A DNA stretch of 64,000 nt from Lacticaseibacillus rhamnosus (GTDB lineage Bacteria > Bacillota > Bacilli > Lactobacillales > Lactobacillaceae). Positions 1-64,000 of the stretch are shown here, in pieces (the stretch's first letter is position 1; each line of letters begins with the position of its first letter). The notes below the pieces were generated by a model, which was not told the DNA's origin, did no database searches, and saw nothing but the letters and a program-made list of their open reading frames with translations. The translations under genes were made by a program, and so were the position numbers. The DNA lies in NCBI RefSeq assembly GCF_900636965.1, contig NZ_LR134331.1, forward strand, positions 558,001-622,000, in the 5' to 3' direction.

Positions 1-2
1 CA

Positions 3-1883
3 TTAGACATTGCCAAGCGCTCGATTGAATTTTACGAAGACTTTTACCAGACCCCTTATCCACTTCCGCATTCCTGGCAGTTGGCGTTGCCTGACTTTTC
101 GGCTGGCGCGATGGAAAACTGGGGGCTTGTCACTTATCGGGAAGCGTTGCTGACGCTGGATCCGGACAATACCTCGCTGGAAACCAAGCAGCGGGTTGCT
201 ACCGTTATTGCGCATGAACTGGCGCATCAATGGTTCGGTGATTTGGTGACGATGAAGTGGTGGGACGATCTGTGGTTGAATGAAAGTTTTGCCAACATGA
301 TGGAATATGTTGCGGTTGATGCCTTGCAGCCGGACTGGCATATTTGGGAAACATTCCAGACACTGGAAGTACCAATGGCGTTGCAACGTGATGCAACGGA
401 TGGGGTTCAGTCAGTTCATGTTCAAGTAGAAGATCCGGCTGAAATCGATTCGCTTTTTGACAGCGCGATTGTGTATGCAAAAGGGGCGCGGATGCTGGTC
501 ATGGTACGTTCCTTAATCGGTGATGATGCGTTGCGGGCCGGTTTGAAGGCATACTTTGAGGCTCATTATTTTGGCAATGCTGCCGGTGCTGATTTGTGGG
601 CAGCTTTGGGTAAAGCGGCTAAGTTAGATGTCGGCACCATTATGCAGTCATGGCTGGAACAACCAGGCTACCCAGTGGTGACAGCAGCGGTGGTTGATGG
701 CAAACTGACCTTGTCCCAGCAACAATTCTTCATTGGTGCAGGCAAAGATGCAGGCAGGCAGTGGCAGATTCCGCTCAATAGCAATTATGCTGCCGCACCG
801 CAGATTTTTGCGGATAAGCAGGTAACTTTGGGCGATTACACCCAGTTGCGCGAAGCAAGCGGTCAACCATTCCGCGTAAATGTGGGCAATAATTCGCATT
901 TCATCGTGAAATACGACGCCACCTTACTCGCCGATATTTTGGCGCATCTTGACCAACTCAATGCGATTGATCAGCGGCAGGTGCTTCAAGATCTGCGATT
1001 ATTGGCGGAGGGCCGGCAAAATGCTTATGCCGACATTGTGCCGTTGCTGTCGCGGTTTGCCCAGAGTCACAGTGCCATCGTCATCAACGCCTTGTATCGG
1101 GTGGCCAATGACTTGAAACAATTCGTCAACCCGGATTCAGCCGAAGAAACGCAGCTGAAAACCTTCTTCAACCAACTCAGCGCCGACCAGTTCAAGCGCC
1201 TGGGCTGGACACCAAAAGCCGGCGAATCCAATGATGATCAACTAACCCGTCCTTATGTCCTAAGCATGGCGTTGTATGCTAAGAATAAAGACGCCATTGC
1301 GCAAGGTCACGATCTATTTACGGCAAATAAGGATCACCTGCTTCAGTTACCGGCTGATGTGCGGATGTTTGTCCTTCAAAATGAAGTGAAAAACTTCGGC
1401 AGTGCTACCTTGTTCGATCAGTTACTGACGGCGTATAAGCAGACAACCGACTCAAGCTACAAAGCCGACATTCTTGCAGCGGTAACCAGCACCCCGGATG
1501 CCGAGTTAATCGCTAAAATTGTGGATCAATTTGAAAATGCCGACACCATTAAGCCGCAAGATTTGCGCTCATGGTTCCGCGGCGTCTTGAGTAATCACGC
1601 CGGTGAACAAGCAGCATGGGATTGGGTTCGCAACGAATGGGCTTGGCTTGAAAAAACGGTTGGCGGCGACATGGAATTCACAACCTACATCACCGTTATC
1701 GCCGGTATTTTCCGCACCACGCAACGACTCGATGAATTCAAGAAATTCTTCGAGCCAAAACTACCGACCCCTGGCCTAACGCGGGAAATCACCATGGACA
1801 CCAGCGTCATTGCCAGTCGCGTCGATTTGATTCAAGCAGAGCAACAAGCTGTGCATGAAGCAGTTGCCAAAGCTGTTAAGTAA
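3..1883 (+). CDS. pepN: Aminopeptidase N (M1 family), 5' end missing
   Basis: This is the C-terminal part of lysyl/alanyl aminopeptidase N, a cytoplasmic zinc metallopeptidase that removes N-terminal residues from peptides taken up during growth on protein. The frame is open from base 3, so the start lies outside the window. The substrate-binding GAMEN motif begins at base 105. The zinc site HELAH begins at base 213 and is followed after exactly 18 residues by the third ligand Glu in LNESFA, the HEXXH-X18-E signature of gluzincins. About 627 residues are present against roughly 840 for the lactobacillal family, so about the first quarter is absent. The helical C-terminal domain appears intact and ends at a TAA followed by a terminator. 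Confidence 0.96.
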   Translation, partial: LDIAKRSIEFYEDFYQTPYPLPHSWQLALPDFSAGAMENWGLVTYREALLTLDPDNTSLETKQRVATVIAHELAHQWFGDLVTMKWWDDLWLNESFANMMEYVAVDALQPDWHIWETFQTLEVPMALQRDATDGVQSVHVQVEDPAEIDSLFDSAIVYAKGARMLVMVRSLIGDDALRAGLKAYFEAHYFGNAAGADLWAALGKAAKLDVGTIMQSWLEQPGYPVVTAAVVDGKLTLSQQQFFIGAGKDAGRQWQIPLNSNYAAAPQIFADKQVTLGDYTQLREASGQPFRVNVGNNSHFIVKYDATLLADILAHLDQLNAIDQRQVLQDLRLLAEGRQNAYADIVPLLSRFAQSHSAIVINALYRVANDLKQFVNPDSAEETQLKTFFNQLSADQFKRLGWTPKAGESNDDQLTRPYVLSMALYAKNKDAIAQGHDLFTANKDHLLQLPADVRMFVLQNEVKNFGSATLFDQLLTAYKQTTDSSYKADILAAVTSTPDAELIAKIVDQFENADTIKPQDLRSWFRGVLSNHAGEQAAWDWVRNEWAWLEKTVGGDMEFTTYITVIAGIFRTTQRLDEFKKFFEPKLPTPGLTREITMDTSVIASRVDLIQAEQQAVHEAVAKAVK

Positions 1884-1922
1884 AATATTAGTCGTCTTGG
1901 CTGATAGCTAAAGAGAAATGAC

Positions 1923-1960
1923 AAAAGGCCGCCACTCAGCGTTACAGTGGCGGTCTTTTT
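1923..1960 (+). terminator. Rho-independent terminator after pepN
   Basis: An inverted repeat GGCCGCCACT / AGTGGCGGTC with a nine-base loop is followed by five T. It lies 40 bases after the pepN stop. Confidence 0.9.
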
Positions 1961-2144
1961 ATGCCTTCATACTTCCAGTTAATGAGTATCCATACGGCAT
2001 GAAATAACGAAACCGCAACCGGGCTTTTAGAAAAATCTAATCCTTATCTATACAATTTCACGGGAAAGAGAGGTGGTCAAACCGTTACACTGAAAGGCGA
2101 GTAACTGTTCTTAATCGAGCAGGATACCGTTTGGAGGGATGTTT

Positions 2145-3593
2145 GTGGCAGACACAAAGAAACAACTGCGCTGGTATAACGTGGCCTTAATCGCGTTCGT
2201 ATCGGTATGGGGTCTTGGCAATGTGTTCAATAACTATGCACAGCAAGGCCTTTCCGTTGTCACTAGCTGGATTCTGATTATGCTGATTTATTTTGTGCCC
2301 TATGCTTTGATTGTGGGGCAGCTAGGATCAACGTTTAAAGATCAAGCCGGTGGCGTTAGTTCCTGGATCAAGGAAACCGGCAGTGTGCGATTGGCGTACT
2401 ATGCGGCGTGGACTTATTGGGTCGTGCACATCCCTTATTTAGCCCAGAAGCCGCAAGCGATTTTGATTGCCTTGAGCTGGCTGTTTAAAGGCAACGGTGA
2501 TTTTGTCAACACCGTTTCGTCCATGACCGTTTCCTTGATCTGCCTGGCGTTATTCTTACTTTTCCTTTGGCTGTCTTCGCGCGGGCTTACCACCTTGAAT
2601 CGCATTGGCAGCATGGCGGGCACGGCGATGTTTCTGATGTCGATTCTTTTCATTATTCTAGCTGTGACCGCACCATTGATGGTAAAAGGCGTCCATGTGG
2701 CGACCCCGAACATGGGCGACATTCATACTTATTTGCCTAAATTTGACCTCAACTACTTCACGACGATTTCCATGCTAGTCTTTGCAGTTGGCGGCGCGGA
2801 AAAGATATCGCCATACGTCAACAATACCAAGCACGCCTCCAAGGAATTTCCGTTGGGCATGTTGGTGCTGGCGGGCATGGTTGCCTTTTGCGCGTTGCTA
2901 GGATCTTTTGGCATGGGGATGTTGTTTAACAGCCACAACATTCCGACCGATCTCATGGCGAATGGTCCATACACAGCGTTTGCAATGTTAGGTAAGTATT
3001 ATCACGTCGGCGGTTTGTTTGTCATTTTGTATTCAATCGCCAATGCTTTGGCCTCAATCTCCGCGTTGGCATTTTCCATTGATGCGCCGCTGAAAATCTT
3101 GCTGAGTGACGCCGATCCGCATTTTATTCCTAAAAAATTGCGGCGGATCAATCGCAAAGGCACACCGATTAATGGTTACTGGATGACCGGTATTCTGGTA
3201 AGCTTACTGATCATTATTCCGGCATTTGGCATTGGCAACATGAACGAGCTTTACAAGTGGCTGCTTAACTTGAACTCTGTGGTCATGCCGTTGCGCTATC
3301 TGTGGGTTTTCCTCGCGTATTATTTGCTAAATCAACATCTCGAAAAGTTCCAGGCCGACTATATGCTGGTTAAAAATAAACGCTTGGGCATGCTCATTGG
3401 CGGCTGGTGCTTCTTCTTCACCGCCTTTGCCTGCTTGTTGGGAATGTTACCGAAAATCAGTTATCTTAATGACCCCGGCACATGGTGGTTCCAGATGGGC
3501 TTGAATATTATTACGCCGGTTATTTTGTTGGCATTAGGGCTGATTTTACCTGTTATTGCTCGGCTTCATGAAAATGATCTGGATGCTCAGTGA
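2145..3593 (+). CDS. APC-superfamily amino acid permease (YjeM-like)
   Basis: A polytopic membrane transporter of the amino acid-polyamine-organocation superfamily with about twelve predicted membrane segments. The N-terminal helix (NVALIAFVSVWGLGN) and the GGVSSW segment near residue 70 match the glutamate/GABA-antiporter and YjeM-like branch, so it probably exchanges or imports an amino acid at the cytoplasmic membrane; the substrate cannot be read from sequence. I chose GTG at 2145 because GGAGGG (2133-2138) abuts the alternative ATG at 2139 but sits six bases from the GTG. The gene stands alone between two terminators. Family assignment is firm, subfamily name is inference. Confidence 0.88.
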   Translation: MADTKKQLRWYNVALIAFVSVWGLGNVFNNYAQQGLSVVTSWILIMLIYFVPYALIVGQLGSTFKDQAGGVSSWIKETGSVRLAYYAAWTYWVVHIPYLAQKPQAILIALSWLFKGNGDFVNTVSSMTVSLICLALFLLFLWLSSRGLTTLNRIGSMAGTAMFLMSILFIILAVTAPLMVKGVHVATPNMGDIHTYLPKFDLNYFTTISMLVFAVGGAEKISPYVNNTKHASKEFPLGMLVLAGMVAFCALLGSFGMGMLFNSHNIPTDLMANGPYTAFAMLGKYYHVGGLFVILYSIANALASISALAFSIDAPLKILLSDADPHFIPKKLRRINRKGTPINGYWMTGILVSLLIIIPAFGIGNMNELYKWLLNLNSVVMPLRYLWVFLAYYLLNQHLEKFQADYMLVKNKRLGMLIGGWCFFFTAFACLLGMLPKISYLNDPGTWWFQMGLNIITPVILLALGLILPVIARLHENDLDAQ

Positions 3594-3596
3594 GAT

Positions 3597-3645
3597 AAAA
3601 AAGATTCAACAACTACCTTTAGGGAAGTCGTTGAATCTTTTTTTG
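3597..3645 (+). terminator. Terminator after the YjeM-like permease
   Basis: Inverted repeat AAGATTCAAC ... GTTGAATCTT followed by seven T, starting directly after the permease stop. Confidence 0.9.
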
Positions 3646-3648
3646 TAA

Positions 3649-3761
3649 GCGCGAGCCGGCGCGGTTAGAAGTCGGAGTGTAAGTGGCCTTAAGCGTGATG
3701 GCCCGGTCTTGGCCATTGCGCTTAAGGTCCTTACACGCAGAATTCTGCGCCGGGGAGCGCG
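3649..3761 (+). repeat. Palindromic repeat family A, full copy 1
   Basis: About 113 bases forming one long imperfect palindrome. The outer arms are GCGCGAGCCGGCGC and GCGCCGGGGAGCGCG. The inner arms GGCCTTAAGCG, ATGGCC, GGCCAT, CGCTTAAGG close on a short loop, with GTGTAAG/CTTACAC between them. The same element recurs at 23607, 23728, 30475, 51930 and 54949. It lies between two converging genes and encodes nothing. Confidence 0.9.
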
Positions 3762-3824
3762 ATGCTGGGAAAATGCATTGGCATGTGAGCGGGCAAAACA
3801 TCAGCCCATATCATTGGTGGCGAC

Positions 3825-5159
3825 TTAAGCCTGATGCTTTTCAATCGCAGCTAACATCTGCTTTTCCGGATAAAAGTGAATCAAAAGCAACAACAGGCCA
3901 TACAACAGCAACGGCAGCCAGACATAATTCAGGTTAATCATGCCAAGCGTTGCAGCATTTTGACTGGTGTTGGGCACGTATCCGGTGAGGTCGAAGAGTC
4001 CGGCAGTGATGAGGCCGCCGATGCCGAGTCCCAGATTAACGCCGAAATCGTTGCTGGAGGCAAATAAGCCTTCCGCCTGAGCGCCGAGGGTGACGCCATA
4101 GCGAATGGTATCGGCTAACATAATCGACACTAAACCGACAATCATCCCTTGGCCGACGCTGTTAATCAAAATGCCCGGAAATAAAATCCACAAGTTCCGC
4201 GCATAAACGCCACCTGCCATGACCAGCTGGCCGATTAAGCCAATGATCATACCCAGACGCATCGTGTGCTTATTCCCATACCGGCCTGCAATGATCAGGA
4301 TCAATAAAACGCCGATTAGCGAAGAAAAAGTAAAACTATTGGCCCATGATACCAAGCCTTGATCGTGTAAAGTGTACTTAAAATAGTAAACCGTGGTCTG
4401 ATTTTTAATGGCGGTCAACAGCCAGTACGTAAAAATAATCAATGATAGCAGCAGCCACGGGCGATTATGCACCGCAATTTTAGCCACAACTTTTAGCGGT
4501 TGGTGAGCGATTTTTTCCTGAGTAAATCGTTCACGGATATGAATAAACGTATTCAGAATCAGGACGAGCGAGATGCCGGCAAAAAGCGTCATGGTTAAGA
4601 GAAACCCGCGCTGATCATTGCCGCGACCGAAGAAGGCGACTAATGGCAAGGTGAAGACGGCGACAATGATTTGCACCGAACTGCCAAAGAACTGGCGGAT
4701 GACTCCTAGCAGGGTTAATTCCTGTGGCTGCTGAGTCAACGTCGGCAACACCGAGGTAATAGGCAGATTCACCGCCGTGTATAAGAAGCCAAGCATGAGG
4801 TAAGTGACATAGGCCCAGACGAGTTTGCCATTTGCCGACCACCCTGGCGTGACAAACGTTAGCACGGCAAAGATTGCATACGGCAAGGCATACCAGAGGA
4901 AAAACGGCCGGCTTTTACCGAAGCGCGAACGGGTATGGTCAATCATCAAGCCCACAATCGGACTCTCAAAAACATCGGCAATCCGCGCGATGAGAAAGAG
5001 TAAGGCAACCGCGCCGGCTTGTAAGCCATAAATATCGGTATAAAAAAACAACAGATAAGACGTCATCACCTGAAACACCAAATTATCTGCTGCATCGCTT
5101 AAACCATAGCTAATGCGTTCCGGCCATTTGGTTTGCCAAGAAGTAGAGGGTTTTGACAC
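3825..5159 (-). CDS. GPH-family (glycoside-pentoside-hexuronide) sugar:cation symporter
   Basis: A 445-residue major-facilitator-type permease with about twelve membrane segments. The N-terminal sequence ERISYGLSDAADNLVF, followed by YLLFFYTDIYG and the loop DHTRSRFGKSRPF, is the classic GPH (MelB/XylP-type) fingerprint. Members import glycosides, pentoses or oligosaccharides together with Na+ or H+. Unlike LacS there is no C-terminal IIA domain. The start is GTG at 5159, eight bases after GGAG; longer upstream starts have no ribosome binding site. No sugar hydrolase lies beside it, so the substrate is unknown. It follows the YagU-like gene on the same strand after about 155 bases. Confidence 0.88.
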   Translation of the reverse strand: MSKPSTSWQTKWPERISYGLSDAADNLVFQVMTSYLLFFYTDIYGLQAGAVALLFLIARIADVFESPIVGLMIDHTRSRFGKSRPFFLWYALPYAIFAVLTFVTPGWSANGKLVWAYVTYLMLGFLYTAVNLPITSVLPTLTQQPQELTLLGVIRQFFGSSVQIIVAVFTLPLVAFFGRGNDQRGFLLTMTLFAGISLVLILNTFIHIRERFTQEKIAHQPLKVVAKIAVHNRPWLLLSLIIFTYWLLTAIKNQTTVYYFKYTLHDQGLVSWANSFTFSSLIGVLLILIIAGRYGNKHTMRLGMIIGLIGQLVMAGGVYARNLWILFPGILINSVGQGMIVGLVSIMLADTIRYGVTLGAQAEGLFASSNDFGVNLGLGIGGLITAGLFDLTGYVPNTSQNAATLGMINLNYVWLPLLLYGLLLLLIHFYPEKQMLAAIEKHQA

Positions 5160-5315
5160 AGACACCGCTCCTTTCTTAGATGCGATTGAACGCCGAATCA
5201 GCACGCGGGAAAAATTCAAAGCGGGATGATAAAACGCGAGTATAAAACGGTCCTCAAACTTTTACCCGAGCTGGCTCGCGCTCATGATGATCACCGTTTC
5301 AGCATCGGCAAAAGA

Positions 5316-5816
5316 CTAGGCGTGTTTTTCCCGCAACATGTCGCTGATAACGATTTGGTTGACGGTATTCCACACCATGTGTCCCACAGCTTCGGACAGA
5401 TGTTCTTCAGCTGGCTGATCTTTTGCGGCTGGGACGATCTTTAGTGCAGGCATCGCCCATAAATGCGCGCCGGCCCAAACACCCAGTCCCCACATACTGC
5501 CATATCCCAGTTTGAACAGCGGAACATAATGCCCGGCTACCGCATAAAGTGCCCCTAAGCTTGATGAAAAGCCAAAATGAACCAGCAGACTAACCCATGG
5601 AATCTGGTGGCCTGAATAGGTGTAAGTTGCGTGTGTTTCTGCCGGTGTCAAGCCATGCTGTTGTAGAAAAGTTTGCGGTGGATTAGTCGCATCGCGTTCC
5701 GGTGTGCGTGGTGGCAGAATATTTTCCCACCCTAATTTGACTAAACCGGAAACCAACCCCGCAACCGCCCCAACTGCGGCTAGTTTAACGATGGAAGGTG
5801 AAGTGTGCGTGCGCAT
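5316..5816 (-). CDS. YagU family (DUF1440) membrane protein
   Basis: A 166-residue membrane protein with about four hydrophobic segments. The sequence matches the YagU/DUF1440 family: an N-terminal VGAVAGLVSGLVKLGWE helix, a PPRTPERDATNPPQ loop, and later helices rich in Gly and Trp (YGSMWGLGVWAGAHLW). In Escherichia coli YagU contributes to acid tolerance; the biochemical role is unresolved. The start is fixed by AAGGAGG a few bases upstream of ATG at 5816. The region upstream holds its promoter and that of the divergent cysteine operon. Confidence 0.85.
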   Translation of the reverse strand: MRTHTSPSIVKLAAVGAVAGLVSGLVKLGWENILPPRTPERDATNPPQTFLQQHGLTPAETHATYTYSGHQIPWVSLLVHFGFSSSLGALYAVAGHYVPLFKLGYGSMWGLGVWAGAHLWAMPALKIVPAAKDQPAEEHLSEAVGHMVWNTVNQIVISDMLREKHA

Positions 5817-6068
5817 ATTAAAAAACCTCCTTAAAGGTACTTAGAACTACTTACATTTTAAAACAACATGAACTATTTAACACCCGGAGGCGCATGTTTA
5901 TTTTAATAAGGTGGAATTCTCCGGGTTTATATTTTTGAATTATATAGGTATGACCACTTTTTGTAGCGCGGGATATCACTTACTTATGAACGGTTAAAGT
6001 TGGCTAGACGAAGATCATTTAAAAACTAATTATTCGAAAAGAAGACGCGAATAAAATAAGGTCAAAGG

Positions 6069-6097
6069 TTGCTATCGATCTTACATTTAGTTAGTAT
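6069..6097 (+). promoter_or_regulatory. Candidate promoter of the cysE-cysK leader
   Basis: TTGCTA (6069-6074), a 17-base spacer and TAGTAT (6092-6097) precede the leader reading frame by 30 bases. The -10 box matches only four of six positions; TATAGT at 6097-6102 is an alternative. Confidence 0.45.
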
Positions 6098-6126
6098 ATA
6101 GTTACTGAAAGGGAGGGTATTAAAAT

Positions 6127-6207
6127 ATGGCAAACCTTATTGGTAACAAGCGATGTTGGCGCTATCAGCTTTATCAGGATATCCTCCTGATGTGTTCGTG
6201 CAGGTGA
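6127..6207 (+). CDS. Putative 26-residue leader peptide with terminal Cys codons
   Basis: A small reading frame with a good ribosome binding site, GGGAGGG, nine bases before ATG. It encodes MANLIGNKRCWRYQLY and then QDILLMCSCR, with Cys at codons 10, 23 and 25, the last two directly before the stop. It lies 96 bases upstream of cysE, in the position of an attenuation leader peptide. The hairpin ATCAGGA/TCCTGAT (6173-6179 with 6185-6191) sits just before the Cys codons, and CCTCC at 6183-6187 is complementary to the GGAGG of the cysE ribosome binding site. I infer that translation of this frame senses charged tRNA-Cys. The frame could instead be fortuitous; no homologue comparison was possible. 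Confidence 0.55.
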   Translation: MANLIGNKRCWRYQLYQDILLMCSCR

Positions 6208-6303
6208 GACATCGGCAGTATTTTGCTTAACGGTGTCTGCAAGCAATCGTTTCAAAATTTTGCCGGTTCATGCGAGTCAATTAGCCGGGTTGGGAGGTGA
6301 ACC
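6208..6303 (+). promoter_or_regulatory. Structured leader between the Cys leader frame and cysE
   Basis: AGACATCG (6207-6214) can pair with CGGTGTCT (6231-6238) or, over six bases, with upstream CGATGT (6151-6156), so two mutually exclusive folds exist. TTGCTT/AAGCAA (6223-6228 with 6241-6246) gives a further stem. There is no T-box core (no GGTGG-ACCACC type sequence) and no SAM-riboswitch pattern that I can see. Confidence 0.5.
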
Positions 6304-7131
6304 TTGACAGAAGCACCACTTAAAATCGGGATTCTCAACGTGATGCACGACAAAGCCGATACCAAAACGCGGCTGCAACACGTTTTGAGCCACACCGATA
6401 TCCCAGTTGAGTTGCATTTTTACTATCCCATGACCCATTACGCTGGTCGGGAAGTACCGGAAGCGGTGAGCTCGATTCTGGAGCCGCTGGATATTCACGA
6501 AGCGGCAACGATGGACGGGTTCATCATCACCGGCTCCCCGATTGAAACGCTGGAATTTGATCAGGTTCACTATATCGCCGAGGTGCGGACGCTGCTAAAG
6601 ACATTAGGTCAGCATGTGCCCAACCAAATGTACCTGTGCTGGGGCGGGATGGTGGCGCTAAATTACTTTTTCGGCGTCAGCAAGTTGATTCTTCCGCACA
6701 AGTTATTCGGCGTTTATCCGCAAACAATTCTTGAACCGCACCCATTTTTAAAAGGTTTAAAAGAAGGCTTTAAGTCCCCACATGCTCGGTATGCCGAGAT
6801 GGATGTACGCGATATTCGTAACGATCCCCGCTTAACGATCAATGCGACAACAACGAAGGGGAAACTCTTCATGGTGACGGAACCGACTGACACCCAAACG
6901 TTTATCTTTTCGCATATTGAATATGACCGGTGGGGCCTGGATTCGGAATACAAGCGGGAAGTGGCCGCACACCCTGAGATTAGCTATAAACGGGCTAAAC
7001 ACTATTACCATCACAAAAACGATTATGACCATCCGAAGTTTAATTGGAAGAAAACGCAGCGAACGATTTTTGACAATTGGGTTCGCCACATCGCGGATCA
7101 TCGCAATGAAAACCGTTCGCCGATTATTTAG
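6304..7131 (+). CDS. cysE: Serine O-acetyltransferase of the MetA (homoserine transsuccinylase) family
   Basis: The 275-residue protein belongs by sequence to the homoserine O-succinyltransferase (MetA/HTS) family. It has FIITGSPIE near residue 73, the nucleophile Cys112 in YLCWGG and the His204-x-Glu206 pair in SHIEYDRWG. From published work on Lactobacillus casei, the MetA-like gene directly upstream of cysK acetylates L-serine rather than homoserine and was proposed to be named cysE; the gene order here is the same. It therefore makes O-acetylserine, the CysK substrate, in the cytoplasm. The start is TTG at 6304, six bases after GGAGG (6293-6297). A 12-base gap separates it from cysK, so the two form one operon. 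Confidence 0.85.
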   Translation: MTEAPLKIGILNVMHDKADTKTRLQHVLSHTDIPVELHFYYPMTHYAGREVPEAVSSILEPLDIHEAATMDGFIITGSPIETLEFDQVHYIAEVRTLLKTLGQHVPNQMYLCWGGMVALNYFFGVSKLILPHKLFGVYPQTILEPHPFLKGLKEGFKSPHARYAEMDVRDIRNDPRLTINATTTKGKLFMVTEPTDTQTFIFSHIEYDRWGLDSEYKREVAAHPEISYKRAKHYYHHKNDYDHPKFNWKKTQRTIFDNWVRHIADHRNENRSPII

Positions 7132-7143
7132 GGAGGCTTTATT

Positions 7144-8073
7144 ATGGTGACAGCAGCAGATAATATTACAGGTTTAATTGGCAATACGCCGCTACTCAAG
7201 CTCAATCGCGTTGTACCTGAAGGCGCCGCGGATGTTTATGTCAAGCTGGAATTCTTTAATCCCGGTGGTTCAGTCAAGGACCGGATTGCCTTAGCGATGA
7301 TTGAAGACGCTGAATATAAAGGGGTCTTGAAGCCAGGCGGCACCATTGTTGAGCCAACGTCCGGCAACACCGGCATTGGCCTGGCACTGGTTGCGGCCGC
7401 AAAAGGTTACCACCTCATCATTACCATGCCGGAAACAATGAGTGTTGAGCGGCGAGCCTTGATGCGTGGTTACGGAGCCGAACTCATTTTGACGCCGGGT
7501 GCCGATGGAATGCCGGGAGCGATCAAAAAAGCTGAAGCATTGAGCAAGGAAAATGGCTACTTCTTGCCAATGCAATTCCAGAACCCCGCTAACCCAGACG
7601 TCCACGAACGCACGACCGGACAAGAGATCATCCGTTCATTTGATGGTGGCACCCCGGATGCCTTTGTAGCCGGTGTCGGCACAGGCGGAACACTCACCGG
7701 GGTTGGTCGGGCTTTGCGTAAGATTAACCCAGATGTGAAAATCTATGCGCTGGAAGCGGCGGAGTCACCAATGCTAAAAGAAGGCCATGGCGGCAAGCAC
7801 AAGATTCAAGGGATCTCAGCCGGCTTTATTCCAGACGTCTTAGATACGAACCTCTATCAAGACATCATTGAAGTCACCAGCGACCAAGCTATCGACATGG
7901 CTCGCCACGTCAGTCATGAAGAAGGCTTCCTACCAGGCATTTCCGCTGGCGCCAACATTTTCGGTGCGATTGAAATCGCAAAGAAACTCGGCAAAGGCAA
8001 GAGTGTCGCCACAGTAGCACCGGATAATGGTGAGCGGTATTTGTCGACAGATTTGTTTAAGTTTGATGATTAG
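7144..8073 (+). CDS. cysK: Cysteine synthase (O-acetylserine sulfhydrylase)
   Basis: A pyridoxal-phosphate enzyme that replaces the acetyl group of O-acetylserine with sulfide to give L-cysteine. The cofactor lysine is Lys45 in GGSVKDRIA, the substrate loop is PTSGNTG at 71-77, and the phosphate-binding Gly/Thr loop VGTGGTLTG follows near residue 180. At 309 residues it has the usual length for CysK. It begins 12 bases after cysE with GGGAGG as ribosome binding site, and is followed by a strong terminator, so cysE-cysK is a closed two-gene pathway from serine to cysteine. Confidence 0.95.
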
Positions 8074-8106
8074 TAAAACCAATAGTTATAAGTAAGCGAA
8101 AAACAG

Positions 8107-8144
8107 AAGCGGCGATCAATTGAGTCAGTTGATCGTCGCTTTTT
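8107..8144 (+). terminator. Terminator of the cysE-cysK operon
   Basis: GCGGCGATCAA / TTGATCGTCGC stem followed by five T. Confidence 0.9.
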
Positions 8145-8201
8145 GTCTTGAGAAAATGAGCGGCAGGGAAGATTGCGTGCGTCAACATTGAACAAGATTG
8201 T

Positions 8202-8207
8202 TATAAT
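8202..8207 (+). promoter_or_regulatory. -10 box of the tRNA gene
   Basis: A consensus TATAAT lies eleven bases before the tRNA 5' end. I see no good -35 box at 17 bases. Confidence 0.45.
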
Positions 8208-8218
8208 GGAATCTGTAA

Positions 8219-8290
8219 GTCTCCATGGTGCAATGGATAGCATAATGGTCCTCGAAACCACAGATCCGAGTTCGAATCTCGGTGGAGGCA
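8219..8290 (+). tRNA. tRNA-Arg (anticodon read as TCG)
   Basis: A complete 72-base cloverleaf. The acceptor arms GTCTCCA and TGGAGGC pair over seven positions (one G-U) with discriminator A. The D arm is GTGC/GCAT with GG and A20 in the loop, and the T arm is CCGAG-TTCGAAT-CTCGG. The anticodon stem is TGGT/ACCA with loop CCTCGAA, which places TCG at 34-36 and decodes Arg. A20 fits arginine identity. Position 33 is C rather than the near-universal U, which makes the exact isoacceptor slightly uncertain. CCA is not encoded. Confidence 0.85.
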
Positions 8291-8519
8291 TTATTTAGCG
8301 TTTATTAGCGTACTTTAGAAATGAAAATGCCTTTATATCAGTGTTCTCATTGATTTAGCTCACCTTAGAAAGTGTCAGGATTACGTTAAGGGGGACGAAA
8401 AGGGGACACAACTGGCAAGCACGAGATGGAGAAACCGGAATTTGTTAATTCTCGGTTTCGATAAGATTCGTTAGTCCTAGCCCATGTCAACAGTAACGTG
8501 CAAAGGAGTTGTGGTTAGC
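8291..8519. other. Gap after the tRNA, no gene seen
   Basis: This stretch carries two spaced copies of TTAGCGT close to the tRNA and a GGGGAC motif repeated at about 8391 and 8402. tRNA 3' ends are common integration sites, so this may be an old element scar, but no integrase remnant can be shown. It also contains the upstream region of the next gene. Confidence 0.3.
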
Positions 8520-9293
8520 ATGCAACCAGTCTTACTCGCAACGGTTCACCACCCCAATGTGTCTTTGCCGCAGTTAAAACGGGTTCTGGCAGTAGTTAGT
8601 GATAGTTTCTCGGCTGCTTATCTGACAGTTAGTACGATTACAGATCGTGAAATTACCAAATTATTGCAAACTTTTCCCAGCGTTCATGTTCGCATCATTG
8701 AACCTCGTGGCGCGGCTGATGCGCGGCGGCGGGTGCTTGATTTTGGATTGCGTCAGGTTCGTTACCGCGCTTCTTTTTTTTACTGCGATTTTGATAAAGT
8801 AGTGACAGGGATCGAGGCAAATGTATCTGAGTTTAAGACCTTTATTGCCCAGCTTCGAGTTGATGATGGTTATCAGATTATTGGTCGAAGTTCAGAAAAC
8901 ATGCGGGGTTATCCGGCAACTTGGCGAGAAACCGAGGCAATTACGAATAAGGCGGCTTCTGAAGTGTTTGCTTTGCCTGATCTGGATATTACTGCTGGTT
9001 GCTGTGCGGTGAGTCAGATGGCTGCCAGATATATTTTGGCTAATTCAGATGGTTTGCTGACGGATACGGAATGGCCGTTGATTTGTAAGGCGGCGGGATT
9101 AACGATCACAGCCAAACGCGTTAACTTTTTACCGTATGTGCCGGCTTTAAACGCAGGTCGGGATGACGATAACTGGCACGGTTACACGAGCAGGTTGCGA
9201 CTTGCATTGCAGGCGCTGCAATCGCTTGAAACAGATGGAACGGCTGATCTTAACCAACCAGTTTCAATTGGATGGCCATATAATGAAGATTAG
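8520..9293 (+). CDS. Uncharacterised protein, possibly a GT-A-type glycosyltransferase
   Basis: A 257-residue soluble protein without a signal peptide. It starts with a Rossmann-like strand (PVLLATVHHP). In the middle it has FFYCDFDKV, which resembles the DxD metal-nucleotide motif of GT-A glycosyltransferases. Further on come GRSSENMRGYPATWRE and, later, a W-rich end. I do not recognise a close family; the glycosyltransferase reading is inference from the DxD context. I chose ATG at 8520, after AAAGGAG at 8502-8508, over an upstream ATG at 8484 without a ribosome binding site. It is monocistronic, lying between the tRNA and a strong terminator. Confidence 0.7.
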   Translation: MQPVLLATVHHPNVSLPQLKRVLAVVSDSFSAAYLTVSTITDREITKLLQTFPSVHVRIIEPRGAADARRRVLDFGLRQVRYRASFFYCDFDKVVTGIEANVSEFKTFIAQLRVDDGYQIIGRSSENMRGYPATWRETEAITNKAASEVFALPDLDITAGCCAVSQMAARYILANSDGLLTDTEWPLICKAAGLTITAKRVNFLPYVPALNAGRDDDNWHGYTSRLRLALQALQSLETDGTADLNQPVSIGWPYNED

Positions 9294-9323
9294 TATCGAT
9301 TGATAAGATATCTAAACGAACGC

Positions 9324-9380
9324 TAAAATGTGCCCTGTTTATCACCGTCAGTGTAACAGTGATAGACAGAGCACATTTTT
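9324..9380 (+). terminator. Long-stem terminator after the GT-like gene
   Basis: About 20 base pairs, AAAATGTGCCCTGTTTATCAC against its near complement, closing a short loop and ending in TTTTT. The A-run on the 5' side makes it potentially bidirectional. Confidence 0.92.
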
Positions 9381-9580
9381 ACGTCCGCTGATATATTTGG
9401 CCAGATCCGACTGCAAGTGAACTAACTAGATGTTTTTGTTGAGTATGGTTGAATGTTGGCACTCTTCAAACTTTGAATGGCTTATGCCAAATTCGTTTCA
9501 AAATATGTCAAAGTTGAGAATGTCGTTGTTAGTTGATTATGCTATATTCTGCGGAATGGTAATTAAGAAAGGACAACGCA

Positions 9581-9781
9581 CTATTTCGTCTCTTTGTTGG
9601 TTGTAAAGTATTTAGCTATTTTTACTGCCAACCAAGCAATCAGAAAAATAGCGATGAGACGAATGTAGGTTGCTGATGGTCCCACCCAGGTGCTTATCAT
9701 ATAAGCAATCGGACTGAGAATGATAATCGTACAGAAAATGATCAACCAGTATTTCAAGCTTAACGACTGAGCCTGTTTCAC
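9581..9781 (-). CDS. Small two-helix membrane protein, unknown
   Basis: A 66-residue protein with two hydrophobic segments (about residues 10-32 and 38-56) and a charged C-terminal tail. The start is GTG, five bases downstream of GAGGTG on the minus strand, which supports real translation. It lies downstream of the trans-sulfuration gene on the same strand, about 50 bases past its stop, and may be co-transcribed. No family is recognised. Confidence 0.6.
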   Translation of the reverse strand: MKQAQSLSLKYWLIIFCTIIILSPIAYMISTWVGPSATYIRLIAIFLIAWLAVKIAKYFTTNKETK

Positions 9782-9830
9782 TTTGTCACCTCGCGTCTAT
9801 TAGCAAAAGTAATAGATATTCTTTTTGCTA

Positions 9831-10967
9831 CTATTTTTCCGCTGCAACCAGTGCCTGCGCCAGATCGTCAATCAAGTCCTGCTGATCCTCCAAGCCAATT
9901 GCAATCCGGACATGTTGCGGTGTCAAACCTGAATCGGCGCGTTTGTTTTCCGGGAGCTTAAACCAAGGTAGTTTGACTAGACTGGAGATGGTGCCAAGTG
10001 AGTCGGCAAAGTCGAAAATTTTGGTGCTGTTAACGAACTTTAAGGGATCAATGTTGTCGGCTAGTTTGATCGTCAAGAGTCCGCTGGCACCCGTGGTTTC
10101 TTTTTGGGCTAATGCGTAACCGGGATCGTTTTTAAGCCCGGGGTAGTAAACGTGGGCAACGTCTGGGTGCTGCGCTAGAAATTCGGCGATGGCTTGGGCG
10201 TTTGCAGTTTCACGATCAAGGCGAACGGAGAGGGTGGCAATGCCGCGGGTGACGAGGCTACAGTCAAGCGGGCTTAAAATGGCGCCGATCGTGTTTTGCA
10301 GGAAAGCGAGCTTCTCGCTGATGTCGGGGTGAGCGGAGACAATGAGGCCGGCGATGAGATCACCGTGGCCACCGAGGTATTTGGTGGCGCTGTGTAGAAC
10401 GATGTCGGCACCGAGGTCAAGTGGCCGCTGGTAATAAGGGGTTAAGAACGTGTTGTCGACAATCGTTAGCAGATCATGGGCTTGGGCGAGGGCACTGATA
10501 GCCTTGATACTGCTGACTTTGAGAAGCGGATTGGAAAAAGTCTCGAAGAAAATTGCTTTGGTTTCGGGGCGGATGGCGGCTTCCACCGCTGCCAGATCAC
10601 GCGTATCCACTGGCGTAAACGTCAGACCATGTTGAGAAAAATACTGGTTGATGAGGCGATCGGTGCCACTGTAGAGCGAATCACCAATAATGAAGTGACT
10701 GTGGTCGGGAAAAATCGCAAGCACCGTTGCAATCGCTGCAACGCCGCTGGAAAACGCAAAGCCGGCATCGCCATTTTCTAGCGTAGCAATCTGACGTTCC
10801 AAGTATTCACGGGTCGGGTTACCACTGCGCGCATAGTCCCAGTGGGTTTCCTGACCATCAGGAGCAAAGCGGAACATGGCACTTTGATATACAGGTGGCA
10901 CGATAGCACCGGCTTGGTCGACATTTAGTTGCGGTCCATGAACGAGTTTGGTATTGAATTGGGTCAT
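9831..10967 (-). CDS. Cys/Met trans-sulfuration PLP enzyme (cystathionine gamma-synthase/lyase family)
   Basis: A cytoplasmic pyridoxal-phosphate enzyme of the Cys/Met metabolism family. The cofactor lysine lies in [12 protein letters not shown], with the DYARSGNPT and SSGVAAI motifs before it and [10 protein letters not shown] after it. The family splits into cystathionine gamma-synthase, gamma-lyase and beta-lyase, which sequence alone does not separate; the Met T-box upstream argues for a role in making or salvaging methionine or its precursor. The start is ATG at 10967 after AAGGAGG; the frame extends 17 codons further but without a ribosome site. It is the last main gene of a three-gene operon with an ABC permease and binding protein. 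Confidence 0.88.
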
Positions 10968-11061
10968 TAAAACCCGACCTCCTTTAATGAATAGTGTTCT
11001 TTTATGTATGCCCGTCAATGAAGCAGATTGACGGGCAATGTTTGCTGGCTGAATGGCATGA

Positions 11062-11874
11062 TTACTTGGTGGTTAAATCGGTGCCAAAATATTTTTGCGA
11101 CAGTTTTTTCAACGTGCCGTCTTTGCGTAGTTCCTGAATGCCTTTTGAAAGTGCGGCTTGTAGTTTAGGCGATTTTTTGCTGACCATGCCAGCTACTTCA
11201 TCGGGTTTAACGACACTATCTTTGAGGGTTTGACTCTTTAAGCCCGCGGTTGAGTTATTCTTGGCAAAGGCATACCATGCAGCCGAGGCGTTGATGGTTC
11301 CGTCTGCCCGCTTTTCTTTCACAAGGCTAAGCGATACGGTAAAGTCGCCAGACGGGGTGATCTTAGCGCCGTATTTTTTGGCTAAAGCGGCATTGGGCGT
11401 GCCGGTGCCTTCAACAAATGTTTTGCCTTTAATATCGGCAAGCGATTTGATGGTGGTATTATCGCTGCGGGTTATTAAGGCATAACGCGAGTACATGTAC
11501 GGGGTGGTGAAGTTGTAGACCTTTTTGCGTGCGGGCGTTTCACTAATATCATTCAGTACGAGATCAAATTTCTGGCTGCCTAATCCTGCAATCAACGAAT
11601 CCCATTGGGTGGGCACGAATTTTGCCTTAACCCCGATTTTCTTGGCTAAGGCTTTCCCCAGTTCCACTTCGAAGCCTTCAAGTTTGCCATCTTTGCGATA
11701 AGAAAATGGCGCATAAGTTCCTTCAAGGCCGATGGTAAGCTCATTTTTGTTGATGAGTTCGGCGGTGACGTCACTGTTTTTTGACGTGTCAGATGATGCG
11801 CTGGTGCAAGCAGTGAGCGTGAAGGTTACCAAGGCCACAAGCGGCAACAGGAACCACAATTTTTTCTTTAACAT
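11062..11874 (-). CDS. Amino acid ABC transporter substrate-binding lipoprotein
   Basis: A 270-residue extracytoplasmic solute-binding protein of family 3 (polar amino acids, cystine). It has an N-terminal signal peptide with lipobox LTAC, so it is anchored by lipid at the Cys. The mature part shows the family signature LTIGLEGTYAPFSYRKDGKLEGFEVELG and the late motif TIKSLADIKGKT. ATG at 11874 follows AAAGGAAG; upstream codons belong to the end of the permease gene. Together with the Met T-box and the neighbouring trans-sulfuration enzyme, a sulfur amino acid such as cystine, cystathionine or methionine is the likely ligand, which is inference. Confidence 0.9.
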   Translation of the reverse strand: MLKKKLWFLLPLVALVTFTLTACTSASSDTSKNSDVTAELINKNELTIGLEGTYAPFSYRKDGKLEGFEVELGKALAKKIGVKAKFVPTQWDSLIAGLGSQKFDLVLNDISETPARKKVYNFTTPYMYSRYALITRSDNTTIKSLADIKGKTFVEGTGTPNAALAKKYGAKITPSGDFTVSLSLVKEKRADGTINASAAWYAFAKNNSTAGLKSQTLKDSVVKPDEVAGMVSKKSPKLQAALSKGIQELRKDGTLKKLSQKYFGTDLTTK

Positions 11875-11900
11875 AGCGTTCTTCCTTTCAAAATAGCGGA

Positions 11901-12614
11901 TTATAATTGCGTGGTTTGTGCATTGGCATTGTAGCGTGATGTGAATTTTTCGAGATGCCGCTGACCCCAAGCTAAGAAAGTGCAGACAATGGCATACAGA
12001 AGCGCAACGATTGAGTACATCAGTAATGGTTGGTAATTTTCCGCCGCGATTTGTTGGCTGACTTGAAACATTTCGACAATGGTGATCGAGGCAGCAAGGG
12101 ATGTGTCTTTGATCAGGCTGATGAAACTATTTGACAGTGGCGGGATGGCCGTTCGTAGTGCTTGAGGAATAATGATTTCGCGCAGTACCAGTCGCCGCGG
12201 CAATCCAATTGCATAAGCCGCTTCCCATTGCCCGGAATCAATCGACAACAGCGAGGCGCGGATCGTTTCGGCACAATACGCGCCTGTGTTAAGTGAGAAC
12301 GTTATAATTCCCGCGGCCACGGGATCTAACTTGATGCCATGCGGGAAAATACCCGGGATGATGAGGCTGGGTAAGCCGAAGAAAACAATGAATAACTGCA
12401 CTAGCAAAGGCGTTGAGCGAAAGAGCCAAACGTAAAAAACGGCGATTCCTTTTGCGATTCGAATCAAAATGCCTTTACGAACCGATATGCGCGTCAATGC
12501 GGTTACAAGCGCGATGATCAGGCCGATCGCAAATGACACGAGTGCAATTGGAATGGTGTATTTAATGCCGGCTGCTATCATTTGCGGAACTGCATCGGTA
12601 ATAATTTTCCACAT
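11901..12614 (-). CDS. Amino acid ABC transporter permease
   Basis: A 237-residue membrane component of a polar amino acid uptake system (HisM/GlnP family) with about five membrane segments. The coupling-helix region that contacts the ATPase is visible as EAAYAIGLPRRLVLREIIIPQALR. The start is ATG at 12614 after GGGAGGAACG. It is the first gene after the Met T-box, with the binding protein 26 bases downstream. No ATP-binding subunit gene lies in the operon, so it must borrow one from elsewhere. Confidence 0.9.
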   Translation of the reverse strand: MWKIITDAVPQMIAAGIKYTIPIALVSFAIGLIIALVTALTRISVRKGILIRIAKGIAVFYVWLFRSTPLLVQLFIVFFGLPSLIIPGIFPHGIKLDPVAAGIITFSLNTGAYCAETIRASLLSIDSGQWEAAYAIGLPRRLVLREIIIPQALRTAIPPLSNSFISLIKDTSLAASITIVEMFQVSQQIAAENYQPLLMYSIVALLYAIVCTFLAWGQRHLEKFTSRYNANAQTTQL

Positions 12615-12727
12615 AACGTTCCTCCCAAAATAACAATATATGCAGATGTTGATACTCAAGCGAATTCTTTAGTCGGGCAACCCGATATAGCATTTTGACT
12701 TCAAACTTCATTGAGGCCGAGGAGGGA

Positions 12728-13000
12728 ACAAAAAATCCGCCCTTGCCTATTAATAGACAAGGACGGATTCTTTCCGCGTTACCACCTTGATTAGTCGAAA
12801 TGGTCGACTCGCTCTAAGTACGACACATCTTGATGTGTGATACTCTAACTCAGTAACGGGAGTGCCCGTCAGTTGCTTGCGGTCGCCGTTTGCAACTGAA
12901 TGCTTTAAAAGACCATCTTCACCAGTTCCCGATCATTGTCTTGCACCAAAATGACAACTCGCTGAGGATCTTCGCCTGGGTACTCATCTTTTCGCTTCTA
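12728..13000 (-). promoter_or_regulatory. T-box leader, Met specifier, upstream of the ABC/trans-sulfuration operon
   Basis: Read on the minus strand, Stem I opens with AAAAGATGAGTA and closes with TCTTTT, leaving the specifier loop TGAAG-ATG-G; the specifier ATG (Met) is at 12916-12914. The T-box core AAGGTGGTAACGCGG lies at 12789-12774. It is followed by a terminator (AATCCGTCCTTGTCTA and complement, then T run, 12771-12728). Uncharged tRNA-Met should bind the specifier and T-box and prevent termination. Confidence 0.92.
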
Positions 13001-13013
13001 AGATATTGACATC

Positions 13014-13042
13014 ACATTAGGCTAAAAAACAACTGTTGTCAA
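13014..13042 (-). promoter_or_regulatory. Promoter of the Met T-box transport operon
   Basis: TTGACA (13042-13037), a 17-base spacer and TAATGT (13019-13014), just upstream of the T-box Stem I. Confidence 0.8.
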
Positions 13043-13346
13043 TAGCCGGTGACAAATCGTAAGCTGTACAAGGTTGATATACGATGAGAACTGCTTTGAC
13101 CAGGGCTTAGGCAAAAATGCGCTTTTCTCATTAAACGATGCACATTGGAGACGGCTACCCACTAGTCAGTTGACGGATGATCATTCAAAAAGGCGAACTT
13201 GGCAGACGGTTGATCCAAACTTAAGCATAAAGCCGTGGTACATTTTTAGGTCTAAAGTCCAGTGACTTTGTTTGTAAGATGCGGTATATTAATGTCGGAG
13301 TAGTTAAAGGGATACTAATATTTTAGTGTTTAAGCGGAGGGTTAAG
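13043..13346. other. Gap without a supported gene
   Basis: It contains the upstream region of the divergent secreted-protein gene. A 63-codon frame at 13074-13265 has no ribosome binding site and no recognisable features. I see no repeat or strong promoter. Confidence 0.4.
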
Positions 13347-14255
13347 ATGAAAAAGGCATGGGCGTTCGGCTTAGCTGCCATGCTTGGCTTGGGTGTATCA
13401 ACGGTAATGGCTGATCAGGCATCGGCTTTTGCTGCATCAGCGCCGCCAACAGCAGCGGACACAACCACACAAAAGATTGATACTGACCAAAAGAATACGG
13501 ACGATCAAACTTGTGTACAAGATGATATATCATCGGAAGCTAATCAAACGCCGGTGATTACCGTAGCAGAGACCAGCGAATCGGTTATCAATGACAGCTC
13601 GGCATCAAATTCCGGCAGTCAACAAGAGGAGCAGGCATCGGAGAGCAGTCAAGTGTCTGAGAATTCCTCAGCCACGAGTAGCAGGGATGCGAACGCAACA
13701 ACAGAAGCTGGGTCTAAAAAGACAGATGCCAAGAGTGAAGCATCTAGCAGTTCAGTACCTACAATTAAAACTGAGCAGGAGAGCAATAAAGGTTCCAACC
13801 AACCGAAGACGAAACATACTGCTGAAGAACAAGCTATGGTGGTAGCAGCGCAGGCAGCGACGCACGACAACATTCATGTGAAGATGGATCAGGGAGTTCA
13901 GGCTGTTACCCAGGGAACTGATGACTTCACGATTTCTGATAAACCGCATAACACATTGGAGCGACTGTGGCAGGCGTTAATCGAATCCGTTGCACACCGG
14001 CAACAATGCCCAATCAGCTTTGAAAATCGGTTGATCATGACCACGCCGACGACTAATCTTACTTTTATAAAAGCTTCATTGACGCCGGTTAAGAAGTACA
14101 TTAAGGCAAACTTTTCTGATGATATGCTGAAACGGATGCTTCAAAAAGATTTTTTGAAACCGCTTCAGATAACGTTTAAGGACGTTATCAAGACGCTTAA
14201 CCAAATAATGTTAGTTCTCGTCATTATGCCAGATAGTTCAGCTTCGCAAGAATAA
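13347..14255 (+). CDS. Secreted Ser/Thr-rich protein of unknown function
   Basis: A 302-residue exported protein. An N-terminal signal peptide (KKAWAFGLAAMLGLGVSTV with a likely cleavage near ASAFAA) is followed by roughly 120 residues of low-complexity, Ser-, Thr-, Glu-, Gln- and Lys-rich sequence. The C-terminal part, about 150 residues, is of unknown fold. There is no LPxTG, WxL, LysM or SH3 anchor, so it would be released or held non-covalently. The start ATG follows GGAGG at 13336-13340. The abrupt, unanchored C-terminus could mean truncation of a larger surface protein. It is monocistronic before a strong terminator. Confidence 0.7.
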   Translation: MKKAWAFGLAAMLGLGVSTVMADQASAFAASAPPTAADTTTQKIDTDQKNTDDQTCVQDDISSEANQTPVITVAETSESVINDSSASNSGSQQEEQASESSQVSENSSATSSRDANATTEAGSKKTDAKSEASSSSVPTIKTEQESNKGSNQPKTKHTAEEQAMVVAAQAATHDNIHVKMDQGVQAVTQGTDDFTISDKPHNTLERLWQALIESVAHRQQCPISFENRLIMTTPTTNLTFIKASLTPVKKYIKANFSDDMLKRMLQKDFLKPLQITFKDVIKTLNQIMLVLVIMPDSSASQE

Positions 14256-14285
14256 AGAAGCTTTGAAGGATTATGATAGCGGCAT

Positions 14286-14338
14286 AAAAGGCAGGTACCG
14301 AAGACTTAGAAGTGAAGTCTTCGGTACCTGCCTTTTTA
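14286..14338. terminator. Bidirectional terminator between converging genes
   Basis: A perfect stem of about 20 bases (AAAGGCAGGTACCGAAGACTT and complement) with T runs on both sides, serving the secreted-protein gene on the plus strand and brnQ on the minus strand. Confidence 0.92.
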
Positions 14339-14421
14339 TGGATTTGGCATTTGTAAACAATATCCGGTCATCAGCTTGAAATTAAGCTGGCTTTTGGGTT
14401 GATCAGATATCGTGTACTAGC

Positions 14422-15813
14422 TTAGTTTTGTTCAGCTTCGAGATGAGTTGCTGCGACTGCTCTGCGAACTTTGACTGCATGTGCGACGAGGCCAAGGACG
14501 AGACCCACACCAGCCGGCACGAGCCAGCCGAGACCCATTGCGGAAAATGGTAGAAAATGAAGCTGGAAGCTATGCAATGCCAAGCCTAACGAACTTTGAC
14601 TGACAACGGCGGGGAAAGCTGCAAACATGTCGAGCACAGCCGGAACGATGGTGAATGCTACAACGATTCGGTAAACTAGTGGATCGTGATGGAACGCTTT
14701 GCCAAAGACCGATAGTAAGATGAGAACCATTGAGAAAGGATATAGGAACATCAGCATTGGAACGGACCATGCAATGATTTGTTCAAGTCCGAAGTTGGCG
14801 GTTAAGAATGACAGAAAACTTGTCAATCCAAGCCAGACCTGATAGCTGACTTTAGGGAAATGCCGGTGGAAGTCCTGCGCGAATGCCGCGACCAAACCTA
14901 CCGCGGTGGTCAAACAGGTCAGCGTTAGCAAGGTTGCCAAGACAGCGTGGCCAGCAGTACCAAAGTAGAACGTAACCACCTGATTAAAAGCAGTTCCCCC
15001 TTCAGCACTAAGCTTAAAGTGGGCCAGAGACATACTTCCTAAGACGATCAAGGCAACGTAGATTAACGCGATCCAACTCGTAGCCATGACCCCAGCCTTA
15101 GCCGTTGCTTTGGAGACATGATCATCGTTTTTCAAGCCTAAACCGCGAACCGCCGTTACGACAGTCACACCAAAGGCTAAGGCAGCAAGCGCGTCCATGG
15201 TATTGTAACCCTGCAGGAAGCCGCTCATGAAACTGCCGCCATTTTTGTACGCAGCCGTTACTGTTTGGGCAGCCGGATTCCCCATTGGATGTAAGAAACC
15301 GATGAAGAAGACGAAGAATAACAATAGTAAGAAGACGGGATTTAAGACTTTACCAACAGCTGTGGTAATTTTGCGTTCCTTGTATGACAGGAAAAAAGCA
15401 GCCCCAAAGAATAAAGCCGAAAAGACAAGCAAGCCGCCTTGTTGCCAGGCTTTTGGTAACATCGGTAAGACGCCGGTGGTGAAGGAAACAGTGGCAGTCC
15501 GCGGCGTGCCGAACATTGGCCCGATCGTGGCATGAATGAGCACCATGAACGCTAAGGCAAAGAAGCGGCCAAGTGGACGGCCAATATCATAAACACCTTC
15601 AGCATGCGTTGCGGCGATGGCCAAAACGCCAAGTAATGGTAATGCAACGGCGGTGACCAAAAATCCGAGCATTGCCGGGAACCAATTGGCCCCAGCCAGT
15701 TGCCCTAAATGTAACGGGAAAATTAAATTGCCGGCGCCAAAGAAAAGGCCAAACAAAAGCGATGCAATGACGACATAATCACGGGTTTTGAGTTTTTTTT
15801 CAGATAATTCCAT
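14422..15813 (-). CDS. brnQ: Branched-chain amino acid:cation symporter BrnQ
   Basis: A 463-residue LIVCS-family transporter with about twelve membrane segments that imports Leu, Ile and Val with Na+ or H+. The N-terminus shows the family signature SLLFGLFFGAGNLIFPLHLGQ-like sequence and FGTPRTATVSFTTG near residue 100. ATG at 15813 follows TTGGAGGCAG. The gene lies about 145 bases downstream of an Ile-specific T-box terminator, so its expression should rise when tRNA-Ile is uncharged, which agrees with its substrate. Confidence 0.95.
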   Translation of the reverse strand: MELSEKKLKTRDYVVIASLLFGLFFGAGNLIFPLHLGQLAGANWFPAMLGFLVTAVALPLLGVLAIAATHAEGVYDIGRPLGRFFALAFMVLIHATIGPMFGTPRTATVSFTTGVLPMLPKAWQQGGLLVFSALFFGAAFFLSYKERKITTAVGKVLNPVFLLLLFFVFFIGFLHPMGNPAAQTVTAAYKNGGSFMSGFLQGYNTMDALAALAFGVTVVTAVRGLGLKNDDHVSKATAKAGVMATSWIALIYVALIVLGSMSLAHFKLSAEGGTAFNQVVTFYFGTAGHAVLATLLTLTCLTTAVGLVAAFAQDFHRHFPKVSYQVWLGLTSFLSFLTANFGLEQIIAWSVPMLMFLYPFSMVLILLSVFGKAFHHDPLVYRIVVAFTIVPAVLDMFAAFPAVVSQSSLGLALHSFQLHFLPFSAMGLGWLVPAGVGLVLGLVAHAVKVRRAVAATHLEAEQN

Positions 15814-15960
15814 TGAACTGCCTCCAATAAAAATGTTTTAAGTTGCGTAACGTTTAAAGCGGTTGTCATCGGTTTAATATGACTAATGTCAGATTCCAAT
15901 TGCATCACTTCCTTAATTGAGATACGTGAACGGTTCAAGCATGCTCTCACAACGGAGATA

Positions 15961-16213
15961 GACGAAAAAAGTCGCCCTTAGCATTTGCTAAGGGCGACTT
16001 TGCGCGGTACCACCTTAATTCACCATAGCCAAAAACGGCCTGGTCTTCATCGCATACGGTCAAATGACGATATGCTAGCACTGTAATGGGTGCCCCCATG
16101 ACACGTTACTGAAGGTTCGGTGTCCTGCTTGAAAGGGATATTCGCTATGTCCTGAATGCTTCCTCACACCAACCGAAGCTCGCTGAATCCATGAACACAA
16201 CTACTTGTCTTTC
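15961..16213 (-). promoter_or_regulatory. T-box leader, Ile specifier, upstream of brnQ
   Basis: On the minus strand, GAAAG closes with CTTTC as the base of Stem I, and GTGTTC pairs with GGACAT above it. Between them lies the specifier loop GCGAAT-ATC-C, with ATC (Ile) at 16139-16137. The AGTA motif, the AGCGAG bulge and the T-box core AAGGTGGTACCGCGC (16016-16002) are all present. A terminator with stem AAGTCGCCCTTAGCA and six T follows (16000-15963). Confidence 0.92.
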
Positions 16214-16237
16214 GCGTTGCATTTGTATTTGCATTTT

Positions 16238-16265
16238 AGTCTAGCATGATTTGATTTCATGTCAA
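16238..16265 (-). promoter_or_regulatory. Promoter of the brnQ T-box transcript
   Basis: TTGACA (16265-16260), a 16-base spacer and TAGACT (16243-16238). Confidence 0.7.
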
Positions 16266-16636
16266 TCACTAATTGAAAATTAATTTTGAAAGCAAAATTG
16301 AAAAAAAGGCAAAAGTTGTGAAATATCAAAGATTTTGAAGCCTTGGGTGGGTAGAAATTTTTTGGTGATCGGAAAGGCGCAAGCAAAAGATTTACAGAGT
16401 CCTAACTGCTACTCGGGTTAATTTCTGCCGAAAGTCCAAATGAGTCGTTTTAAAACAGATGAGTAAAACCGACTTTTTGATTAAACGATAACAAGCGTTA
16501 GATAATGCCGAGAATAGTATATTTCGCTTATTGAGTCGCAGTGAAGCTTTATTAGGAGCGAGTATTTGTAAAAAATGAGTGATAGATTAAGGGATACAAC
16601 GCGATTGAGAACCGAGTTAACAAGTAAACGTATTCT

Positions 16637-16666
16637 TTGATTGCTCAAACATCATCATGTTATATT
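16637..16666 (+). promoter_or_regulatory. Promoter of the first csc (WxL) operon
   Basis: TTGATT (16637-16642), 18-base spacer, TATATT (16661-16666), 57 bases before the first WxL gene. The 370 bases before it, back to the brnQ promoter, are AT-rich and contain no gene that I can support. Confidence 0.6.
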
Positions 16667-16723
16667 TAAACCAGTAAGATAGATAGTAAACTACAGGAAG
16701 AACAATACGGAGGGAATAAGACA

Positions 16724-17392
16724 ATGAAGAAGGTTAATTATATTGCAGCGGGTATTTCCGCGTTGACACTTGCTGGTATGCTACTCCCTGTTGGACAGGT
16801 TTTTGCTGCTGATCAGACTAAAACTTCTGTGGCTGAAATTAACTTAAAAGGGGGAGAGCTGACACTTGATGCAGTTCCCGATCTTAACTTTGGGGAGATC
16901 GCCATCGCCGATTTGGCTGCGGGCCAAGTATCACCAGCCTTAGTCGACAATGCTGTTGGTAATGGTCCGGTCAAAAATGGAACAGATGCTATGGATGGAA
17001 ATAACACGGGTAATCTGAGTGTAACTGACTTGCGAGGGAGCAACGCTGGATGGACACTAACTGCTCAGCTCGGCCAAATGAAAAACACTGCTGGAAAACT
17101 TTTGGCAGGGAAATTGAAGCTCGCTAGTACAAACGTTCAGACGGACAACACCAGTGTTAACGCTATTAATCCTGGAGGAACTTTGCCTGAAATCCCTATC
17201 GCCGGTTCTGCTGTTACGATTTGGAAAGCTGAAGCAGCGACTGCTACCGATAATGGACAGGGGCAAGGGAAAAATACGGCAGCGATCACTGAGAACAGTG
17301 GAACCACGCTTATACTGGACAAAAACCCAACCGCAACAGCCGGTCAGTACCAAGCTGCGATCACCTGGACCTTGTCCGATGCACCTAAGTAA
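16724..17392 (+). CDS. WxL domain surface protein (CscB type), cluster 1
   Basis: A 222-residue secreted protein with a signal peptide ending near QVFAAD and a single WxL domain filling the mature part. The first W-x-L is in NAGWTLTAQLG near residue 108 and the second in AAITWTLSDAPK at the C-terminus. WxL domains bind the peptidoglycan non-covalently. The motif VPDLNFGEI just after the signal is shared with the WxL proteins at 21720 and 22906. GGAGGG precedes ATG by 9 bases. It heads an operon with a DUF916 partner, an LPQTG protein and a lectin-like WxL protein, the csc (cell-surface complex) arrangement of plant-associated Gram-positives. Confidence 0.92.
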   Translation: MKKVNYIAAGISALTLAGMLLPVGQVFAADQTKTSVAEINLKGGELTLDAVPDLNFGEIAIADLAAGQVSPALVDNAVGNGPVKNGTDAMDGNNTGNLSVTDLRGSNAGWTLTAQLGQMKNTAGKLLAGKLKLASTNVQTDNTSVNAINPGGTLPEIPIAGSAVTIWKAEAATATDNGQGQGKNTAAITENSGTTLILDKNPTATAGQYQAAITWTLSDAPK

Positions 17393-17408
17393 TTAAGCAA
17401 CTATTTCT

Positions 17409-17435
17409 GGGGCAGCGGTCAGTCGCTGCCCTTTT
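17409..17435 (+). terminator. Internal terminator between cscB-type and DUF916 genes
   Basis: GGGCAGCG-GTCAGT-CGCTGCCC followed by four T, 22 bases before the next start codon. It probably reduces expression of the downstream genes relative to the first WxL protein. Confidence 0.7.
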
Positions 17436-17456
17436 CATAACCGTGGGGATAAGATT

Positions 17457-18479
17457 ATGAGAAAAAAACTTTTACTAGGTCTGCTGGCCTGCTTGAGCTT
17501 CCTGTGGTTTGGCACCCATCAGCAAGTGCATGCAGCTGAAGGCGCAGGTTTTACAATCAGCCCCGCATTACCGCAAAATCAGATCGATCAATCAACGTAC
17601 TTCAATCTATTGGTAAAGCCGGGTGAAACCCAGCGGCTGCTCATTTATGTTAAAAATACGACGAAGACAGCTAAGAAACTTAAAGTCAGTCCGGTGAGTG
17701 CGTTTACGCAAACTAATGGCACGATTGGCTACTACCCCAATGACCACAAGGATGATTCGGCTGAGTACACGTTTTCACAATTAGCCGGTGAACCCAAAAC
17801 CATTGATCTGGCTGGGGATGCTCAGGTGCCGGTGACGTTTGATGTCAAGATTCCGGCAAAAGGCTTCACGGGTCAGATTCTCGGCAGTTTGTATGTTGAA
17901 GATCCAACGGTCCATAAAAGCGGTGGCGGAGGGATGGCGATTAACAACAAGTTCGCCATGCTCATCGGGGTGGTCTTGCAAACTTCAACGACCGAAGTAG
18001 CACCCGATCTTAACCTCATGGCGGTTAAACCAGGGTCACAGGATAATCGGGCCGGGGTGTTGGCCACTATTCAAAATACCAAGCCGCGTTTATTTGGCGA
18101 CATGACGCTAGATGGCAAAGTTTATCGTCAAGGTTCAGATAAGCCTTATCTAAGCCGGACGGAGAAAGGCTGGTCATTTGCCCCGAACTCGCATTTTGAT
18201 TACGCACTTCCTTCCAAAGAGGCGCTTTCGCCGGGCACGTATACGCTAGATTTAACAGCCAAAGCGGTTGGTAAGACCTGGCACTGGCGCCGCAACTTTA
18301 CCATTACGCGTCAGCAATCTGAAGCCATTGAGCAGAAACTAGGAAGGGAAACACCACAAAAACCGTGGTTATGGATCATTATTGCAATCGTCCTGGCGCT
18401 GGTGATTCTCGTCTTGCTGTGGCTGGTTTGGCGGCAGCGACGCAAAGGGAGGGAGACTGATGAAACAAAAGAAAACTAA
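17457..18479 (+). CDS. DUF916/DUF3324 (WxL-interacting) membrane protein (CscA type)
   Basis: A 340-residue protein with a signal peptide (ending HQQVHAAE), an extracellular WxL-interacting protein peptidoglycan-binding domain (DUF916; TISPALPQNQIDQSTYFNL, then RLLIYVKNTTKTAKKL) and a DUF3324 domain in the second half. One membrane helix follows at about 300-325, with a basic cytoplasmic tail (WRQRRKGRET). Family members tether WxL proteins to the cell surface. It overlaps the following LPQTG gene by 20 bases, implying translational coupling. It is the only such protein in the window although two WxL clusters are present. Confidence 0.92.
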   Translation: MRKKLLLGLLACLSFLWFGTHQQVHAAEGAGFTISPALPQNQIDQSTYFNLLVKPGETQRLLIYVKNTTKTAKKLKVSPVSAFTQTNGTIGYYPNDHKDDSAEYTFSQLAGEPKTIDLAGDAQVPVTFDVKIPAKGFTGQILGSLYVEDPTVHKSGGGGMAINNKFAMLIGVVLQTSTTEVAPDLNLMAVKPGSQDNRAGVLATIQNTKPRLFGDMTLDGKVYRQGSDKPYLSRTEKGWSFAPNSHFDYALPSKEALSPGTYTLDLTAKAVGKTWHWRRNFTITRQQSEAIEQKLGRETPQKPWLWIIIAIVLALVILVLLWLVWRQRRKGRETDETKEN

Positions 18480-18816
18480 CTTCTTGATGATGCTACTTTT
18501 GCTGGCACTGCTCATGATGGCGGGTACCGCAACTCAGAGCGTGCATGCCGAGGTTTCTGTGGCTCAAGTTGAACTCACCGGAGAAATGCCAGCGCCCAAT
18601 CCTGAGCAACCTGCAGTTCCCGAGCCCGGAAAGCCGGGTCAACCTGAAGATAAAGGACAGCAGCCACGACACCTAGCAGCCACTACGGAACGTTTACCGC
18701 AAACCGGTGATGACGTGCAGGTATGGTATGTCGTGATTGGGGTTGAAATTCTGATCATCGTTTTATTGTCCGCGCTACTCGTACTCGGCCGTTCACGGCA
18801 AGGAGGTCAAAAATGA
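18460..18816 (+). CDS. Small LPQTG-anchored wall protein (CscD type), cluster 1
   Basis: A 118-residue secreted protein. A signal peptide ends near QSVHAE. A short Pro/Gly-rich spacer (NPEQPAVPEPGKPGQ) follows, then the sortase signal LPQTG near residue 80, a hydrophobic helix and the positively charged end RSRQGGQK. Sortase A would attach it covalently to peptidoglycan. ATG at 18460 has GGGAGGGAGA upstream. Its stop overlaps the next start as ATGA. Confidence 0.92.
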   Translation: MKQKKTNFLMMLLLLALLMMAGTATQSVHAEVSVAQVELTGEMPAPNPEQPAVPEPGKPGQPEDKGQQPRHLAATTERLPQTGDDVQVWYVVIGVEILIIVLLSALLVLGRSRQGGQK

Positions 18817-20888
18817 AAAAGAAAATCTTTATCATAACTTGCCTTGCCGTGATGATCAGTATGGTGCTTGGGCCGCTGCAGATGGTGATGTCGGCAACAT
18901 CAAGATGGCCAAGTCCGGGGTTGGGTACGCAGGAGGCATATCCTATACCGGACACAGGAACGTTCACTAGTTTGAATGGAATCTTTAGCAAAATTGGAAG
19001 TGGTCAATCTCAAGTTATTGACGTTAATACTGATACAGTAGGCCTTGAAATAAATCCAGATAAGCCAAATAGTATCGGAGCTATTTGGAGCAATCAGTCA
19101 TTTGTTAATCTAGATAAAGATTTCACATTGGATATGCAAGTTTATCTTGGTAATAAGAATGATAAGGGAGCTGACGGACTTGCGTTTGTACTGACCAGTG
19201 CAAAGCCAGGTACACTGGGTAACGGTAAATCCTCATTAGGCGTTTGGGGGATTTCCGAAAAAAATGATGCTAAACCAGACCAGATTGCTTTGACGGGGAT
19301 TCCCAAAAGCTTTGCAATTGTGATTGACACAAAGAAAAGCGTTAATCCTTTGACGAGCGGATTGGACAAACATGTCCACTATGCAAATAGTATCGAACAG
19401 TATATTGGATCTGGATATCCGAGTCATGCTAGCATGTATAACATTGGAGCTCCTTTTTGGCAAACTGAATTAGTTTTTGACAATGCAATCGGTAAACCGA
19501 CACGTTACGCTGATGGTTTAAATGGTCGTGTTACAAATGATAAATGGCATAACTTGATCGTATCATGGCAAAAGGCAGATAGTGGGGGAGGAACCCTAAC
19601 TTATCAGTTAAAAGGAAAGGCCAATGCACGTAGTATTACTTGGACTGAAGCCGAAATTGGTGCAATCTTTGGCACTACCAGTACCGGTACGAGTAACAAA
19701 GAACTCTTTCTAGGTTTCACAAGTGCCACGAACACAACGACTGATACGTCAGAGCCGCATCTTGTTGCTATCAAAAGCCTGGCTGATTTCAACGATTTCA
19801 AAGGTGCAGTAACGCTTAAGCACGGTGACGAGGTAGTTAAACAAGACACATTACTAAGTATTGGTGATAAGCTCACTTATCATTACTCAATTAATGTTGA
19901 AAATCTCAATGGTTTGGAGTGGCCGGTTAGCCAGATCGAGTTACCCAAAGGCAAGTATTTTGATTATTTGAAACCAGATGGGAAGCCTGCTATTGCGGGC
20001 GACAAATTGCCTGTATCGATTAAGGTAAATGGACAAACGATCCCGGCTGAAGCGACTGTCCAAGCCGATGGAAACTCAGCGGTAATGACTAGTCTAGGGA
20101 GCCTTCCCAAGAATACAAATAGCCAGCTTGAATTTAGTGTGCCGGCGGTTGTTAAGAATCATACACTGACTAGTAATCTTCTAGTTGACGATGATGCCAC
20201 TGGCAGTTTAACTGGCGGGACGCCCACGGCTGAAACCTATAACTTTACCAACACTGCTGATCAGATCGGTAAGACTATCAAGTATGTTCTTGCAGCAAAC
20301 CCGGGTGCTGTTACTTTGAAGAGTGTTCCAAGCTTTGTTTTTGAAAAAATTTTTCAGGAAGGCAGCGAAGAAGCAACCAACGTAAATCCGACAGTTGCTG
20401 ATTTTATTCAAGGTATTCCAGGCCAAAAACCGTTCCCGACAACGCTTTCCGAACTTGATTTGTCCAAGTGGCTAAATACGCTTGATTCAAAGACACCTTC
20501 TCAAGGAGCAACAGGCAAAATCCTCAGCGTCACTGACACAAGACCGAATAAACCGGGCTGGCATTTGCAAATGAGTTTATCACCATTCACATTAGCAGAC
20601 GGCAGTTACGTCTTAGGTGACAACGGCAACACAAGCGGAGGCAAAGCGGAAATGGTTATCGCTGAGAACAAAGATAATGAAGCAAAAGTAACTGAAATTG
20701 CGCGGGTAAGAGATAATGGCAACGCTGTCACGGTGAAAAACATGGCTCCTGGCGGTAGCAACTGGTCACTCGGAACAGAGGAAATGCAAACGCAAGCGTT
20801 CATGTCGATTCAAAAAACGCCATCCGTTCGTACCGGACAATATCGGTCAACGGTAACTTGGACATTATCAGATGCCCCCATGCCTTAA
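18813..20888 (+). CDS. Large WxL protein with L-type lectin-like domain (CscC type), cluster 1
   Basis: A 691-residue secreted protein. After the signal peptide, residues of about 35-330 resemble a legume-type lectin fold (DGLAFVLTSAKPG, SLGVWG, SFAIVIDTKK), which suggests carbohydrate binding. A middle part of about 335-480 looks like an Ig/isopeptide-type repeat domain (VTLKHGDEVVKQDTLLSIGD). The C-terminal 170 residues form a WxL domain with GWHLQMSLSPF and VTWTLSDAP. The start overlaps the LPQTG gene stop. A paralogue of the same architecture closes the second cluster at 23865. Confidence 0.9.
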   Translation: MKKKIFIITCLAVMISMVLGPLQMVMSATSRWPSPGLGTQEAYPIPDTGTFTSLNGIFSKIGSGQSQVIDVNTDTVGLEINPDKPNSIGAIWSNQSFVNLDKDFTLDMQVYLGNKNDKGADGLAFVLTSAKPGTLGNGKSSLGVWGISEKNDAKPDQIALTGIPKSFAIVIDTKKSVNPLTSGLDKHVHYANSIEQYIGSGYPSHASMYNIGAPFWQTELVFDNAIGKPTRYADGLNGRVTNDKWHNLIVSWQKADSGGGTLTYQLKGKANARSITWTEAEIGAIFGTTSTGTSNKELFLGFTSATNTTTDTSEPHLVAIKSLADFNDFKGAVTLKHGDEVVKQDTLLSIGDKLTYHYSINVENLNGLEWPVSQIELPKGKYFDYLKPDGKPAIAGDKLPVSIKVNGQTIPAEATVQADGNSAVMTSLGSLPKNTNSQLEFSVPAVVKNHTLTSNLLVDDDATGSLTGGTPTAETYNFTNTADQIGKTIKYVLAANPGAVTLKSVPSFVFEKIFQEGSEEATNVNPTVADFIQGIPGQKPFPTTLSELDLSKWLNTLDSKTPSQGATGKILSVTDTRPNKPGWHLQMSLSPFTLADGSYVLGDNGNTSGGKAEMVIAENKDNEAKVTEIARVRDNGNAVTVKNMAPGGSNWSLGTEEMQTQAFMSIQKTPSVRTGQYRSTVTWTLSDAPMP

Positions 20889-20983
20889 CAACTTAAAATG
20901 GCATTGAAATGAATTGCAAATGAGGATATGATGTGCATATCCAATGTTGCTGAAGGTTGTCATTTAAGTTGAGGGGTTTGGTT

Positions 20984-21103
20984 ATGAAAAAAAGTTCACC
21001 GAAATTTTCACTACTAGTCGTTTCCATTGTCTTAGCAACACTTGCTGTCGTTTCTCAAGCACCCATCCACGTTTTAATTGCGAGTGTTAGTCACTTTGGT
21101 TAA
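20984..21103 (+). CDS. Putative 39-residue hydrophobic peptide
   Basis: A short frame with ribosome site GAGGGG seven bases before ATG. It encodes a basic start (MKKSSPKF), a hydrophobic core (SLLVVSIVLATLAVVSQ) and the tail APIHVLIASVSHFG. The pattern is that of a signal-peptide-like or pheromone-precursor peptide. It lies 95 bases after the lectin-like WxL gene and before the operon terminator, so it would be the last cistron of cluster 1. I recognise no family; it may also be a non-functional short frame. Confidence 0.5.
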   Translation: MKKSSPKFSLLVVSIVLATLAVVSQAPIHVLIASVSHFG

Positions 21104-21165
21104 GACGCCTTATTCTGGATCAAACACTGAAGCCGCGAAGAAACGCAATGCGCTATATTTTAATT

Positions 21166-21215
21166 AAAGACCGTGTGATTAAGAGTTCAACCTCTTAGTT
21201 GCACGGTCCTTTTTG
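21166..21215 (+). terminator. Terminator of csc cluster 1
   Basis: GACCGTG and CACGGTC arms enclose ATTAAGAG/CTCTTAGTT, followed by five T. Confidence 0.9.
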
Positions 21216-21612
21216 ATTACGGGAAATATAAGATTGATTCAATGTCACGGCAGCGGCAGTATTTTGAAAATGTCAGTTTTGCGTGAATGGGGGAAAATCA
21301 AAATACGGCACTTTTAGTTGGTATAAATATAATTGTGCAAAAATGAAGGGAAGAATATAATCGCTGAAAATTATTAAATAAATGCTTTTAATCAAACGAT
21401 ATCAATTTTTAGGAATCTAATCTTTGATAAATGATATTTTAAAACTTTGAAATAATTAATAATATTGTTATTGACTCTATAAGGAAGAAAAAACTAAATT
21501 ATTTAATTTTTACATCAAGAACATAAAACCAGACGAACGCAAGTATCATAATGCTGTCTAGTCAAGGAAGAAAATGACATAAATAACGTTTAAATACTAA
21601 ACTATAACAATA
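21216..21612. other. AT-rich spacer between the csc clusters
   Basis: Nearly 400 bases, noticeably richer in A and T than the genes around it, with no supported reading frame. It may be a regulatory region or the trace of an insertion of the second cluster. Confidence 0.4.
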
Positions 21613-21653
21613 ACAATTGTAATGCTTGAAGAAAACGCTTGCATTACGATTGT
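21613..21653 (+). promoter_or_regulatory. 13-base inverted repeat at the csc cluster 2 promoter
   Basis: ACAATTGTAATGC (21613-21625) and GCATTACGATTGT (21641-21653) are complementary with one mismatch and are separated by 15 bases. The right arm covers the -35 region of the TATAAT at 21665-21670, as expected of an operator. Confidence 0.5.
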
Positions 21654-21664
21654 TTTGAGAATAC

Positions 21665-21670
21665 TATAAT
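21665..21670 (+). promoter_or_regulatory. -10 box of csc cluster 2
   Basis: Consensus TATAAT 50 bases before the first WxL start. The -35 is not clear and falls in the inverted repeat. Confidence 0.55.
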
Positions 21671-21719
21671 AGACATAGAGAGGAAAAACAAATCAAACAA
21701 GAATATGGAGGATAATATA

Positions 21720-22436
21720 ATGAAAAGAGTTAACTACATGGCGATGGGTCTTACTGCATTATCGTTGGCTGGTATGATCTTACCAGTCACCAATGTATTG
21801 GCTGCAGGCGAGGCTGACACGCCATCGAAGAAGACTTCCGTTGGTGAAGTTCGGGTCGGGGTGGATCCGACTAACCCAGATCCGAAAAACCCAGATAATC
21901 CAGATGGTTCGAAGGATATTTTATCACTGGTAAAAGTTCCGGATCTGAAGTTTAAGAGTGTCAGTGTTGAAGCTTTAGCTACTGGCGATCAAACTTTACC
22001 GTTACTGAATAATACGGTCACTGACAAACCGGTGAAGAATGAACCTGCTGGGAATGCGGCAGATGGTAATAATCAGGGAATCTTGAACATTACAGACTAT
22101 CGCGGAACTGGTGCAGGTTGGCGATTGGAAGCTCAGGCAGGCGAACTTAAGAATGAAACGGGTCAAACCCTGGGCGGCAGCATTGTATTGGCGGGTGATA
22201 TCAAAGCGGACGAAACCGATAATAATCCGGCAGCGCTCGCAACAAATCCTGAATTAGTTCTGGCAGGTAGCTCGGTTCCAATCTGGCAAGCGGCTAAAGA
22301 TCAAGGACAAGGCAGAAACACCTCATTGTTCACCTCCCCGCAGAACCTACTGAAACTGACCAAAAATGTTAAGGCCTATGCAGGTAAGTATCAAACTGCG
22401 ATTACCTGGACCCTGACAAATGCGCCGGGTAACTGA
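21720..22436 (+). CDS. WxL domain surface protein, cluster 2 first gene
   Basis: A 238-residue secreted protein with a signal peptide (KRVNYMAMGLTALSLAGMIL... ending NVLAAG), a short Pro/Asp/Asn-rich stretch (DPTNPDPKNPDNPDG) and a WxL domain with VPDLKFKSVSVEALATG, GAGWRLEAQAG and AAITWT-type ending ITWTLTNAPGN. The first WxL motif is W-R-L. The start ATG 21720 has TGGAGG upstream; the frame extends 27 codons further without a ribosome site. It is a paralogue of the protein at 16724. Confidence 0.92.
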   Translation: MKRVNYMAMGLTALSLAGMILPVTNVLAAGEADTPSKKTSVGEVRVGVDPTNPDPKNPDNPDGSKDILSLVKVPDLKFKSVSVEALATGDQTLPLLNNTVTDKPVKNEPAGNAADGNNQGILNITDYRGTGAGWRLEAQAGELKNETGQTLGGSIVLAGDIKADETDNNPAALATNPELVLAGSSVPIWQAAKDQGQGRNTSLFTSPQNLLKLTKNVKAYAGKYQTAITWTLTNAPGN

Positions 22437-22451
22437 TTATCAAACGTCAGA

Positions 22452-22484
22452 AGAGGGACAGTGATCTTCGACTGGCCCTCTTTT
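22452..22484 (+). terminator. Internal terminator after the first WxL gene of cluster 2
   Basis: GAGGGACAGT / ACTGGCCCTC stem then four T, at the same relative place as in cluster 1. Confidence 0.7.
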
Positions 22485-22550
22485 GCCAAGTTTAACGCTG
22501 AATAATTGGTTTTTTAGCCAAGGTTTGCTTGAAAAAGGAGGTGCTAACCG

Positions 22551-22925
22551 ATGGGATTTAGTACGTGGCGTTTTTGGATCAAGCTTGTTGTTTTAATGGG
22601 CTTCATTGGCTTGAGTAGTGTTGCCGTGTATGAGGTACAAGCAGCAACTTCCATCGGCGAGGTGATCGTGATAGATGATCGACCACAACCCGCTAATCCC
22701 ATTAACGCGCCTGGCAGCGACATTTTAACACCAAAGCCACTTAAAAATGATTTATCGCGATCCCATAAACCGATGCCGCGTCGCCTACCGCAAACTGGTG
22801 AAAACCGTCAGCAGGGTATGTTACCGGTGATTGGCATGATGCTGTTACTCATCAACATCATGGGCCTGAGCTTCTGGCGCGGGCGAAAAGACAAGGGGGA
22901 TGAAAATGAAAAAGCAAATCCTTAG
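22551..22925 (+). CDS. Small LPQTG-anchored wall protein (CscD type), cluster 2
   Basis: A 124-residue protein with an N-terminal signal/membrane segment ending near VQAATS, a Pro-rich spacer, LPQTGEN near residue 80, a hydrophobic helix (MLPVIGMMLLLINIMGL) and a basic tail, the complete sortase signal. AAAGGAGGTG precedes ATG. Its end overlaps the next WxL gene by 20 bases. Confidence 0.9.
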   Translation: MGFSTWRFWIKLVVLMGFIGLSSVAVYEVQAATSIGEVIVIDDRPQPANPINAPGSDILTPKPLKNDLSRSHKPMPRRLPQTGENRQQGMLPVIGMMLLLINIMGLSFWRGRKDKGDENEKANP

Positions 22926-23595
22926 TCTTACCACCTTGTTAATAGCAGCTGGAATCTCAACAGCCTATCCGGTAGCTGCGGCAGATGACTTAGGGCCAAA
23001 ATCATCCGTGGCTCAATTGACAGTTGATCCAGGCAATATCGTTTTACAGCAAGTTCCTGACTTAAATTTTGGCGGAATTTCCGTTTATGAAATTGTTAGC
23101 GGACAGTTCACAAAGCATGCGTTACGCAGCAATAAGGTTAATCAGGGGCCGGTTAAAAATAGTACGAATGCTAATGACGGTAACGCGTCTGGGTTGTTGC
23201 AGGTGGGTGATTATCGTGGCACCAGCGCAGGATGGACGTTAACAGCAAAGATGGACGCGCTAACGGATGGTAAGGGACATTTTTTGGAAGGTTATATTGA
23301 TCTGGTGGGGACGAATCCGACGACGAGTAATCCTGATTTGAATGCCGTTCACCCAGCAGGGGCCCAAGCGCCGCGGTTGAAGTTTGCCAAAGATCAACAA
23401 ACGCCTGAGACGGTGGTTTGGCAGGCAGATGCTGCAAGCGCGACTAGTACCGGGCAAGGGCAGGGTAATAATCAGGTGACTATTGGCGCTGGTACGGAGT
23501 TGACGTTGGTTTCAAGCCCGATCAATGTTACCACTCAAGTAGGCAGGTATCAGGCGGCAATTACTTGGACACTTGCCAATGCGCCGCAACCTTAA
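22906..23595 (+). CDS. WxL domain surface protein, cluster 2 second
   Basis: A 229-residue secreted protein: signal peptide (ILSLTTLLIAAGISTAYPVAAA) and one WxL domain with VPDLNFGGISVYEI, SAGWTLTAKM and AAITWTLANAPQP. I chose ATG at 22906, six bases from AAGGGGG; the in-frame ATG at 22900 abuts that site. The gene starts inside the end of the LPQTG gene, so translation is probably coupled. Two family A repeats separate it from the lectin-like gene. Confidence 0.9.
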   Translation: MKKQILSLTTLLIAAGISTAYPVAAADDLGPKSSVAQLTVDPGNIVLQQVPDLNFGGISVYEIVSGQFTKHALRSNKVNQGPVKNSTNANDGNASGLLQVGDYRGTSAGWTLTAKMDALTDGKGHFLEGYIDLVGTNPTTSNPDLNAVHPAGAQAPRLKFAKDQQTPETVVWQADAASATSTGQGQGNNQVTIGAGTELTLVSSPINVTTQVGRYQAAITWTLANAPQP

Positions 23596-23606
23596 ACCAC
23601 ATCAAT

Positions 23607-23720
23607 GCGTTTACCGGTGCAGAAGTCTGCGTGTAAGAACCTTGGTCGCAATGGTCAAAGTGCGACCATCACGCCCAAGGCCACTTACACTCCGGCTTCT
23701 AACCGCGCTGGTTCACGCTC
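23607..23720 (-). repeat. Palindromic repeat family A, full copy 2
   Basis: Opposite orientation to copy 1. In the inner stem ATGGCC/GGCCAT of copy 1 is here ATGGTC/GACCAT, a paired change that keeps base pairing. Confidence 0.88.
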
Positions 23721-23727
23721 ATCATAA

Positions 23728-23843
23728 CGCGTTCACCGGTGCAGAAGTCTGCATGTAAGGACCTTAGACGCGATGGCCAAGAGCTTGCCATCACGTTTAA
23801 GGCCACTTACACTCCGACTTCTAACCGCACCGGTTCACGCTCA
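23728..23843 (-). repeat. Palindromic repeat family A, full copy 3
   Basis: Tandem with copy 2 in the same orientation, inside the second csc operon. Inner arms CCTTAGACG and CGTTTAAGG still pair (one G-U). It ends 22 bases before the next start codon. Confidence 0.88.
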
Positions 23844-23864
23844 CTTTAGAAAGGAGTGACGATC

Positions 23865-25904
23865 ATGAAGAAGTGCGGCTACCTGGTTACTTGGTTGGGC
23901 TTGCTGGTTAGTTTTTTGATGGTGGCCCCTTCCGTGTCGGCACACGCCGCGGCTGGGTGGCCGTCATCGTCAGGGTACCCCGCACCGCCATCATTTTCTG
24001 ATGTTACCGGGCTCTTTGAACCAACTCAAAAAGATTCAAGTTTGATTATCGATTCTGCGACGGGCAGTGCGGTCGGAATGGAAATTAATAAAGATGCTCC
24101 TAACCAATCCGGTGCCATCTGGAGTACGGCGCCTATGTTTGACTTGGACAAAGATGCGTCATACACCATGTATTATTATCTGGGTAATAAAACCACAATT
24201 GGTGAAGGGATGGCGTTTGTGCTGGCAGCTAGACCAGCTGCACCAAAACAAATTGACCCATCATCGCTTGGTATCTGGGGTGTCGATCATTTACCTGCAG
24301 GCAGCACCTCCCAGCAAATAGCTAATACAGCATTACCAAATAGTTTTGCCTTATATGTTGATACTCGGCGTAATGGTGGTGATGCTGCAGGTGGTTATGA
24401 TCAATATAGTGCTTATACCGATTACTATTTTGGCGCGGGCTATCCAGGACAAGCCAATATGTATCGAATTTCTAATCCTTATTGGATGTCGTGGCTATAT
24501 TTTAAAGGCGATCCTCCTTTTAATGGCGTCCAAACCGGAATTGGCCGACAGAATACCCTTGCATCAACGGCGGCAAACGGCAAATGGCATCAAGTGAAAA
24601 TAGACTGGAAGAAGGATAACCGGGGAGGCGGCACGCTAACTTATACTGTCACGGTTCAGAAAAGCAATGGCAAACCCTATGTCTTTTCGGAGAAAGTCAC
24701 TTGGACAAGTGCTGATATTCAAAAATACTTTGCCCAAAATGCAGACGATCCGGTTCCGCGGCAACTTTATTTAGGTTTCACCGGTACCACCAGTAATTAC
24801 TATGAACCACATGTGGTTGCTATCGGTGCTTTACCGGAAGTGGCGAAGGTTAAGGGAACGGTTGCGTTAATGCGAGGCGCGGAAACAGTTGATGCCAACA
24901 CGCATTTGAAGGTAGAAGATGCCATTCATTATGATTATGTGGTGGACGTCCAAGCAACTATGCAAGCAGCATGGCCTACCAATGGCACCATCACCATGGA
25001 TGTACCCAAAGGACAGTATTTTGATTATCTCAAAGCAGATGGAACGCCGGCGCAACCAGGCGACCAGCTGCCGATAACGCTTACGATTGGCAGTCGCACG
25101 GTTACCGTTCAAGGAAAAGTGCAGAGCGACGGCAATCGGATTGTCGTTACGCAAATGCCGTCAGTTGCGGCCGGAACCGCAGCCAAATTGCAATTTTCGC
25201 TACCGGCGCGGGTAAAGCATCACGGCTTGCTGAAATCGACGCTGTTTCATGATAAACCAATCGGAACGGTCAGTGGCGACGGGCAAACTTATGATTTAAA
25301 AACGCCTGCCGGTAAAGATGTGTTGGAGTATATCCTTGATCCGGAAACCGGTGATTTAACCCTGGAAAAAGTGCCGAGTTTTATTTTTGAACTCAAAGAT
25401 GGCGCGGGTGGTTATCGCAATCCGAACGTCATGGACATGGTGAACGGTATTCCTAATCCCGATACGGCATCCCCGAATCAGTTAGAAACAGGCCAGTGGT
25501 TGACCAATCAGCATGGACTGGAGCCAGCCAACTCGACAGGGAAAGTGTTAAGCATCAAGGATACCCGACCGACCAAGCAAGGCTGGCATTTGATGATGCA
25601 ACTGACGCCGTTTACACTTGTCGGGCAGCCGTATGTTTTAGGTGATCATGGTAGTCAGCAAGGTGGCAAAGCAACGCTGGTCTTGGCGGATCGAACCGCC
25701 ACCGGAACGGACAAAGTGGCTACAATCAGAGATAACAACAATGCAACCCTGGTGAAGAATATGGCAGCAGGCGGTACTGATTGGACATTAGGCGCACAGA
25801 CCGGCAATATTGCGGCTTATCTAGGCATTGAGCAAACTGCTACTGCTAAAGCCGGACAATATCAAGCCACCGCAACCTGGTTATTAAGCAACGCTCCTCA
25901 GTGA
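23865..25904 (+). CDS. Large WxL protein with L-type lectin-like domain (CscC type), cluster 2
   Basis: A 679-residue secreted protein, the counterpart of the protein at 18813. It has a signal peptide ending VSAHAAA, a lectin-like domain (GMAFVLAARP, SLGIWGVD, NSFALYVDTRR), the middle domain (VALMRGAETVDANTHLKVED) and a C-terminal WxL domain (GWHLMMQLTPF; TATWLLSNAPQ). The second motif is W-L-L rather than W-T-L. ATG 23865 lies eight bases after AAGGAG; GTG 23856 overlaps that site. It ends the cluster before a perfect terminator. Confidence 0.9.
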   Translation: MKKCGYLVTWLGLLVSFLMVAPSVSAHAAAGWPSSSGYPAPPSFSDVTGLFEPTQKDSSLIIDSATGSAVGMEINKDAPNQSGAIWSTAPMFDLDKDASYTMYYYLGNKTTIGEGMAFVLAARPAAPKQIDPSSLGIWGVDHLPAGSTSQQIANTALPNSFALYVDTRRNGGDAAGGYDQYSAYTDYYFGAGYPGQANMYRISNPYWMSWLYFKGDPPFNGVQTGIGRQNTLASTAANGKWHQVKIDWKKDNRGGGTLTYTVTVQKSNGKPYVFSEKVTWTSADIQKYFAQNADDPVPRQLYLGFTGTTSNYYEPHVVAIGALPEVAKVKGTVALMRGAETVDANTHLKVEDAIHYDYVVDVQATMQAAWPTNGTITMDVPKGQYFDYLKADGTPAQPGDQLPITLTIGSRTVTVQGKVQSDGNRIVVTQMPSVAAGTAAKLQFSLPARVKHHGLLKSTLFHDKPIGTVSGDGQTYDLKTPAGKDVLEYILDPETGDLTLEKVPSFIFELKDGAGGYRNPNVMDMVNGIPNPDTASPNQLETGQWLTNQHGLEPANSTGKVLSIKDTRPTKQGWHLMMQLTPFTLVGQPYVLGDHGSQQGGKATLVLADRTATGTDKVATIRDNNNATLVKNMAAGGTDWTLGAQTGNIAAYLGIEQTATAKAGQYQATATWLLSNAPQ

Positions 25905-25927
25905 GTCGAGTAAGCATCGCTGATTAG

Positions 25928-25978
25928 AAAAAAGGATCCTGATCTGCAGTGATAATCACTGCAGATCAGGATCCTTTT
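25928..25978. terminator. Perfect bidirectional terminator after csc cluster 2
   Basis: A perfect stem of more than 20 base pairs around GGATCCTGATCTGCAGTGA with a three-base loop and T/A runs on both sides. It ends csc cluster 2 and the converging EamA gene. Confidence 0.92.
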
Positions 25979-26011
25979 ATATCCAAGGTCAAGGTGCTTT
26001 TTTGGACGCGG

Positions 26012-26986
26012 TTAAAGACTTTTCTTTCGCGAAAGCTGCCGGATTAAGCGGCGCTGCACATGTTGCAGCTTATTAAACGGCAGGGCTTGCAACAAGGTGT
26101 TTAACACGATAAGAAAACCACCCAGCCACTCTGCCGGACCAAACGCAATGTGCAAGCGGGTGACTGCTAGTGTGGTGGCTGTCAATGGCTCAAACGCGCT
26201 GAGCATGCCCGTTGCGACTGGTGAAATGTAATGCAAGCTGCCTAAAACGAGCAGGTAAGCGAACATGGTGCCGAAAATTACGACAAAGGCAATGGCACCA
26301 AGATTAGGCAATGTCAGCACAGGATTGCGGCGTAGTACATATTGGGGCAAAAAGGGCAAACTCCCGAGCAGCATGGACCAGCCGGTGACTGCCCGCGCGT
26401 CATATTTGGCAAGCAAGGTGCGAGGTAACAACGTGTACAAAGCCTGACTCACGCCGGCCATAATTCCCCAGAAGACCGCAGCCGGTGCCAGACTCAGACT
26501 GGTGAGCCGTCCGCGCGTTACCAACAAGTAAGTGCCGATCAGCGCGAGAGTAATACTCACGAAATCAATGCGCCGCGGCATTTGGCGGGTAGCAAATGCG
26601 ACGTATAGCAAGATAAAAACTGGCCCCAGGAATTGCAGGATCGTGGCTGTGGCTGCATTGCCGGCACTAATGGCGAGAAAATAAGTCAGTTGGGAAGGCA
26701 CCATACCCAGAAAGGCGAAGAGAATTAGCAACATGGCATCATGCCGATTTTTCCAAATAGTGCCCAGTTGCCGTAAGTCTTTGAGCGAACTCCAGATAAC
26801 CAGCAATAATCCGGCAAAAAATAACCGGATGCCGACTAGCCATAACGGTCGCACCCCGGCGTTGGTAAATAACATTTGGGTGAATATACCGCTAGCACCC
26901 CAAAAGATGGCGCCAACAACAGCAAAAATGACGCCTTTTAGTTTCTGATCATTTTGGTTCACAAGGTGGGTTTCAGTGCGCGACAT
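26012..26986 (-). CDS. EamA/DMT-family transporter
   Basis: A 324-residue membrane protein with ten predicted helices in two EamA repeats (first: GVIFAVVGAIFWGASGIFTQ; second: LAPAAVFWGIMAGVSQALYTLLPR). Members export or import small metabolites, often amino acids. The substrate cannot be inferred. ATG 26986 follows GAAAGGAAAC; a TTG six codons earlier overlaps the ribosome site. It is monocistronic. Confidence 0.9.
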   Translation of the reverse strand: MSRTETHLVNQNDQKLKGVIFAVVGAIFWGASGIFTQMLFTNAGVRPLWLVGIRLFFAGLLLVIWSSLKDLRQLGTIWKNRHDAMLLILFAFLGMVPSQLTYFLAISAGNAATATILQFLGPVFILLYVAFATRQMPRRIDFVSITLALIGTYLLVTRGRLTSLSLAPAAVFWGIMAGVSQALYTLLPRTLLAKYDARAVTGWSMLLGSLPFLPQYVLRRNPVLTLPNLGAIAFVVIFGTMFAYLLVLGSLHYISPVATGMLSAFEPLTATTLAVTRLHIAFGPAEWLGGFLIVLNTLLQALPFNKLQHVQRRLIRQLSRKKSL

Positions 26987-27104
26987 GGCGGGTTTCCTTT
27001 CCAAAATAAACTATCCAGACCATTCTACGCAAAAAGCTGCTACTTGGCTAGTTCGTGCCTTGTTGATCAAACTTTCGAACAAGCCAACCGTTAAATCAGG
27101 CCAT

Positions 27105-27144
27105 TAAAAAACCTCGCAAACACGTCAAGCGCATTTGCGAGGCA
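27105..27144 (-). terminator. Terminator of the ABC exporter operon
   Basis: CCTCGCAAA ... TTTGCGAGG stem followed by six T on the minus strand, directly after the permease stop. Confidence 0.9.
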
Positions 27145-27150
27145 GGTTTG

Positions 27151-28869
27151 TTAGTCATTTTCAGTATTAATTCTGAGCTCATAGCGTAAGTTGGTCCGAT
27201 AGAAATGTCCGAGGAGTGCCCCGATAGAAGCGCCTAAAATAATGAGGCATAGCGGGAAGAGCCAGCTGGCCAGAAAGCCGCCGATGAAAATGACGGCCAT
27301 TGCCGCAATCAGGCCAATGGCGATGCTGACACACCCAACCGCACCACCGCTAAAGTTGGCATTGGCAGAATAGACACTGGCAAATGGAAATTGGCCGCCA
27401 ACCAGTGGCCAGCCCATCATGAGCGTGAAGCCATAAGTCAACACGATCACACTAATGCCGGCCAACAAGGATAACCAACCACCCATGATGGTTGTGACCA
27501 AGGTGATTAGCAACAGTGGCGGCAGGAAGAGTCGGGCGAACATGGCTTTAACCACGCCGCGTAGTAATAAGCCGTGGGTTGTGAACGGAACGTATTGGAA
27601 AACCGCCATCGCTTTTGGCTGACTTGAGAAGCGTAAGTTAACCAGCGCAGGAGCCAATGCCACGATCACGCCCATACCGGCATATGCAATATAGTGCTGG
27701 GCAGTTGCAAACGGCATATCGCGAATCTCGGTACTGATAAAAATCAACGGCAGAATAATGCCATACGCCAGCTGCGGGTAAACGCGTAACTTGTAATCAC
27801 GTTCGCTACCAAGCACCCGCCAGCCTAGTGTGAAATAAGTTCGCTCATCCCCGGGCCGGGTCATTAAAGTACTAATGCCGCGGAACCACCAACCAAGTTT
27901 CCGGGTACGTGCATCGCCTTGATTCAATTTTTCCAGATAGGACTCGAACGCGCCAGAATAATGTAAGAAGACGAGTGTGAGAACGCCGGGAACGACGATA
28001 CTTAAAATGGTTAATACGATACTTAATAAATTCACTTGACCCGCAAAAAGCATCGGCAGTCCGGCAAACCATGCTGGCACTGCTAGCAAGTATACCCAAC
28101 TGAATTCAGGAGCGAGTGACAGGTTGACTGACGACATTCCCCGCGGTAATAAATTAGGTAACTGTCCGCCAACGTAAATCCCGATCATCAATAGAATCTG
28201 GACTAAGTTGAGCATGTTGCGTAACCGTTCGCCATCGAAATAGCGTAATACCAGTAAATAAACAAATAAGGCGATCACTAAACTGAGGATACCGCTTAGT
28301 ATCAGTCCCAACAGCCCACCCACGGCTACCAGTGGTCCAAAGTGAAGACCGGTGATGACAATTCCCGGAATCCCCATTGCTAATAATGTGATGCCAAGAT
28401 AGAAGCAAACATTAAGGATGCGCGCAAAACTCAAAGTGCGATCATTGACCCCGCGTGAAGCAAAAACGGTTCGATCACGCGGATCAAGAATTAAACTCGA
28501 ATAAGTGGTTAGGATGTTCAGAAAACTTGTTAGCAGTTGAACGGAGAAAAAGATTGTGAACAGTGTCAAAGCCGAGGCCGGTAGAAACATCATCAGGCCA
28601 ATAATGACCCCGAAAAGCAGATTCCAGAGAAAACCGGTTCTCAGGCTGGCATCTTTACCGCGCTTACGCTGACTGAAAAGACTGCCCATGCCACTTGGCT
28701 CGCGGGCGGCCAGTAAATTTTTGGTGGCCAAAATGAGCCGCAACTGATCAAATTGGATACCGCGTTTTTCCAGCGCCGGGGCAAAGCGATTTAGCCAAGC
28801 AAACACTTTGGGTAATGGCATGGCGGCTGTGTTGACCGGTTCGGCTTGCGCTTTATTCAGCCGTTTCAT
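27151..28869 (-). CDS. ABC-2-type exporter permease (EcsB-like size)
   Basis: A 572-residue membrane protein with about twelve hydrophobic segments and a soluble N-terminus of about 80 residues. It has no ATPase motifs and is paired with the ABC ATPase whose gene ends 17 bases inside it. Large two-gene ABC exporters of this layout occur widely in Firmicutes and move lipids, peptides or drugs; the cargo here is unknown. I chose ATG 28869 with AGGCGGTG upstream. Confidence 0.85.
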   Translation of the reverse strand: MKRLNKAQAEPVNTAAMPLPKVFAWLNRFAPALEKRGIQFDQLRLILATKNLLAAREPSGMGSLFSQRKRGKDASLRTGFLWNLLFGVIIGLMMFLPASALTLFTIFFSVQLLTSFLNILTTYSSLILDPRDRTVFASRGVNDRTLSFARILNVCFYLGITLLAMGIPGIVITGLHFGPLVAVGGLLGLILSGILSLVIALFVYLLVLRYFDGERLRNMLNLVQILLMIGIYVGGQLPNLLPRGMSSVNLSLAPEFSWVYLLAVPAWFAGLPMLFAGQVNLLSIVLTILSIVVPGVLTLVFLHYSGAFESYLEKLNQGDARTRKLGWWFRGISTLMTRPGDERTYFTLGWRVLGSERDYKLRVYPQLAYGIILPLIFISTEIRDMPFATAQHYIAYAGMGVIVALAPALVNLRFSSQPKAMAVFQYVPFTTHGLLLRGVVKAMFARLFLPPLLLITLVTTIMGGWLSLLAGISVIVLTYGFTLMMGWPLVGGQFPFASVYSANANFSGGAVGCVSIAIGLIAAMAVIFIGGFLASWLFPLCLIILGASIGALLGHFYRTNLRYELRINTEND

Positions 28870-29653
28870 TAGAATCACCGCCTGTCACAATATCCACGAA
28901 TGTCTGGGCTTTTTGACCATGCTCGGCAAATCCGGTCAGATCGTTAAACAGCTGTTGCAGGTTGGTATCCGCTTCTTTAGCAAGGGTCTTAAACGGTCCA
29001 TCTGCAACCACCATCCCGTCATTAAGCAAGATGATGCGATCGGACAATTTTTGGACAACATCGAGAATATGGCTCGAATAAAAAATTGTCTTGCCGCGGT
29101 CGCGCAGGTTTTGTAAAACTTCTTCGATGACGAGCACCGTATTGGCATCCAGACCATTAAGCGGTTCATCCCAAAAGAGTATATCCGGATCATGCAATAG
29201 ACTGGCAATGATCAGCACCAATTGACGCATCCCTTTAGAATAAGAGGAAATTCGCCGATCGAATGCATCTTTCAAGTTAACCAGTTCTGCTAAGGCGAAT
29301 GCTTTTTGCTCGGCATCGGCGGCACTGAGACCATACAGTTGCCCGATCAGGCTGAGATATTCACGGGCAGTGAGCGCATCGAAAACATCGGCACTTTCCG
29401 GTACATAGCCAATGCGGCGTTTGTAGGCTGTCGCATTAGGTTTGAGTGGTTGACCGAACAATTCGATCGTACCGGCATCAGGCTGGAGCAAGCCGAGCAT
29501 CATTTTAACGGTGGTACTTTTACCGGCACCATTAGGACCAATGTAACCGACAATGTTGCCGGGGGTAATCGAGAAGCTGAGATCCTTGAGAACCTGTTTA
29601 GCGCCAAAACTTTTCACGATATGATTCAATGAAACAATGGGTTCTGCCATCAT
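28853..29653 (-). CDS. ABC transporter ATP-binding protein
   Basis: A 266-residue ATPase with Walker A GPNGAGKST near residue 39, Q-loop YVPES, signature SYSKGMRQ, Walker B ILFWDEPLNGLD and H-loop SSHILD. All catalytic residues are present, and the YSKGMRQ signature is typical of ABC-2 exporters. ATG 29653 follows AAAGGAGG; a second ATG three bases on is also possible. It is translationally coupled to the permease by a 17-base overlap. Confidence 0.92.
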   Translation of the reverse strand: MMAEPIVSLNHIVKSFGAKQVLKDLSFSITPGNIVGYIGPNGAGKSTTVKMMLGLLQPDAGTIELFGQPLKPNATAYKRRIGYVPESADVFDALTAREYLSLIGQLYGLSAADAEQKAFALAELVNLKDAFDRRISSYSKGMRQLVLIIASLLHDPDILFWDEPLNGLDANTVLVIEEVLQNLRDRGKTIFYSSHILDVVQKLSDRIILLNDGMVVADGPFKTLAKEADTNLQQLFNDLTGFAEHGQKAQTFVDIVTGGDSNETAE

Positions 29654-29810
29654 AATGGCCTCCTTTAGTCGGGCGTTGTTATGTATGTATGTCATCGGCG
29701 TTAGTCAATGATGTGATCGAAAATGGTACGGCAATGCTTGCGCTGATTATGACAGAAAAAATTATGCGTGTATAGGCAAACGACTTATTTATAACGTATT
29801 TTTCGGGTAT

Positions 29811-29842
29811 AAAAAGAACACTGCTGAGATTTAGCAGTGTTA
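29811..29842 (-). terminator. Terminator after the ECF S-component
   Basis: AACACTGCT / AGCAGTGTT stem with seven-base loop, then T run on the minus strand. Confidence 0.85.
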
Positions 29843-29904
29843 GATAAATGCTTAGACTTCTGGACTAGTCCACAATAAAGGCTGATTAAAGAACATAAAC
29901 GAGC

Positions 29905-30453
29905 TTAACTATTAAACCGTTTGAATAGTGGACGAAGCATAAAGTACAGGATAGGCACGATAATCGCTGTGGCAATGGAATTGATGACCGTTGCGGGAAG
30001 ACTTAAAAAGGCACCAACAACCGCGGTTTTTAAGATGGTTCCGACCATGAGTGCTTCGACGATACCGGTTAAGTAAGAAGTGACGATTTTGGTTAGCCCG
30101 GCAACAATGGCAATGGTGATAATATACTGCGGCTTGTCCTGATGCTTGAAAGCCTTAACCAACGCACTGACAACAATGGCCATGACGATTGCTTCCAAGG
30201 CAGTTAGCCATGAGGTGGCAGCATAACCGTTAAGCAAATCAAAGCCACCAAGACCAACCACAGCCGCAAATCCGCCAAGCCGCCCACCAAGAAATAAAAT
30301 TGCGAGCACCATGAGCGGATTGCCAAAGTGAATAAACGGCCGCCCGACCATCGCAGGGATGGGAATACGCAAAAGGGAGATGCCGATGTAAATAATGGCA
30401 GCAAACAAGCCGGTAAAGATAATGTTTTTCAAGGAATGTCGTGAAACTTGCAT
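29905..30453 (-). CDS. ECF transporter S-component, probably for vitamin B6
   Basis: A 182-residue, six-helix substrate-capture protein of an energy-coupling-factor transporter. The N-terminal IIFTGLFAAIIYIGISLLRIP and the GRPFIHFGNPLMVLAILFLGGRLG segment are typical of the HmpT/PdxU-like S-components. It needs the shared EcfA-EcfA'-EcfT module, which is not in the window. Its upstream neighbour on the same strand is a pyridoxal kinase, so I infer pyridoxine/pyridoxal as ligand; the assignment rests on context. ATG is preceded by GGAGGTTTTCCC. Confidence 0.8.
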   Translation of the reverse strand: MQVSRHSLKNIIFTGLFAAIIYIGISLLRIPIPAMVGRPFIHFGNPLMVLAILFLGGRLGGFAAVVGLGGFDLLNGYAATSWLTALEAIVMAIVVSALVKAFKHQDKPQYIITIAIVAGLTKIVTSYLTGIVEALMVGTILKTAVVGAFLSLPATVINSIATAIIVPILYFMLRPLFKRFNS

Positions 30454-30474
30454 GGGAAAACCTCCAAAAAAAGT

Positions 30475-30589
30475 GAGCGCGAGCCGGCGCGGTTAGAAGT
30501 CGGAGTGTAAGTGGCCTCAGGCGTGATGGCCGGGTTTTGGCCATTGCGCCTGAGGTCCTTACACGCAGACTTCTGCGCCGGGGAGCGCG
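30475..30589 (+). repeat. Palindromic repeat family A, full copy 4
   Basis: Same orientation as copy 1. The inner arms are CCTCAGGCG and CGCCTGAGG instead of CCTTAAGCG and CGCTTAAGG, changed on both sides so pairing is kept. It lies between the S-component and kinase genes. Confidence 0.9.
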
Positions 30590-30600
30590 TTATAGGAAAG

Positions 30601-30637
30601 TAAGCGCGAGCCGGCTTCTGCGCTGGCGAATGCGTTA
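30601..30637 (+). repeat. Palindromic repeat family A, short form
   Basis: Only the two ends are present: GCGCGAGCCGG joined directly to CTTCTGCGCTGGCGAATGCG. It lies twelve bases after full copy 4. Confidence 0.65.
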
Positions 30638-30684
30638 TGGTGGAATCTAGTTTATAAAAAATAATGCCACAATAGCCGAAATCT

Positions 30685-31509
30685 CTACGGCAGTTCTTTA
30701 CTAATAGCCGAAATGACCCCAGTTAAATTCAAGCCATATTTGGGATTGGTATTCGTAGCCAAAGTGGCTTTAATGGCAATTTGCGCGGCAATCATGCCGA
30801 TCGCTGCAGCTTGACGTAAAGTTTGTCCTTTTAGCAAGGCGCTTGCCAAAGCAGCGGCGAAAAGATCGCCTGTGCCGAAATAATGCCCGGGTTCTTTGGG
30901 CTGAGCGAGTGCAAGTGGGCCACCTTGTGCATCCACCCCGATAACGGCCACTTGGTTATGGTACGGCACGCCGGTGATTAAGACGGCACTGTTGAATTGG
31001 GTGTAAAGACGTCTGGCCAAAGCGCTCACCGCTTTAGGATCGGTTGGTGCAGTTAAAGGTTCTTCCAGCAGTAGTTGTGCTTCAGTCACATTTGGGGTTA
31101 AAACAGTGGCTCGCTGCGCTAATCGCTGCATGGTAGCAACATACTGTGAATCAAAGCCCTTATAACGTTTGCCATCATCGCCCATCACCGGATCGATGAG
31201 GATAAGGTGAGATTGGAACTTAGGCAGCCAACGTTCCCATTGATCAGCAGCGCCTTGGCCCAAGTAGCCGAGGTAGATCCCGTCAGGATTTAGTTGCAGT
31301 TGTTGCCAATGTTTGAGAATACCGGACATTTCCGAACTAAGATCCAGATAGGTATTCGCGCCGAGTCCGCCGGTGTGGCTGGAAAGCAAGGCAGTGGGTA
31401 AGACATACGGCGTTAAACCCAAGCCGGCCACAAGTGGTAAGGCAACGCCCATCGAAACCTGACCGACACCGCAAAGATCCTGACTGATAATGATACTTTT
31501 AGTCGACAA
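30685..31509 (-). CDS. pdxK: Pyridoxal/pyridoxamine kinase
   Basis: A 274-residue ribokinase-fold enzyme that phosphorylates B6 vitamers to pyridoxal 5'-phosphate. The N-terminus IISQDLCGVGQVSMGVALPLV, the LLSSHTGG loop, DPVMGDDGKRY, TPNVTEAQLL and the late catalytic segment GTGDLFAA are characteristic of PdxK/PdxY. The start is TTG at 31509, after AAAGGAG. It lies about 230 bases upstream of the ECF S-component with repeats between them. Together they form a B6 uptake and trapping pair feeding the PLP enzymes. Confidence 0.9.
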   Translation of the reverse strand: MSTKSIIISQDLCGVGQVSMGVALPLVAGLGLTPYVLPTALLSSHTGGLGANTYLDLSSEMSGILKHWQQLQLNPDGIYLGYLGQGAADQWERWLPKFQSHLILIDPVMGDDGKRYKGFDSQYVATMQRLAQRATVLTPNVTEAQLLLEEPLTAPTDPKAVSALARRLYTQFNSAVLITGVPYHNQVAVIGVDAQGGPLALAQPKEPGHYFGTGDLFAAALASALLKGQTLRQAAAIGMIAAQIAIKATLATNTNPKYGLNLTGVISAISKELP

Positions 31510-31720
31510 ATGAATCTCCTTTCTTTTTAACTAGTTGTTAACTTTGAGAATGGCGAAATTATGGCAATTTGTCAAATGAAATTTAATCATTCTTTCTGGT
31601 CTCACATCATTATTCGGCTAACTGGGAATGGCAAGGTTTGGTCAAAAATCATTTGGACTGTGCATCGATCCTGAGTCATTTTGAAATGAAGGTTGCTTAA
31701 ACGTTTTCCCGCTTGTGCAC

Positions 31721-31775
31721 AAAACCCGTTTTCTTTGCGTGGGTTTAACTGACCACGGCAAAGAAAACGGGTTGC
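31721..31775 (-). terminator. Terminator of the metE-metF operon
   Basis: AACCCGTTTTCTTTGC and complement GCAAAGAAAACGGGTT, stem-loop followed by T run on the minus strand. Confidence 0.88.
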
Positions 31776-31796
31776 AAAGTGTGTGCTCTTGGAAGA

Positions 31797-32669
31797 TTAA
31801 GCATTACGAATGGTCTGAGTAGCGGCTGCAATGCGTTTAACGACAGTCGGGTTGTCCATCGTGTAAATGTGAATACCATCAACGCCATGGACCAGTAGAT
31901 CAATGATTTGATCGATGGCATAGGCGATACCGGCATCCCGCATGGCTTCCTTGTTACCGGAAAAATGCTGCATCATGGCGACGAACTTTGGGGGTAAGTG
32001 AACGCCTGCCATTGTTGCCATGCGCTCAATTTGGTGTTCATTAATCACCGGCATAATCCCGGCTTCAATGGGCACATTAATGCCGGCTAATGCCGCACGC
32101 TCACGGAATTGATAGAAAACCTGATTATCGAAGAAAAGCTGACTAATCAACTGGCTTGCTCCGGCATCGACTTTTTCCTTGAGATGGCGAATATCGCTCA
32201 CAACGTCTGGTGACTCGGGATGCTTTTCCGGGTAACAGGCGCCGACAACATCAAAGTCGCCAACTTGGTGAATGTGTTCGATTAAATTGCAGGCATAAGG
32301 GAAGTCTTCACTGACGCGTCCGGATTTTGGGATGTCGCCGCGTAAAGCCAAGATGTTGTCAATGCCGGCTTCCTGAAACCCACGCAGCTCAGCATCGACT
32401 TGGGCGCGCGTGAGTTGGGCAGCAGGAAGATGGGCAACGGGTTCAAGGTTGAATTCATCCTTGATCAACTTAGCCACTTCCAAGGTTCCCATGTGCGGTT
32501 TGTTGCCACTAGCACCAAATGTGACGGAAACAAAGTCCGGATCGGCGGCTTTAACCGCGTCCAAAGTGTTGAGGATGGGGCGCATGGCGATGTTCGTCGC
32601 ATTTTTACGCGGGGGAAACACTTCAAATGAGATGACTTGATGATCTTTAAAGCACTGGCTGATTTTCAT
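31797..32669 (-). CDS. metF: Methylenetetrahydrofolate reductase
   Basis: A 290-residue flavoprotein that reduces 5,10-methylene-THF to 5-methyl-THF, the methyl donor for MetE. Motifs are SFEVFPPRKN at the N-terminus, FVSVTFGASGN near 57, HLPAAQLTRAQ, NILALRGDIP near 111, and QLISQLFFDN near 180, all standard for MetF. ATG 32669 has AAGGAA upstream. The frame could extend 71 codons into metE, but that is overlap only. Its start lies 23 bases inside the end of metE, so the two are coupled. Confidence 0.94.
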   Translation of the reverse strand: MKISQCFKDHQVISFEVFPPRKNATNIAMRPILNTLDAVKAADPDFVSVTFGASGNKPHMGTLEVAKLIKDEFNLEPVAHLPAAQLTRAQVDAELRGFQEAGIDNILALRGDIPKSGRVSEDFPYACNLIEHIHQVGDFDVVGACYPEKHPESPDVVSDIRHLKEKVDAGASQLISQLFFDNQVFYQFRERAALAGINVPIEAGIMPVINEHQIERMATMAGVHLPPKFVAMMQHFSGNKEAMRDAGIAYAIDQIIDLLVHGVDGIHIYTMDNPTVVKRIAAATQTIRNA

Positions 32670-34932
32670 GAGTAAGTTCCTTACGCACTTGTTTAGCAGC
32701 GGCAACCATGTTGATGAGGCTGGCCTTGGTTTCAGGGACATCGCGAGTCTTGAGACCGCAATCTGGATTGATCCAAACGTGGTCAGCAGGCAGCCGCTTG
32801 AGAATTTCGTGGATAATATGCACAATTTCGTCTTTAGACGGGATTCGTGGAGAGTGGATGTCGTAGACGCCAGGGCCAACATGAGTCTGGAAGTGGGTGG
32901 CTTTTAGAATATCCAAAAGGCTAAAGTCGGAGCGGGCCGCTTCAAAGGAGATTACATCGGCATCGAGATCATCGATTGCTTTAATGATGTCGCCAAATTG
33001 CGAATAGCACATATGCGTGTGAATCTGGGTTTCCGGTTTCACTTTGCTGGCAACTAGCCGAAATGCCGGAACTGCCCAGTCCAGATATTTCGGATACCAG
33101 TCTTTTTTACGCAGCGGCAAGTTTTCGCGTAAGGCCGGTTCGTCAATCTGGATAATCTTAATGCCGTGTTTTTCAAGATCGAGCACTTCATCTTCCAAGG
33201 CTAAGGCGATTTGTTCCACACTGGTTTTTTGACTTAAATCTTCACGCGGGAAGGACCAGTTGTAAATGGTGACTGGGCCCGTGAGCATGCCCTTGACGAG
33301 ATGATCGGTTTGACTTTGGGCAAAGACGGTTTCGGCAACGGTAATCGGTTTGGTGCGGACGACATCGCCCCAGATAATCGGTGGTTTAACGCCCCTGGTG
33401 CCATAGCTTTGAACCCAACCATTATCGGTAAAGCGGAACCCGCCAAAGTTTTCGCCAAAATATTCCACCATGTCGTTGCGTTCGAATTCACCGTGCACGA
33501 GAACATCCAGGCCAATTTCTTCTTGGAATCTGAGCCATTCGATTTCTTCTTTGTGGTTGAAGGCGGTGTATTCGTCTTCGGTAATTTCGTGGCGGCGGAA
33601 CTTGGCCCGATTGCGCCGAACTTCAGCTGTTTGGGGGAATGAGCCGATGGTGGTCGTTGGCAGCAGCGGGAGTTTGAATTCTTTTGCTTGGATAGCAAGT
33701 CGGGTTTTGCGCTCAGGCGTGCGTTTGTAATCTTCCGGCGTCAAAGCGGCAATTTTGGCATTCAAGGCTTTATTTTCCTGATAACGCGGTTTACTGAAAA
33801 GGGCAACGTTGGCTTGATAAGCAGCATGATCCGCGCCGGTGTGGAAAATGGCATCTAACTCATGCAGTTCGTTGAGTTTTTCTTCGGCAAAGGCCAAATA
33901 TTGCTTTTCTTCAGGTTTCAGATGGGCTTCATTGCGAAGTGTATATGGGACATGCAAGAGTGAGGTCGAGGTGCTTAATACCAGCTTGTCCGTAATGGTT
34001 GCCAGTTGTTTGATCGTTGCCAAGGCATCGGCATAATGTGTCCGCCAAATGTTCTTACCATTCACGATTCCTGCAAATAAGGTGGCGTGCGCTGGGAAGC
34101 CGTGTTGTTTGAGCAGATCAAGATTGGCATATCCTTCGACAAAATCCAGCCCGAAGCCGTCAAATGGCAACTTTTGAATACGGTCAAACGAATCGGTTAA
34201 ATCGCCAAAGTAAGTCTGAACCAGGATTTTGGTAGCCTTTTTTTGGGCCAAAATTGGGGTATAAAGCCGTTCGAATAAAGCAAGGTCGGCATCGGTTTGG
34301 TCATAAACCAGCGCCGGTTCGTCAAGTTGTACCCAGTCAGCTCCAGCTTGATGCAAGCGATCAATGATGGTCGTGTACGCAGAAATCAGGTCGGCAACAA
34401 AGTCATCAGGCACAACATCAATGAAGCGAGACAATTTCAGTAACGTATACGGGCCAATCAAAGTCGGGCGCCTGTTAATGCCTAGCGCTTTAGCTTCTTC
34501 AAATTGCGCGAAAAGCTGCCAATCCGTTACTTGGATCTGGGTATCGTGATCGAATTCAGGTACCAAGTAATGATAGTTGGTGTTGAACCACTTTTTCATC
34601 GCCAGCGCTTTAACGTCGCCGGCCTCTCCTTGATAGCCACGCGCTTGGGCAAAGTAGGTGTCAAGCGGTGATAAGTTCAGGTCTTGGTAGCGCTTGGGTA
34701 CAATGTTTAAAAGATTTGCAACGTCCAAAGTGTTATCGAAGAATGAAAAGTCACCGGTTGGAATCTGATCAATCCCAGCAGCTTGAATGGTTTCCCAGTG
34801 AGCTTTCCGCAGTGCTTTAGCTTTTTCCTGCAAGTCTTGGGCAGAAATTTGATGCTTGAAATATTTTTGGGTTGCAAATTTTAATTCCCGATGTTCGCCA
34901 ATGCGTGGGTAGCCGATAATCGTTGTTGTCAT
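32647..34932 (-). CDS. metE: Cobalamin-independent methionine synthase
   Basis: A 761-residue enzyme transferring the methyl group of 5-methyl-THF polyglutamate to homocysteine. The N-terminal half begins TTTIIGYPRIGEHRELKF. The C-terminal catalytic half starts at LPLLPTTTIGSFPQT and carries the zinc site: His and Cys in HTHMCYSQF, and Cys in WINPDCGLKTR. The length is as expected. ATG 34932 follows AGGAGG with a five-base gap; the frame upstream lacks such a site. It is preceded by a Met T-box and overlaps metF, forming a methionine synthesis operon. Confidence 0.96.
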   Translation of the reverse strand: MTTTIIGYPRIGEHRELKFATQKYFKHQISAQDLQEKAKALRKAHWETIQAAGIDQIPTGDFSFFDNTLDVANLLNIVPKRYQDLNLSPLDTYFAQARGYQGEAGDVKALAMKKWFNTNYHYLVPEFDHDTQIQVTDWQLFAQFEEAKALGINRRPTLIGPYTLLKLSRFIDVVPDDFVADLISAYTTIIDRLHQAGADWVQLDEPALVYDQTDADLALFERLYTPILAQKKATKILVQTYFGDLTDSFDRIQKLPFDGFGLDFVEGYANLDLLKQHGFPAHATLFAGIVNGKNIWRTHYADALATIKQLATITDKLVLSTSTSLLHVPYTLRNEAHLKPEEKQYLAFAEEKLNELHELDAIFHTGADHAAYQANVALFSKPRYQENKALNAKIAALTPEDYKRTPERKTRLAIQAKEFKLPLLPTTTIGSFPQTAEVRRNRAKFRRHEITEDEYTAFNHKEEIEWLRFQEEIGLDVLVHGEFERNDMVEYFGENFGGFRFTDNGWVQSYGTRGVKPPIIWGDVVRTKPITVAETVFAQSQTDHLVKGMLTGPVTIYNWSFPREDLSQKTSVEQIALALEDEVLDLEKHGIKIIQIDEPALRENLPLRKKDWYPKYLDWAVPAFRLVASKVKPETQIHTHMCYSQFGDIIKAIDDLDADVISFEAARSDFSLLDILKATHFQTHVGPGVYDIHSPRIPSKDEIVHIIHEILKRLPADHVWINPDCGLKTRDVPETKASLINMVAAAKQVRKELTHENQPVL

Positions 34933-34951
34933 AAAAATCCTCCTAGGTAAA

Positions 34952-34987
34952 TGAGCGTGAACCGGTTTTTGCACCGGTGAACGCGTT
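34952..34987 (+). repeat. Palindromic repeat family A, short form
   Basis: TGAGCGTGAACCGG and CCGGTGAACGCG, the family ends with a TTTTTGCA loop. It lies in the metE leader between T-box terminator and start codon. Confidence 0.65.
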
Positions 34988-35102
34988 AAAAGTCAGTGCT
35001 GTGGAAACGAATACTGATCAGCTGTGCAAATTAGCCAACCATGTCAGCTTTTATCAAAAACCTTGCCAAAAGATGCGGTCATTTAGGCGTACGGCACATT
35101 TG

Positions 35103-35381
35103 AAAATAAAAAAGCCGTCCTTGGCCCAGACATAGCTTGTCTGGGCCAAGGACGGCTTACCGTGGTACCACCTTGGTTTGAAAGCTGCTCACACAACTTT
35201 CCTCAATCAGTCCGACAGTATTCACTGTGAGACCTAACGCAATAATGGGCGTCCCCATGTGTGCTTTGCCATTGCTCGGCACACCTGCATCACCAAGACC
35301 ATATTCGCTGGCATTTTTAGATGTCCTTTCACCAAAATGGACACTCTCTAAACAAAAAATGAACAGCTACTCATCTTTCCG
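35103..35381 (-). promoter_or_regulatory. T-box leader, Met specifier, upstream of metE
   Basis: On the minus strand Stem I begins AAAGATGAGTA and closes with GTCTT. The specifier loop is GCGAAT-ATG-G, with ATG (Met) at 35302-35300. The T-box core AAGGTGGTACCACGG lies at 35174-35160. The terminator is a 20-base-pair stem (GCCGTCCTTGGCCCAGACA and complement) with six T (35157-35107). It should allow metE-metF expression when tRNA-Met is uncharged. Confidence 0.92.
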
Positions 35382-35399
35382 CATTTCAATGTTGCGACT

Positions 35400-35428
35400 A
35401 GCATACTGACAATTGTGATAGTTGTCAA
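35400..35428 (-). promoter_or_regulatory. Promoter of the metE-metF transcript
   Basis: TTGACA (35428-35423), 17-base spacer, TATGCT (35405-35400). Confidence 0.82.
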
Positions 35429-35528
35429 GTTGTTTATTAGTTATATAGTTATCAATTTGGTTGTCAATTAAGAACTCCCAACAGCGATGTGATTGGTTAC
35501 CTTGTTCGAAAATTATGATAGAAAGCAA

Positions 35529-35697
35529 GAGCTGGCGGAGCAGTGGCGGGCTCAGTGGTGAAATTGGTCTTAAGCGGAGTGGGCTTCTCCGCTTTAGACC
35601 AAGGCCGAGCTTCGAAACCGCGGTCTTTGCGGGTTTGAAGTCGTGCCCACCACTCTAGCTGCGCGGTCGCCAGCCATCACCACCGCGGAGCCAGCTC
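35529..35697. repeat. Second palindromic element (family B), single copy in window
   Basis: About 170 bases bounded by GAGCTGG and CCAGCTC. Inside are the hairpins GGTCTTAAGCGGAG/CTCCGCTTTAGACC (one mismatch) and an imperfect CTTCGAAACC/GGGTTTGAAG pair. It is non-coding, lies between divergent genes and shares the TTAAGCG core with family A but not its ends. Confidence 0.65.
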
Positions 35698-35825
35698 GGA
35701 GTATCGGAAATCACTTAATTAGAGTAGAACCGAGAAAAAGTTGGCACTTACTAACCGGGCATTTACCCTGACTTGTCTTCCATTTTGCGGTAAGCTATTA
35801 GGACAAGTCATCGGAGGAAAAAGAA

Positions 35826-37544
35826 ATGAAGGTACTATTTCCATATATCAAAAAATATCGTTGGGACGCGATCTGGTCGGTTGTTGCGATTTTTGTCGTG
35901 GCTTTCGCGACGCTTTGGCAGCCGCATTTGTTGCAGATTATCATGAACGCCATTATGAAAAATGATAAGCAAACGGTCTGGGTCAATGGCCTGTATTTGA
36001 TTGGGCTAGCTATTGTCGGCATTGCTGGCGGAATTGTCAACACGATCTATTCGGCACGTGTGGCGTTAGGTGTGGCGACGGATTTACGCGCAGACGAGTA
36101 TGCCAAAATTCAAAGCTTGGCTTATGCGGATGTGGAGAAGTTTTCGCCGTCCAATCTGGTTGTGCGCATGACCAATGATATCAATCAGGTTCAGCAGATT
36201 ATCATGGGATTTTTCCAGCAGGTTACCCGGATTCCGATTCTCTTTATCGGTGCGGTTATTCTTGCGATTGTCACTTTGCCGCAATTGTGGTGGGTGATTG
36301 CCGTGATGATGGTGCTGTTGTTTGGCGTCAGCTTCTTTTCATTTAGTCATATGGGCAAATACTTTGGCCGCATGCAGCAATTAATTGAGCGGGTCAATAC
36401 CTTGGCGCGGGAAAACTTAATGGGCATGCGGGTGGTGAAGTCATTTGTACAAGGGGCTAACCAGACGAAAACATTTGCCGAATCAAGTGACGAAATGCGC
36501 GATGTCAGTGTTAAGATCGGTAATCTGTTTGCGTTGCTGATGCCAGCCTTCTTTCTGGTTGCCAATTTAGCCATGGCGTTGAGTATCTGGCTCATTGGGC
36601 AAAATATTACCAGTCAGCCGAGCAATTTAGCGGCCATTACCAGTTTTATCAATTACCTGATGCAGATTTTATTTGCCATTATCAACGGCGGATTTATGCT
36701 GACGTTTGCATCGCGGGCGCTGGTTTCTTTGCGGCGCATTCATGAGGTTATGGATACTAAGCCAAGTATGACGTTTGTCGACGGACCGCAACGGGATTTA
36801 GACGGGTCCGTTGAGTTTGACGATGTGACTTTTACGTATCCAGGTGATGAAAAGCCGACAATTCGTGATATCGATTTTGCGGTTAAGCCAGGGGAAATGA
36901 TTGGCATCGTCGGGGCGACCGGTAGCGGTAAAACGACCTTGGCACAGCTGATTCCGCGGTTGTTTGATCCGGATACCGGAATCGTTAAAGTCGGCGGGCA
37001 TGATGTTCGTGCCGTCACCGAAGCGGATTTGCGCAAGACGGTCGGGTATGTGTTGCAGCGCTCGACGCTTTTTTCCGGCACGATTGCCGAAAATCTGCAG
37101 CAAGGCAATCCTAATGCTGATTTGGCGGCGATGAAGTGGGCGGCTCGGGTGGCGCAGTCGGCTGAATTTATCGAACGGCTGCCGCAGACATACAACGCGG
37201 AAGTTGAAGAACGGTCGTCGAATTTTTCCGGTGGCCAGAAGCAACGCCTTTCGATTACGCGCGGGGTGATCGGTCATCCGAAGATTTTGATTTTGGATGA
37301 TGCAACATCAGCTCTGGACGCGCGGTCCGAGAAGTTGGTTCAAGAGGCCTTGGCGCATGAATTGAAGCATACAACGACGATTATTATTGCCGAAAAAATC
37401 AGTTCCATTATTAAAGCCGATCGTATTCTGGTGCTTGATGACGGGCGGTTGGTTGGCAGTGGCACCCATCACGAACTGGTGCAGCATAATCGGGTTTATC
37501 GAGAAATTTATGCCACCCAGAAGGCATTGGAAGAGGGGGTGTAG
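35826..37544 (+). CDS. Heterodimeric ABC multidrug-type exporter, subunit 1 (degenerate site)
   Basis: A 572-residue half-transporter with six membrane helices followed by an ATPase domain. Walker A GATGSGKT starts at residue 363. The signature FSGGQKQR is canonical. Walker B is ILDDATSALD, with Asp where the catalytic Glu is usual, and the H-loop reads IIAEKISS, with Glu where His is expected. This subunit therefore supplies the degenerate nucleotide site of a heterodimer, as in BmrCD/LmrCD-type exporters. GGAGG precedes ATG. The partner starts three bases after the stop. Confidence 0.93.
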   Translation: MKVLFPYIKKYRWDAIWSVVAIFVVAFATLWQPHLLQIIMNAIMKNDKQTVWVNGLYLIGLAIVGIAGGIVNTIYSARVALGVATDLRADEYAKIQSLAYADVEKFSPSNLVVRMTNDINQVQQIIMGFFQQVTRIPILFIGAVILAIVTLPQLWWVIAVMMVLLFGVSFFSFSHMGKYFGRMQQLIERVNTLARENLMGMRVVKSFVQGANQTKTFAESSDEMRDVSVKIGNLFALLMPAFFLVANLAMALSIWLIGQNITSQPSNLAAITSFINYLMQILFAIINGGFMLTFASRALVSLRRIHEVMDTKPSMTFVDGPQRDLDGSVEFDDVTFTYPGDEKPTIRDIDFAVKPGEMIGIVGATGSGKTTLAQLIPRLFDPDTGIVKVGGHDVRAVTEADLRKTVGYVLQRSTLFSGTIAENLQQGNPNADLAAMKWAARVAQSAEFIERLPQTYNAEVEERSSNFSGGQKQRLSITRGVIGHPKILILDDATSALDARSEKLVQEALAHELKHTTTIIIAEKISSIIKADRILVLDDGRLVGSGTHHELVQHNRVYREIYATQKALEEGV

Positions 37545-37547
37545 CTC

Positions 37548-39329
37548 ATGAAAGACTTGAAAAACGCAGGTAAATTTTACGCGCATTATTTGCGACCGTA
37601 CTGGTTAGAATTTTTGATTACAACGATTTTAATCGCGATTTCTACCTGGGCGATTGTTGTCGCGCCGACATATATGGGGCGGGCGATTGAAGAACTGACC
37701 GTGTATGTGCAACAGTGGATGAATCCGGCGACGCGCGCTCAGGCATCGTTTGCGGCGTTTAACCACACGTTGGCTATTTTCGTCTTACTGTATGTGATTG
37801 ATGCGACCTCTATCTTAATTTCGAGCTTACTGTTGTCAAAAATCAGCGGTTATTCCACTGGAACGATGCGGGTTGGATTGTTTCGGAAAATGCAACGGAT
37901 GAAAGTGCGCTATTTTGACAGTCATAGTGATGGCGACATTCTCTCGCGGTTTACGAGCGACCTGGATAATATTTTCAATGCGATGAATCAGGCGTTGATT
38001 GAAATCTTTCTAAGTGGCGCTCAGTTTATCGGGATTATTTGGATGATGTTCACGCAGAATGCGACCCTTGCGTGGATTACGATGGCCTCAACGCCGGTCG
38101 CAATCGGGTTATCTGCCTTCGTGATGCATCAGGCGAGTGTGTCGGTTGATCGCCAACAAGACGATATTGGCCGACTGAATGGCTATATCAACGAACAGAT
38201 TACCGGCCAGAAAATGCTGATTACGAATGGGCTACAGCAAGAAAGTGTGGCGGGCTTCCAACCCTATAACGCGGCGGTGCGTAAGTCGAATTTACGCGGC
38301 CAGATCTGGAGCGGCATTTTGAATCCGTTGTTGATGGGTTTGTCGTTGTTGAATACGGCGATTGTAATTTTCGCCGGATCCTGGCTGGCGCTGAATGGCT
38401 CCTTGAGTCAAGGGGCTGCGTTGGCAATGGTTGTGGTGTTTGTCAATTATGCCCAGCAATATTATCAGCCAATTGTCCAGTTGACCAGCTTATTCAATAT
38501 GATCCAGTTGGCCATCACCGGCGCGCGGCGGATTACCGAAGTTCGTGAACAGCCGGATGAAGTCGATCCCCAAAATGGCCGTACCCTTGATGGTCTGAAA
38601 CATGAACTGCTGATTGATAACGTGCATTTTAGTTACATTCCGGGCAAAGAAATCCTGCACGGGGTCACGATCAAAGTCGAAAAAGGCGAGATGGTGGCGT
38701 TAGTCGGTCCGACTGGCAGTGGGAAAACGACGGTTATGAATTTGTTGAATCGATTCTACGATGTGGATTCTGGCGTGATTACTTTTGATGGCGTGGATGT
38801 ACGCGATTTTAAATTGGCATCACTGCGGCAAAACGTCGGGATTGTGTTGCAGGATCCGCAGCTGTTTTCCGGGACTATTCGCGATAATATTCGCTTCGGT
38901 GATCCGACTGCTGATCAAGCCCGGGTAGAAGCAGCTGCCAAGCAAGCGAATATTCATGACTTCATTATGAGTTTGCCTGATGGTTATGATACGTTTGTGT
39001 CGGATGAGCAAAGTGTCTTTTCTGCCGGGCAAAAGCAACTTATGTCGATTGCGCGGACTATTTTGACTGATCCGCGGCTATTAATTCTTGATGAGGCTAC
39101 CAGTAATGTTGACACGGTGACCGAGGCTAAGATCCAAGCGGCGATGGATAATGTGATTCAGGGTCGAACGAGTTTTGTCATTGCCCATCGTTTGAAGACG
39201 ATTCTAAATGCAGACAAAATCGTCGTGTTGCGGGACGGCCGGATTATTGAGGAAGGCAATCATGAACAGTTGTTAGCGCAAAATGGCTTTTATGCCGAGT
39301 TATATCACAATCAGATGGTCTTTGAATAA
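37548..39329 (+). CDS. Heterodimeric ABC multidrug-type exporter, subunit 2 (catalytic site)
   Basis: A 593-residue half-transporter with six helices and an ATPase. It has Walker A GPTGSGKTT, intact Walker B LLILDEATSNVD with the catalytic Glu, and intact H-loop VIAHRL. Its signature is FSAGQKQL, Ala replacing Gly. The defects are complementary to subunit 1: subunit 1 gives the good signature and subunit 2 the good Walker B and His, making one active and one degenerate site. Substrates are probably amphipathic drugs or lipids, by family. ATG follows GGGGGTG. Confidence 0.93.
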   Translation: MKDLKNAGKFYAHYLRPYWLEFLITTILIAISTWAIVVAPTYMGRAIEELTVYVQQWMNPATRAQASFAAFNHTLAIFVLLYVIDATSILISSLLLSKISGYSTGTMRVGLFRKMQRMKVRYFDSHSDGDILSRFTSDLDNIFNAMNQALIEIFLSGAQFIGIIWMMFTQNATLAWITMASTPVAIGLSAFVMHQASVSVDRQQDDIGRLNGYINEQITGQKMLITNGLQQESVAGFQPYNAAVRKSNLRGQIWSGILNPLLMGLSLLNTAIVIFAGSWLALNGSLSQGAALAMVVVFVNYAQQYYQPIVQLTSLFNMIQLAITGARRITEVREQPDEVDPQNGRTLDGLKHELLIDNVHFSYIPGKEILHGVTIKVEKGEMVALVGPTGSGKTTVMNLLNRFYDVDSGVITFDGVDVRDFKLASLRQNVGIVLQDPQLFSGTIRDNIRFGDPTADQARVEAAAKQANIHDFIMSLPDGYDTFVSDEQSVFSAGQKQLMSIARTILTDPRLLILDEATSNVDTVTEAKIQAAMDNVIQGRTSFVIAHRLKTILNADKIVVLRDGRIIEEGNHEQLLAQNGFYAELYHNQMVFE

Positions 39330-39337
39330 CACCTTTA

Positions 39338-39366
39338 AGATTCCGAACTTTTTCGGAGTCTTTTTT
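39338..39366 (+). terminator. Terminator of the ABC exporter pair
   Basis: GATTCCGAA-CTTT-TTCGGAGTC followed by six T. Confidence 0.88.
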
Positions 39367-39380
39367 ATTATCATTCGTAC

Positions 39381-39394
39381 ATAAAACGGTTACA
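39381..39394 (+). promoter_or_regulatory. Candidate cre (CcpA site) before the OFA transporter
   Basis: ATAAAACGGTTACA matches 12 of 14 positions of the cre consensus. It lies about 95 bases upstream of the start. Confidence 0.35.
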
Positions 39395-39487
39395 GTGGCT
39401 ATCTTAAATTCGAATCTTATGATACGCTTGTTATATCAGAACGATGGCCGACATTGAACTGATAAAAAAGCATCGTGGAGGTAACCA

Positions 39488-40711
39488 ATGAGCAAGCGTA
39501 GATATTTAGTGGCACTTGGCGGTATTTTGTTGCATTTGATGATCGGCTCGGTATATGCGTGGAGTGTTTTCACCGGTCCAATTGCTAAACAAACGGGCTG
39601 GGCATTATCAGCAGTTACGATTGCGTTTAGCATTGCCATCTTTTTTCTAGGTATGAGCGCGGCGTTCATGGGCCGACTGGTTGAGCGCTTTGGACCACGG
39701 TTGACGGGCACCGTGGCAGCGCTCTTGTATGGCTCGGGGATTTTGCTAACCGGTTTAGCCGTTCAGATTCACTCGTTACCGTTGCTTTATATCGGTTATG
39801 GTGTGATTGGCGGTCTGGGCTTAGGTGCTGGGTATGTGACGCCGGTTTCAACGATTATTGCCTGGTTTCCGGATAAACGCGGGCTGGCAACCGGCATGGC
39901 GATTATGGGCTTCGGATTTGCGGCGATGCTGACGGGTCCAGTTGCCCAGCAGCTGATTGCAAATCTGGGAGTTGTCGCAACAATGTATGTTTTAGGCGCG
40001 GTTTATATGGTAATTATGCTGGGATCCGCACAGGTAATCCGCAAGCCGCATCCTCATGAAGTACCGGCAGCCGATCTTGCCAAAAGTGTGAGTCTGACCG
40101 GGAAAGCCATGAAGGCGAACGAAGCAGTCAAAACGCGATCTTTTCGGTATCTCTGGCTGATGTTTTTTATCAACATCACCTGTGGCATTGGCTTAGTGGC
40201 GGTCGCATCACCCATGGCTCAGCAGCAAACCGGGATGTCGGCAACCACAGCGGCAGTGATGGTCGGGGTTGTCGGCTTATTTAACGGTTTCGGCCGGCTC
40301 GCATGGGCTACGTTGTCTGATTTAATCGGGCGCCCACTGACTTACACCCTGATCTTTATCGTTGATGTCGCGATGCTGGCAGGTATCTTAGTCTTGCGTT
40401 CACCACTGCTTTTTGGCATCGCACTTTGCTTGATAATGTCGTGTTATGGCGCGGGCTTCTCGGTTATTCCAGCTTATCTTGGCGATGTTTTCGGTACCAA
40501 ACAACTCGGCGCCATTCATGGCTACGTACTGACTGCCTGGGCAGCGGCAGGGGTTGCCGGACCAACACTGCTGAGCTTTAGCGAGCAGTACTTCCACAAC
40601 TATAGCGTCAGTCTGATGATCTTTATTGTGCTTGAACTGATTGCCTTGGGATTGTCGATTCGTATTCGGCACCAGTTTGCGGACGCCCAAGTTAAGGATG
40701 TTACGGAATAA
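39488..40711 (+). CDS. OFA-family MFS transporter (oxalate/formate antiporter family)
   Basis: A 407-residue major facilitator with twelve helices. The sequence GSVYAWSVFTGPIAKQTGW near residue 20 and GAGYVTPVSTIIAWFPDKRG near 115 are characteristic of the OFA family, whose members exchange or import small carboxylates such as oxalate, formate, lactate or pyruvate. The substrate is unknown. GTGGAGG lies before ATG. It is monocistronic between two terminators. Confidence 0.9.
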   Translation: MSKRRYLVALGGILLHLMIGSVYAWSVFTGPIAKQTGWALSAVTIAFSIAIFFLGMSAAFMGRLVERFGPRLTGTVAALLYGSGILLTGLAVQIHSLPLLYIGYGVIGGLGLGAGYVTPVSTIIAWFPDKRGLATGMAIMGFGFAAMLTGPVAQQLIANLGVVATMYVLGAVYMVIMLGSAQVIRKPHPHEVPAADLAKSVSLTGKAMKANEAVKTRSFRYLWLMFFINITCGIGLVAVASPMAQQQTGMSATTAAVMVGVVGLFNGFGRLAWATLSDLIGRPLTYTLIFIVDVAMLAGILVLRSPLLFGIALCLIMSCYGAGFSVIPAYLGDVFGTKQLGAIHGYVLTAWAAAGVAGPTLLSFSEQYFHNYSVSLMIFIVLELIALGLSIRIRHQFADAQVKDVTE

Positions 40712-40846
40712 AGTTTGGCAGTCATGACGTACAGGTTAACTTAAGGCATTAAAAGATGGTTAATGGAAAAGGCCTTAAGAGCGTTTTCGACGATGATACT
40801 TACCGTATATATAAAATTTCATGTATCGAAATGATAAGCAAAATTT

Positions 40847-40875
40847 GATCCACACTCAAATGTGGGTCTTTTTTT
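40847..40875 (+). terminator. Terminator after the OFA transporter
   Basis: GATCCACACT-CAA-ATGTGGGTC followed by seven T, about 140 bases after the stop. Confidence 0.85.
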
Positions 40876-40948
40876 GACCTAAAAACGTTGCCATATAGGG
40901 ATTGTGAAGCTTTTCTACATTTAAATCTAAGCTTTTAAGCGTTTTTTG

Positions 40949-40976
40949 TTGACATACCTGTACGTACAAGTAGAAT
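40949..40976 (+). promoter_or_regulatory. Trehalose operon promoter with TreR operator
   Basis: TTGACA (40949-40954), 16-base spacer, TAGAAT (40971-40976). The spacer is almost exactly the palindrome ACCTGTACGTACAAGT (40956-40971), a GntR-type operator like those known for TreR. Repressor bound there would block polymerase. Confidence 0.85.
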
Positions 40977-40988
40977 AAGCATTGTAAG

Positions 40989-41002
40989 TGAAAACGGTTA
41001 CT
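40989..41002 (+). promoter_or_regulatory. Candidate cre (CcpA site) before treR
   Basis: TGAAAACGGTTACT matches 13 of 14 cre positions and directly precedes the treR ribosome site. It points to glucose repression of trehalose use. Confidence 0.6.
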
Positions 41003-41014
41003 GGAGGAAAAACA

Positions 41015-41731
41015 ATGCGCAAGTACGATGCTATCTATCAGGATCTGAAGGAAAAGATCGAAGCAGAAATATATGCTACCGGCTCATTGCTGCCAAGTGA
41101 AAGTGCGCTGCAAGACATGTATCAGGCATCACGCGACACGGTACGTAAGGCGTTGCGGCTGCTTAAGGATGATGGCTTTATTCAATCGCAAAAAGGCAAA
41201 GGGTCAACGGTTATCAACCGGCAGGAATACGTGTTTCCGGTTTCCGGCGTGGTCAGTTATGCCGAATTAGCCGCGCAATTTCACTTACAGACGCGAACGG
41301 TGGTTTTAACCAATCACTTTGCAACATTGCCCGCCAAGTCGTTCAAAGATGTGGATCCAACGGTAGAAGTCAAACAGATGCGCCTACTGAAGCGGGTGCG
41401 GTATTTGGAAAATGAGCCAGACATCATTGATATTGATTACCTCGATCCTAAAGTCGTGCCGCCGATTCCGGAGTCGGTGGCTAAAGACTCACTATATGCT
41501 TATCTTGAAGGACCGGTGGGGTTGACCATTGCCTATGCAACTAAGGAAATTACGGTTGAAGCGGCAACGGAAGAAGATCAACGGTATCTGAAAATACCAC
41601 CATCTGCAGTCGTGGTCGTGGTACGCAGTTGCAGCAGTTTGACGGACACCACGAAGTTTCAATATACGGAATCACGTCACCGGGCAGATCGTTTTAAGTT
41701 TCATGATTTTGCTCGCCGGATCCGACCGTAA
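41015..41731 (+). CDS. treR: GntR-family trehalose operon repressor
   Basis: A 238-residue regulator with an N-terminal winged helix of the GntR type (LPSESALQDMYQASRDTVRKAL, residues about 29-50) and a C-terminal UTRA ligand domain ending in a TESRHRADRFKF-type segment. In relatives, trehalose 6-phosphate releases the protein from DNA. I chose ATG 41015, preceded by GGAGG; GTG 40988 is nine codons upstream, inside the cre-like site. It heads the trehalose operon and has its own operator in the promoter, so it is autoregulated. Confidence 0.92.
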   Translation: MRKYDAIYQDLKEKIEAEIYATGSLLPSESALQDMYQASRDTVRKALRLLKDDGFIQSQKGKGSTVINRQEYVFPVSGVVSYAELAAQFHLQTRTVVLTNHFATLPAKSFKDVDPTVEVKQMRLLKRVRYLENEPDIIDIDYLDPKVVPPIPESVAKDSLYAYLEGPVGLTIAYATKEITVEAATEEDQRYLKIPPSAVVVVVRSCSSLTDTTKFQYTESRHRADRFKFHDFARRIRP

Positions 41732-41776
41732 ACGCTGGCAGTTCTTACTTTTGTTAAAAGCAAGGACAAGGAGGTT

Positions 41777-43435
41777 ATGATGGCGTTTCATAAGAAAGTT
41801 ATTTATCAGTTATATCCCAAGTCGTTTTACGATAGCGATGGTGATGGTGTCGGCGACTTACGCGGCATCATTGAAAAGATCGATTATCTCAAGGCACTGC
41901 ACATCGATATGATCTGGTTCAACCCATTCTTTGTGTCGCCGCAATATGACAACGGCTATGATGTGGCTGATTATCGGCAAATCGATCCGCGGTTTGGAAC
42001 GATGGCTGATTTTGAAGAGTTGGCGCAAAAACTTAAAGCTGCCGGGATCGACATCATGTTGGACATGGTGCTCAATCATACCAGCACACAACATGTCTGG
42101 TTCCAAAAAGCCTTAGCTGGCGACAAGCACTATCAGGATTATTACTACATTCGACCACCAAAGCCGGATGGCAGCTTGCCGACTAACTGGGAGAGCAAGT
42201 TTGGCGGTCCGGCTTGGGCCCCGTTTGGCGACACTGGCAATTATTATTTACATTTATACGAACGTCGCCAGGCTGATCTCGATTGGCATAATCCAGCCGT
42301 CCGTCAAGAAGCAGCCGCTATTATTAATTTTTGGCGCGCCAAAGGGGTTCACGGTTTCCGCTTTGATGTGCTCAACGTCATTGGCAAGGCAAATCAGCTG
42401 GTTGATGCGCCACCGGAAGTCGAAAGCAAAACATTATATACGGATACACCGATTGTTCAGGATTATATCAAGGAACTAGCCGCCAACAGTTTTGGCCAGG
42501 ATCTAAATAGCGTCACGGTAGGCGAAATGAGTTCGACCACCATTAAGAACTCAATCGCCTATACCAAGCCGGAAAATCACGAGTTATCAATGGTTTTCCA
42601 ATTTCACCATCTGAAAACGGATTATAAGAACGGTGAAAAGTGGAGCAAAATGCCGTACGACTTCAAGGCACTGCGCAACATTTTGCACACTTGGGGTCAA
42701 CAGTTAGATCAAGGCGGCGGCTGGCAAGCGCTTTTCTGGAATAATCACGATCAGCCGCGTGCGCTTAATCGGTTTGGTGATGTTGGCCAATATCGCGTTA
42801 AAAGTGCCGAAATGCTAGCTGCTGCGATTCACCTAAGTCGCGGGACGCCATACATCTACATGGGCGAGGAAATCGGCATGACCGATCCGCATTATCATTC
42901 GATGGCCGATTATGTCGATGTTGAAGCCAAGAATGCTTATCAGGCACTTTTGAAAGCTGGCAAGTCCGAAAAAGAAGCTTTTGCCATCATTTTGGCCAAG
43001 GCTCGGGACAATAGCCGGACGCCAATGCAGTGGGATGACACGGCCAACGCCGGATTTACCACAGGAACACCGTGGTTGCGGCCAACCAATCAGCGCGAAA
43101 TTAATGTCAAAGCTGAGCTGGCGCATGGTGAAATTTTCCGATTCTATCAAAAATTGATCGCGTTACGTAAGCAGTATCAAGTGATCAGCAATGGCAGTTA
43201 TGTGCCTTTTGGGACTGAAATTGATCGCTTGTACGCTTACGAACGGGTTGCTGGCGATGCCCACTTGCTGGTACTGAATAATTTCAGTGATAAAGCCATT
43301 ACGGTACCGCTACCGCCACGTTTCCAGCATGCACGCGTTTTGATAACCAATGAAGCAGATTTAACACCAACTGCAACCATGACGTTGCCACCATACGCAA
43401 CGATTGCATTGTTGCAGTCAGATAAGGGGGAATAA
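41777..43435 (+). CDS. treA: Trehalose-6-phosphate hydrolase (GH13)
   Basis: A 552-residue cytoplasmic glycoside hydrolase that splits trehalose 6-phosphate to glucose and glucose 6-phosphate. It carries the GH13 regions: DMVLNHTS, the nucleophile Asp in GFRFDVLN, the acid Glu in TVGEMSS and the third Asp in NNHDQPRA. The N-terminus KVIYQLYPKSFYDSDGDGVGDL is typical of TreA/TreC. ATG at 41780 is equally possible because two ATG codons are adjacent. It lies between treR and the trehalose PTS gene, which starts four bases after its stop. Confidence 0.95.
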   Translation: MMAFHKKVIYQLYPKSFYDSDGDGVGDLRGIIEKIDYLKALHIDMIWFNPFFVSPQYDNGYDVADYRQIDPRFGTMADFEELAQKLKAAGIDIMLDMVLNHTSTQHVWFQKALAGDKHYQDYYYIRPPKPDGSLPTNWESKFGGPAWAPFGDTGNYYLHLYERRQADLDWHNPAVRQEAAAIINFWRAKGVHGFRFDVLNVIGKANQLVDAPPEVESKTLYTDTPIVQDYIKELAANSFGQDLNSVTVGEMSSTTIKNSIAYTKPENHELSMVFQFHHLKTDYKNGEKWSKMPYDFKALRNILHTWGQQLDQGGGWQALFWNNHDQPRALNRFGDVGQYRVKSAEMLAAAIHLSRGTPYIYMGEEIGMTDPHYHSMADYVDVEAKNAYQALLKAGKSEKEAFAIILAKARDNSRTPMQWDDTANAGFTTGTPWLRPTNQREINVKAELAHGEIFRFYQKLIALRKQYQVISNGSYVPFGTEIDRLYAYERVAGDAHLLVLNNFSDKAITVPLPPRFQHARVLITNEADLTPTATMTLPPYATIALLQSDKGE

Positions 43436-43438
43436 GCA

Positions 43439-45439
43439 ATGACAAAGAAATTGCACTTAATGGCGCCGGTTTCCGGATTGGCGATGGCCATTACCGATGT
43501 TTCCGATCCAGTTTTTTCACAAAAAATGATGGGTGACGGTTTTGGCATTGAGCCAACCGATGGCCAAATTGCGGCGCCGGTCGATGGACGGATCATGATG
43601 ATTGCCGATACCAAGCACGCAATCGGGATCAAAGCCGATGATGGCGCCGAGTTATTGATTCATTTAGGGATCGATACGGTCGAACTCAAAGGCGCGCCGT
43701 TTGAAATTGATACGGCGATGGATGCACGGGTTAAAGCCGGCGATGTGATTGGGTCCATGGACCTGGATGCAATCAAAAAAGCTGGCAAGAAGACCACCGT
43801 CATTGTGGCGATTACCAACACGAAGGAAGTCGTTGATCAGCTGGACGTGACGCCCGGCGAAGTCAAACGCGGCGAAGAAGTTGCGGTGATGACACCTAAA
43901 GCGGCCGCGGTTGAACAAGCACCGGCAGCACCGAAGAACGAAAGCAAGTATGCGGCCACAGCGCGGCAAATCATTGCGGATGTCGGTGGCGCCCAAAACG
44001 TCAACAGTTTGATTCACTGTATCACGCGCTTGCGGTTCTATTTAAAAGATGAACAAAAACCGGATGATGACACCGTGCGTAACATTCCGGGCGTTATCGA
44101 TGTTGCGCGGGCGAATGGTCAGTATCAGGTTGTCATTGGCCAAGCCGTGACGGATGTTTACGATGAAGTGATTAAACAACTCGGCCCCGGTTATTCGAAT
44201 GCAGAAGGAACTGCGAAGGCCATTCAAGAAACCCAAGCGGAAGCTAAAGATACCAGTGCACTTGGCACGATCAAACGTTGGGCCCAGGCATTGATCGGCA
44301 CCATTACCGGTTCCATGATTCCCGTTATCGGACTCTTAGCCGCAAGCGGGATGTTAAAAGGGATTTTGAACATTTTAACAACATGGGGCGGTCTGAAAAC
44401 CACAAATCCAACTTATGAAATTATTAATGCGATGGGCGATGCAGCCTTTTACTTCTTACCTGTCATTGTCGGCTTCACCGCTGCCCAGAAACTCGGATCG
44501 GATCCGGTTATTGTCGGAATTATCGGAGCGTTCCTGATTTATCCGTCAATTGCTAAAATCGCCACTGCTGGCAAAGTGACCGGCACAGTGTTAGGCATGG
44601 GCATCAACGCGAACTTCTTCGGCTTGCCGGTGCACATTGCCAATTACACGTATTCCATCTTCCCGATGATCTTCGCAGCGTGGATGGCGGCAAAAATCGA
44701 GCCGTGGATTAAGAGTTGGATGCCGCTGGTACTGCGCATGATTTTCACACCATTAGTCGAAATCTTCTTGGTTGGTATGACGGTTGTCTTGGCGGTTGGG
44801 CCACTGATCACGGTTCTGTCTAATGGCATCACAGCTGGTATTCAGGCATTGCTCAGCTTAACGCCGATGGTTTCCGATGCCATTATCGCCGGCTTCTATC
44901 AAGTTCTGGTTATCTTCGGATTGCACTGGGCCGTCATTCCGGTCATCACCGCGCAATTGTCATCGGCACATCCCGAGTCCGTGCTGAATGGGATCGTATC
45001 CATTTCCATGATTGCCCAAGGTGCCGGTGCATTGGCAGTCTGGGTTAAGACCAAGCACAATCCGGCCTTAAAAGGTCTGTCAATTTCCGCCTTTATCAGT
45101 GCTTGCTGCGGGATTACCGAACCAGCTATGTACGGGGTTAACCTAAAATATGGCCGTGTCTTCATCTTTTCAAGTATCGGCGCCGCAATTGGTGGTTTGG
45201 TCAACGGCTTATTAAATGTCAACATGTATGGTTTTACCGGCAGTTTCCTAGGTGCACCTTCATTCGTAGCACCAGGCTGGGCTCACAATCCGAACAACAT
45301 CTGGTTTTTCTGGATTGCATCACTTGTCACTTTGGTTGCAGCGTTCACATTGGTTTACCTTTTTGGTTACAAAGATGCGGATGCGAATGCCGCAAAAGCA
45401 GTACCTAAGAAGAAGCGTTTAGGTAAAACGGTTGAATAA
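43439..45439 (+). CDS. treP: Trehalose-type PTS transporter, fused EIIA-EIIB-EIIC
   Basis: A 666-residue protein that imports and phosphorylates trehalose. Domains run A-B-C: a glucose-type EIIA at about 1-150 with active His75 in LLIHLGIDT, an Ala/Pro linker, EIIB at about 170-250 with phospho-Cys194 in LIHCITRLRF, then EIIC from about 270 with ten or so helices and a basic end. The A domain is at the N-terminus, whereas sucrose/beta-glucoside family permeases often have it at the C-terminus or lack it. Position in the operon with treR and treA fixes the substrate with good confidence. Confidence 0.92.
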   Translation: MTKKLHLMAPVSGLAMAITDVSDPVFSQKMMGDGFGIEPTDGQIAAPVDGRIMMIADTKHAIGIKADDGAELLIHLGIDTVELKGAPFEIDTAMDARVKAGDVIGSMDLDAIKKAGKKTTVIVAITNTKEVVDQLDVTPGEVKRGEEVAVMTPKAAAVEQAPAAPKNESKYAATARQIIADVGGAQNVNSLIHCITRLRFYLKDEQKPDDDTVRNIPGVIDVARANGQYQVVIGQAVTDVYDEVIKQLGPGYSNAEGTAKAIQETQAEAKDTSALGTIKRWAQALIGTITGSMIPVIGLLAASGMLKGILNILTTWGGLKTTNPTYEIINAMGDAAFYFLPVIVGFTAAQKLGSDPVIVGIIGAFLIYPSIAKIATAGKVTGTVLGMGINANFFGLPVHIANYTYSIFPMIFAAWMAAKIEPWIKSWMPLVLRMIFTPLVEIFLVGMTVVLAVGPLITVLSNGITAGIQALLSLTPMVSDAIIAGFYQVLVIFGLHWAVIPVITAQLSSAHPESVLNGIVSISMIAQGAGALAVWVKTKHNPALKGLSISAFISACCGITEPAMYGVNLKYGRVFIFSSIGAAIGGLVNGLLNVNMYGFTGSFLGAPSFVAPGWAHNPNNIWFFWIASLVTLVAAFTLVYLFGYKDADANAAKAVPKKKRLGKTVE

Positions 45440-45522
45440 TATTTGATAAGGTTAAGCATGTGTTCACTTGAGTAATCATTCGTTTAATGACGAAAACATG
45501 GTTTAACTTTTGTCTTAAGTAA

Positions 45523-45556
45523 AAGCACCGATGCCATTTTGACGTCGGTGTTTTTG
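45523..45556 (+). terminator. Terminator of the trehalose operon
   Basis: GCACCGA ... TCGGTGT stem with 13-base loop and five T. Confidence 0.8.
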
Positions 45557-45693
45557 TTTGGATTGGTGACAGTCGGACTAACAAAAGATTTGCGGTGCTA
45601 TCGATAAAAATAACTTGCAGTTGGTCAAAGATTCGGGCACACTAAGAAGTGTTCTCATTAAATATTAATTTTTATATGGAGGAGGGGCCAGAA

Positions 45694-46980
45694 ATGTATA
45701 AACGGTACAAAGATGTGTCGCTGATTCTGAAAATTGTGATCGGAATCGTGGTTGGGGCAGTGTTAGGGGTATTGGTGCCCTCCTGGTCCTTTATCGATGT
45801 TTTAGGCAAGCTGTTTGTTGGCGCGTTGAAGGCAATCGCACCGTTACTTGTTTTCCTGTTGATTATGTCCGCAATTTCCAAATATCGCTCAGGGTCGAAA
45901 AACCATTTTGGCACTGTCATTGTCCTTTACTTAAGTGCCACATTACTTTCTTCGGTGGCAGCTGTTGTCGTTTCATATCTTTTCCCCATCAAGCTGGTGT
46001 TACCGGGGGCGATGAAGATTGCCGAAAGTGCGCCTAAGGATTTAGGAACGGTTGTGACCGGGTTATTGACTAATGCTGTGGCGAATCCGATTTCAGCGTT
46101 GGTTGAAGGTAATTATCTCGCTATTTTGTTCTGGTCGTTGTTGATCGGTTCTGGCTTGCGCTTGACGAGTGCCACGACCAAAAAAGTGGTAACCGAGCTG
46201 GCAGAGACCGTCAGCTCAGTAGCGCAAAATGTCATCCAGTTTGCACCGTTTGGGATTGTTGGCTTATTGCATGAATCATTGAGTAAGACCGGCGTTAGAG
46301 GGGTCATGGCTTATGGACAACTGCTGATCTTGCTGGTGGCCACCATGGTGTTTGTCTATCTGGTCGTTTATCCGTTCATGGTTTGGTTGCTGACGCGGCA
46401 AAATCCTTATCCGCTGACGTTTTGGACGTTAAAAGTCAGTGGGATTCCGGCCTTTTTCACGCGTAGTGGCGCCGTCAACATTCCGATTAACCTCAAAGCT
46501 TCGGAAGATTTGGGCTTGAATAAAGATAGTTATGCTATTTCGATTCCACTGGGCGGCTCAGCCAACTCTGGCGGGGCGGCCATTACCGTGTCGATTATGA
46601 CCTTGGCCACCGCTAATACAATGGGCGTTCATGTCAGCATTTTCCTCGCTTTGTTGCTTTGTTTCCTGTCAGCCATTTCGGCAACCGGCGTATCGGGTAT
46701 TGCCGGTGGGTCACTGCTTCTGATTCCAATGGCGGCTTCGCTTTTTGGCATTTCAAATGATATTGCCATGCAGGTCGTTGGGATTGGTTTTATCATCGGT
46801 GTCGTACAAGACTCGGTTGAAACGGCGGTTAACTCTGCGTCGGATTTACTGTTCACGGCCACGGCTGAATACGCGGATGATCGGCGTGAAGGTCACCCGG
46901 TTAACATGCGTGCTGCTGTTAAGGCGGCAGGCAAACAGAAGCTTAAGTCCGCTGCGCCAGTGGCAGAAGATGATAAATGA
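45694..46980 (+). CDS. sstT: Serine/threonine:Na+ symporter
   Basis: A 428-residue member of the dicarboxylate/amino acid:cation symporter family. It has about eight helices and the family's re-entrant motifs: the serine-rich FTRSGAVNIPIN segment, GGSANSGGAAITV and TGVSGIAGGSLLLIP. The pattern matches SstT, which imports Ser and Thr with Na+. ATG 45694 follows GGAGGAGGGG; the frame extends 15 codons further without better support. It lies alone between terminators. Confidence 0.92.
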   Translation: MYKRYKDVSLILKIVIGIVVGAVLGVLVPSWSFIDVLGKLFVGALKAIAPLLVFLLIMSAISKYRSGSKNHFGTVIVLYLSATLLSSVAAVVVSYLFPIKLVLPGAMKIAESAPKDLGTVVTGLLTNAVANPISALVEGNYLAILFWSLLIGSGLRLTSATTKKVVTELAETVSSVAQNVIQFAPFGIVGLLHESLSKTGVRGVMAYGQLLILLVATMVFVYLVVYPFMVWLLTRQNPYPLTFWTLKVSGIPAFFTRSGAVNIPINLKASEDLGLNKDSYAISIPLGGSANSGGAAITVSIMTLATANTMGVHVSIFLALLLCFLSAISATGVSGIAGGSLLLIPMAASLFGISNDIAMQVVGIGFIIGVVQDSVETAVNSASDLLFTATAEYADDRREGHPVNMRAAVKAAGKQKLKSAAPVAEDDK

Positions 46981-47050
46981 TTAGCAGCCACAAATGTTCA
47001 TGAATGCTTACTCTGTTGATAAGTGCCATGCATCGTTAGTAGGCAAATAG

Positions 47051-47092
47051 AAACTGTCTAAGTGAGTACAGACCACGCTTAGGCAGTTTTTG
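47051..47092 (+). terminator. Terminator after sstT
   Basis: AACTGTCTAAG ... CTTAGGCAGTT stem, then T run. Confidence 0.85.
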
Positions 47093-47284
47093 TTTGCTTA
47101 AAAAAGCTTAAGATTTGGCGGCTCATCATTCCGCAAACTTGGCCGGCGAGCATTCAATGTTGTGATAACAAATGTCATTAAAAACACAGCGCTTTCCAGT
47201 CTTACTGAAATGTGCTAACCTATTTTTCATGGGTTTTTTACCAAAATACGTAAAAAGAGCATAAACAAGTCAACGGAGGTTCCA

Positions 47285-48766
47285 ATGGGGAAAGTATGGC
47301 AACGATTGTTTCGAAAAGAAGATCCAAGTGTGTATGAAGACAAAGACTCGCATTTGCCGCGAGTCTTGCGCGTGCGTGATTTTCTGGCGCTAGGCGTTGG
47401 TACCATTGTCTCCGCATCGATCTTTACATTACCTGGGGTCGTTGCGGCTAAACATGCCGGGCCAGCGGTGTCAATTTCTTTTCTGATTGCGGCGCTGGTT
47501 GCCGGACTGGTGGCATTTGCCTACGCTGAAATGTCAGCTGCCATGCCATTTGCCGGGTCGGCTTATTCATGGATTAATGTTGTTTTCGGTGAATTCTTCG
47601 GGTGGATTGCCGGCTGGGCGTTGTTAGCTGAGTACTTTATTGCCGTGGCCTTTGTTGCGTCTGGCTTATCGGCTAATTTTCGCGGCTTATTGGCGACGAT
47701 CGGGGTGAATTTTCCCGCGGCCTTGGCGCATCCTTTTGGTACTAACGGTGGCATTGTTGATTTGGTTGCCGTGGTGGTGATGCTGCTGGTCGGGATTTTG
47801 TTGTCGCGCGGCGTGTCCAGTGCTGCGCGAGTCGAAAATATTCTCGTTGTCATGAAAGTGCTGGCTATCCTGCTATTTCTTGTGGTGGGGTTAACCGCGA
47901 TTCACCCAGAAAACTTCCATCCGTTCTTCCCGGCGTATCATCTTAACGCGGATGGCACACCATTTGGAGGCTGGCAAGGTATTTATGCCGGCGTCTCCAT
48001 GATTTTCCTGGCTTATATCGGGTTTGATTCGATTGCGGCTAATTCGGCTGAAGCGATTGATCCGGAGAAAACGATGCCGCGGGGAATTTTGGGGTCACTC
48101 TTGATTGCCGTTTTCTTATTCGTTTCGGTGGGACTGGTTTTGTTGGGGATGTTCCCGTATCAGGATTACGCCAACAATGCAGAACCGGTCGGCTGGGCGT
48201 TGCGCCACTCAGGTCACGCGGTGGTCGCAACGGTTGTCGAAAGCATCGCGGTTTTAGGTATGTTCACGGCGCTCATTGGTATGGCGATGGCGGGATCTCG
48301 GCTGCTTTACAGTTTTGGGCGTGACGGGATGTTGCCGCATGGTTTAGGGAAATTGAATAGCCGCAAGTTGCCGAATCGCGCTTTGGCGGTGCTCATCACT
48401 ATTGGCGTTATTATCGGTGCGTTCTTTCCATTTGCGTTTCTTGCCCAGCTGATTTCCGCGGGGACTCTGATCGCATTCATGTTTGTCACGCTTGGCATTT
48501 ACCGGCTGCGTCCGCGTGAGGGGCAGGACATTGCCAAGCCACGTTTTCGGATGCCATTTTACCCAGTGTTGCCAGCGGTTGCTTTTCTCGGATCGCTAGT
48601 GGTCTTTCTCGGATTGGACATTCAGGCAAAGCTGTATTCAGGCGTCTGGTTCCTAATCGGTTGTGCGATCTACTTCCTTTATGGCATGCGACACTCGGCA
48701 TTAACCAAAGGCTCCGAAGTTGAAAAGGAGACGGAAGCACTGGAGCAAGCCAAGTCGGACGAGTAA
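47285..48766 (+). CDS. APC-superfamily cationic amino acid permease (YfnA/CAT-like)
   Basis: A 493-residue permease with about twelve helices. It has the APC signature LALGVGTIVSASIFTLPGVVAA in helix 1 and FLAYIGFDSIAANSAEAIDPEKTMPRGI in the segment of helices 6-7, as in the CAT/YfnA group that transports neutral or cationic amino acids. The substrate is not certain. CGGAGG precedes ATG. The acidic C-terminal tail (EVEKETEALEQAKSDE) is cytoplasmic. Confidence 0.9.
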   Translation: MGKVWQRLFRKEDPSVYEDKDSHLPRVLRVRDFLALGVGTIVSASIFTLPGVVAAKHAGPAVSISFLIAALVAGLVAFAYAEMSAAMPFAGSAYSWINVVFGEFFGWIAGWALLAEYFIAVAFVASGLSANFRGLLATIGVNFPAALAHPFGTNGGIVDLVAVVVMLLVGILLSRGVSSAARVENILVVMKVLAILLFLVVGLTAIHPENFHPFFPAYHLNADGTPFGGWQGIYAGVSMIFLAYIGFDSIAANSAEAIDPEKTMPRGILGSLLIAVFLFVSVGLVLLGMFPYQDYANNAEPVGWALRHSGHAVVATVVESIAVLGMFTALIGMAMAGSRLLYSFGRDGMLPHGLGKLNSRKLPNRALAVLITIGVIIGAFFPFAFLAQLISAGTLIAFMFVTLGIYRLRPREGQDIAKPRFRMPFYPVLPAVAFLGSLVVFLGLDIQAKLYSGVWFLIGCAIYFLYGMRHSALTKGSEVEKETEALEQAKSDE

Positions 48767-48841
48767 ATGGCTGTTTGAGCTGAATGCTGGATTACGACGG
48801 GCAGAATAAGCGTGTATGGCCAAAGAATTGATAAGCAAATG

Positions 48842-48892
48842 AAAAAATCGGCCTTACGGAGACAAATTTGTCTGTCTGTAAGGCCGATTTTG
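48842..48892. terminator. Bidirectional terminator between the permease and LDH-like genes
   Basis: AAAATCGGCCTTACGGAGACA pairs with its near complement around a short AATT loop; A and T runs flank both sides. Confidence 0.9.
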
Positions 48893-48941
48893 ATTGTTAT
48901 TACCAATACCCATTGGAAAGGTACTAAATGCTGGTTATTGC

Positions 48942-49880
48942 CTAGGCTTCCTGTGCCTTCTTTAAATTATCTTTCAAAATGGCACCAGAGTCAGCCAGGC
49001 GTTTGTGGTCTTCCGGATTTAAATCCAGTTCGATGATGCGCTCTAAACCATTTGCGCCGAGGATAACCGGCACCCCAATGGAAACGCCGGATAAACCATA
49101 TTCACCGTCAAGATGGACCGACATCGCAAATGCTGCCCGGTCGTCATTCAAAAAGGCACTGGTTAGGCGAGTGAGCGAAGCGGCGATCCCGTAGAAAGTA
49201 GCACCTTTCTTTTCAATGATGCCATATGCAGCAGTTTTGACGCGGTGGCTGATTTCAGCCAAATCACTTGCTTGGCGATTTTTGGGAATCCAGTCGAGAA
49301 TCGGTTTGCCGCCAATATTGGTGTAATCCCAAACCGGAAATTCGGAGTCGCCATGTTCGCCCATGATGTAGCCGTGGACAATGCGCGCATCCACATTGTA
49401 ACGCAAGCCGATTTCCGAACGCAGACGGGCTGAATCCAGCGCGGTACCTGATCCTAGCACTTGGTTACGCGGCAGCCCCGATTCTTCCAGCACTAATTCC
49501 GCGAGCACGTCGACCGGGTTTGAGGCAACGAGAATAAAACCATTGAAACCACTGGCCATGATGTTGTGAGTGATTTCTTTCATGATTTTGGCATTGATCG
49601 ACAACAGTTCCAGTCGGGTTTGCCCGGGCTTTTGCGCAATGCCAGCCGTGATCACAATGATATCGGCGTATTTGCAGTCTTCGTAACTCGCTGCGTAGAT
49701 ATTCTTTTGAGACGTATATGGTAGGGCGTCTGAAAGATCTTCTACATCGCCTTGAACCCGCTTCTCATTGACGTCAATAATGCCCAGACTTTGACCAACG
49801 CCGGTCGTTAAACAGTTAAAAGCAAAGCTCGAACCGATAGCGCCGTCACCAATTAAAATAATATTTCCGCTATGTTGCAT
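48942..49880 (-). CDS. L-lactate dehydrogenase-like L-2-hydroxyacid dehydrogenase
   Basis: A 312-residue NAD-dependent enzyme of the lactate/malate family. It has the dinucleotide loop GDGAIGSS, the substrate loop QKPGQTR (Gln before Pro, as in lactate rather than malate dehydrogenases), SNPVDVLAE, Arg in LDSARLRSEIG and catalytic His in GEHGDSEFPVW. Casei-group lactobacilli have several ldhL paralogues; relatives reduce pyruvate or branched 2-oxoacids. The PGQTR (not PGETR) loop and the position next to gdhA hint at amino-acid-derived 2-oxoacids, which is inference. ATG 49880 follows AAGGAGGGG. Confidence 0.9.
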   Translation of the reverse strand: MQHSGNIILIGDGAIGSSFAFNCLTTGVGQSLGIIDVNEKRVQGDVEDLSDALPYTSQKNIYAASYEDCKYADIIVITAGIAQKPGQTRLELLSINAKIMKEITHNIMASGFNGFILVASNPVDVLAELVLEESGLPRNQVLGSGTALDSARLRSEIGLRYNVDARIVHGYIMGEHGDSEFPVWDYTNIGGKPILDWIPKNRQASDLAEISHRVKTAAYGIIEKKGATFYGIAASLTRLTSAFLNDDRAAFAMSVHLDGEYGLSGVSIGVPVILGANGLERIIELDLNPEDHKRLADSGAILKDNLKKAQEA

Positions 49881-49955
49881 CCTAAACCCCTCCTTGACAG
49901 GTAGCCGCTTCACGCAACGATTGGACGATAGCTGTGTCCAAATCAATCATAATAG

Positions 49956-51458
<1,503 letters not shown>

Positions 51459-51672
51459 TCGGCCGGATCTAATTTGGTCTACACCACTCGTGGCAATTAA
51501 CCGATCGCAAATAAATTTGCCAGAAATTCGAAAATAAATTAGGTGTTTCTTGCTGAACGTGTTATACTCTGTTCATGGTAATACTTGAACGGGAAACATC
51601 ATGTAACATGAATTTCCTTTTTAGGATTACGGTTGTCTGTTGTTGTTAGTTTTGAAAAGGAGATTCACTTTC

Positions 51673-51873
51673 ATGCAAAAAGGTACAGTTAAATGGTTCA
51701 ACGCTGATAAGGGTTACGGCTTCATCACTGGTGAAGACGGCCAAGACGTTTTCGTACACTTCAGCGCCATCAACGGTGAAGGTTACAAGAGTCTTGACGA
51801 AGGTCAGGCTGTTTCCTACGATGTAGAACAATCTGATCGTGGCCCTCAGGCTGCTAACGTTACCAAGCTTTAA
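51673..51873 (+). CDS. Cold-shock protein (CspA family)
   Basis: A 66-residue OB-fold nucleic-acid chaperone. It has RNP1 KGYGFIT and RNP2 VFVHF and the start [13 protein letters not shown]. The leader is over 100 bases long, with a TGTTATACT extended -10 box around 51560, as is common for csp genes whose mRNA leader folds with temperature. AAAGGAG precedes ATG 51673. Codon use is highly adapted, suggesting strong expression. Confidence 0.96.
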
Positions 51874-51889
51874 TTCTTGGTTCGTTGAA

Positions 51890-51927
51890 AAAGATCCACT
51901 CAGGAAACTGAGTGGGTCTTTTTTTTG
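51890..51927 (+). terminator. Terminator of the cold-shock gene
   Basis: GATCCACTCAG-GAAA-CTGAGTGGGTC followed by eight T. Confidence 0.92.
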
Positions 51928-51929
51928 TG

Positions 51930-52047
51930 TGAGCGTGAGCCGGTGCGGTTAGAAGTCGGAGTGTAAGCGGCCTTAAGCGTGATGGCCCGGTCTTGGCCAT
52001 TGCGCCCAGGGTCCTTACACGCAGACTTCTGCGCCGGGGAGCGCGTT
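51930..52047 (+). repeat. Palindromic repeat family A, full copy 5
   Basis: Same orientation as copy 1, directly after the cold-shock terminator. One inner arm reads CGCCCAGGG and no longer fully pairs with CCTTAAGCG. Confidence 0.88.
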
Positions 52048-52167
52048 ATAGAACGCAAAGTCAAACCAAACAATCGCCTACAAAAAAACCAATCTCCGCG
52101 CGTTATCGCTTATTCTCAAACCTTTCACAGGCAGCCGAAGATCCCCGCAAAACCAAAAAATAAATCC

Positions 52168-52596
52168 TCACCCCAACGTCCACCGCCAAACACTAACCAA
52201 AACCCAACAAGCAAACGGCATTGCCGCAAGAAACAAACCAATAAACACAACCCCCGGCGCGTCACCCGTATCCGCCCAAAAATATGAAAGTGGCAACGAG
52301 ATGGCCGCAATGATGATCGCAATGAGCCCAAGAAGCCACTGAAGCCGGTGAACGTTACGGTTAACGAGCTTAGGATTGCGCACTAGTTGCCATAACAACA
52401 CCGCGCCTGTGATGATACAGCCGATTACGAACCAACCACCTAATAAAACCAGTATGAGAACTGTCGTGATTTTAGATGTGAATAGTAACAAGATGGTTGC
52501 CCAAATACCGATTGCCAAGAATGCTAAACTACCAAGTCCTAAGCAAAGTGGCAAACCAAACCGATAAATACTTGACTGGTTAAATGATTTATTCAT
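52168..52596 (-). CDS. Four-helix membrane protein, unknown
   Basis: A 142-residue protein with four hydrophobic segments (about 14-40, 45-70, 85-103 and 115-138) and short charged loops. No enzymatic motif and no family recognised. CGGAGGG lies before ATG 52596 on the minus strand; a longer frame of nine codons exists but overlaps that site. It is monocistronic. Confidence 0.65.
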   Translation of the reverse strand: MNKSFNQSSIYRFGLPLCLGLGSLAFLAIGIWATILLLFTSKITTVLILVLLGGWFVIGCIITGAVLLWQLVRNPKLVNRNVHRLQWLLGLIAIIIAAISLPLSYFWADTGDAPGVVFIGLFLAAMPFACWVLVSVWRWTLG

Positions 52597-52678
52597 CTTA
52601 AACGCCCTCCGTTTACCTTTCACTGTAAACTTCTAAACGGGCGAGTTTCGCTAAGTCGTGAATTCTTGTAGGAAAAGT

Positions 52679-52727
52679 AAAAAAACGCGAACCAGAAATC
52701 AACAATTGCTGATTTCTGGTTCACGCT
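52679..52727 (-). terminator. Terminator of the OsmC-family gene
   Basis: GAACCAGAAATCA / TGATTTCTGGTTC stem with eight-base loop, then seven T on the minus strand. Confidence 0.92.
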
Positions 52728-52798
52728 AAACTGGGATGGCGCGATTCAATTCATGACACCCGATGAAGGAATGAACCACCTTACTGAAGGCGTTGCGC

Positions 52799-53239
52799 TT
52801 ATTCACCTAAAGTTGGCTCATCAGTGAATTCATCGACAATGCGGAAGGTGACATTTTCATTTTCTTTCAACAGTTTGGCAACCGGACACTCGTCTAAAGC
52901 CTGGGTGACAATCTTTTGGGCTTCTTCGCGAGTGTGGCTTGGCATGAGAATCTGGGCATCCACAATGAATTTGTAGCCGATTTTGTCACGGACGATATCG
53001 ACACGGGTGCGTAATTGGGAATCCTCTGCGGTGCCTTCGCGATGCTGAACGATACGAATGGTGGCATTGAAACAAGTAGACAGTGCAAAGGCGATAAACT
53101 GCTCCGGATTGGTACCCGGCGCATCAATGAGCGAGCTGGAAACGCCCAGTGCTAATCCTTGGTTGCCTTCAACATAACTTTCACCAACCAAACCATTTTC
53201 GTTACGGACATAGGTATGATATAAAGAACGCTCTGCCAT
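52799..53239 (-). CDS. OsmC/Ohr-family peroxidase
   Basis: A 146-residue thiol peroxidase of the OsmC/Ohr family, which reduces organic hydroperoxides in the cytoplasm. The two active cysteines are in ALSTCFNA and DECPVAKLL, in the order typical of the family, with PEQFIAFALSTC around the first. ATG 53239 follows AAAGGA; an ATG three codons earlier abuts that site. Ohr and OsmC subgroups were not separated. Confidence 0.92.
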   Translation of the reverse strand: MAERSLYHTYVRNENGLVGESYVEGNQGLALGVSSSLIDAPGTNPEQFIAFALSTCFNATIRIVQHREGTAEDSQLRTRVDIVRDKIGYKFIVDAQILMPSHTREEAQKIVTQALDECPVAKLLKENENVTFRIVDEFTDEPTLGE

Positions 53240-53338
53240 GCTATCCATCCTTTCTTTGAGCTTTCATCGTGAGTATACCATGGAACCGCTTAACATGGTG
53301 TTATTGTGGCTCGCGCGCGCATAGCTTTGGATTTTCGT

Positions 53339-54823
53339 TTATAGCAACGGGTGTAGGCGAATCATCTTTGTGGCAACCTGATCGATAAAATGTTCATCGT
53401 GTTCGACAAAGAGCATCGTTGGTTGATATTGGCAGACGGCCGCAATAATCTGATCTTGATTGTAGGTATCCAGATAATTAAGTGGCTCGTCCCAGATGTA
53501 AAGCGCTGCAGGCGTTGCCAGGGAGCGGGCCACTTCCACTTTCTTTTGCTGGCCCATACTCAAATGTTCAATCGGCGTGGCAAAATCAGCGCGCGGCATA
53601 CCAAGCTTGCGTAAGTTATTGAGCAATGCTTCGCGACTAAGCTGGTGGGTTTCGGCAAAGTCTGGAAGGGTACCGCGGTTATCGGCATACTGCTGGCGTA
53701 CCAGACTCAAAGATACGGGCGCCAACTTTAACAGGCCGCGACTGATCCCGTTAAACTGACCCAGCAATGCGCGGATCAAGGTTGATTTACCGCTGCCGTT
53801 TTCCCCAACAATGGCAATGCGATCGCCACGGTGTAAGGTGAACGAAATCGGCTCGAATAACGGTTGATCAAAACCGAGTTGCACCTTTTCCGCCACAATC
53901 AATTGGTGCTGGTGGGTCGGCTGCGGATTCATCGTTAAAGGATCGACTTTTTCCAGATTTTTGAGCAGCTGTTCTTTTTCTTCGATTTCTTTGTTCATCC
54001 GGTGTTCCAGGTTTTTACTTTTTTTCATGGTTCTTGCTGCGCGGGCGCTGATAAAGCCGCGACCCCTATGACCGCTATTTTTAACGTGCCGATCGCCGTA
54101 AATACTGCGCTCTTTATTTTCGGCCCAGAGTTTCTTGTCATAAGCCGTTTGTTTGAGCCGACTGATTTCGGTTTTTAAATGGGTATTTTGGGCAATTTCG
54201 GTTTGATCCTGGCGCGCTTTTTCAGTTGCAAACGTCGTGTAGTTGCCTTGATATAGCGTGATTTTCTGGCGTTCAATGGCCAAGGTGTGATCGGTGACAG
54301 CATCTAAAAAATCGCGATCATGACTCACAACGATGAAGCCGGGTTTTTGCTGCAAATAAGCTGCTACCTGCCGGCGACTGCGCAGATCAAGGTGATTGGT
54401 TGGTTCGTCGATGAGTGCAAAGCCATCAGTCTGGATGAAAAGCAAAGCCAAGCGCACTTTGGTTTGTTCACCACCGGATAAATCAGCAAACGGTCGCCAA
54501 AGAATCGCAGGATCGGCGTGCAATAAGTTGAGTTCGCGCTCAAGCTGCCACTGGGCGACATGGTTAAACGCCTGAGCAGCATCCAATGTCACCTGAGATT
54601 CATCGAGTGCTTGGGGAAAATATTGCAGCGGCAGTGGTACGGTGATCGTACCGCGATAATCAAGTTGTTTTTGCAATAGGCGTAACAAAGTTGTTTTGCC
54701 GCGACCATTACGGCCAACTAAGCCGAGATGCCAGTTTGTATCAAGATCGAAACCGGCATCAGTAAAGATCGGTGCTTGGCCATCGTAAGCAAAGTGTAGA
54801 TGTTTGATTTGGATGGTAGACAT
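53339..54823 (-). CDS. ABC-F protein, Lsa/VmlR-like ribosome protection type
   Basis: A 494-residue soluble protein with two ATPase cassettes and no membrane domain. Cassette 1 has GRNGRGKTTLL, LSGGEQTK and FALIDEPTNHLD; cassette 2 has GENGSGKSTL, LSMGQQKK and LYIWDEPLNYLD. A charged, helical linker of about residues 195-300 joins them. Such ABC-F proteins bind the ribosomal E site; the small Lsa/Vga/VmlR-like size suggests antibiotic target protection, but a housekeeping role is possible. It is preceded by a 400-base leader with promoter, short reading frame and terminator, as for inducible ABC-F genes. Confidence 0.88.
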   Translation of the reverse strand: MSTIQIKHLHFAYDGQAPIFTDAGFDLDTNWHLGLVGRNGRGKTTLLRLLQKQLDYRGTITVPLPLQYFPQALDESQVTLDAAQAFNHVAQWQLERELNLLHADPAILWRPFADLSGGEQTKVRLALLFIQTDGFALIDEPTNHLDLRSRRQVAAYLQQKPGFIVVSHDRDFLDAVTDHTLAIERQKITLYQGNYTTFATEKARQDQTEIAQNTHLKTEISRLKQTAYDKKLWAENKERSIYGDRHVKNSGHRGRGFISARAARTMKKSKNLEHRMNKEIEEKEQLLKNLEKVDPLTMNPQPTHQHQLIVAEKVQLGFDQPLFEPISFTLHRGDRIAIVGENGSGKSTLIRALLGQFNGISRGLLKLAPVSLSLVRQQYADNRGTLPDFAETHQLSREALLNNLRKLGMPRADFATPIEHLSMGQQKKVEVARSLATPAALYIWDEPLNYLDTYNQDQIIAAVCQYQPTMLFVEHDEHFIDQVATKMIRLHPLL

Positions 54824-54900
54824 ACAGCCACGTCCTTTCCGGGATGTGCCTGTGGTATCAAGACGGGTGGTGCTCGGTGCTTTTTGAAATCGGGTTGTGA

Positions 54901-54943
54901 TGAGCGTGAAAATGCTGGCCGATAACGCGCCGGTTCACGCTCA
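54901..54943 (-). repeat. Palindromic repeat family A, short form
   Basis: TGAGCGTGAA and CGCCGGTTCACGCTCA, the family ends without the central part, six bases before full copy 6. Confidence 0.6.
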
Positions 54944-54948
54944 CGATA

Positions 54949-55063
54949 ACGCGTTCACCGGCGCAGGAATCTGCGTGTAAGGACCTTAAGCGCAATGGCC
55001 AAGACCGGGCCATCACGCCCAAGGCCGCTTACACACCGATTCCTAAGCGCGCCGGTTCACGCT
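54949..55063 (-). repeat. Palindromic repeat family A, full copy 6
   Basis: Opposite orientation to copy 1. It lies within the untranslated leader of the ABC-F gene, between its attenuator terminator and its start codon. Confidence 0.88.
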
Positions 55064-55069
55064 CAGATA

Positions 55070-55102
55070 AAAAAAGGTCAGCCCCCAAAATTAAGGCTGA
55101 CC
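55070..55102 (-). terminator. Attenuator-type terminator in the ABC-F leader
   Basis: GGTCAGCC ... GGGCTGACC stem followed by seven T on the minus strand, 140 bases after the promoter and 250 before the coding start. Confidence 0.85.
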
Positions 55103-55240
55103 AAAATAGACGGAGTGTCCGCCATTGATCGCGCCCGATTGTCAAAAAGTCCACACGAATCCCGTTGATGATGACAGGACTTGGACATTTCAACAATTGG
55201 CGTTCTTCAATGGACGAGACCTCACTTTCGATTTAACGTT
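55103..55240 (-). promoter_or_regulatory. Attenuation leader of the ABC-F gene
   Basis: Two arms, 55196-55182 and 55153-55139, pair over about 15 positions with few mismatches. The upstream arm begins inside a seven-codon frame (TTG at 55210, stop at 55190; MKNANC) with GAGG nine bases before it. A ribosome halted there would mask the arm, the layout of drug-responsive attenuators. The short frame is weakly supported. Confidence 0.5.
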
Positions 55241-55246
55241 AAACTA

Positions 55247-55275
55247 AAATTACCACGTGTTTTGTGCTGCGTCAA
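55247..55275 (-). promoter_or_regulatory. Promoter of the ABC-F leader
   Basis: TTGACG (55275-55270), 17-base spacer, TAATTT (55252-55247). The -35 box overlaps the stop codon of the upstream gene. Confidence 0.8.
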
Positions 55276-55895
55276 CTTTTTACGGCTTCTTCAATTGGTG
55301 TTGGGCCAGTGGCAATTTTAATTGTCTCGCGGTGACGATCGCTATCTAATGCGGCAACCAAGACATCGGCAACATCGGCACGCGGAATGGTTGATGGGCG
55401 TTGCGGCTGCAGCGTAATGGTTCCTTGCGCCGGTTCATTCGTGAGTGAGGTTGGCTGGACAATGACATAATCCAGATCCGTATTGTGGATTAACCACTCA
55501 TCTGCATAATACTTGGCAATGTAGTAATCGTGCAATTGTGCAGGCCAGTGTGCCGGATCCTCAGCATCAAGTGCACTAAGCATGATGAAGCGGCCGACAT
55601 CCTTGGCTTCGGCGGCTTTCATGGTTTTGATGGCCCCATCTAAGTCAACCCCGAGTAGATCTTTTCCCCGCGATCCTGCAGCGAACACAACTGCATCATG
55701 ACCGGCGAAAAGGTTTGCTAATCGATTGACCGGCCATGACAGATCAAGCTCGACTGCTCGAAAATTTTTCTCCGGATCGGGTGTCTGGGTGAGCGGGTCA
55801 CGATAGCCCCCTGTGACCGTATCGCCTCGATCCAGTAATTTATGCACCAATAGCTGGCCGATTTGACCGTGGGCGCCGACAACAAAAATTTTCAC
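55272..55895 (-). CDS. NAD(P)H-binding SDR-type protein
   Basis: A 207-residue atypical short-chain dehydrogenase. It has GAHGQIGQ at residue 8 as the dinucleotide loop, VVFAAGSRG, the helix of FIMLSALDAED and the YYIAKYYADEWL segment with a YxxxK-like pattern. Such NmrA/YwnB-like proteins bind NADPH; the substrate is unknown. The start is GTG 55895 with AAAGGATC upstream. The TGA stop is part of the ABC-F promoter. The aldo/keto reductase gene lies about 115 bases upstream on the same strand. Confidence 0.85.
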   Translation of the reverse strand: MKIFVVGAHGQIGQLLVHKLLDRGDTVTGGYRDPLTQTPDPEKNFRAVELDLSWPVNRLANLFAGHDAVVFAAGSRGKDLLGVDLDGAIKTMKAAEAKDVGRFIMLSALDAEDPAHWPAQLHDYYIAKYYADEWLIHNTDLDYVIVQPTSLTNEPAQGTITLQPQRPSTIPRADVADVLVAALDSDRHRETIKIATGPTPIEEAVKS

Positions 55896-56010
55896 AACAA
55901 TGATCCTTTCTTGGAAAATGATTGTTATTAGTATAACGTTTTTCGTGCTGACGTGAAAGCGCTCGCCGCTGACTGAACACAGCAGTAATTGGGGTGAGGC
56001 GTTGTTTTGA

Positions 56011-56856
56011 CTAAATGATTTCCAGGGGTACGTGATGACGAGGCATCGGGAAGGCTTGATCAAATAGATCTAATTCGTCCGGTGAAAATGTGACGTCTGC
56101 TGCGGCAATGTTTTCTGCCATGTGGCTAGCTTCACCAGTGCGGGGGATGGATAGCACGTCACCATTGCGCAATACCCAGGCAAGCAGGAGCTGGTGAGTC
56201 GAAATGCCCTTGCTTTTTGCCAAATCGGTGAGTTCCGGAGTTAGCTTGATGGATTTGCCGCTGCCGGAACCATAAGGCGAGTAACCAATCGTAGTGATCC
56301 CTGCCTGCTTCTGGCGTGGAAGTAGGTCAAAGTCAATACCGCGTGATTGTAGGTTATACAAGACTTCATTGGCAACGACTTGCTCGCCACCCGGTTCCAA
56401 AGTGAGCTGATCCATATCGTCAACATCGAAGTTTGAGACCCCGTATTGGCGAATCAGTCCCTCTTTTTTCAGCTCTTGTAAGCCTTCAAGGGTTTCCGCC
56501 AGTGGGGTAGCCCCGCGCCAGTGAAGTAGGTAAAGGTCGAGATAATCGGTTTTAAGTCGCGACAAGCTATTTGTCAGCGCCGTTCGCATTTGCTTTTTGT
56601 CGGCATGTGACGGATAGAATTTAGAGATCAGATAGATATTGGCCCGTGGGTAATCACCTAAAAAGCTGCCGATCAAGGTTTCCGCCGCGCCGTTGCCATA
56701 CATTTCGGCTGTATCAATCACCCGCAAGCCGTGATCTAACCCGTACTTTAAAGCTTGGGTTTCGCGTGCGCTTTGTTCAGCATTGCCTTCACCTAAATAC
56801 CAGGTGCCCATTCCGACAATTGGAACTGTTACATCGCCAATATTGATCGTTTTCAT
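56011..56856 (-). CDS. Aldo/keto reductase
   Basis: A 281-residue NADPH-dependent reductase with a TIM-barrel fold. Three members of the catalytic tetrad are clear, Asp and Tyr in VIDTAEMYGNG and His in LYLLHWRG, with the Lys in YLISKFYP. Also present are LKTDYLDLYLLH and, near the C-terminus, the nucleotide-binding SIPRTGEASHMAENI. It reduces small carbonyls; the physiological substrate is not known. ATG 56856 follows AAAGGGG. Confidence 0.9.
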   Translation of the reverse strand: MKTINIGDVTVPIVGMGTWYLGEGNAEQSARETQALKYGLDHGLRVIDTAEMYGNGAAETLIGSFLGDYPRANIYLISKFYPSHADKKQMRTALTNSLSRLKTDYLDLYLLHWRGATPLAETLEGLQELKKEGLIRQYGVSNFDVDDMDQLTLEPGGEQVVANEVLYNLQSRGIDFDLLPRQKQAGITTIGYSPYGSGSGKSIKLTPELTDLAKSKGISTHQLLLAWVLRNGDVLSIPRTGEASHMAENIAAADVTFSPDELDLFDQAFPMPRHHVPLEII

Positions 56857-57055
56857 AAAAGCAAACCCCTTTCCTTTGCGAGTGTTTGCCACTTGTTCCG
56901 GATGAGCAAACACAGGCTGCTTCATACAATTTCATTATACAAATTAGCCGTGAAATAAAAACACTCATAGAAAAATGTCAGAAAAGATGCAAGGTGAGGG
57001 GGTCTGGCAAGTGAAAGTTTGAAAAATTTGCATTCAGCGCAATCAGGACATAGCT

Positions 57056-58447
57056 TTAAAGGTCATTGTCTTGATCCATTACCGCCTTTGTTTTGCTGTT
57101 TCCATGGCGATAATAGATAAAATAATGCAAGCTCACCAAACTTAAAAAGATAATCCCGACTACTAATGAAATACTTGTTTCCGGATTCAGCAACATGAAA
57201 AATAAAGTGAACACAAGGAAAATAAGTGTGAGATAATTACTGTATGGTGCGAATGGCATTTTGAAAGGATGGTCCGTCATTTTATCGGCGTGAACTTTTT
57301 GAAACTTGATTTCACTAATAAGAATCACAAACCAGGGAACCATTCCTGGCAAGACGCTGGAACTATAGACGAGAACGAAAACATTTTTCGCTGCTGGTGC
57401 CACGTAAGGCAGGATGGCGTTTAAAAGCACACCGAGTAAAATGCCGCCGCCGACCGAAACAACGGGATAAAAAGGGACGCCATGGCGATTTAGTTTTGTG
57501 AAGATTCGCGGTAACTGTTTGGCATCTGCCAATGTGTAAAGCATACGACTAGCAGAATAAATGCCGGAATTTGAACCTGATAATGCGGCGGTGATCACCA
57601 CAAAGTTGATGAGTGATGCCGCAAAGGTAATGCCGATTTTGGCAAAGGTTTGAACAAAAGGTGACCCTAAGGCGCTAAGTTGATTCCAAGGATAAACGGC
57701 TACAATCACGAAAATCGCACCAACGTAAAAGATGAGAATTCGTCCGATGGTGTCTTTGACCGCTTTAACAATTGTTGGTTGCGGGTTTTCCGCTTCCCCA
57801 GCTGTGATGCCGAGTAACTCAACGCCTTGGTAAGAACCAAGCACAATGGACAAGGCAAAGCAAAAGCCAGTAAAGCCACCCGTGAAAAATCCGCCGTGGG
57901 TCCACAAGTTACTAATCCCCACTGGCCGACCGCCATTTCCTAGTCCAAATAAAATGACGCCGAGACCAGCGATGATCATCAACACAATGGTTACGACTTT
58001 GATCAAAGCAAACCAGAATTCCAATTCACCAAACATTCGCACCGAAATCAGATTTGCCAAAACAAGGAAGGTGATCGCAACCAGGCCAGGCAGCCATGCC
58101 GGCAGCCCAGGCCACCAAAATTTGAAGTATTCACCAATGGCAATCATCTCTGACATGCCTACCACAACAAATTGGAAGATATTACTCCACGCAGTTAAAT
58201 AACCAAAAAGCGGGTGCATGTATTCACTGGCAAATTTGGCAAATGAACCAGTTGCCGGATCAACGTACAGCATTTCGCCCAACGCCCGCATGATGAGATA
58301 AAGAAAAAGTCCGGCAATGATATAGGCAATTAAGACAGAAGGGCCGGTCCATTTGATGGTGGCACTAGCGCCCATGAAAAGGCCAACGCCGATGGTCCCG
58401 CCGAGCGCAATCATCTGCATATGGCGGCCACTGAGTTTTCGTTGCAT
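57056..58447 (-). CDS. AAT-family amino acid permease
   Basis: A 463-residue permease with twelve helices. The N-terminus RKLSGRHMQMIALGGTIGVGLFMGASATIKWTGPS-type sequence and GEMLYVDPATGSFAKFASEY near 70 are the signatures of the AAT group (ProY, CycA, AapA, GabP). ITAGEAENPQPTIVKAVK lies in the middle. The substrate is unknown. The ribosome site is weak (AAAGAAG). The gene is divergent from the DUF3800 gene. Confidence 0.92.
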   Translation of the reverse strand: MQRKLSGRHMQMIALGGTIGVGLFMGASATIKWTGPSVLIAYIIAGLFLYLIMRALGEMLYVDPATGSFAKFASEYMHPLFGYLTAWSNIFQFVVVGMSEMIAIGEYFKFWWPGLPAWLPGLVAITFLVLANLISVRMFGELEFWFALIKVVTIVLMIIAGLGVILFGLGNGGRPVGISNLWTHGGFFTGGFTGFCFALSIVLGSYQGVELLGITAGEAENPQPTIVKAVKDTIGRILIFYVGAIFVIVAVYPWNQLSALGSPFVQTFAKIGITFAASLINFVVITAALSGSNSGIYSASRMLYTLADAKQLPRIFTKLNRHGVPFYPVVSVGGGILLGVLLNAILPYVAPAAKNVFVLVYSSSVLPGMVPWFVILISEIKFQKVHADKMTDHPFKMPFAPYSNYLTLIFLVFTLFFMLLNPETSISLVVGIIFLSLVSLHYFIYYRHGNSKTKAVMDQDNDL

Positions 58448-58692
58448 GTTAAGTTCGCTTCTTTCATTGTTGTGACATACAAGAGAAGACTATACAAGAA
58501 AAGTCTATTTTTCGCAAACAGGTGAACCCAAAACGTAGACATGTCAAAAACGTAAATGCAAGCCGTCAATCAGGTTAGAACTCAGGAAAGTGGGCTGATT
58601 TCGGCGTTTGATTAAGGCAATGTTCGCGTATGACTTTTTGCGTTAAACTAGTAACGGAACACTTAAATTTAAGTAGGATATGAGGAAATATT

Positions 58693-60897
58693 TTGGATAA
58701 TAAGCTAAAAACATCATTAAATGCTTATATGGCAAAGCATGGATTGAATACCAACGCCGCTTCAATCGCGATTGGTGTATCCGTACCGACCCTGCGAAAG
58801 GCGCTGCGTGGTCATAACGTCAGTCGTAAAACGACCGCAAAGATTGAAAGCATCATCGCATCGGGAAAAGTCCCGGAAGCAGCAAAGACCACGGTAAAAC
58901 GGACCCCAAAGAAGACAGCTGCGGCGAAACCAGCCGCTAAGACTCCAGCCGCTAAGACGCGCACACGGCAGACGACTGCCAAAGCGCCAGCAACGAAACC
59001 AAGCACAACGAAGCAAGCCGCAACAAAGACGCCAACTCGACAGGCAAAAGCGCAAACGCAGCCAACAAGTATTGCTGCCACCGATCAGAACAAGGCAGCT
59101 GTACATTCTCAGGAAAATTCAGCCAGTCCGCAATCACCGCGCCGGACAACTAAACGAGTTGCCCGCACAACAACGACTGGCCGACAAGCGAATCGCAATA
59201 CCCGGCAATCACCGTCAACCAGTGGTGTTAACACTGCGAGTGAGTCAAAGCCGACCACCAAACGGCCGACAACGCGCAATCATCGTTTCACCATTCGCCA
59301 GCAGCCTGATGTCGCAACCCAGCAAGCACAAAGCGAGGCCAACAAACGTCAGGCGCAGGCAGCAAACAGTCAGTCTACTGCTAATTCAATGAGCACGTCT
59401 GAAAGCACTGACCGCCACGAAAACGGTGTGCGCCATACCAAGCAACATACGCCAACCGGAAAAACAGATGCAACGCGGTACAACAGTACAAGCGAGCACG
59501 AACCGGTTCGGCGTGATCGGCGCAATGTGCGGCTCGATCGCAACAAACAAAACGGTACGCGGCGACCGGGACGGCCAAGACAGAATCGCTTCGCTGCCAA
59601 TGCTGATCCGCAAAATTGGCAACCCATGACGCAATCAGCTTCTACAAGCAATTCACAATCGCTTAGCAATCAAGATGCCAGTCAACACCGGACTCCTGCT
59701 GTTGTTAATAAAGTGACAACCCACACGCCAAGCGTCATCCGATCCACGTCAGCTGATCGGTCTAGCACAAACGGTAGCGCTGCAAACAGTACTAGCAATG
59801 CCGCCAATACACAGTCAGCGGAGAATCGGTCAGCGCGCGCCAATTACGGAACGCATGATGAGGTGCCACTGGTAACCGGGAAGCAATTACGTCTTTTCAT
59901 TGATGAAAGTTTTGAAGAGCATCGACCGGATCCGCGGATGATGCATATGGGAATTGCCGCCATTTTACCGGAAGGCGACGATGAAAGCTTAGCCGGTTTC
60001 CGGAACGCGCTTTATCCTTACGGCTGGGAGCCAGGGGATGAAGTTAAAGCTCGCGGCAAACAGGTTGATGCATTGACGCAACTGATTAAAGCTGCCAAGC
60101 ATGAAAACATGGGCATGTATACGGTCTTTTCACGTAAAACAACTTACCCGGATTTTGCACCATCAATGGAATATCTTTATCCATATATCGGGGCAACCAT
60201 CCATGTCTTGCGTGATGTCCATACCATATTTGATGATATTGTGATCATGATCGATCATCGAAATGAGTTGGAAGGCAATCAGCTCGTGATGGGAGCCGAT
60301 ATCGTTAGTCGTTACTTGACCCTGTCACTGGAACGGCCAATTAAGGTTCGGTTTGAATTTGCGGACTCGCGTGAACATCTTGGGTTACAACTATCCGACT
60401 TTATTGCCAATGCTGCGTTGCGGTTAAGCAAAGATGAGCTCAGTCTGATCGGGATCACGCCGATGCCTGAATTAGGCATTTCGCAGCACGATCAGCTTGT
60501 TCGTCTTACTTTATTGGGCCTGCAACAGGTTGTCATGGGGGTTCGCGCGGAACGAGCCGCAACCCCTTCCAAGCATTCCCAGCCGGATCGGTTCATGCAG
60601 CTGATCTTTGATGCAACCTACGCCGATTCGGATCTGGTGCGCGGTGCTTTACCGGTTGTCAAGAATGCGGTGGAACAACTCATTGATGTGTTGCCAAATG
60701 CCCGTGTCGGTCAAATTTCCGGCATGCCAAACCAAAGCTGGTACGACATGACTGCACGTATGGCCGGCTTGTTACGCTACATCAATAAGGATCCAAAGCC
60801 ATATGGTAAGGTTCTAGCCAAGATTGAAAGTGTTACAAAGACGGCTGCCGATGAGCTTGAAATGGCTTTAGACTCAGGCTCAAAGACAAAACGGTAA
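58693..60897 (+). CDS. HTH - basic low-complexity linker - DUF3800 protein
   Basis: A 734-residue three-part protein. Residues of about 8-55 form a small helix-turn-helix (AASIAIGVSVPTLRKAL, then SRKTTAKIESIIA). Residues of about 60-390 are low complexity: first Lys/Ala/Thr/Pro repeats like histone H1 (AAAKPAAKTPAAK), then Ser/Thr/Gln/Asn/Arg-rich sequence. From about 397 comes a DUF3800 domain, a predicted RNase H-like fold, with LFIDESFEE (Asp404, Glu405), IVIMIDHRNE and GLQLSDFIANA (Asp569). A 110-residue helical tail ends in SKTKR. The start is TTG 58693 with GAGGAAATA upstream. It is cytoplasmic, likely binding nucleic acid; function is unknown. Confidence 0.85.
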   Translation: MDNKLKTSLNAYMAKHGLNTNAASIAIGVSVPTLRKALRGHNVSRKTTAKIESIIASGKVPEAAKTTVKRTPKKTAAAKPAAKTPAAKTRTRQTTAKAPATKPSTTKQAATKTPTRQAKAQTQPTSIAATDQNKAAVHSQENSASPQSPRRTTKRVARTTTTGRQANRNTRQSPSTSGVNTASESKPTTKRPTTRNHRFTIRQQPDVATQQAQSEANKRQAQAANSQSTANSMSTSESTDRHENGVRHTKQHTPTGKTDATRYNSTSEHEPVRRDRRNVRLDRNKQNGTRRPGRPRQNRFAANADPQNWQPMTQSASTSNSQSLSNQDASQHRTPAVVNKVTTHTPSVIRSTSADRSSTNGSAANSTSNAANTQSAENRSARANYGTHDEVPLVTGKQLRLFIDESFEEHRPDPRMMHMGIAAILPEGDDESLAGFRNALYPYGWEPGDEVKARGKQVDALTQLIKAAKHENMGMYTVFSRKTTYPDFAPSMEYLYPYIGATIHVLRDVHTIFDDIVIMIDHRNELEGNQLVMGADIVSRYLTLSLERPIKVRFEFADSREHLGLQLSDFIANAALRLSKDELSLIGITPMPELGISQHDQLVRLTLLGLQQVVMGVRAERAATPSKHSQPDRFMQLIFDATYADSDLVRGALPVVKNAVEQLIDVLPNARVGQISGMPNQSWYDMTARMAGLLRYINKDPKPYGKVLAKIESVTKTAADELEMALDSGSKTKR

Positions 60898-60927
60898 AAG
60901 AGATCGTTCGTTGAGTTAATTGCAAAA

Positions 60928-60975
60928 TAAAAACCGGTTGTAGAGAATTTTCTCTGCAGCCGATTTTTTTATTTT
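60928..60975. terminator. Bidirectional terminator after the DUF3800 gene
   Basis: CGGTTGTAGAGA ... TCTCTGCAGCCG stem with flanking A and T runs, shared with the converging antiporter gene. Confidence 0.85.
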
Positions 60976-61015
60976 GCAAGGGGCATATTCTGAAATGAAA
61001 GAAAGGCAAAATAGT

Positions 61016-62998
61016 CTAGTCGATAAAACTGTCCTGATTTTTCAAATAGGTGATTTCGTCAAAGGTGATTCGGGTTTGGAGGCGCTGCATGAGGTCGCGA
61101 CTTAGCTTCCCATCCGTAAAAGCCTGTTGAATGAACTCGTATTCGGCATGAAAGGCTTTAAGAAACATCGCGTACAAAGCATCCCCGTCAAATGACTCGG
61201 AATGAACCCGGCGATGACGATCGCGGTAGAACCGCCGAATGGTATTAACCGCACTGCGATTTTGAATTGTTTCGATCCGTTGCAAATATCGCATGACCGC
61301 CGTATATCCAGCCTGTTCAATGGGCAAGAGATCTTCACCGTGAGCCGCAAATTGGCGTTTCCAATAGATCGGCTCTAGGTTGAGCGGGGTGGTTAAAAAG
61401 GCGTTTTGGGCTTCATTAAACGCTTTATACATCCGGCCCATGTTGAACGAAAAACGAAACCGGAGCCAAAGATTTTTCCAGAGTCGTTGATCCGCTGTGA
61501 AATCATTGAGATCAATGAAGCGATTATAATAATGGGCTTCATCGCGAGTAATCGTGCCGTTCATCCGTAAGGTTTCAATGGCACTTTTTTCCGCAGTGAT
61601 GGTGCCTTCAAAAATCGTTCGTTGCAGCCGCCGCGAAGGATTGTCATTTAAGATCATTTCCTGAGCTAAGGCATCGGCGACAATTTGTGCTTCACTGTGA
61701 TGTTCGGTCTCATCGCGCATCGCATCAATGCCCGCCGCCAGCATCCGCCGTAACCAGATAAATTGGCGATTGCGTTTTGGCGGTTTAGAAACGCAAAACG
61801 GCAGTACGATGACCGGAACGATGAGACTGAGGAGAATCTCAACAGCCGCAATGAGAATGAGTCCTTGGCGCAGGGCAAAATGGTGACCGGCAACTGTTTG
61901 CGGAATCGAAAAAGCCAGCGATAAAGTGATGGTTCCATTTGCACCGCCGAGCATCATGATCAACGCATTGCGCCATCGATGTTTCTTGCCCATTTTCAAT
62001 AACGTCCGACTCCAGATGAAGCGAACAAAGGATTTGGCCACGTAGATGAAAGCACCGATGCCAATGAGCAAGCCGAATAACCCTGCCTGCCCGCGTAATG
62101 CCTCAATCACAACATTTGGCAGCGAAACGCCTAACAAAACGAAAACCAGCCCAGAAAGAACGGCAGCAATCATTTCCCACACATTGGCACTGATAATTTG
62201 CATGCGGGCACTGGTCAACCGCAAGCGATCACGCTCAACGCCTTGGGCAATCCCTGCAGCCACAACTGCTAAAATACCGGAAAGTGCCAGTTCTTCAGCC
62301 AGAAAATAAACCAGTAAAGGCGTCAGCAACTGAATTCCGACCATAATTAATGGCTCATCATCACCAATGCGGATTAGCCAGGCTCTGAGATTGACAATAA
62401 AAATACCTGCCAGTGCGCCGAATAAAATACCGCCAAAGAAAACAAACAGGAAGTCGAGTAAAGCGTCAGTGGCCGAGAATTGTCCGGAAATATAGGCCGA
62501 CAGAGCGAGATCAAACGCTACAATCCCCGCCGCATCGTTGAACAAACTTTCATTATTTAACAACTGCATTTGACTAGTGCTCAACGGATTGGCCTGCGCA
62601 ACGGCACTGACAGCGGAAGCATCAGTTGGGGTCACAATGGCAATCAAAGCAAATGCCAGACTCAATGGGATGACCGGGAAAAGTGCATGGACGCCGAAGC
62701 CTAAGATCACGACCGACACGATCACCAAGCCGACTGCAAGTGACACAATATTCGTCAGTGACCGGCCGATTTGTCCTCGTGAGGCATTTTGACCTTCATT
62801 GAAAAGCAGCGGCGCGATGATAGCAAAGGAGAACGCCGATGGATCAATCGTAAAACTACGCAGGGATGGCATAATTGCCAACGCTGCACCAAGACCAATC
62901 AAGAAGAATGGCAAAGGAATCTGTGGGACATGGCGAGCAAGCAAATTGCCAACGATAACCGTGGCCAACATGATGCCAAAAATAACGACTTGATTCAC
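61016..62998 (-). CDS. CPA1-family Na+/H+ antiporter
   Basis: A 660-residue protein with about twelve helices in the first 410 residues and a long cytoplasmic tail. The transport site is in NNESLFNDAAGIVAFD, the ND pair of the electroneutral CPA1 group, with VTPTDASAVSAVAQ before it. It exchanges Na+ or K+ for H+ in pH and salt homeostasis. The tail of about 250 residues is helical and charged, and is probably regulatory. The start is GTG 62998 after TAGGAAGTGAG. Confidence 0.92.
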   Translation of the reverse strand: MNQVVIFGIMLATVIVGNLLARHVPQIPLPFFLIGLGAALAIMPSLRSFTIDPSAFSFAIIAPLLFNEGQNASRGQIGRSLTNIVSLAVGLVIVSVVILGFGVHALFPVIPLSLAFALIAIVTPTDASAVSAVAQANPLSTSQMQLLNNESLFNDAAGIVAFDLALSAYISGQFSATDALLDFLFVFFGGILFGALAGIFIVNLRAWLIRIGDDEPLIMVGIQLLTPLLVYFLAEELALSGILAVVAAGIAQGVERDRLRLTSARMQIISANVWEMIAAVLSGLVFVLLGVSLPNVVIEALRGQAGLFGLLIGIGAFIYVAKSFVRFIWSRTLLKMGKKHRWRNALIMMLGGANGTITLSLAFSIPQTVAGHHFALRQGLILIAAVEILLSLIVPVIVLPFCVSKPPKRNRQFIWLRRMLAAGIDAMRDETEHHSEAQIVADALAQEMILNDNPSRRLQRTIFEGTITAEKSAIETLRMNGTITRDEAHYYNRFIDLNDFTADQRLWKNLWLRFRFSFNMGRMYKAFNEAQNAFLTTPLNLEPIYWKRQFAAHGEDLLPIEQAGYTAVMRYLQRIETIQNRSAVNTIRRFYRDRHRRVHSESFDGDALYAMFLKAFHAEYEFIQQAFTDGKLSRDLMQRLQTRITFDEITYLKNQDSFID

Positions 62999-63078
62999 AG
63001 CGACTCACTTCCTAGCTTGACCGATTCGATCATTTTATTTTAGCACCAAACCGGGGAAAACACTGGTTGCAGGCTTGG

Positions 63079-63119
63079 AGAGCGTGAACCAGCCTGGTTT
63101 CTGGACAGGTGAACGCGTT
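63079..63119 (+). repeat. Palindromic repeat family A, short form
   Basis: GAGCGTGAACCAG and AGGTGAACGCG, the family ends with a degenerate middle, between two genes on the minus strand. Confidence 0.55.
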
Positions 63120-63254
63120 TGTATCGCCTAGACGGTGCGCAAACGGACATACTGATTAAAAATCGGATTGGATTATTTTTCAGCCTGATGTGTCGATAGT
63201 AGCAGTGGGAGCAAAAAAAGTGTCGGGAATATTTCGACACTTAGTAGGATAAGA

Positions 63255-63662
63255 CTATTTTCCTTGACGTTTTTTTAACACGTGGTTCATCTTTCTAGCT
63301 GTGATCTGCCAGGAAAGATAAAGCGCCAGCCAGATGAGGACGTAAATGATCAAAAAGGCGATTAGAAAGTTAGGGAGTGCCGATCCGACGAGAAATTGCC
63401 AGCCCATGAGATAGTTGGTGCCGATGACAATGGCGAAGGTGCCGATAAAATGAAGGCTATAGGCTACAGGCAGGCTGAGGGATTCATTGTCAAAAATAAG
63501 GGCGAGCATCCCGATTAAAGCGCTCATCACAAACAAGCCAGCGATGGTGCGTGGCGTTGGTGGGGTCAGTTGGACCTGTAGCATGAGCGCACCTAGATAA
63601 ACAGTCGCACCGATCATCATACCGATAACGCTATCCGTGATAAGATCTTTGATGATTTTCAT
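63255..63662 (-). CDS. DUF3021 family membrane protein
   Basis: A 135-residue protein with four membrane segments: SVIGMMIGATVYLGALML, IAGLFVMSALIGMLALIF, VAYSLHFIGTFAIVIG and FLIAFLIIYVLIWLALYL, with a basic C-terminal tail. The pattern matches DUF3021, whose genes sit beside LytTR regulators. ATG 63662 follows GAGGTG. The stop of the LytTR gene lies eight bases upstream, so they form one operon. Confidence 0.85.
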   Translation of the reverse strand: MKIIKDLITDSVIGMMIGATVYLGALMLQVQLTPPTPRTIAGLFVMSALIGMLALIFDNESLSLPVAYSLHFIGTFAIVIGTNYLMGWQFLVGSALPNFLIAFLIIYVLIWLALYLSWQITARKMNHVLKKRQGK

Positions 63663-63670
63663 CGGGCACC

Positions 63671-64000
63671 TCACAATCCTAACAAGCGTTTTAACGCAGG
63701 AAGATATTTACGACTGACCGTTAACTTCATGTTATTCGCCATGAAGGCTGTCATGTTCCCGGAAAAAGACGCTTCTAGTGACGTTAAATAATTAATATTC
63801 AAAAGACTGCTTTTCGTTACTTGGATAAATGCTTGCGGGTCAAGTTTGGCCAAGACCGTTTTGAGTTGACCGCGACTTTGATAGACTTCTTGACGGGTAT
63901 GGACGGAAAGCTGATCGCCGTAGACTTCGATAGCCACAATCTCGTTGGTCGGCAAAACAATAACGCGTTCGCCAACGAGTAGGGGTAAGGTTGCGTGGCT
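63671..64000 (-). CDS. LytTR-domain transcriptional regulator, 5' end outside the window
   Basis: The C-terminal part of a LytTR DNA-binding protein. The domain is visible as VAIEVYGDQLSVHTRQEVY, then LDPQAFIQVTKSSLLNINYLTSLE and MKLTVSRKYLPALKRLL. The frame is open to base 64000. It may be a free LytTR regulator of about 150 residues, as in LytTR-DUF3021 pairs. No response-regulator receiver domain can be seen, because the start is missing. Confidence 0.88.
   Translation of the reverse strand, partial: SHATLPLLVGERVIVLPTNEIVAIEVYGDQLSVHTRQEVYQSRGQLKTVLAKLDPQAFIQVTKSSLLNINYLTSLEASFSGNMTAFMANNMKLTVSRKYLPALKRLLGL

Follow-up and report, generated by a model that had tools for sequence, protein, structure and literature searches.

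The window analysed here, a 64,000-nucleotide stretch of the Lacticaseibacillus rhamnosus genome, carries a cysE-cysK operon preceded by a short open reading frame (ORF) with three Cys codons. When 30 genomes of the genus were searched at the DNA level, the region was matched in five, the window genome included. Among these five species, which we take to be the casei group, the records give names for L. zeae and L. chiayiensis alone. The operon and its upstream region comprise the following features:

6069..6097, + strand: putative promoter (TTGCTA and TAGTAT, 17 nt apart), identified by eye, in a stretch largely conserved in the five casei-group sequences
6110..6116, + strand: Shine-Dalgarno (SD) sequence of the leader, AGGGAGG, identical in the five casei-group species
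6127..6207, + strand: leader ORF of 26 codons, reading MANLIGNKRCWRYQLYQDILLMCSCR, of the same length and frame in the five casei-group species
6172..6192, + strand: predicted hairpin H1, within the leader ORF immediately ahead of Cys23, with CCTCC in its 3' arm
6199..6245, + strand: predicted hairpin P2, spanning the leader stop, with AGACATCG (6207-6214) pairing with CGGTGTCT (6231-6238)
6265..6303, + strand: possible start-sequestering pair, GGTTCA (6265-6270) with TGAACC (6298-6303), a complementarity noted by eye
6292..6297, + strand: SD sequence of cysE, GGGAGG
6304..7131, + strand: 'cysE', predicted MetA/HTS-family acyltransferase with a TTG start (Pfam HTS 206.5 bits, cut-off 27)
7144..8073, + strand: cysK, cysteine synthase A (TIGR01139 433.4 bits, cut-off 350.95)

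Judging from its profile matches, the first gene of the operon codes for an acyltransferase of the MetA/HTS family and not for a hexapeptide CysE. Its matches to the NCBIfam models MetA_acetyl and MetA_succinyl are both under cut-off, and no hexapeptide CysE (TIGR01172) reaches the cut-off in the window's genome (best match 55.1 bits, cut-off 210.65). The L. paracasei counterpart (metA in strain ATCC 334) was named cysE in PMC6004538, whose text states, via an earlier paper, that it is a serine acetyltransferase.

The promoter was absent from the output of a consensus promoter scan and is hence given as putative; transcription would start near 6104, just ahead of the leader SD sequence. By eye, a conserved block (6025-6100) extends upstream of and across this promoter in the casei group, and in some relatives it contains a palindrome-like ATTCGCGAAT, possibly a regulator site.

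The leader ORF and its conservation

The initial annotation had described a 26-codon frame with a good ribosome site, and this frame is present, led by a strong SD sequence; the motifs that it had singled out (CCTCC at 6183-6187, GGAGG at 6293-6297 and the two arms of P2) are likewise where it had placed them. The Cys codons are numbers 10 (6154-6156), 23 (6193-6195) and 25 (6199-6201). Taken alone, neither the Cys count, which is near chance, nor a CCTCC upstream of GGAGG is striking: of the 46 SD-led ORFs in the window with lengths of 15-40 aa, three have at least three Cys (the leader being counted among them), and of the 25 GGAGG-started ORFs of at least 100 aa, three have CCTCC at most 130 nt upstream.

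All five casei-group species keep the 26 codons, the SD sequence, the start and the stop, with no indels in 81 nt, and the spacer between leader and cysE measures 96, 84, 84, 91 and 85 nt. The distance from the SD sequence to the ATG is 10 nt in the window genome and 5 nt in the other four. Ten leader residues are invariant, among them R9-C10-W11 and L21-M22-C23. Cys10 and Cys23 are kept in the five species and Cys25 is found solely in the window genome, so that the terminal Cys codons stressed by the initial annotation are both present here, but codon 25 is non-Cys in the other four; codon 10, on which it had laid no stress, is one of the two conserved Cys codons. No adjacent Cys codons occur in any of the five leaders. 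Variable columns number 10, 12 and 8 of 27 at the three codon positions, respectively, and dN/dS, where computable, is about 0.6 to 1.7, which argues for no protein-level constraint beyond a few codons. What is kept is thus the reading frame with two of its Cys codons and not the whole peptide. This scarce protein-level constraint and the frequency of Cys in comparable frames of the window would suit an ORF that exists by chance, a reading that is very unlikely given that the same frame, with its SD sequence, start, stop and two Cys codons, is kept in five species out of five.

Relatives that keep the gene without the frame, which the initial annotation had regarded as evidence against a leader, exist in part: a comparable frame is absent from seven inspected non-casei Lacticaseibacillus loci (L011, L012, L013, L015, L017, L041 and L064), a comparison from which the divergent same-genus locus L101 was excluded. 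ORFs with one or two Cys, seen in L011, L012 and L015 in a loose ORF scan, were taken as incidental. By eye, these three leaderless loci contain, directly ahead of cysE, a promoter-like block similar to that of the casei group. Together with the conservation of the promoter block in all five casei-group species, this similarity is what one would expect if a DNA-binding regulator controlled the operon from the conserved promoter and the ORF were incidental; such control is quite unlikely, as it leaves unexplained both the kept frame with its Cys codons and the leaders with adjacent Cys codons found in relatives (see below).

RNA structure between the leader and cysE

H1 is the best-supported local structure predicted for the casei-group leader, the fold z scores of its region (codons 15-24) being -3.10, -2.45, -2.47, -3.13 and -0.83 in the five species. 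At the place of P2 a hairpin is predicted in all five species, with differing letters and no unusual stability in any of them (z 0.14 to -1.47). The possible start-sequestering pair has a counterpart, AAGGTT with AACCTT or AATCTT, in the folds of L008, L009 and L010; in L007, as in the window genome, it is a complementarity noted by eye.

According to the initial annotation, a ribosome waiting at the Cys codons would cover CCTCC and thereby free the cysE start. This mechanism could not be established, the pairing being altered in four of the five species and the modelled accessibility showing no switch. CCTCC reads CCCCC or CCACC in the other four casei-group species, and the exact CCTCC-GGAGG pairing was rejected as a switch because of these altered letters; the conservation of the frame, Cys10 and Cys23 in the group does not extend to this motif. 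The opening energy of the cysE start is 9.3 kcal/mol in the window genome (sixth least accessible of 29 window genes) and 5.3, 8.1, 7.7 and 6.9 kcal/mol in the other four species, which straddle the window median of 6.8, so unusual sequestration of the start across the casei group was rejected as well. With the ribosome modelled in four states, opening energies were 7.6-9.9 (window genome), 6.3-7.9, 8.5-8.7, 7.9-9.1 and 6.9-9.9 kcal/mol; release of the SD sequence by ribosome position was rejected, as these values follow no common trend in the five species.

In another form of the same proposal, the cysE start would be paired with codons 17-23 of the leader and released by a ribosome stalled at Cys23 or Cys25. 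This form, which seems doubtful, is one version of the explanation preferred below, and the probabilities of the two overlap. The best duplex of the whole ORF with the cysE start falls within leader nt 47-76 in all five species (-14.1 to -17.0 kcal/mol) and includes the H1/CCTCC stretch, with letters that differ among species, and the poor accessibility of the start in the window genome would also suit this form. However, shuffles give p values of 0.066 to 0.124 per species, the species not being independent, and the controls come close, since an equally strong pairing with the gene's own upstream sequence is predicted for 1 to 4 of 28 window genes, and each leader finds an equally good partner in 0 to 9 of 28 unrelated starts. 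The stretch, moreover, is predicted to form the local hairpin H1, and the modelled opening energies do not drop when the ribosome hides it.

Cysteine T-boxes sense the charging of tRNA-Cys by direct binding between the tRNA and the RNA. None was found by Rfam at the gathering threshold before the cysE-cysK operon of the window, as the initial annotation had held; it had also assigned T-boxes to the methionine genes of the window, and a single one was detected in the whole window at that threshold (12756-13001, minus strand). Rfam on 40 of 62 ortholog loci gave three T-boxes (L026, L028 and L056), all of them downstream of the gene by coordinates. No intrinsic terminator was seen between leader and cysE in the casei group. 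The best match to Rho in the window's genome has 37.8 bits (cut-off 509.45), and Rho-dependent control of the leader was rejected on this ground.

Cys-codon leaders in other Lactobacillaceae

Ortholog loci of the gene (97 gathered, 65 + 32, with matches under about 155 bits excluded from the first set) were reduced to 83 distinct upstream regions by dropping 14 near-duplicates. Within 400 nt upstream, an SD-led ORF of 6-45 aa containing Cys-Cys (CC leader) was found in 34 of the 83 regions, and one containing Cys-Cys-Cys (CCC) in 28, counts in which related rows are not independent. Forty dinucleotide shuffles gave a mean of 2.0 (maximum 5) for CC and 0.1 (maximum 1) for CCC, and the background in the rest of the same loci was 13 CC ORFs in 626,510 strand-bases (0.008 per 400 nt). 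CC leaders are absent from the other 49 of the 83 regions. Carriers include Companilactobacillus kimchii, C. paralimentarius, C. mishanensis and C. suantsaicola, as well as Liquorilactobacillus uvarum and L. capillatus, Limosilactobacillus gastricus and Lactobacillus ruminis.

Hairpins resembling terminators accompany these leaders, although the finder used was permissive (hairpins up to 110 nt, without shuffle control) and was passed by 34 of 35 loci, the exception being L023; folds were inspected for 16 ortholog loci and 5 hexapeptide-cysE loci. In Companilactobacillus-type loci a strong hairpin with a T-tract lies between the CCC (or CC) codons and the gene, and in 14 of 15 of them the last leader codons and the stop can pair with the stretch before the hairpin (-5.2 to -8.7 kcal/mol, values without shuffle control); in the fifteenth, L100, this pairing is weak (-2.8). 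In four loci of one genus (L025, L027, L030 and L085) the terminator-like hairpin contains the Cys codons in its 5' arm, where a stalled ribosome could block the hairpin directly, and L035 and L089 were also flagged for Cys codons in a 5' arm. The combination of CC or CCC leaders with terminator-like hairpins in these relatives fits classical transcription attenuation.

In a cysE tree of 81 rows (two short proteins of the 83 were left out), the casei-group sequences cluster with nine other rows (support 96/88). A tandem pair of Cys leaders occurs in seven of these neighbours (L018, L020, L022, L069, L076, L082 and L089), and the other two, L014 and L021, have no Cys leader. The first leader of L018 has a weak ribosome site and its second one a single Cys near the end; the second leader of L076 continues beyond CCC and stops 11 nt past the start of the gene match. 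A T-run lies immediately before the start codon of the second leader in all seven tandem loci. In three of them (L069, L076 and L082) this T-run forms the tail of a terminator-like hairpin, which starts right after the Cys run of the first leader. Complementarity between the first leader codons and the cysE start was found in L069 (p 0.036), L082 (p 0.004), L076 (0 of 500) and, more weakly, L018 (p 0.056), and is absent in L089, L020, L022 and the five casei-group leaders (p 0.16 to 0.77); this feature was rejected.

Cys leaders also precede other cysteine operons. A CC leader on the gene's strand lies upstream in 6 of 30 TIGR01172 hexapeptide cysE loci (L103, L105, L106, L115, L117 and L118), with terminator-like hairpins in all five that were folded; by eye, in L103, L105 and L106, a GATCAAG past the leader stop can pair with a CTTGGTC within the terminator-like hairpin. 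Of the cysK2-type loci, the 30 with the best matches were examined: a CC leader lies within 420 nt upstream in 26 of them and is absent from L137, L140, L156 and L158. In L. paracasei the cysK2-ctl1-cysE2 operon is preceded by a palindromic terminator whose sensor is given as not identified in the text of PMC6004538. The exact pattern of this palindrome was found in 2 of 317 genomes of the family (loci L135 and L136), with no matches in the window's genome. On the minus strand of both loci, the palindrome (locus position 1501) is immediately preceded by an SD-led ORF that contains CCC; in L135, a gene resembling cysteine synthase and the beginning of a gene for a PLP enzyme follow the palindrome. 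The CCC leader reads MSQSMFNAINCCCRATRFWRCSAC in one of these loci and is a close copy of it in the other. The published terminator belongs to another operon than that of the window (PMC6004538), and the CCC leader that precedes the same kind of palindrome is a possible sensor for it.

A probable cysteine leader peptide for cysE-cysK

The comparisons argue that the frame probably encodes the leader peptide of a cysteine attenuator that acts on the cysE (metA-like)-cysK operon. An SD-led, putatively translated short ORF before a biosynthetic operon, one mark of such attenuators, is found in all five casei-group species; consecutive codons for the amino acid under control, another mark, are lacking in the casei group and present in the 34 ortholog regions with CC leaders. 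The initial proposal of a Cys-codon leader controlling cysE-cysK is borne out to this extent, that is, by the frame kept in five species and the CC and CCC leaders of the orthologs, but not in its specific mechanism. We infer that a ribosome translating the frame would pause at codon 10 or 23 until charged tRNA-Cys arrives and that the stalled ribosome would change how the RNA of about 100 nt separating the leader from cysE folds, cysteine shortage thereby leading to higher cysE-cysK expression. In the casei group, control would act mainly on cysE translation, with the start being freed from pairing with the leader or the spacer. This translational level is suggested by the lack of a terminator and of a Rho over cut-off, together with the change in translation efficiency of cysE and cysK, with no change in mRNA, described for L. 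rhamnosus ATCC 53103 under osmotic stress (PMC8656396, from the text of which the identity of that cysE with the window's gene is not confirmable).

Published expression data on the operon cut both ways. In L. paracasei RNA-seq, cysE and cysK were higher (log2 1.2 and 1.1) in cysteine-deficient than in methionine-deficient medium, and in RT-qPCR the change of cysK was not significant, the authors assuming constitutive expression and reporting that an in-depth analysis of the operon's 5' UTR yielded no hint of a mechanism (as given in the text of PMC6004538). The RT-qPCR result would agree with the main rival explanation, namely that the frame is a relic of an inherited, working CC-type leader whose tandem Cys codons and terminator disappeared in the casei group, where cysE-cysK would now be expressed nearly constitutively; the CC leaders of rows close by in the cysE tree and the single Cys codons of a leader with no terminator seen are also in its favour. 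It is nevertheless unlikely, as the frame, length, stop, SD sequence and two Cys codons have been kept in all five species without indels while the spacer changed in length, and the RNA-seq change of cysE in L. paracasei amounts to about 2.3-fold (PMC6004538).

No description of a cysteine leader peptide in Lactobacillaceae was found in the open-access literature searched. Elsewhere, Cys-codon leader peptides precede cys operons of Mycobacterium and P. acnes and the cbs gene of B. longum (PMC1262725), likewise as short ORFs before cysteine genes and, in Mycobacterium, with no conserved terminator hairpin among the features reported in that text; those leaders contain Cys runs near the stop and Rho was proposed to act on them, whereas the window leader has single Cys codons and its genome no Rho over cut-off. 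The uORFC-8-2 before cysS of Rhodobacterales has tandem Cys codons in the first stem and an intrinsic terminator (PMC8632094), and L025, L027, L030 and L085 resemble it in having Cys codons in a hairpin arm. It differs from the window leader, with no tandem Cys and no terminator seen, and belongs to another gene and another phylum (PMC8632094). For the Firmicutes, ribosome-mediated attenuation has been proposed for the leader peptides before hisS paralogs of bacilli, with histidine instead of cysteine as the amino acid (PMC2965389). A cysteine T-box has been described in L. paracasei before a transporter operon (PMC6004538).

A wider reading, to which we give slightly less than even credence, is that much of the Lactobacillaceae relies on leader peptides to sense cysteine, in three types of operon (metA-like cysE-cysK, cysK2-ctl-cysE2 and hexapeptide cysE), one group having two such leaders in tandem before a single operon and the casei form acting on cysE translation with no need of an intrinsic terminator or of Rho. 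The leader would add a cysteine case to the leader peptides of Firmicutes, where T-boxes are the usual expectation. Cysteine metabolism matters for sulfur flavour in cheese, and the leader ORF provides a testable mechanism for the change of the operon with cysteine seen in L. paracasei (PMC6004538).
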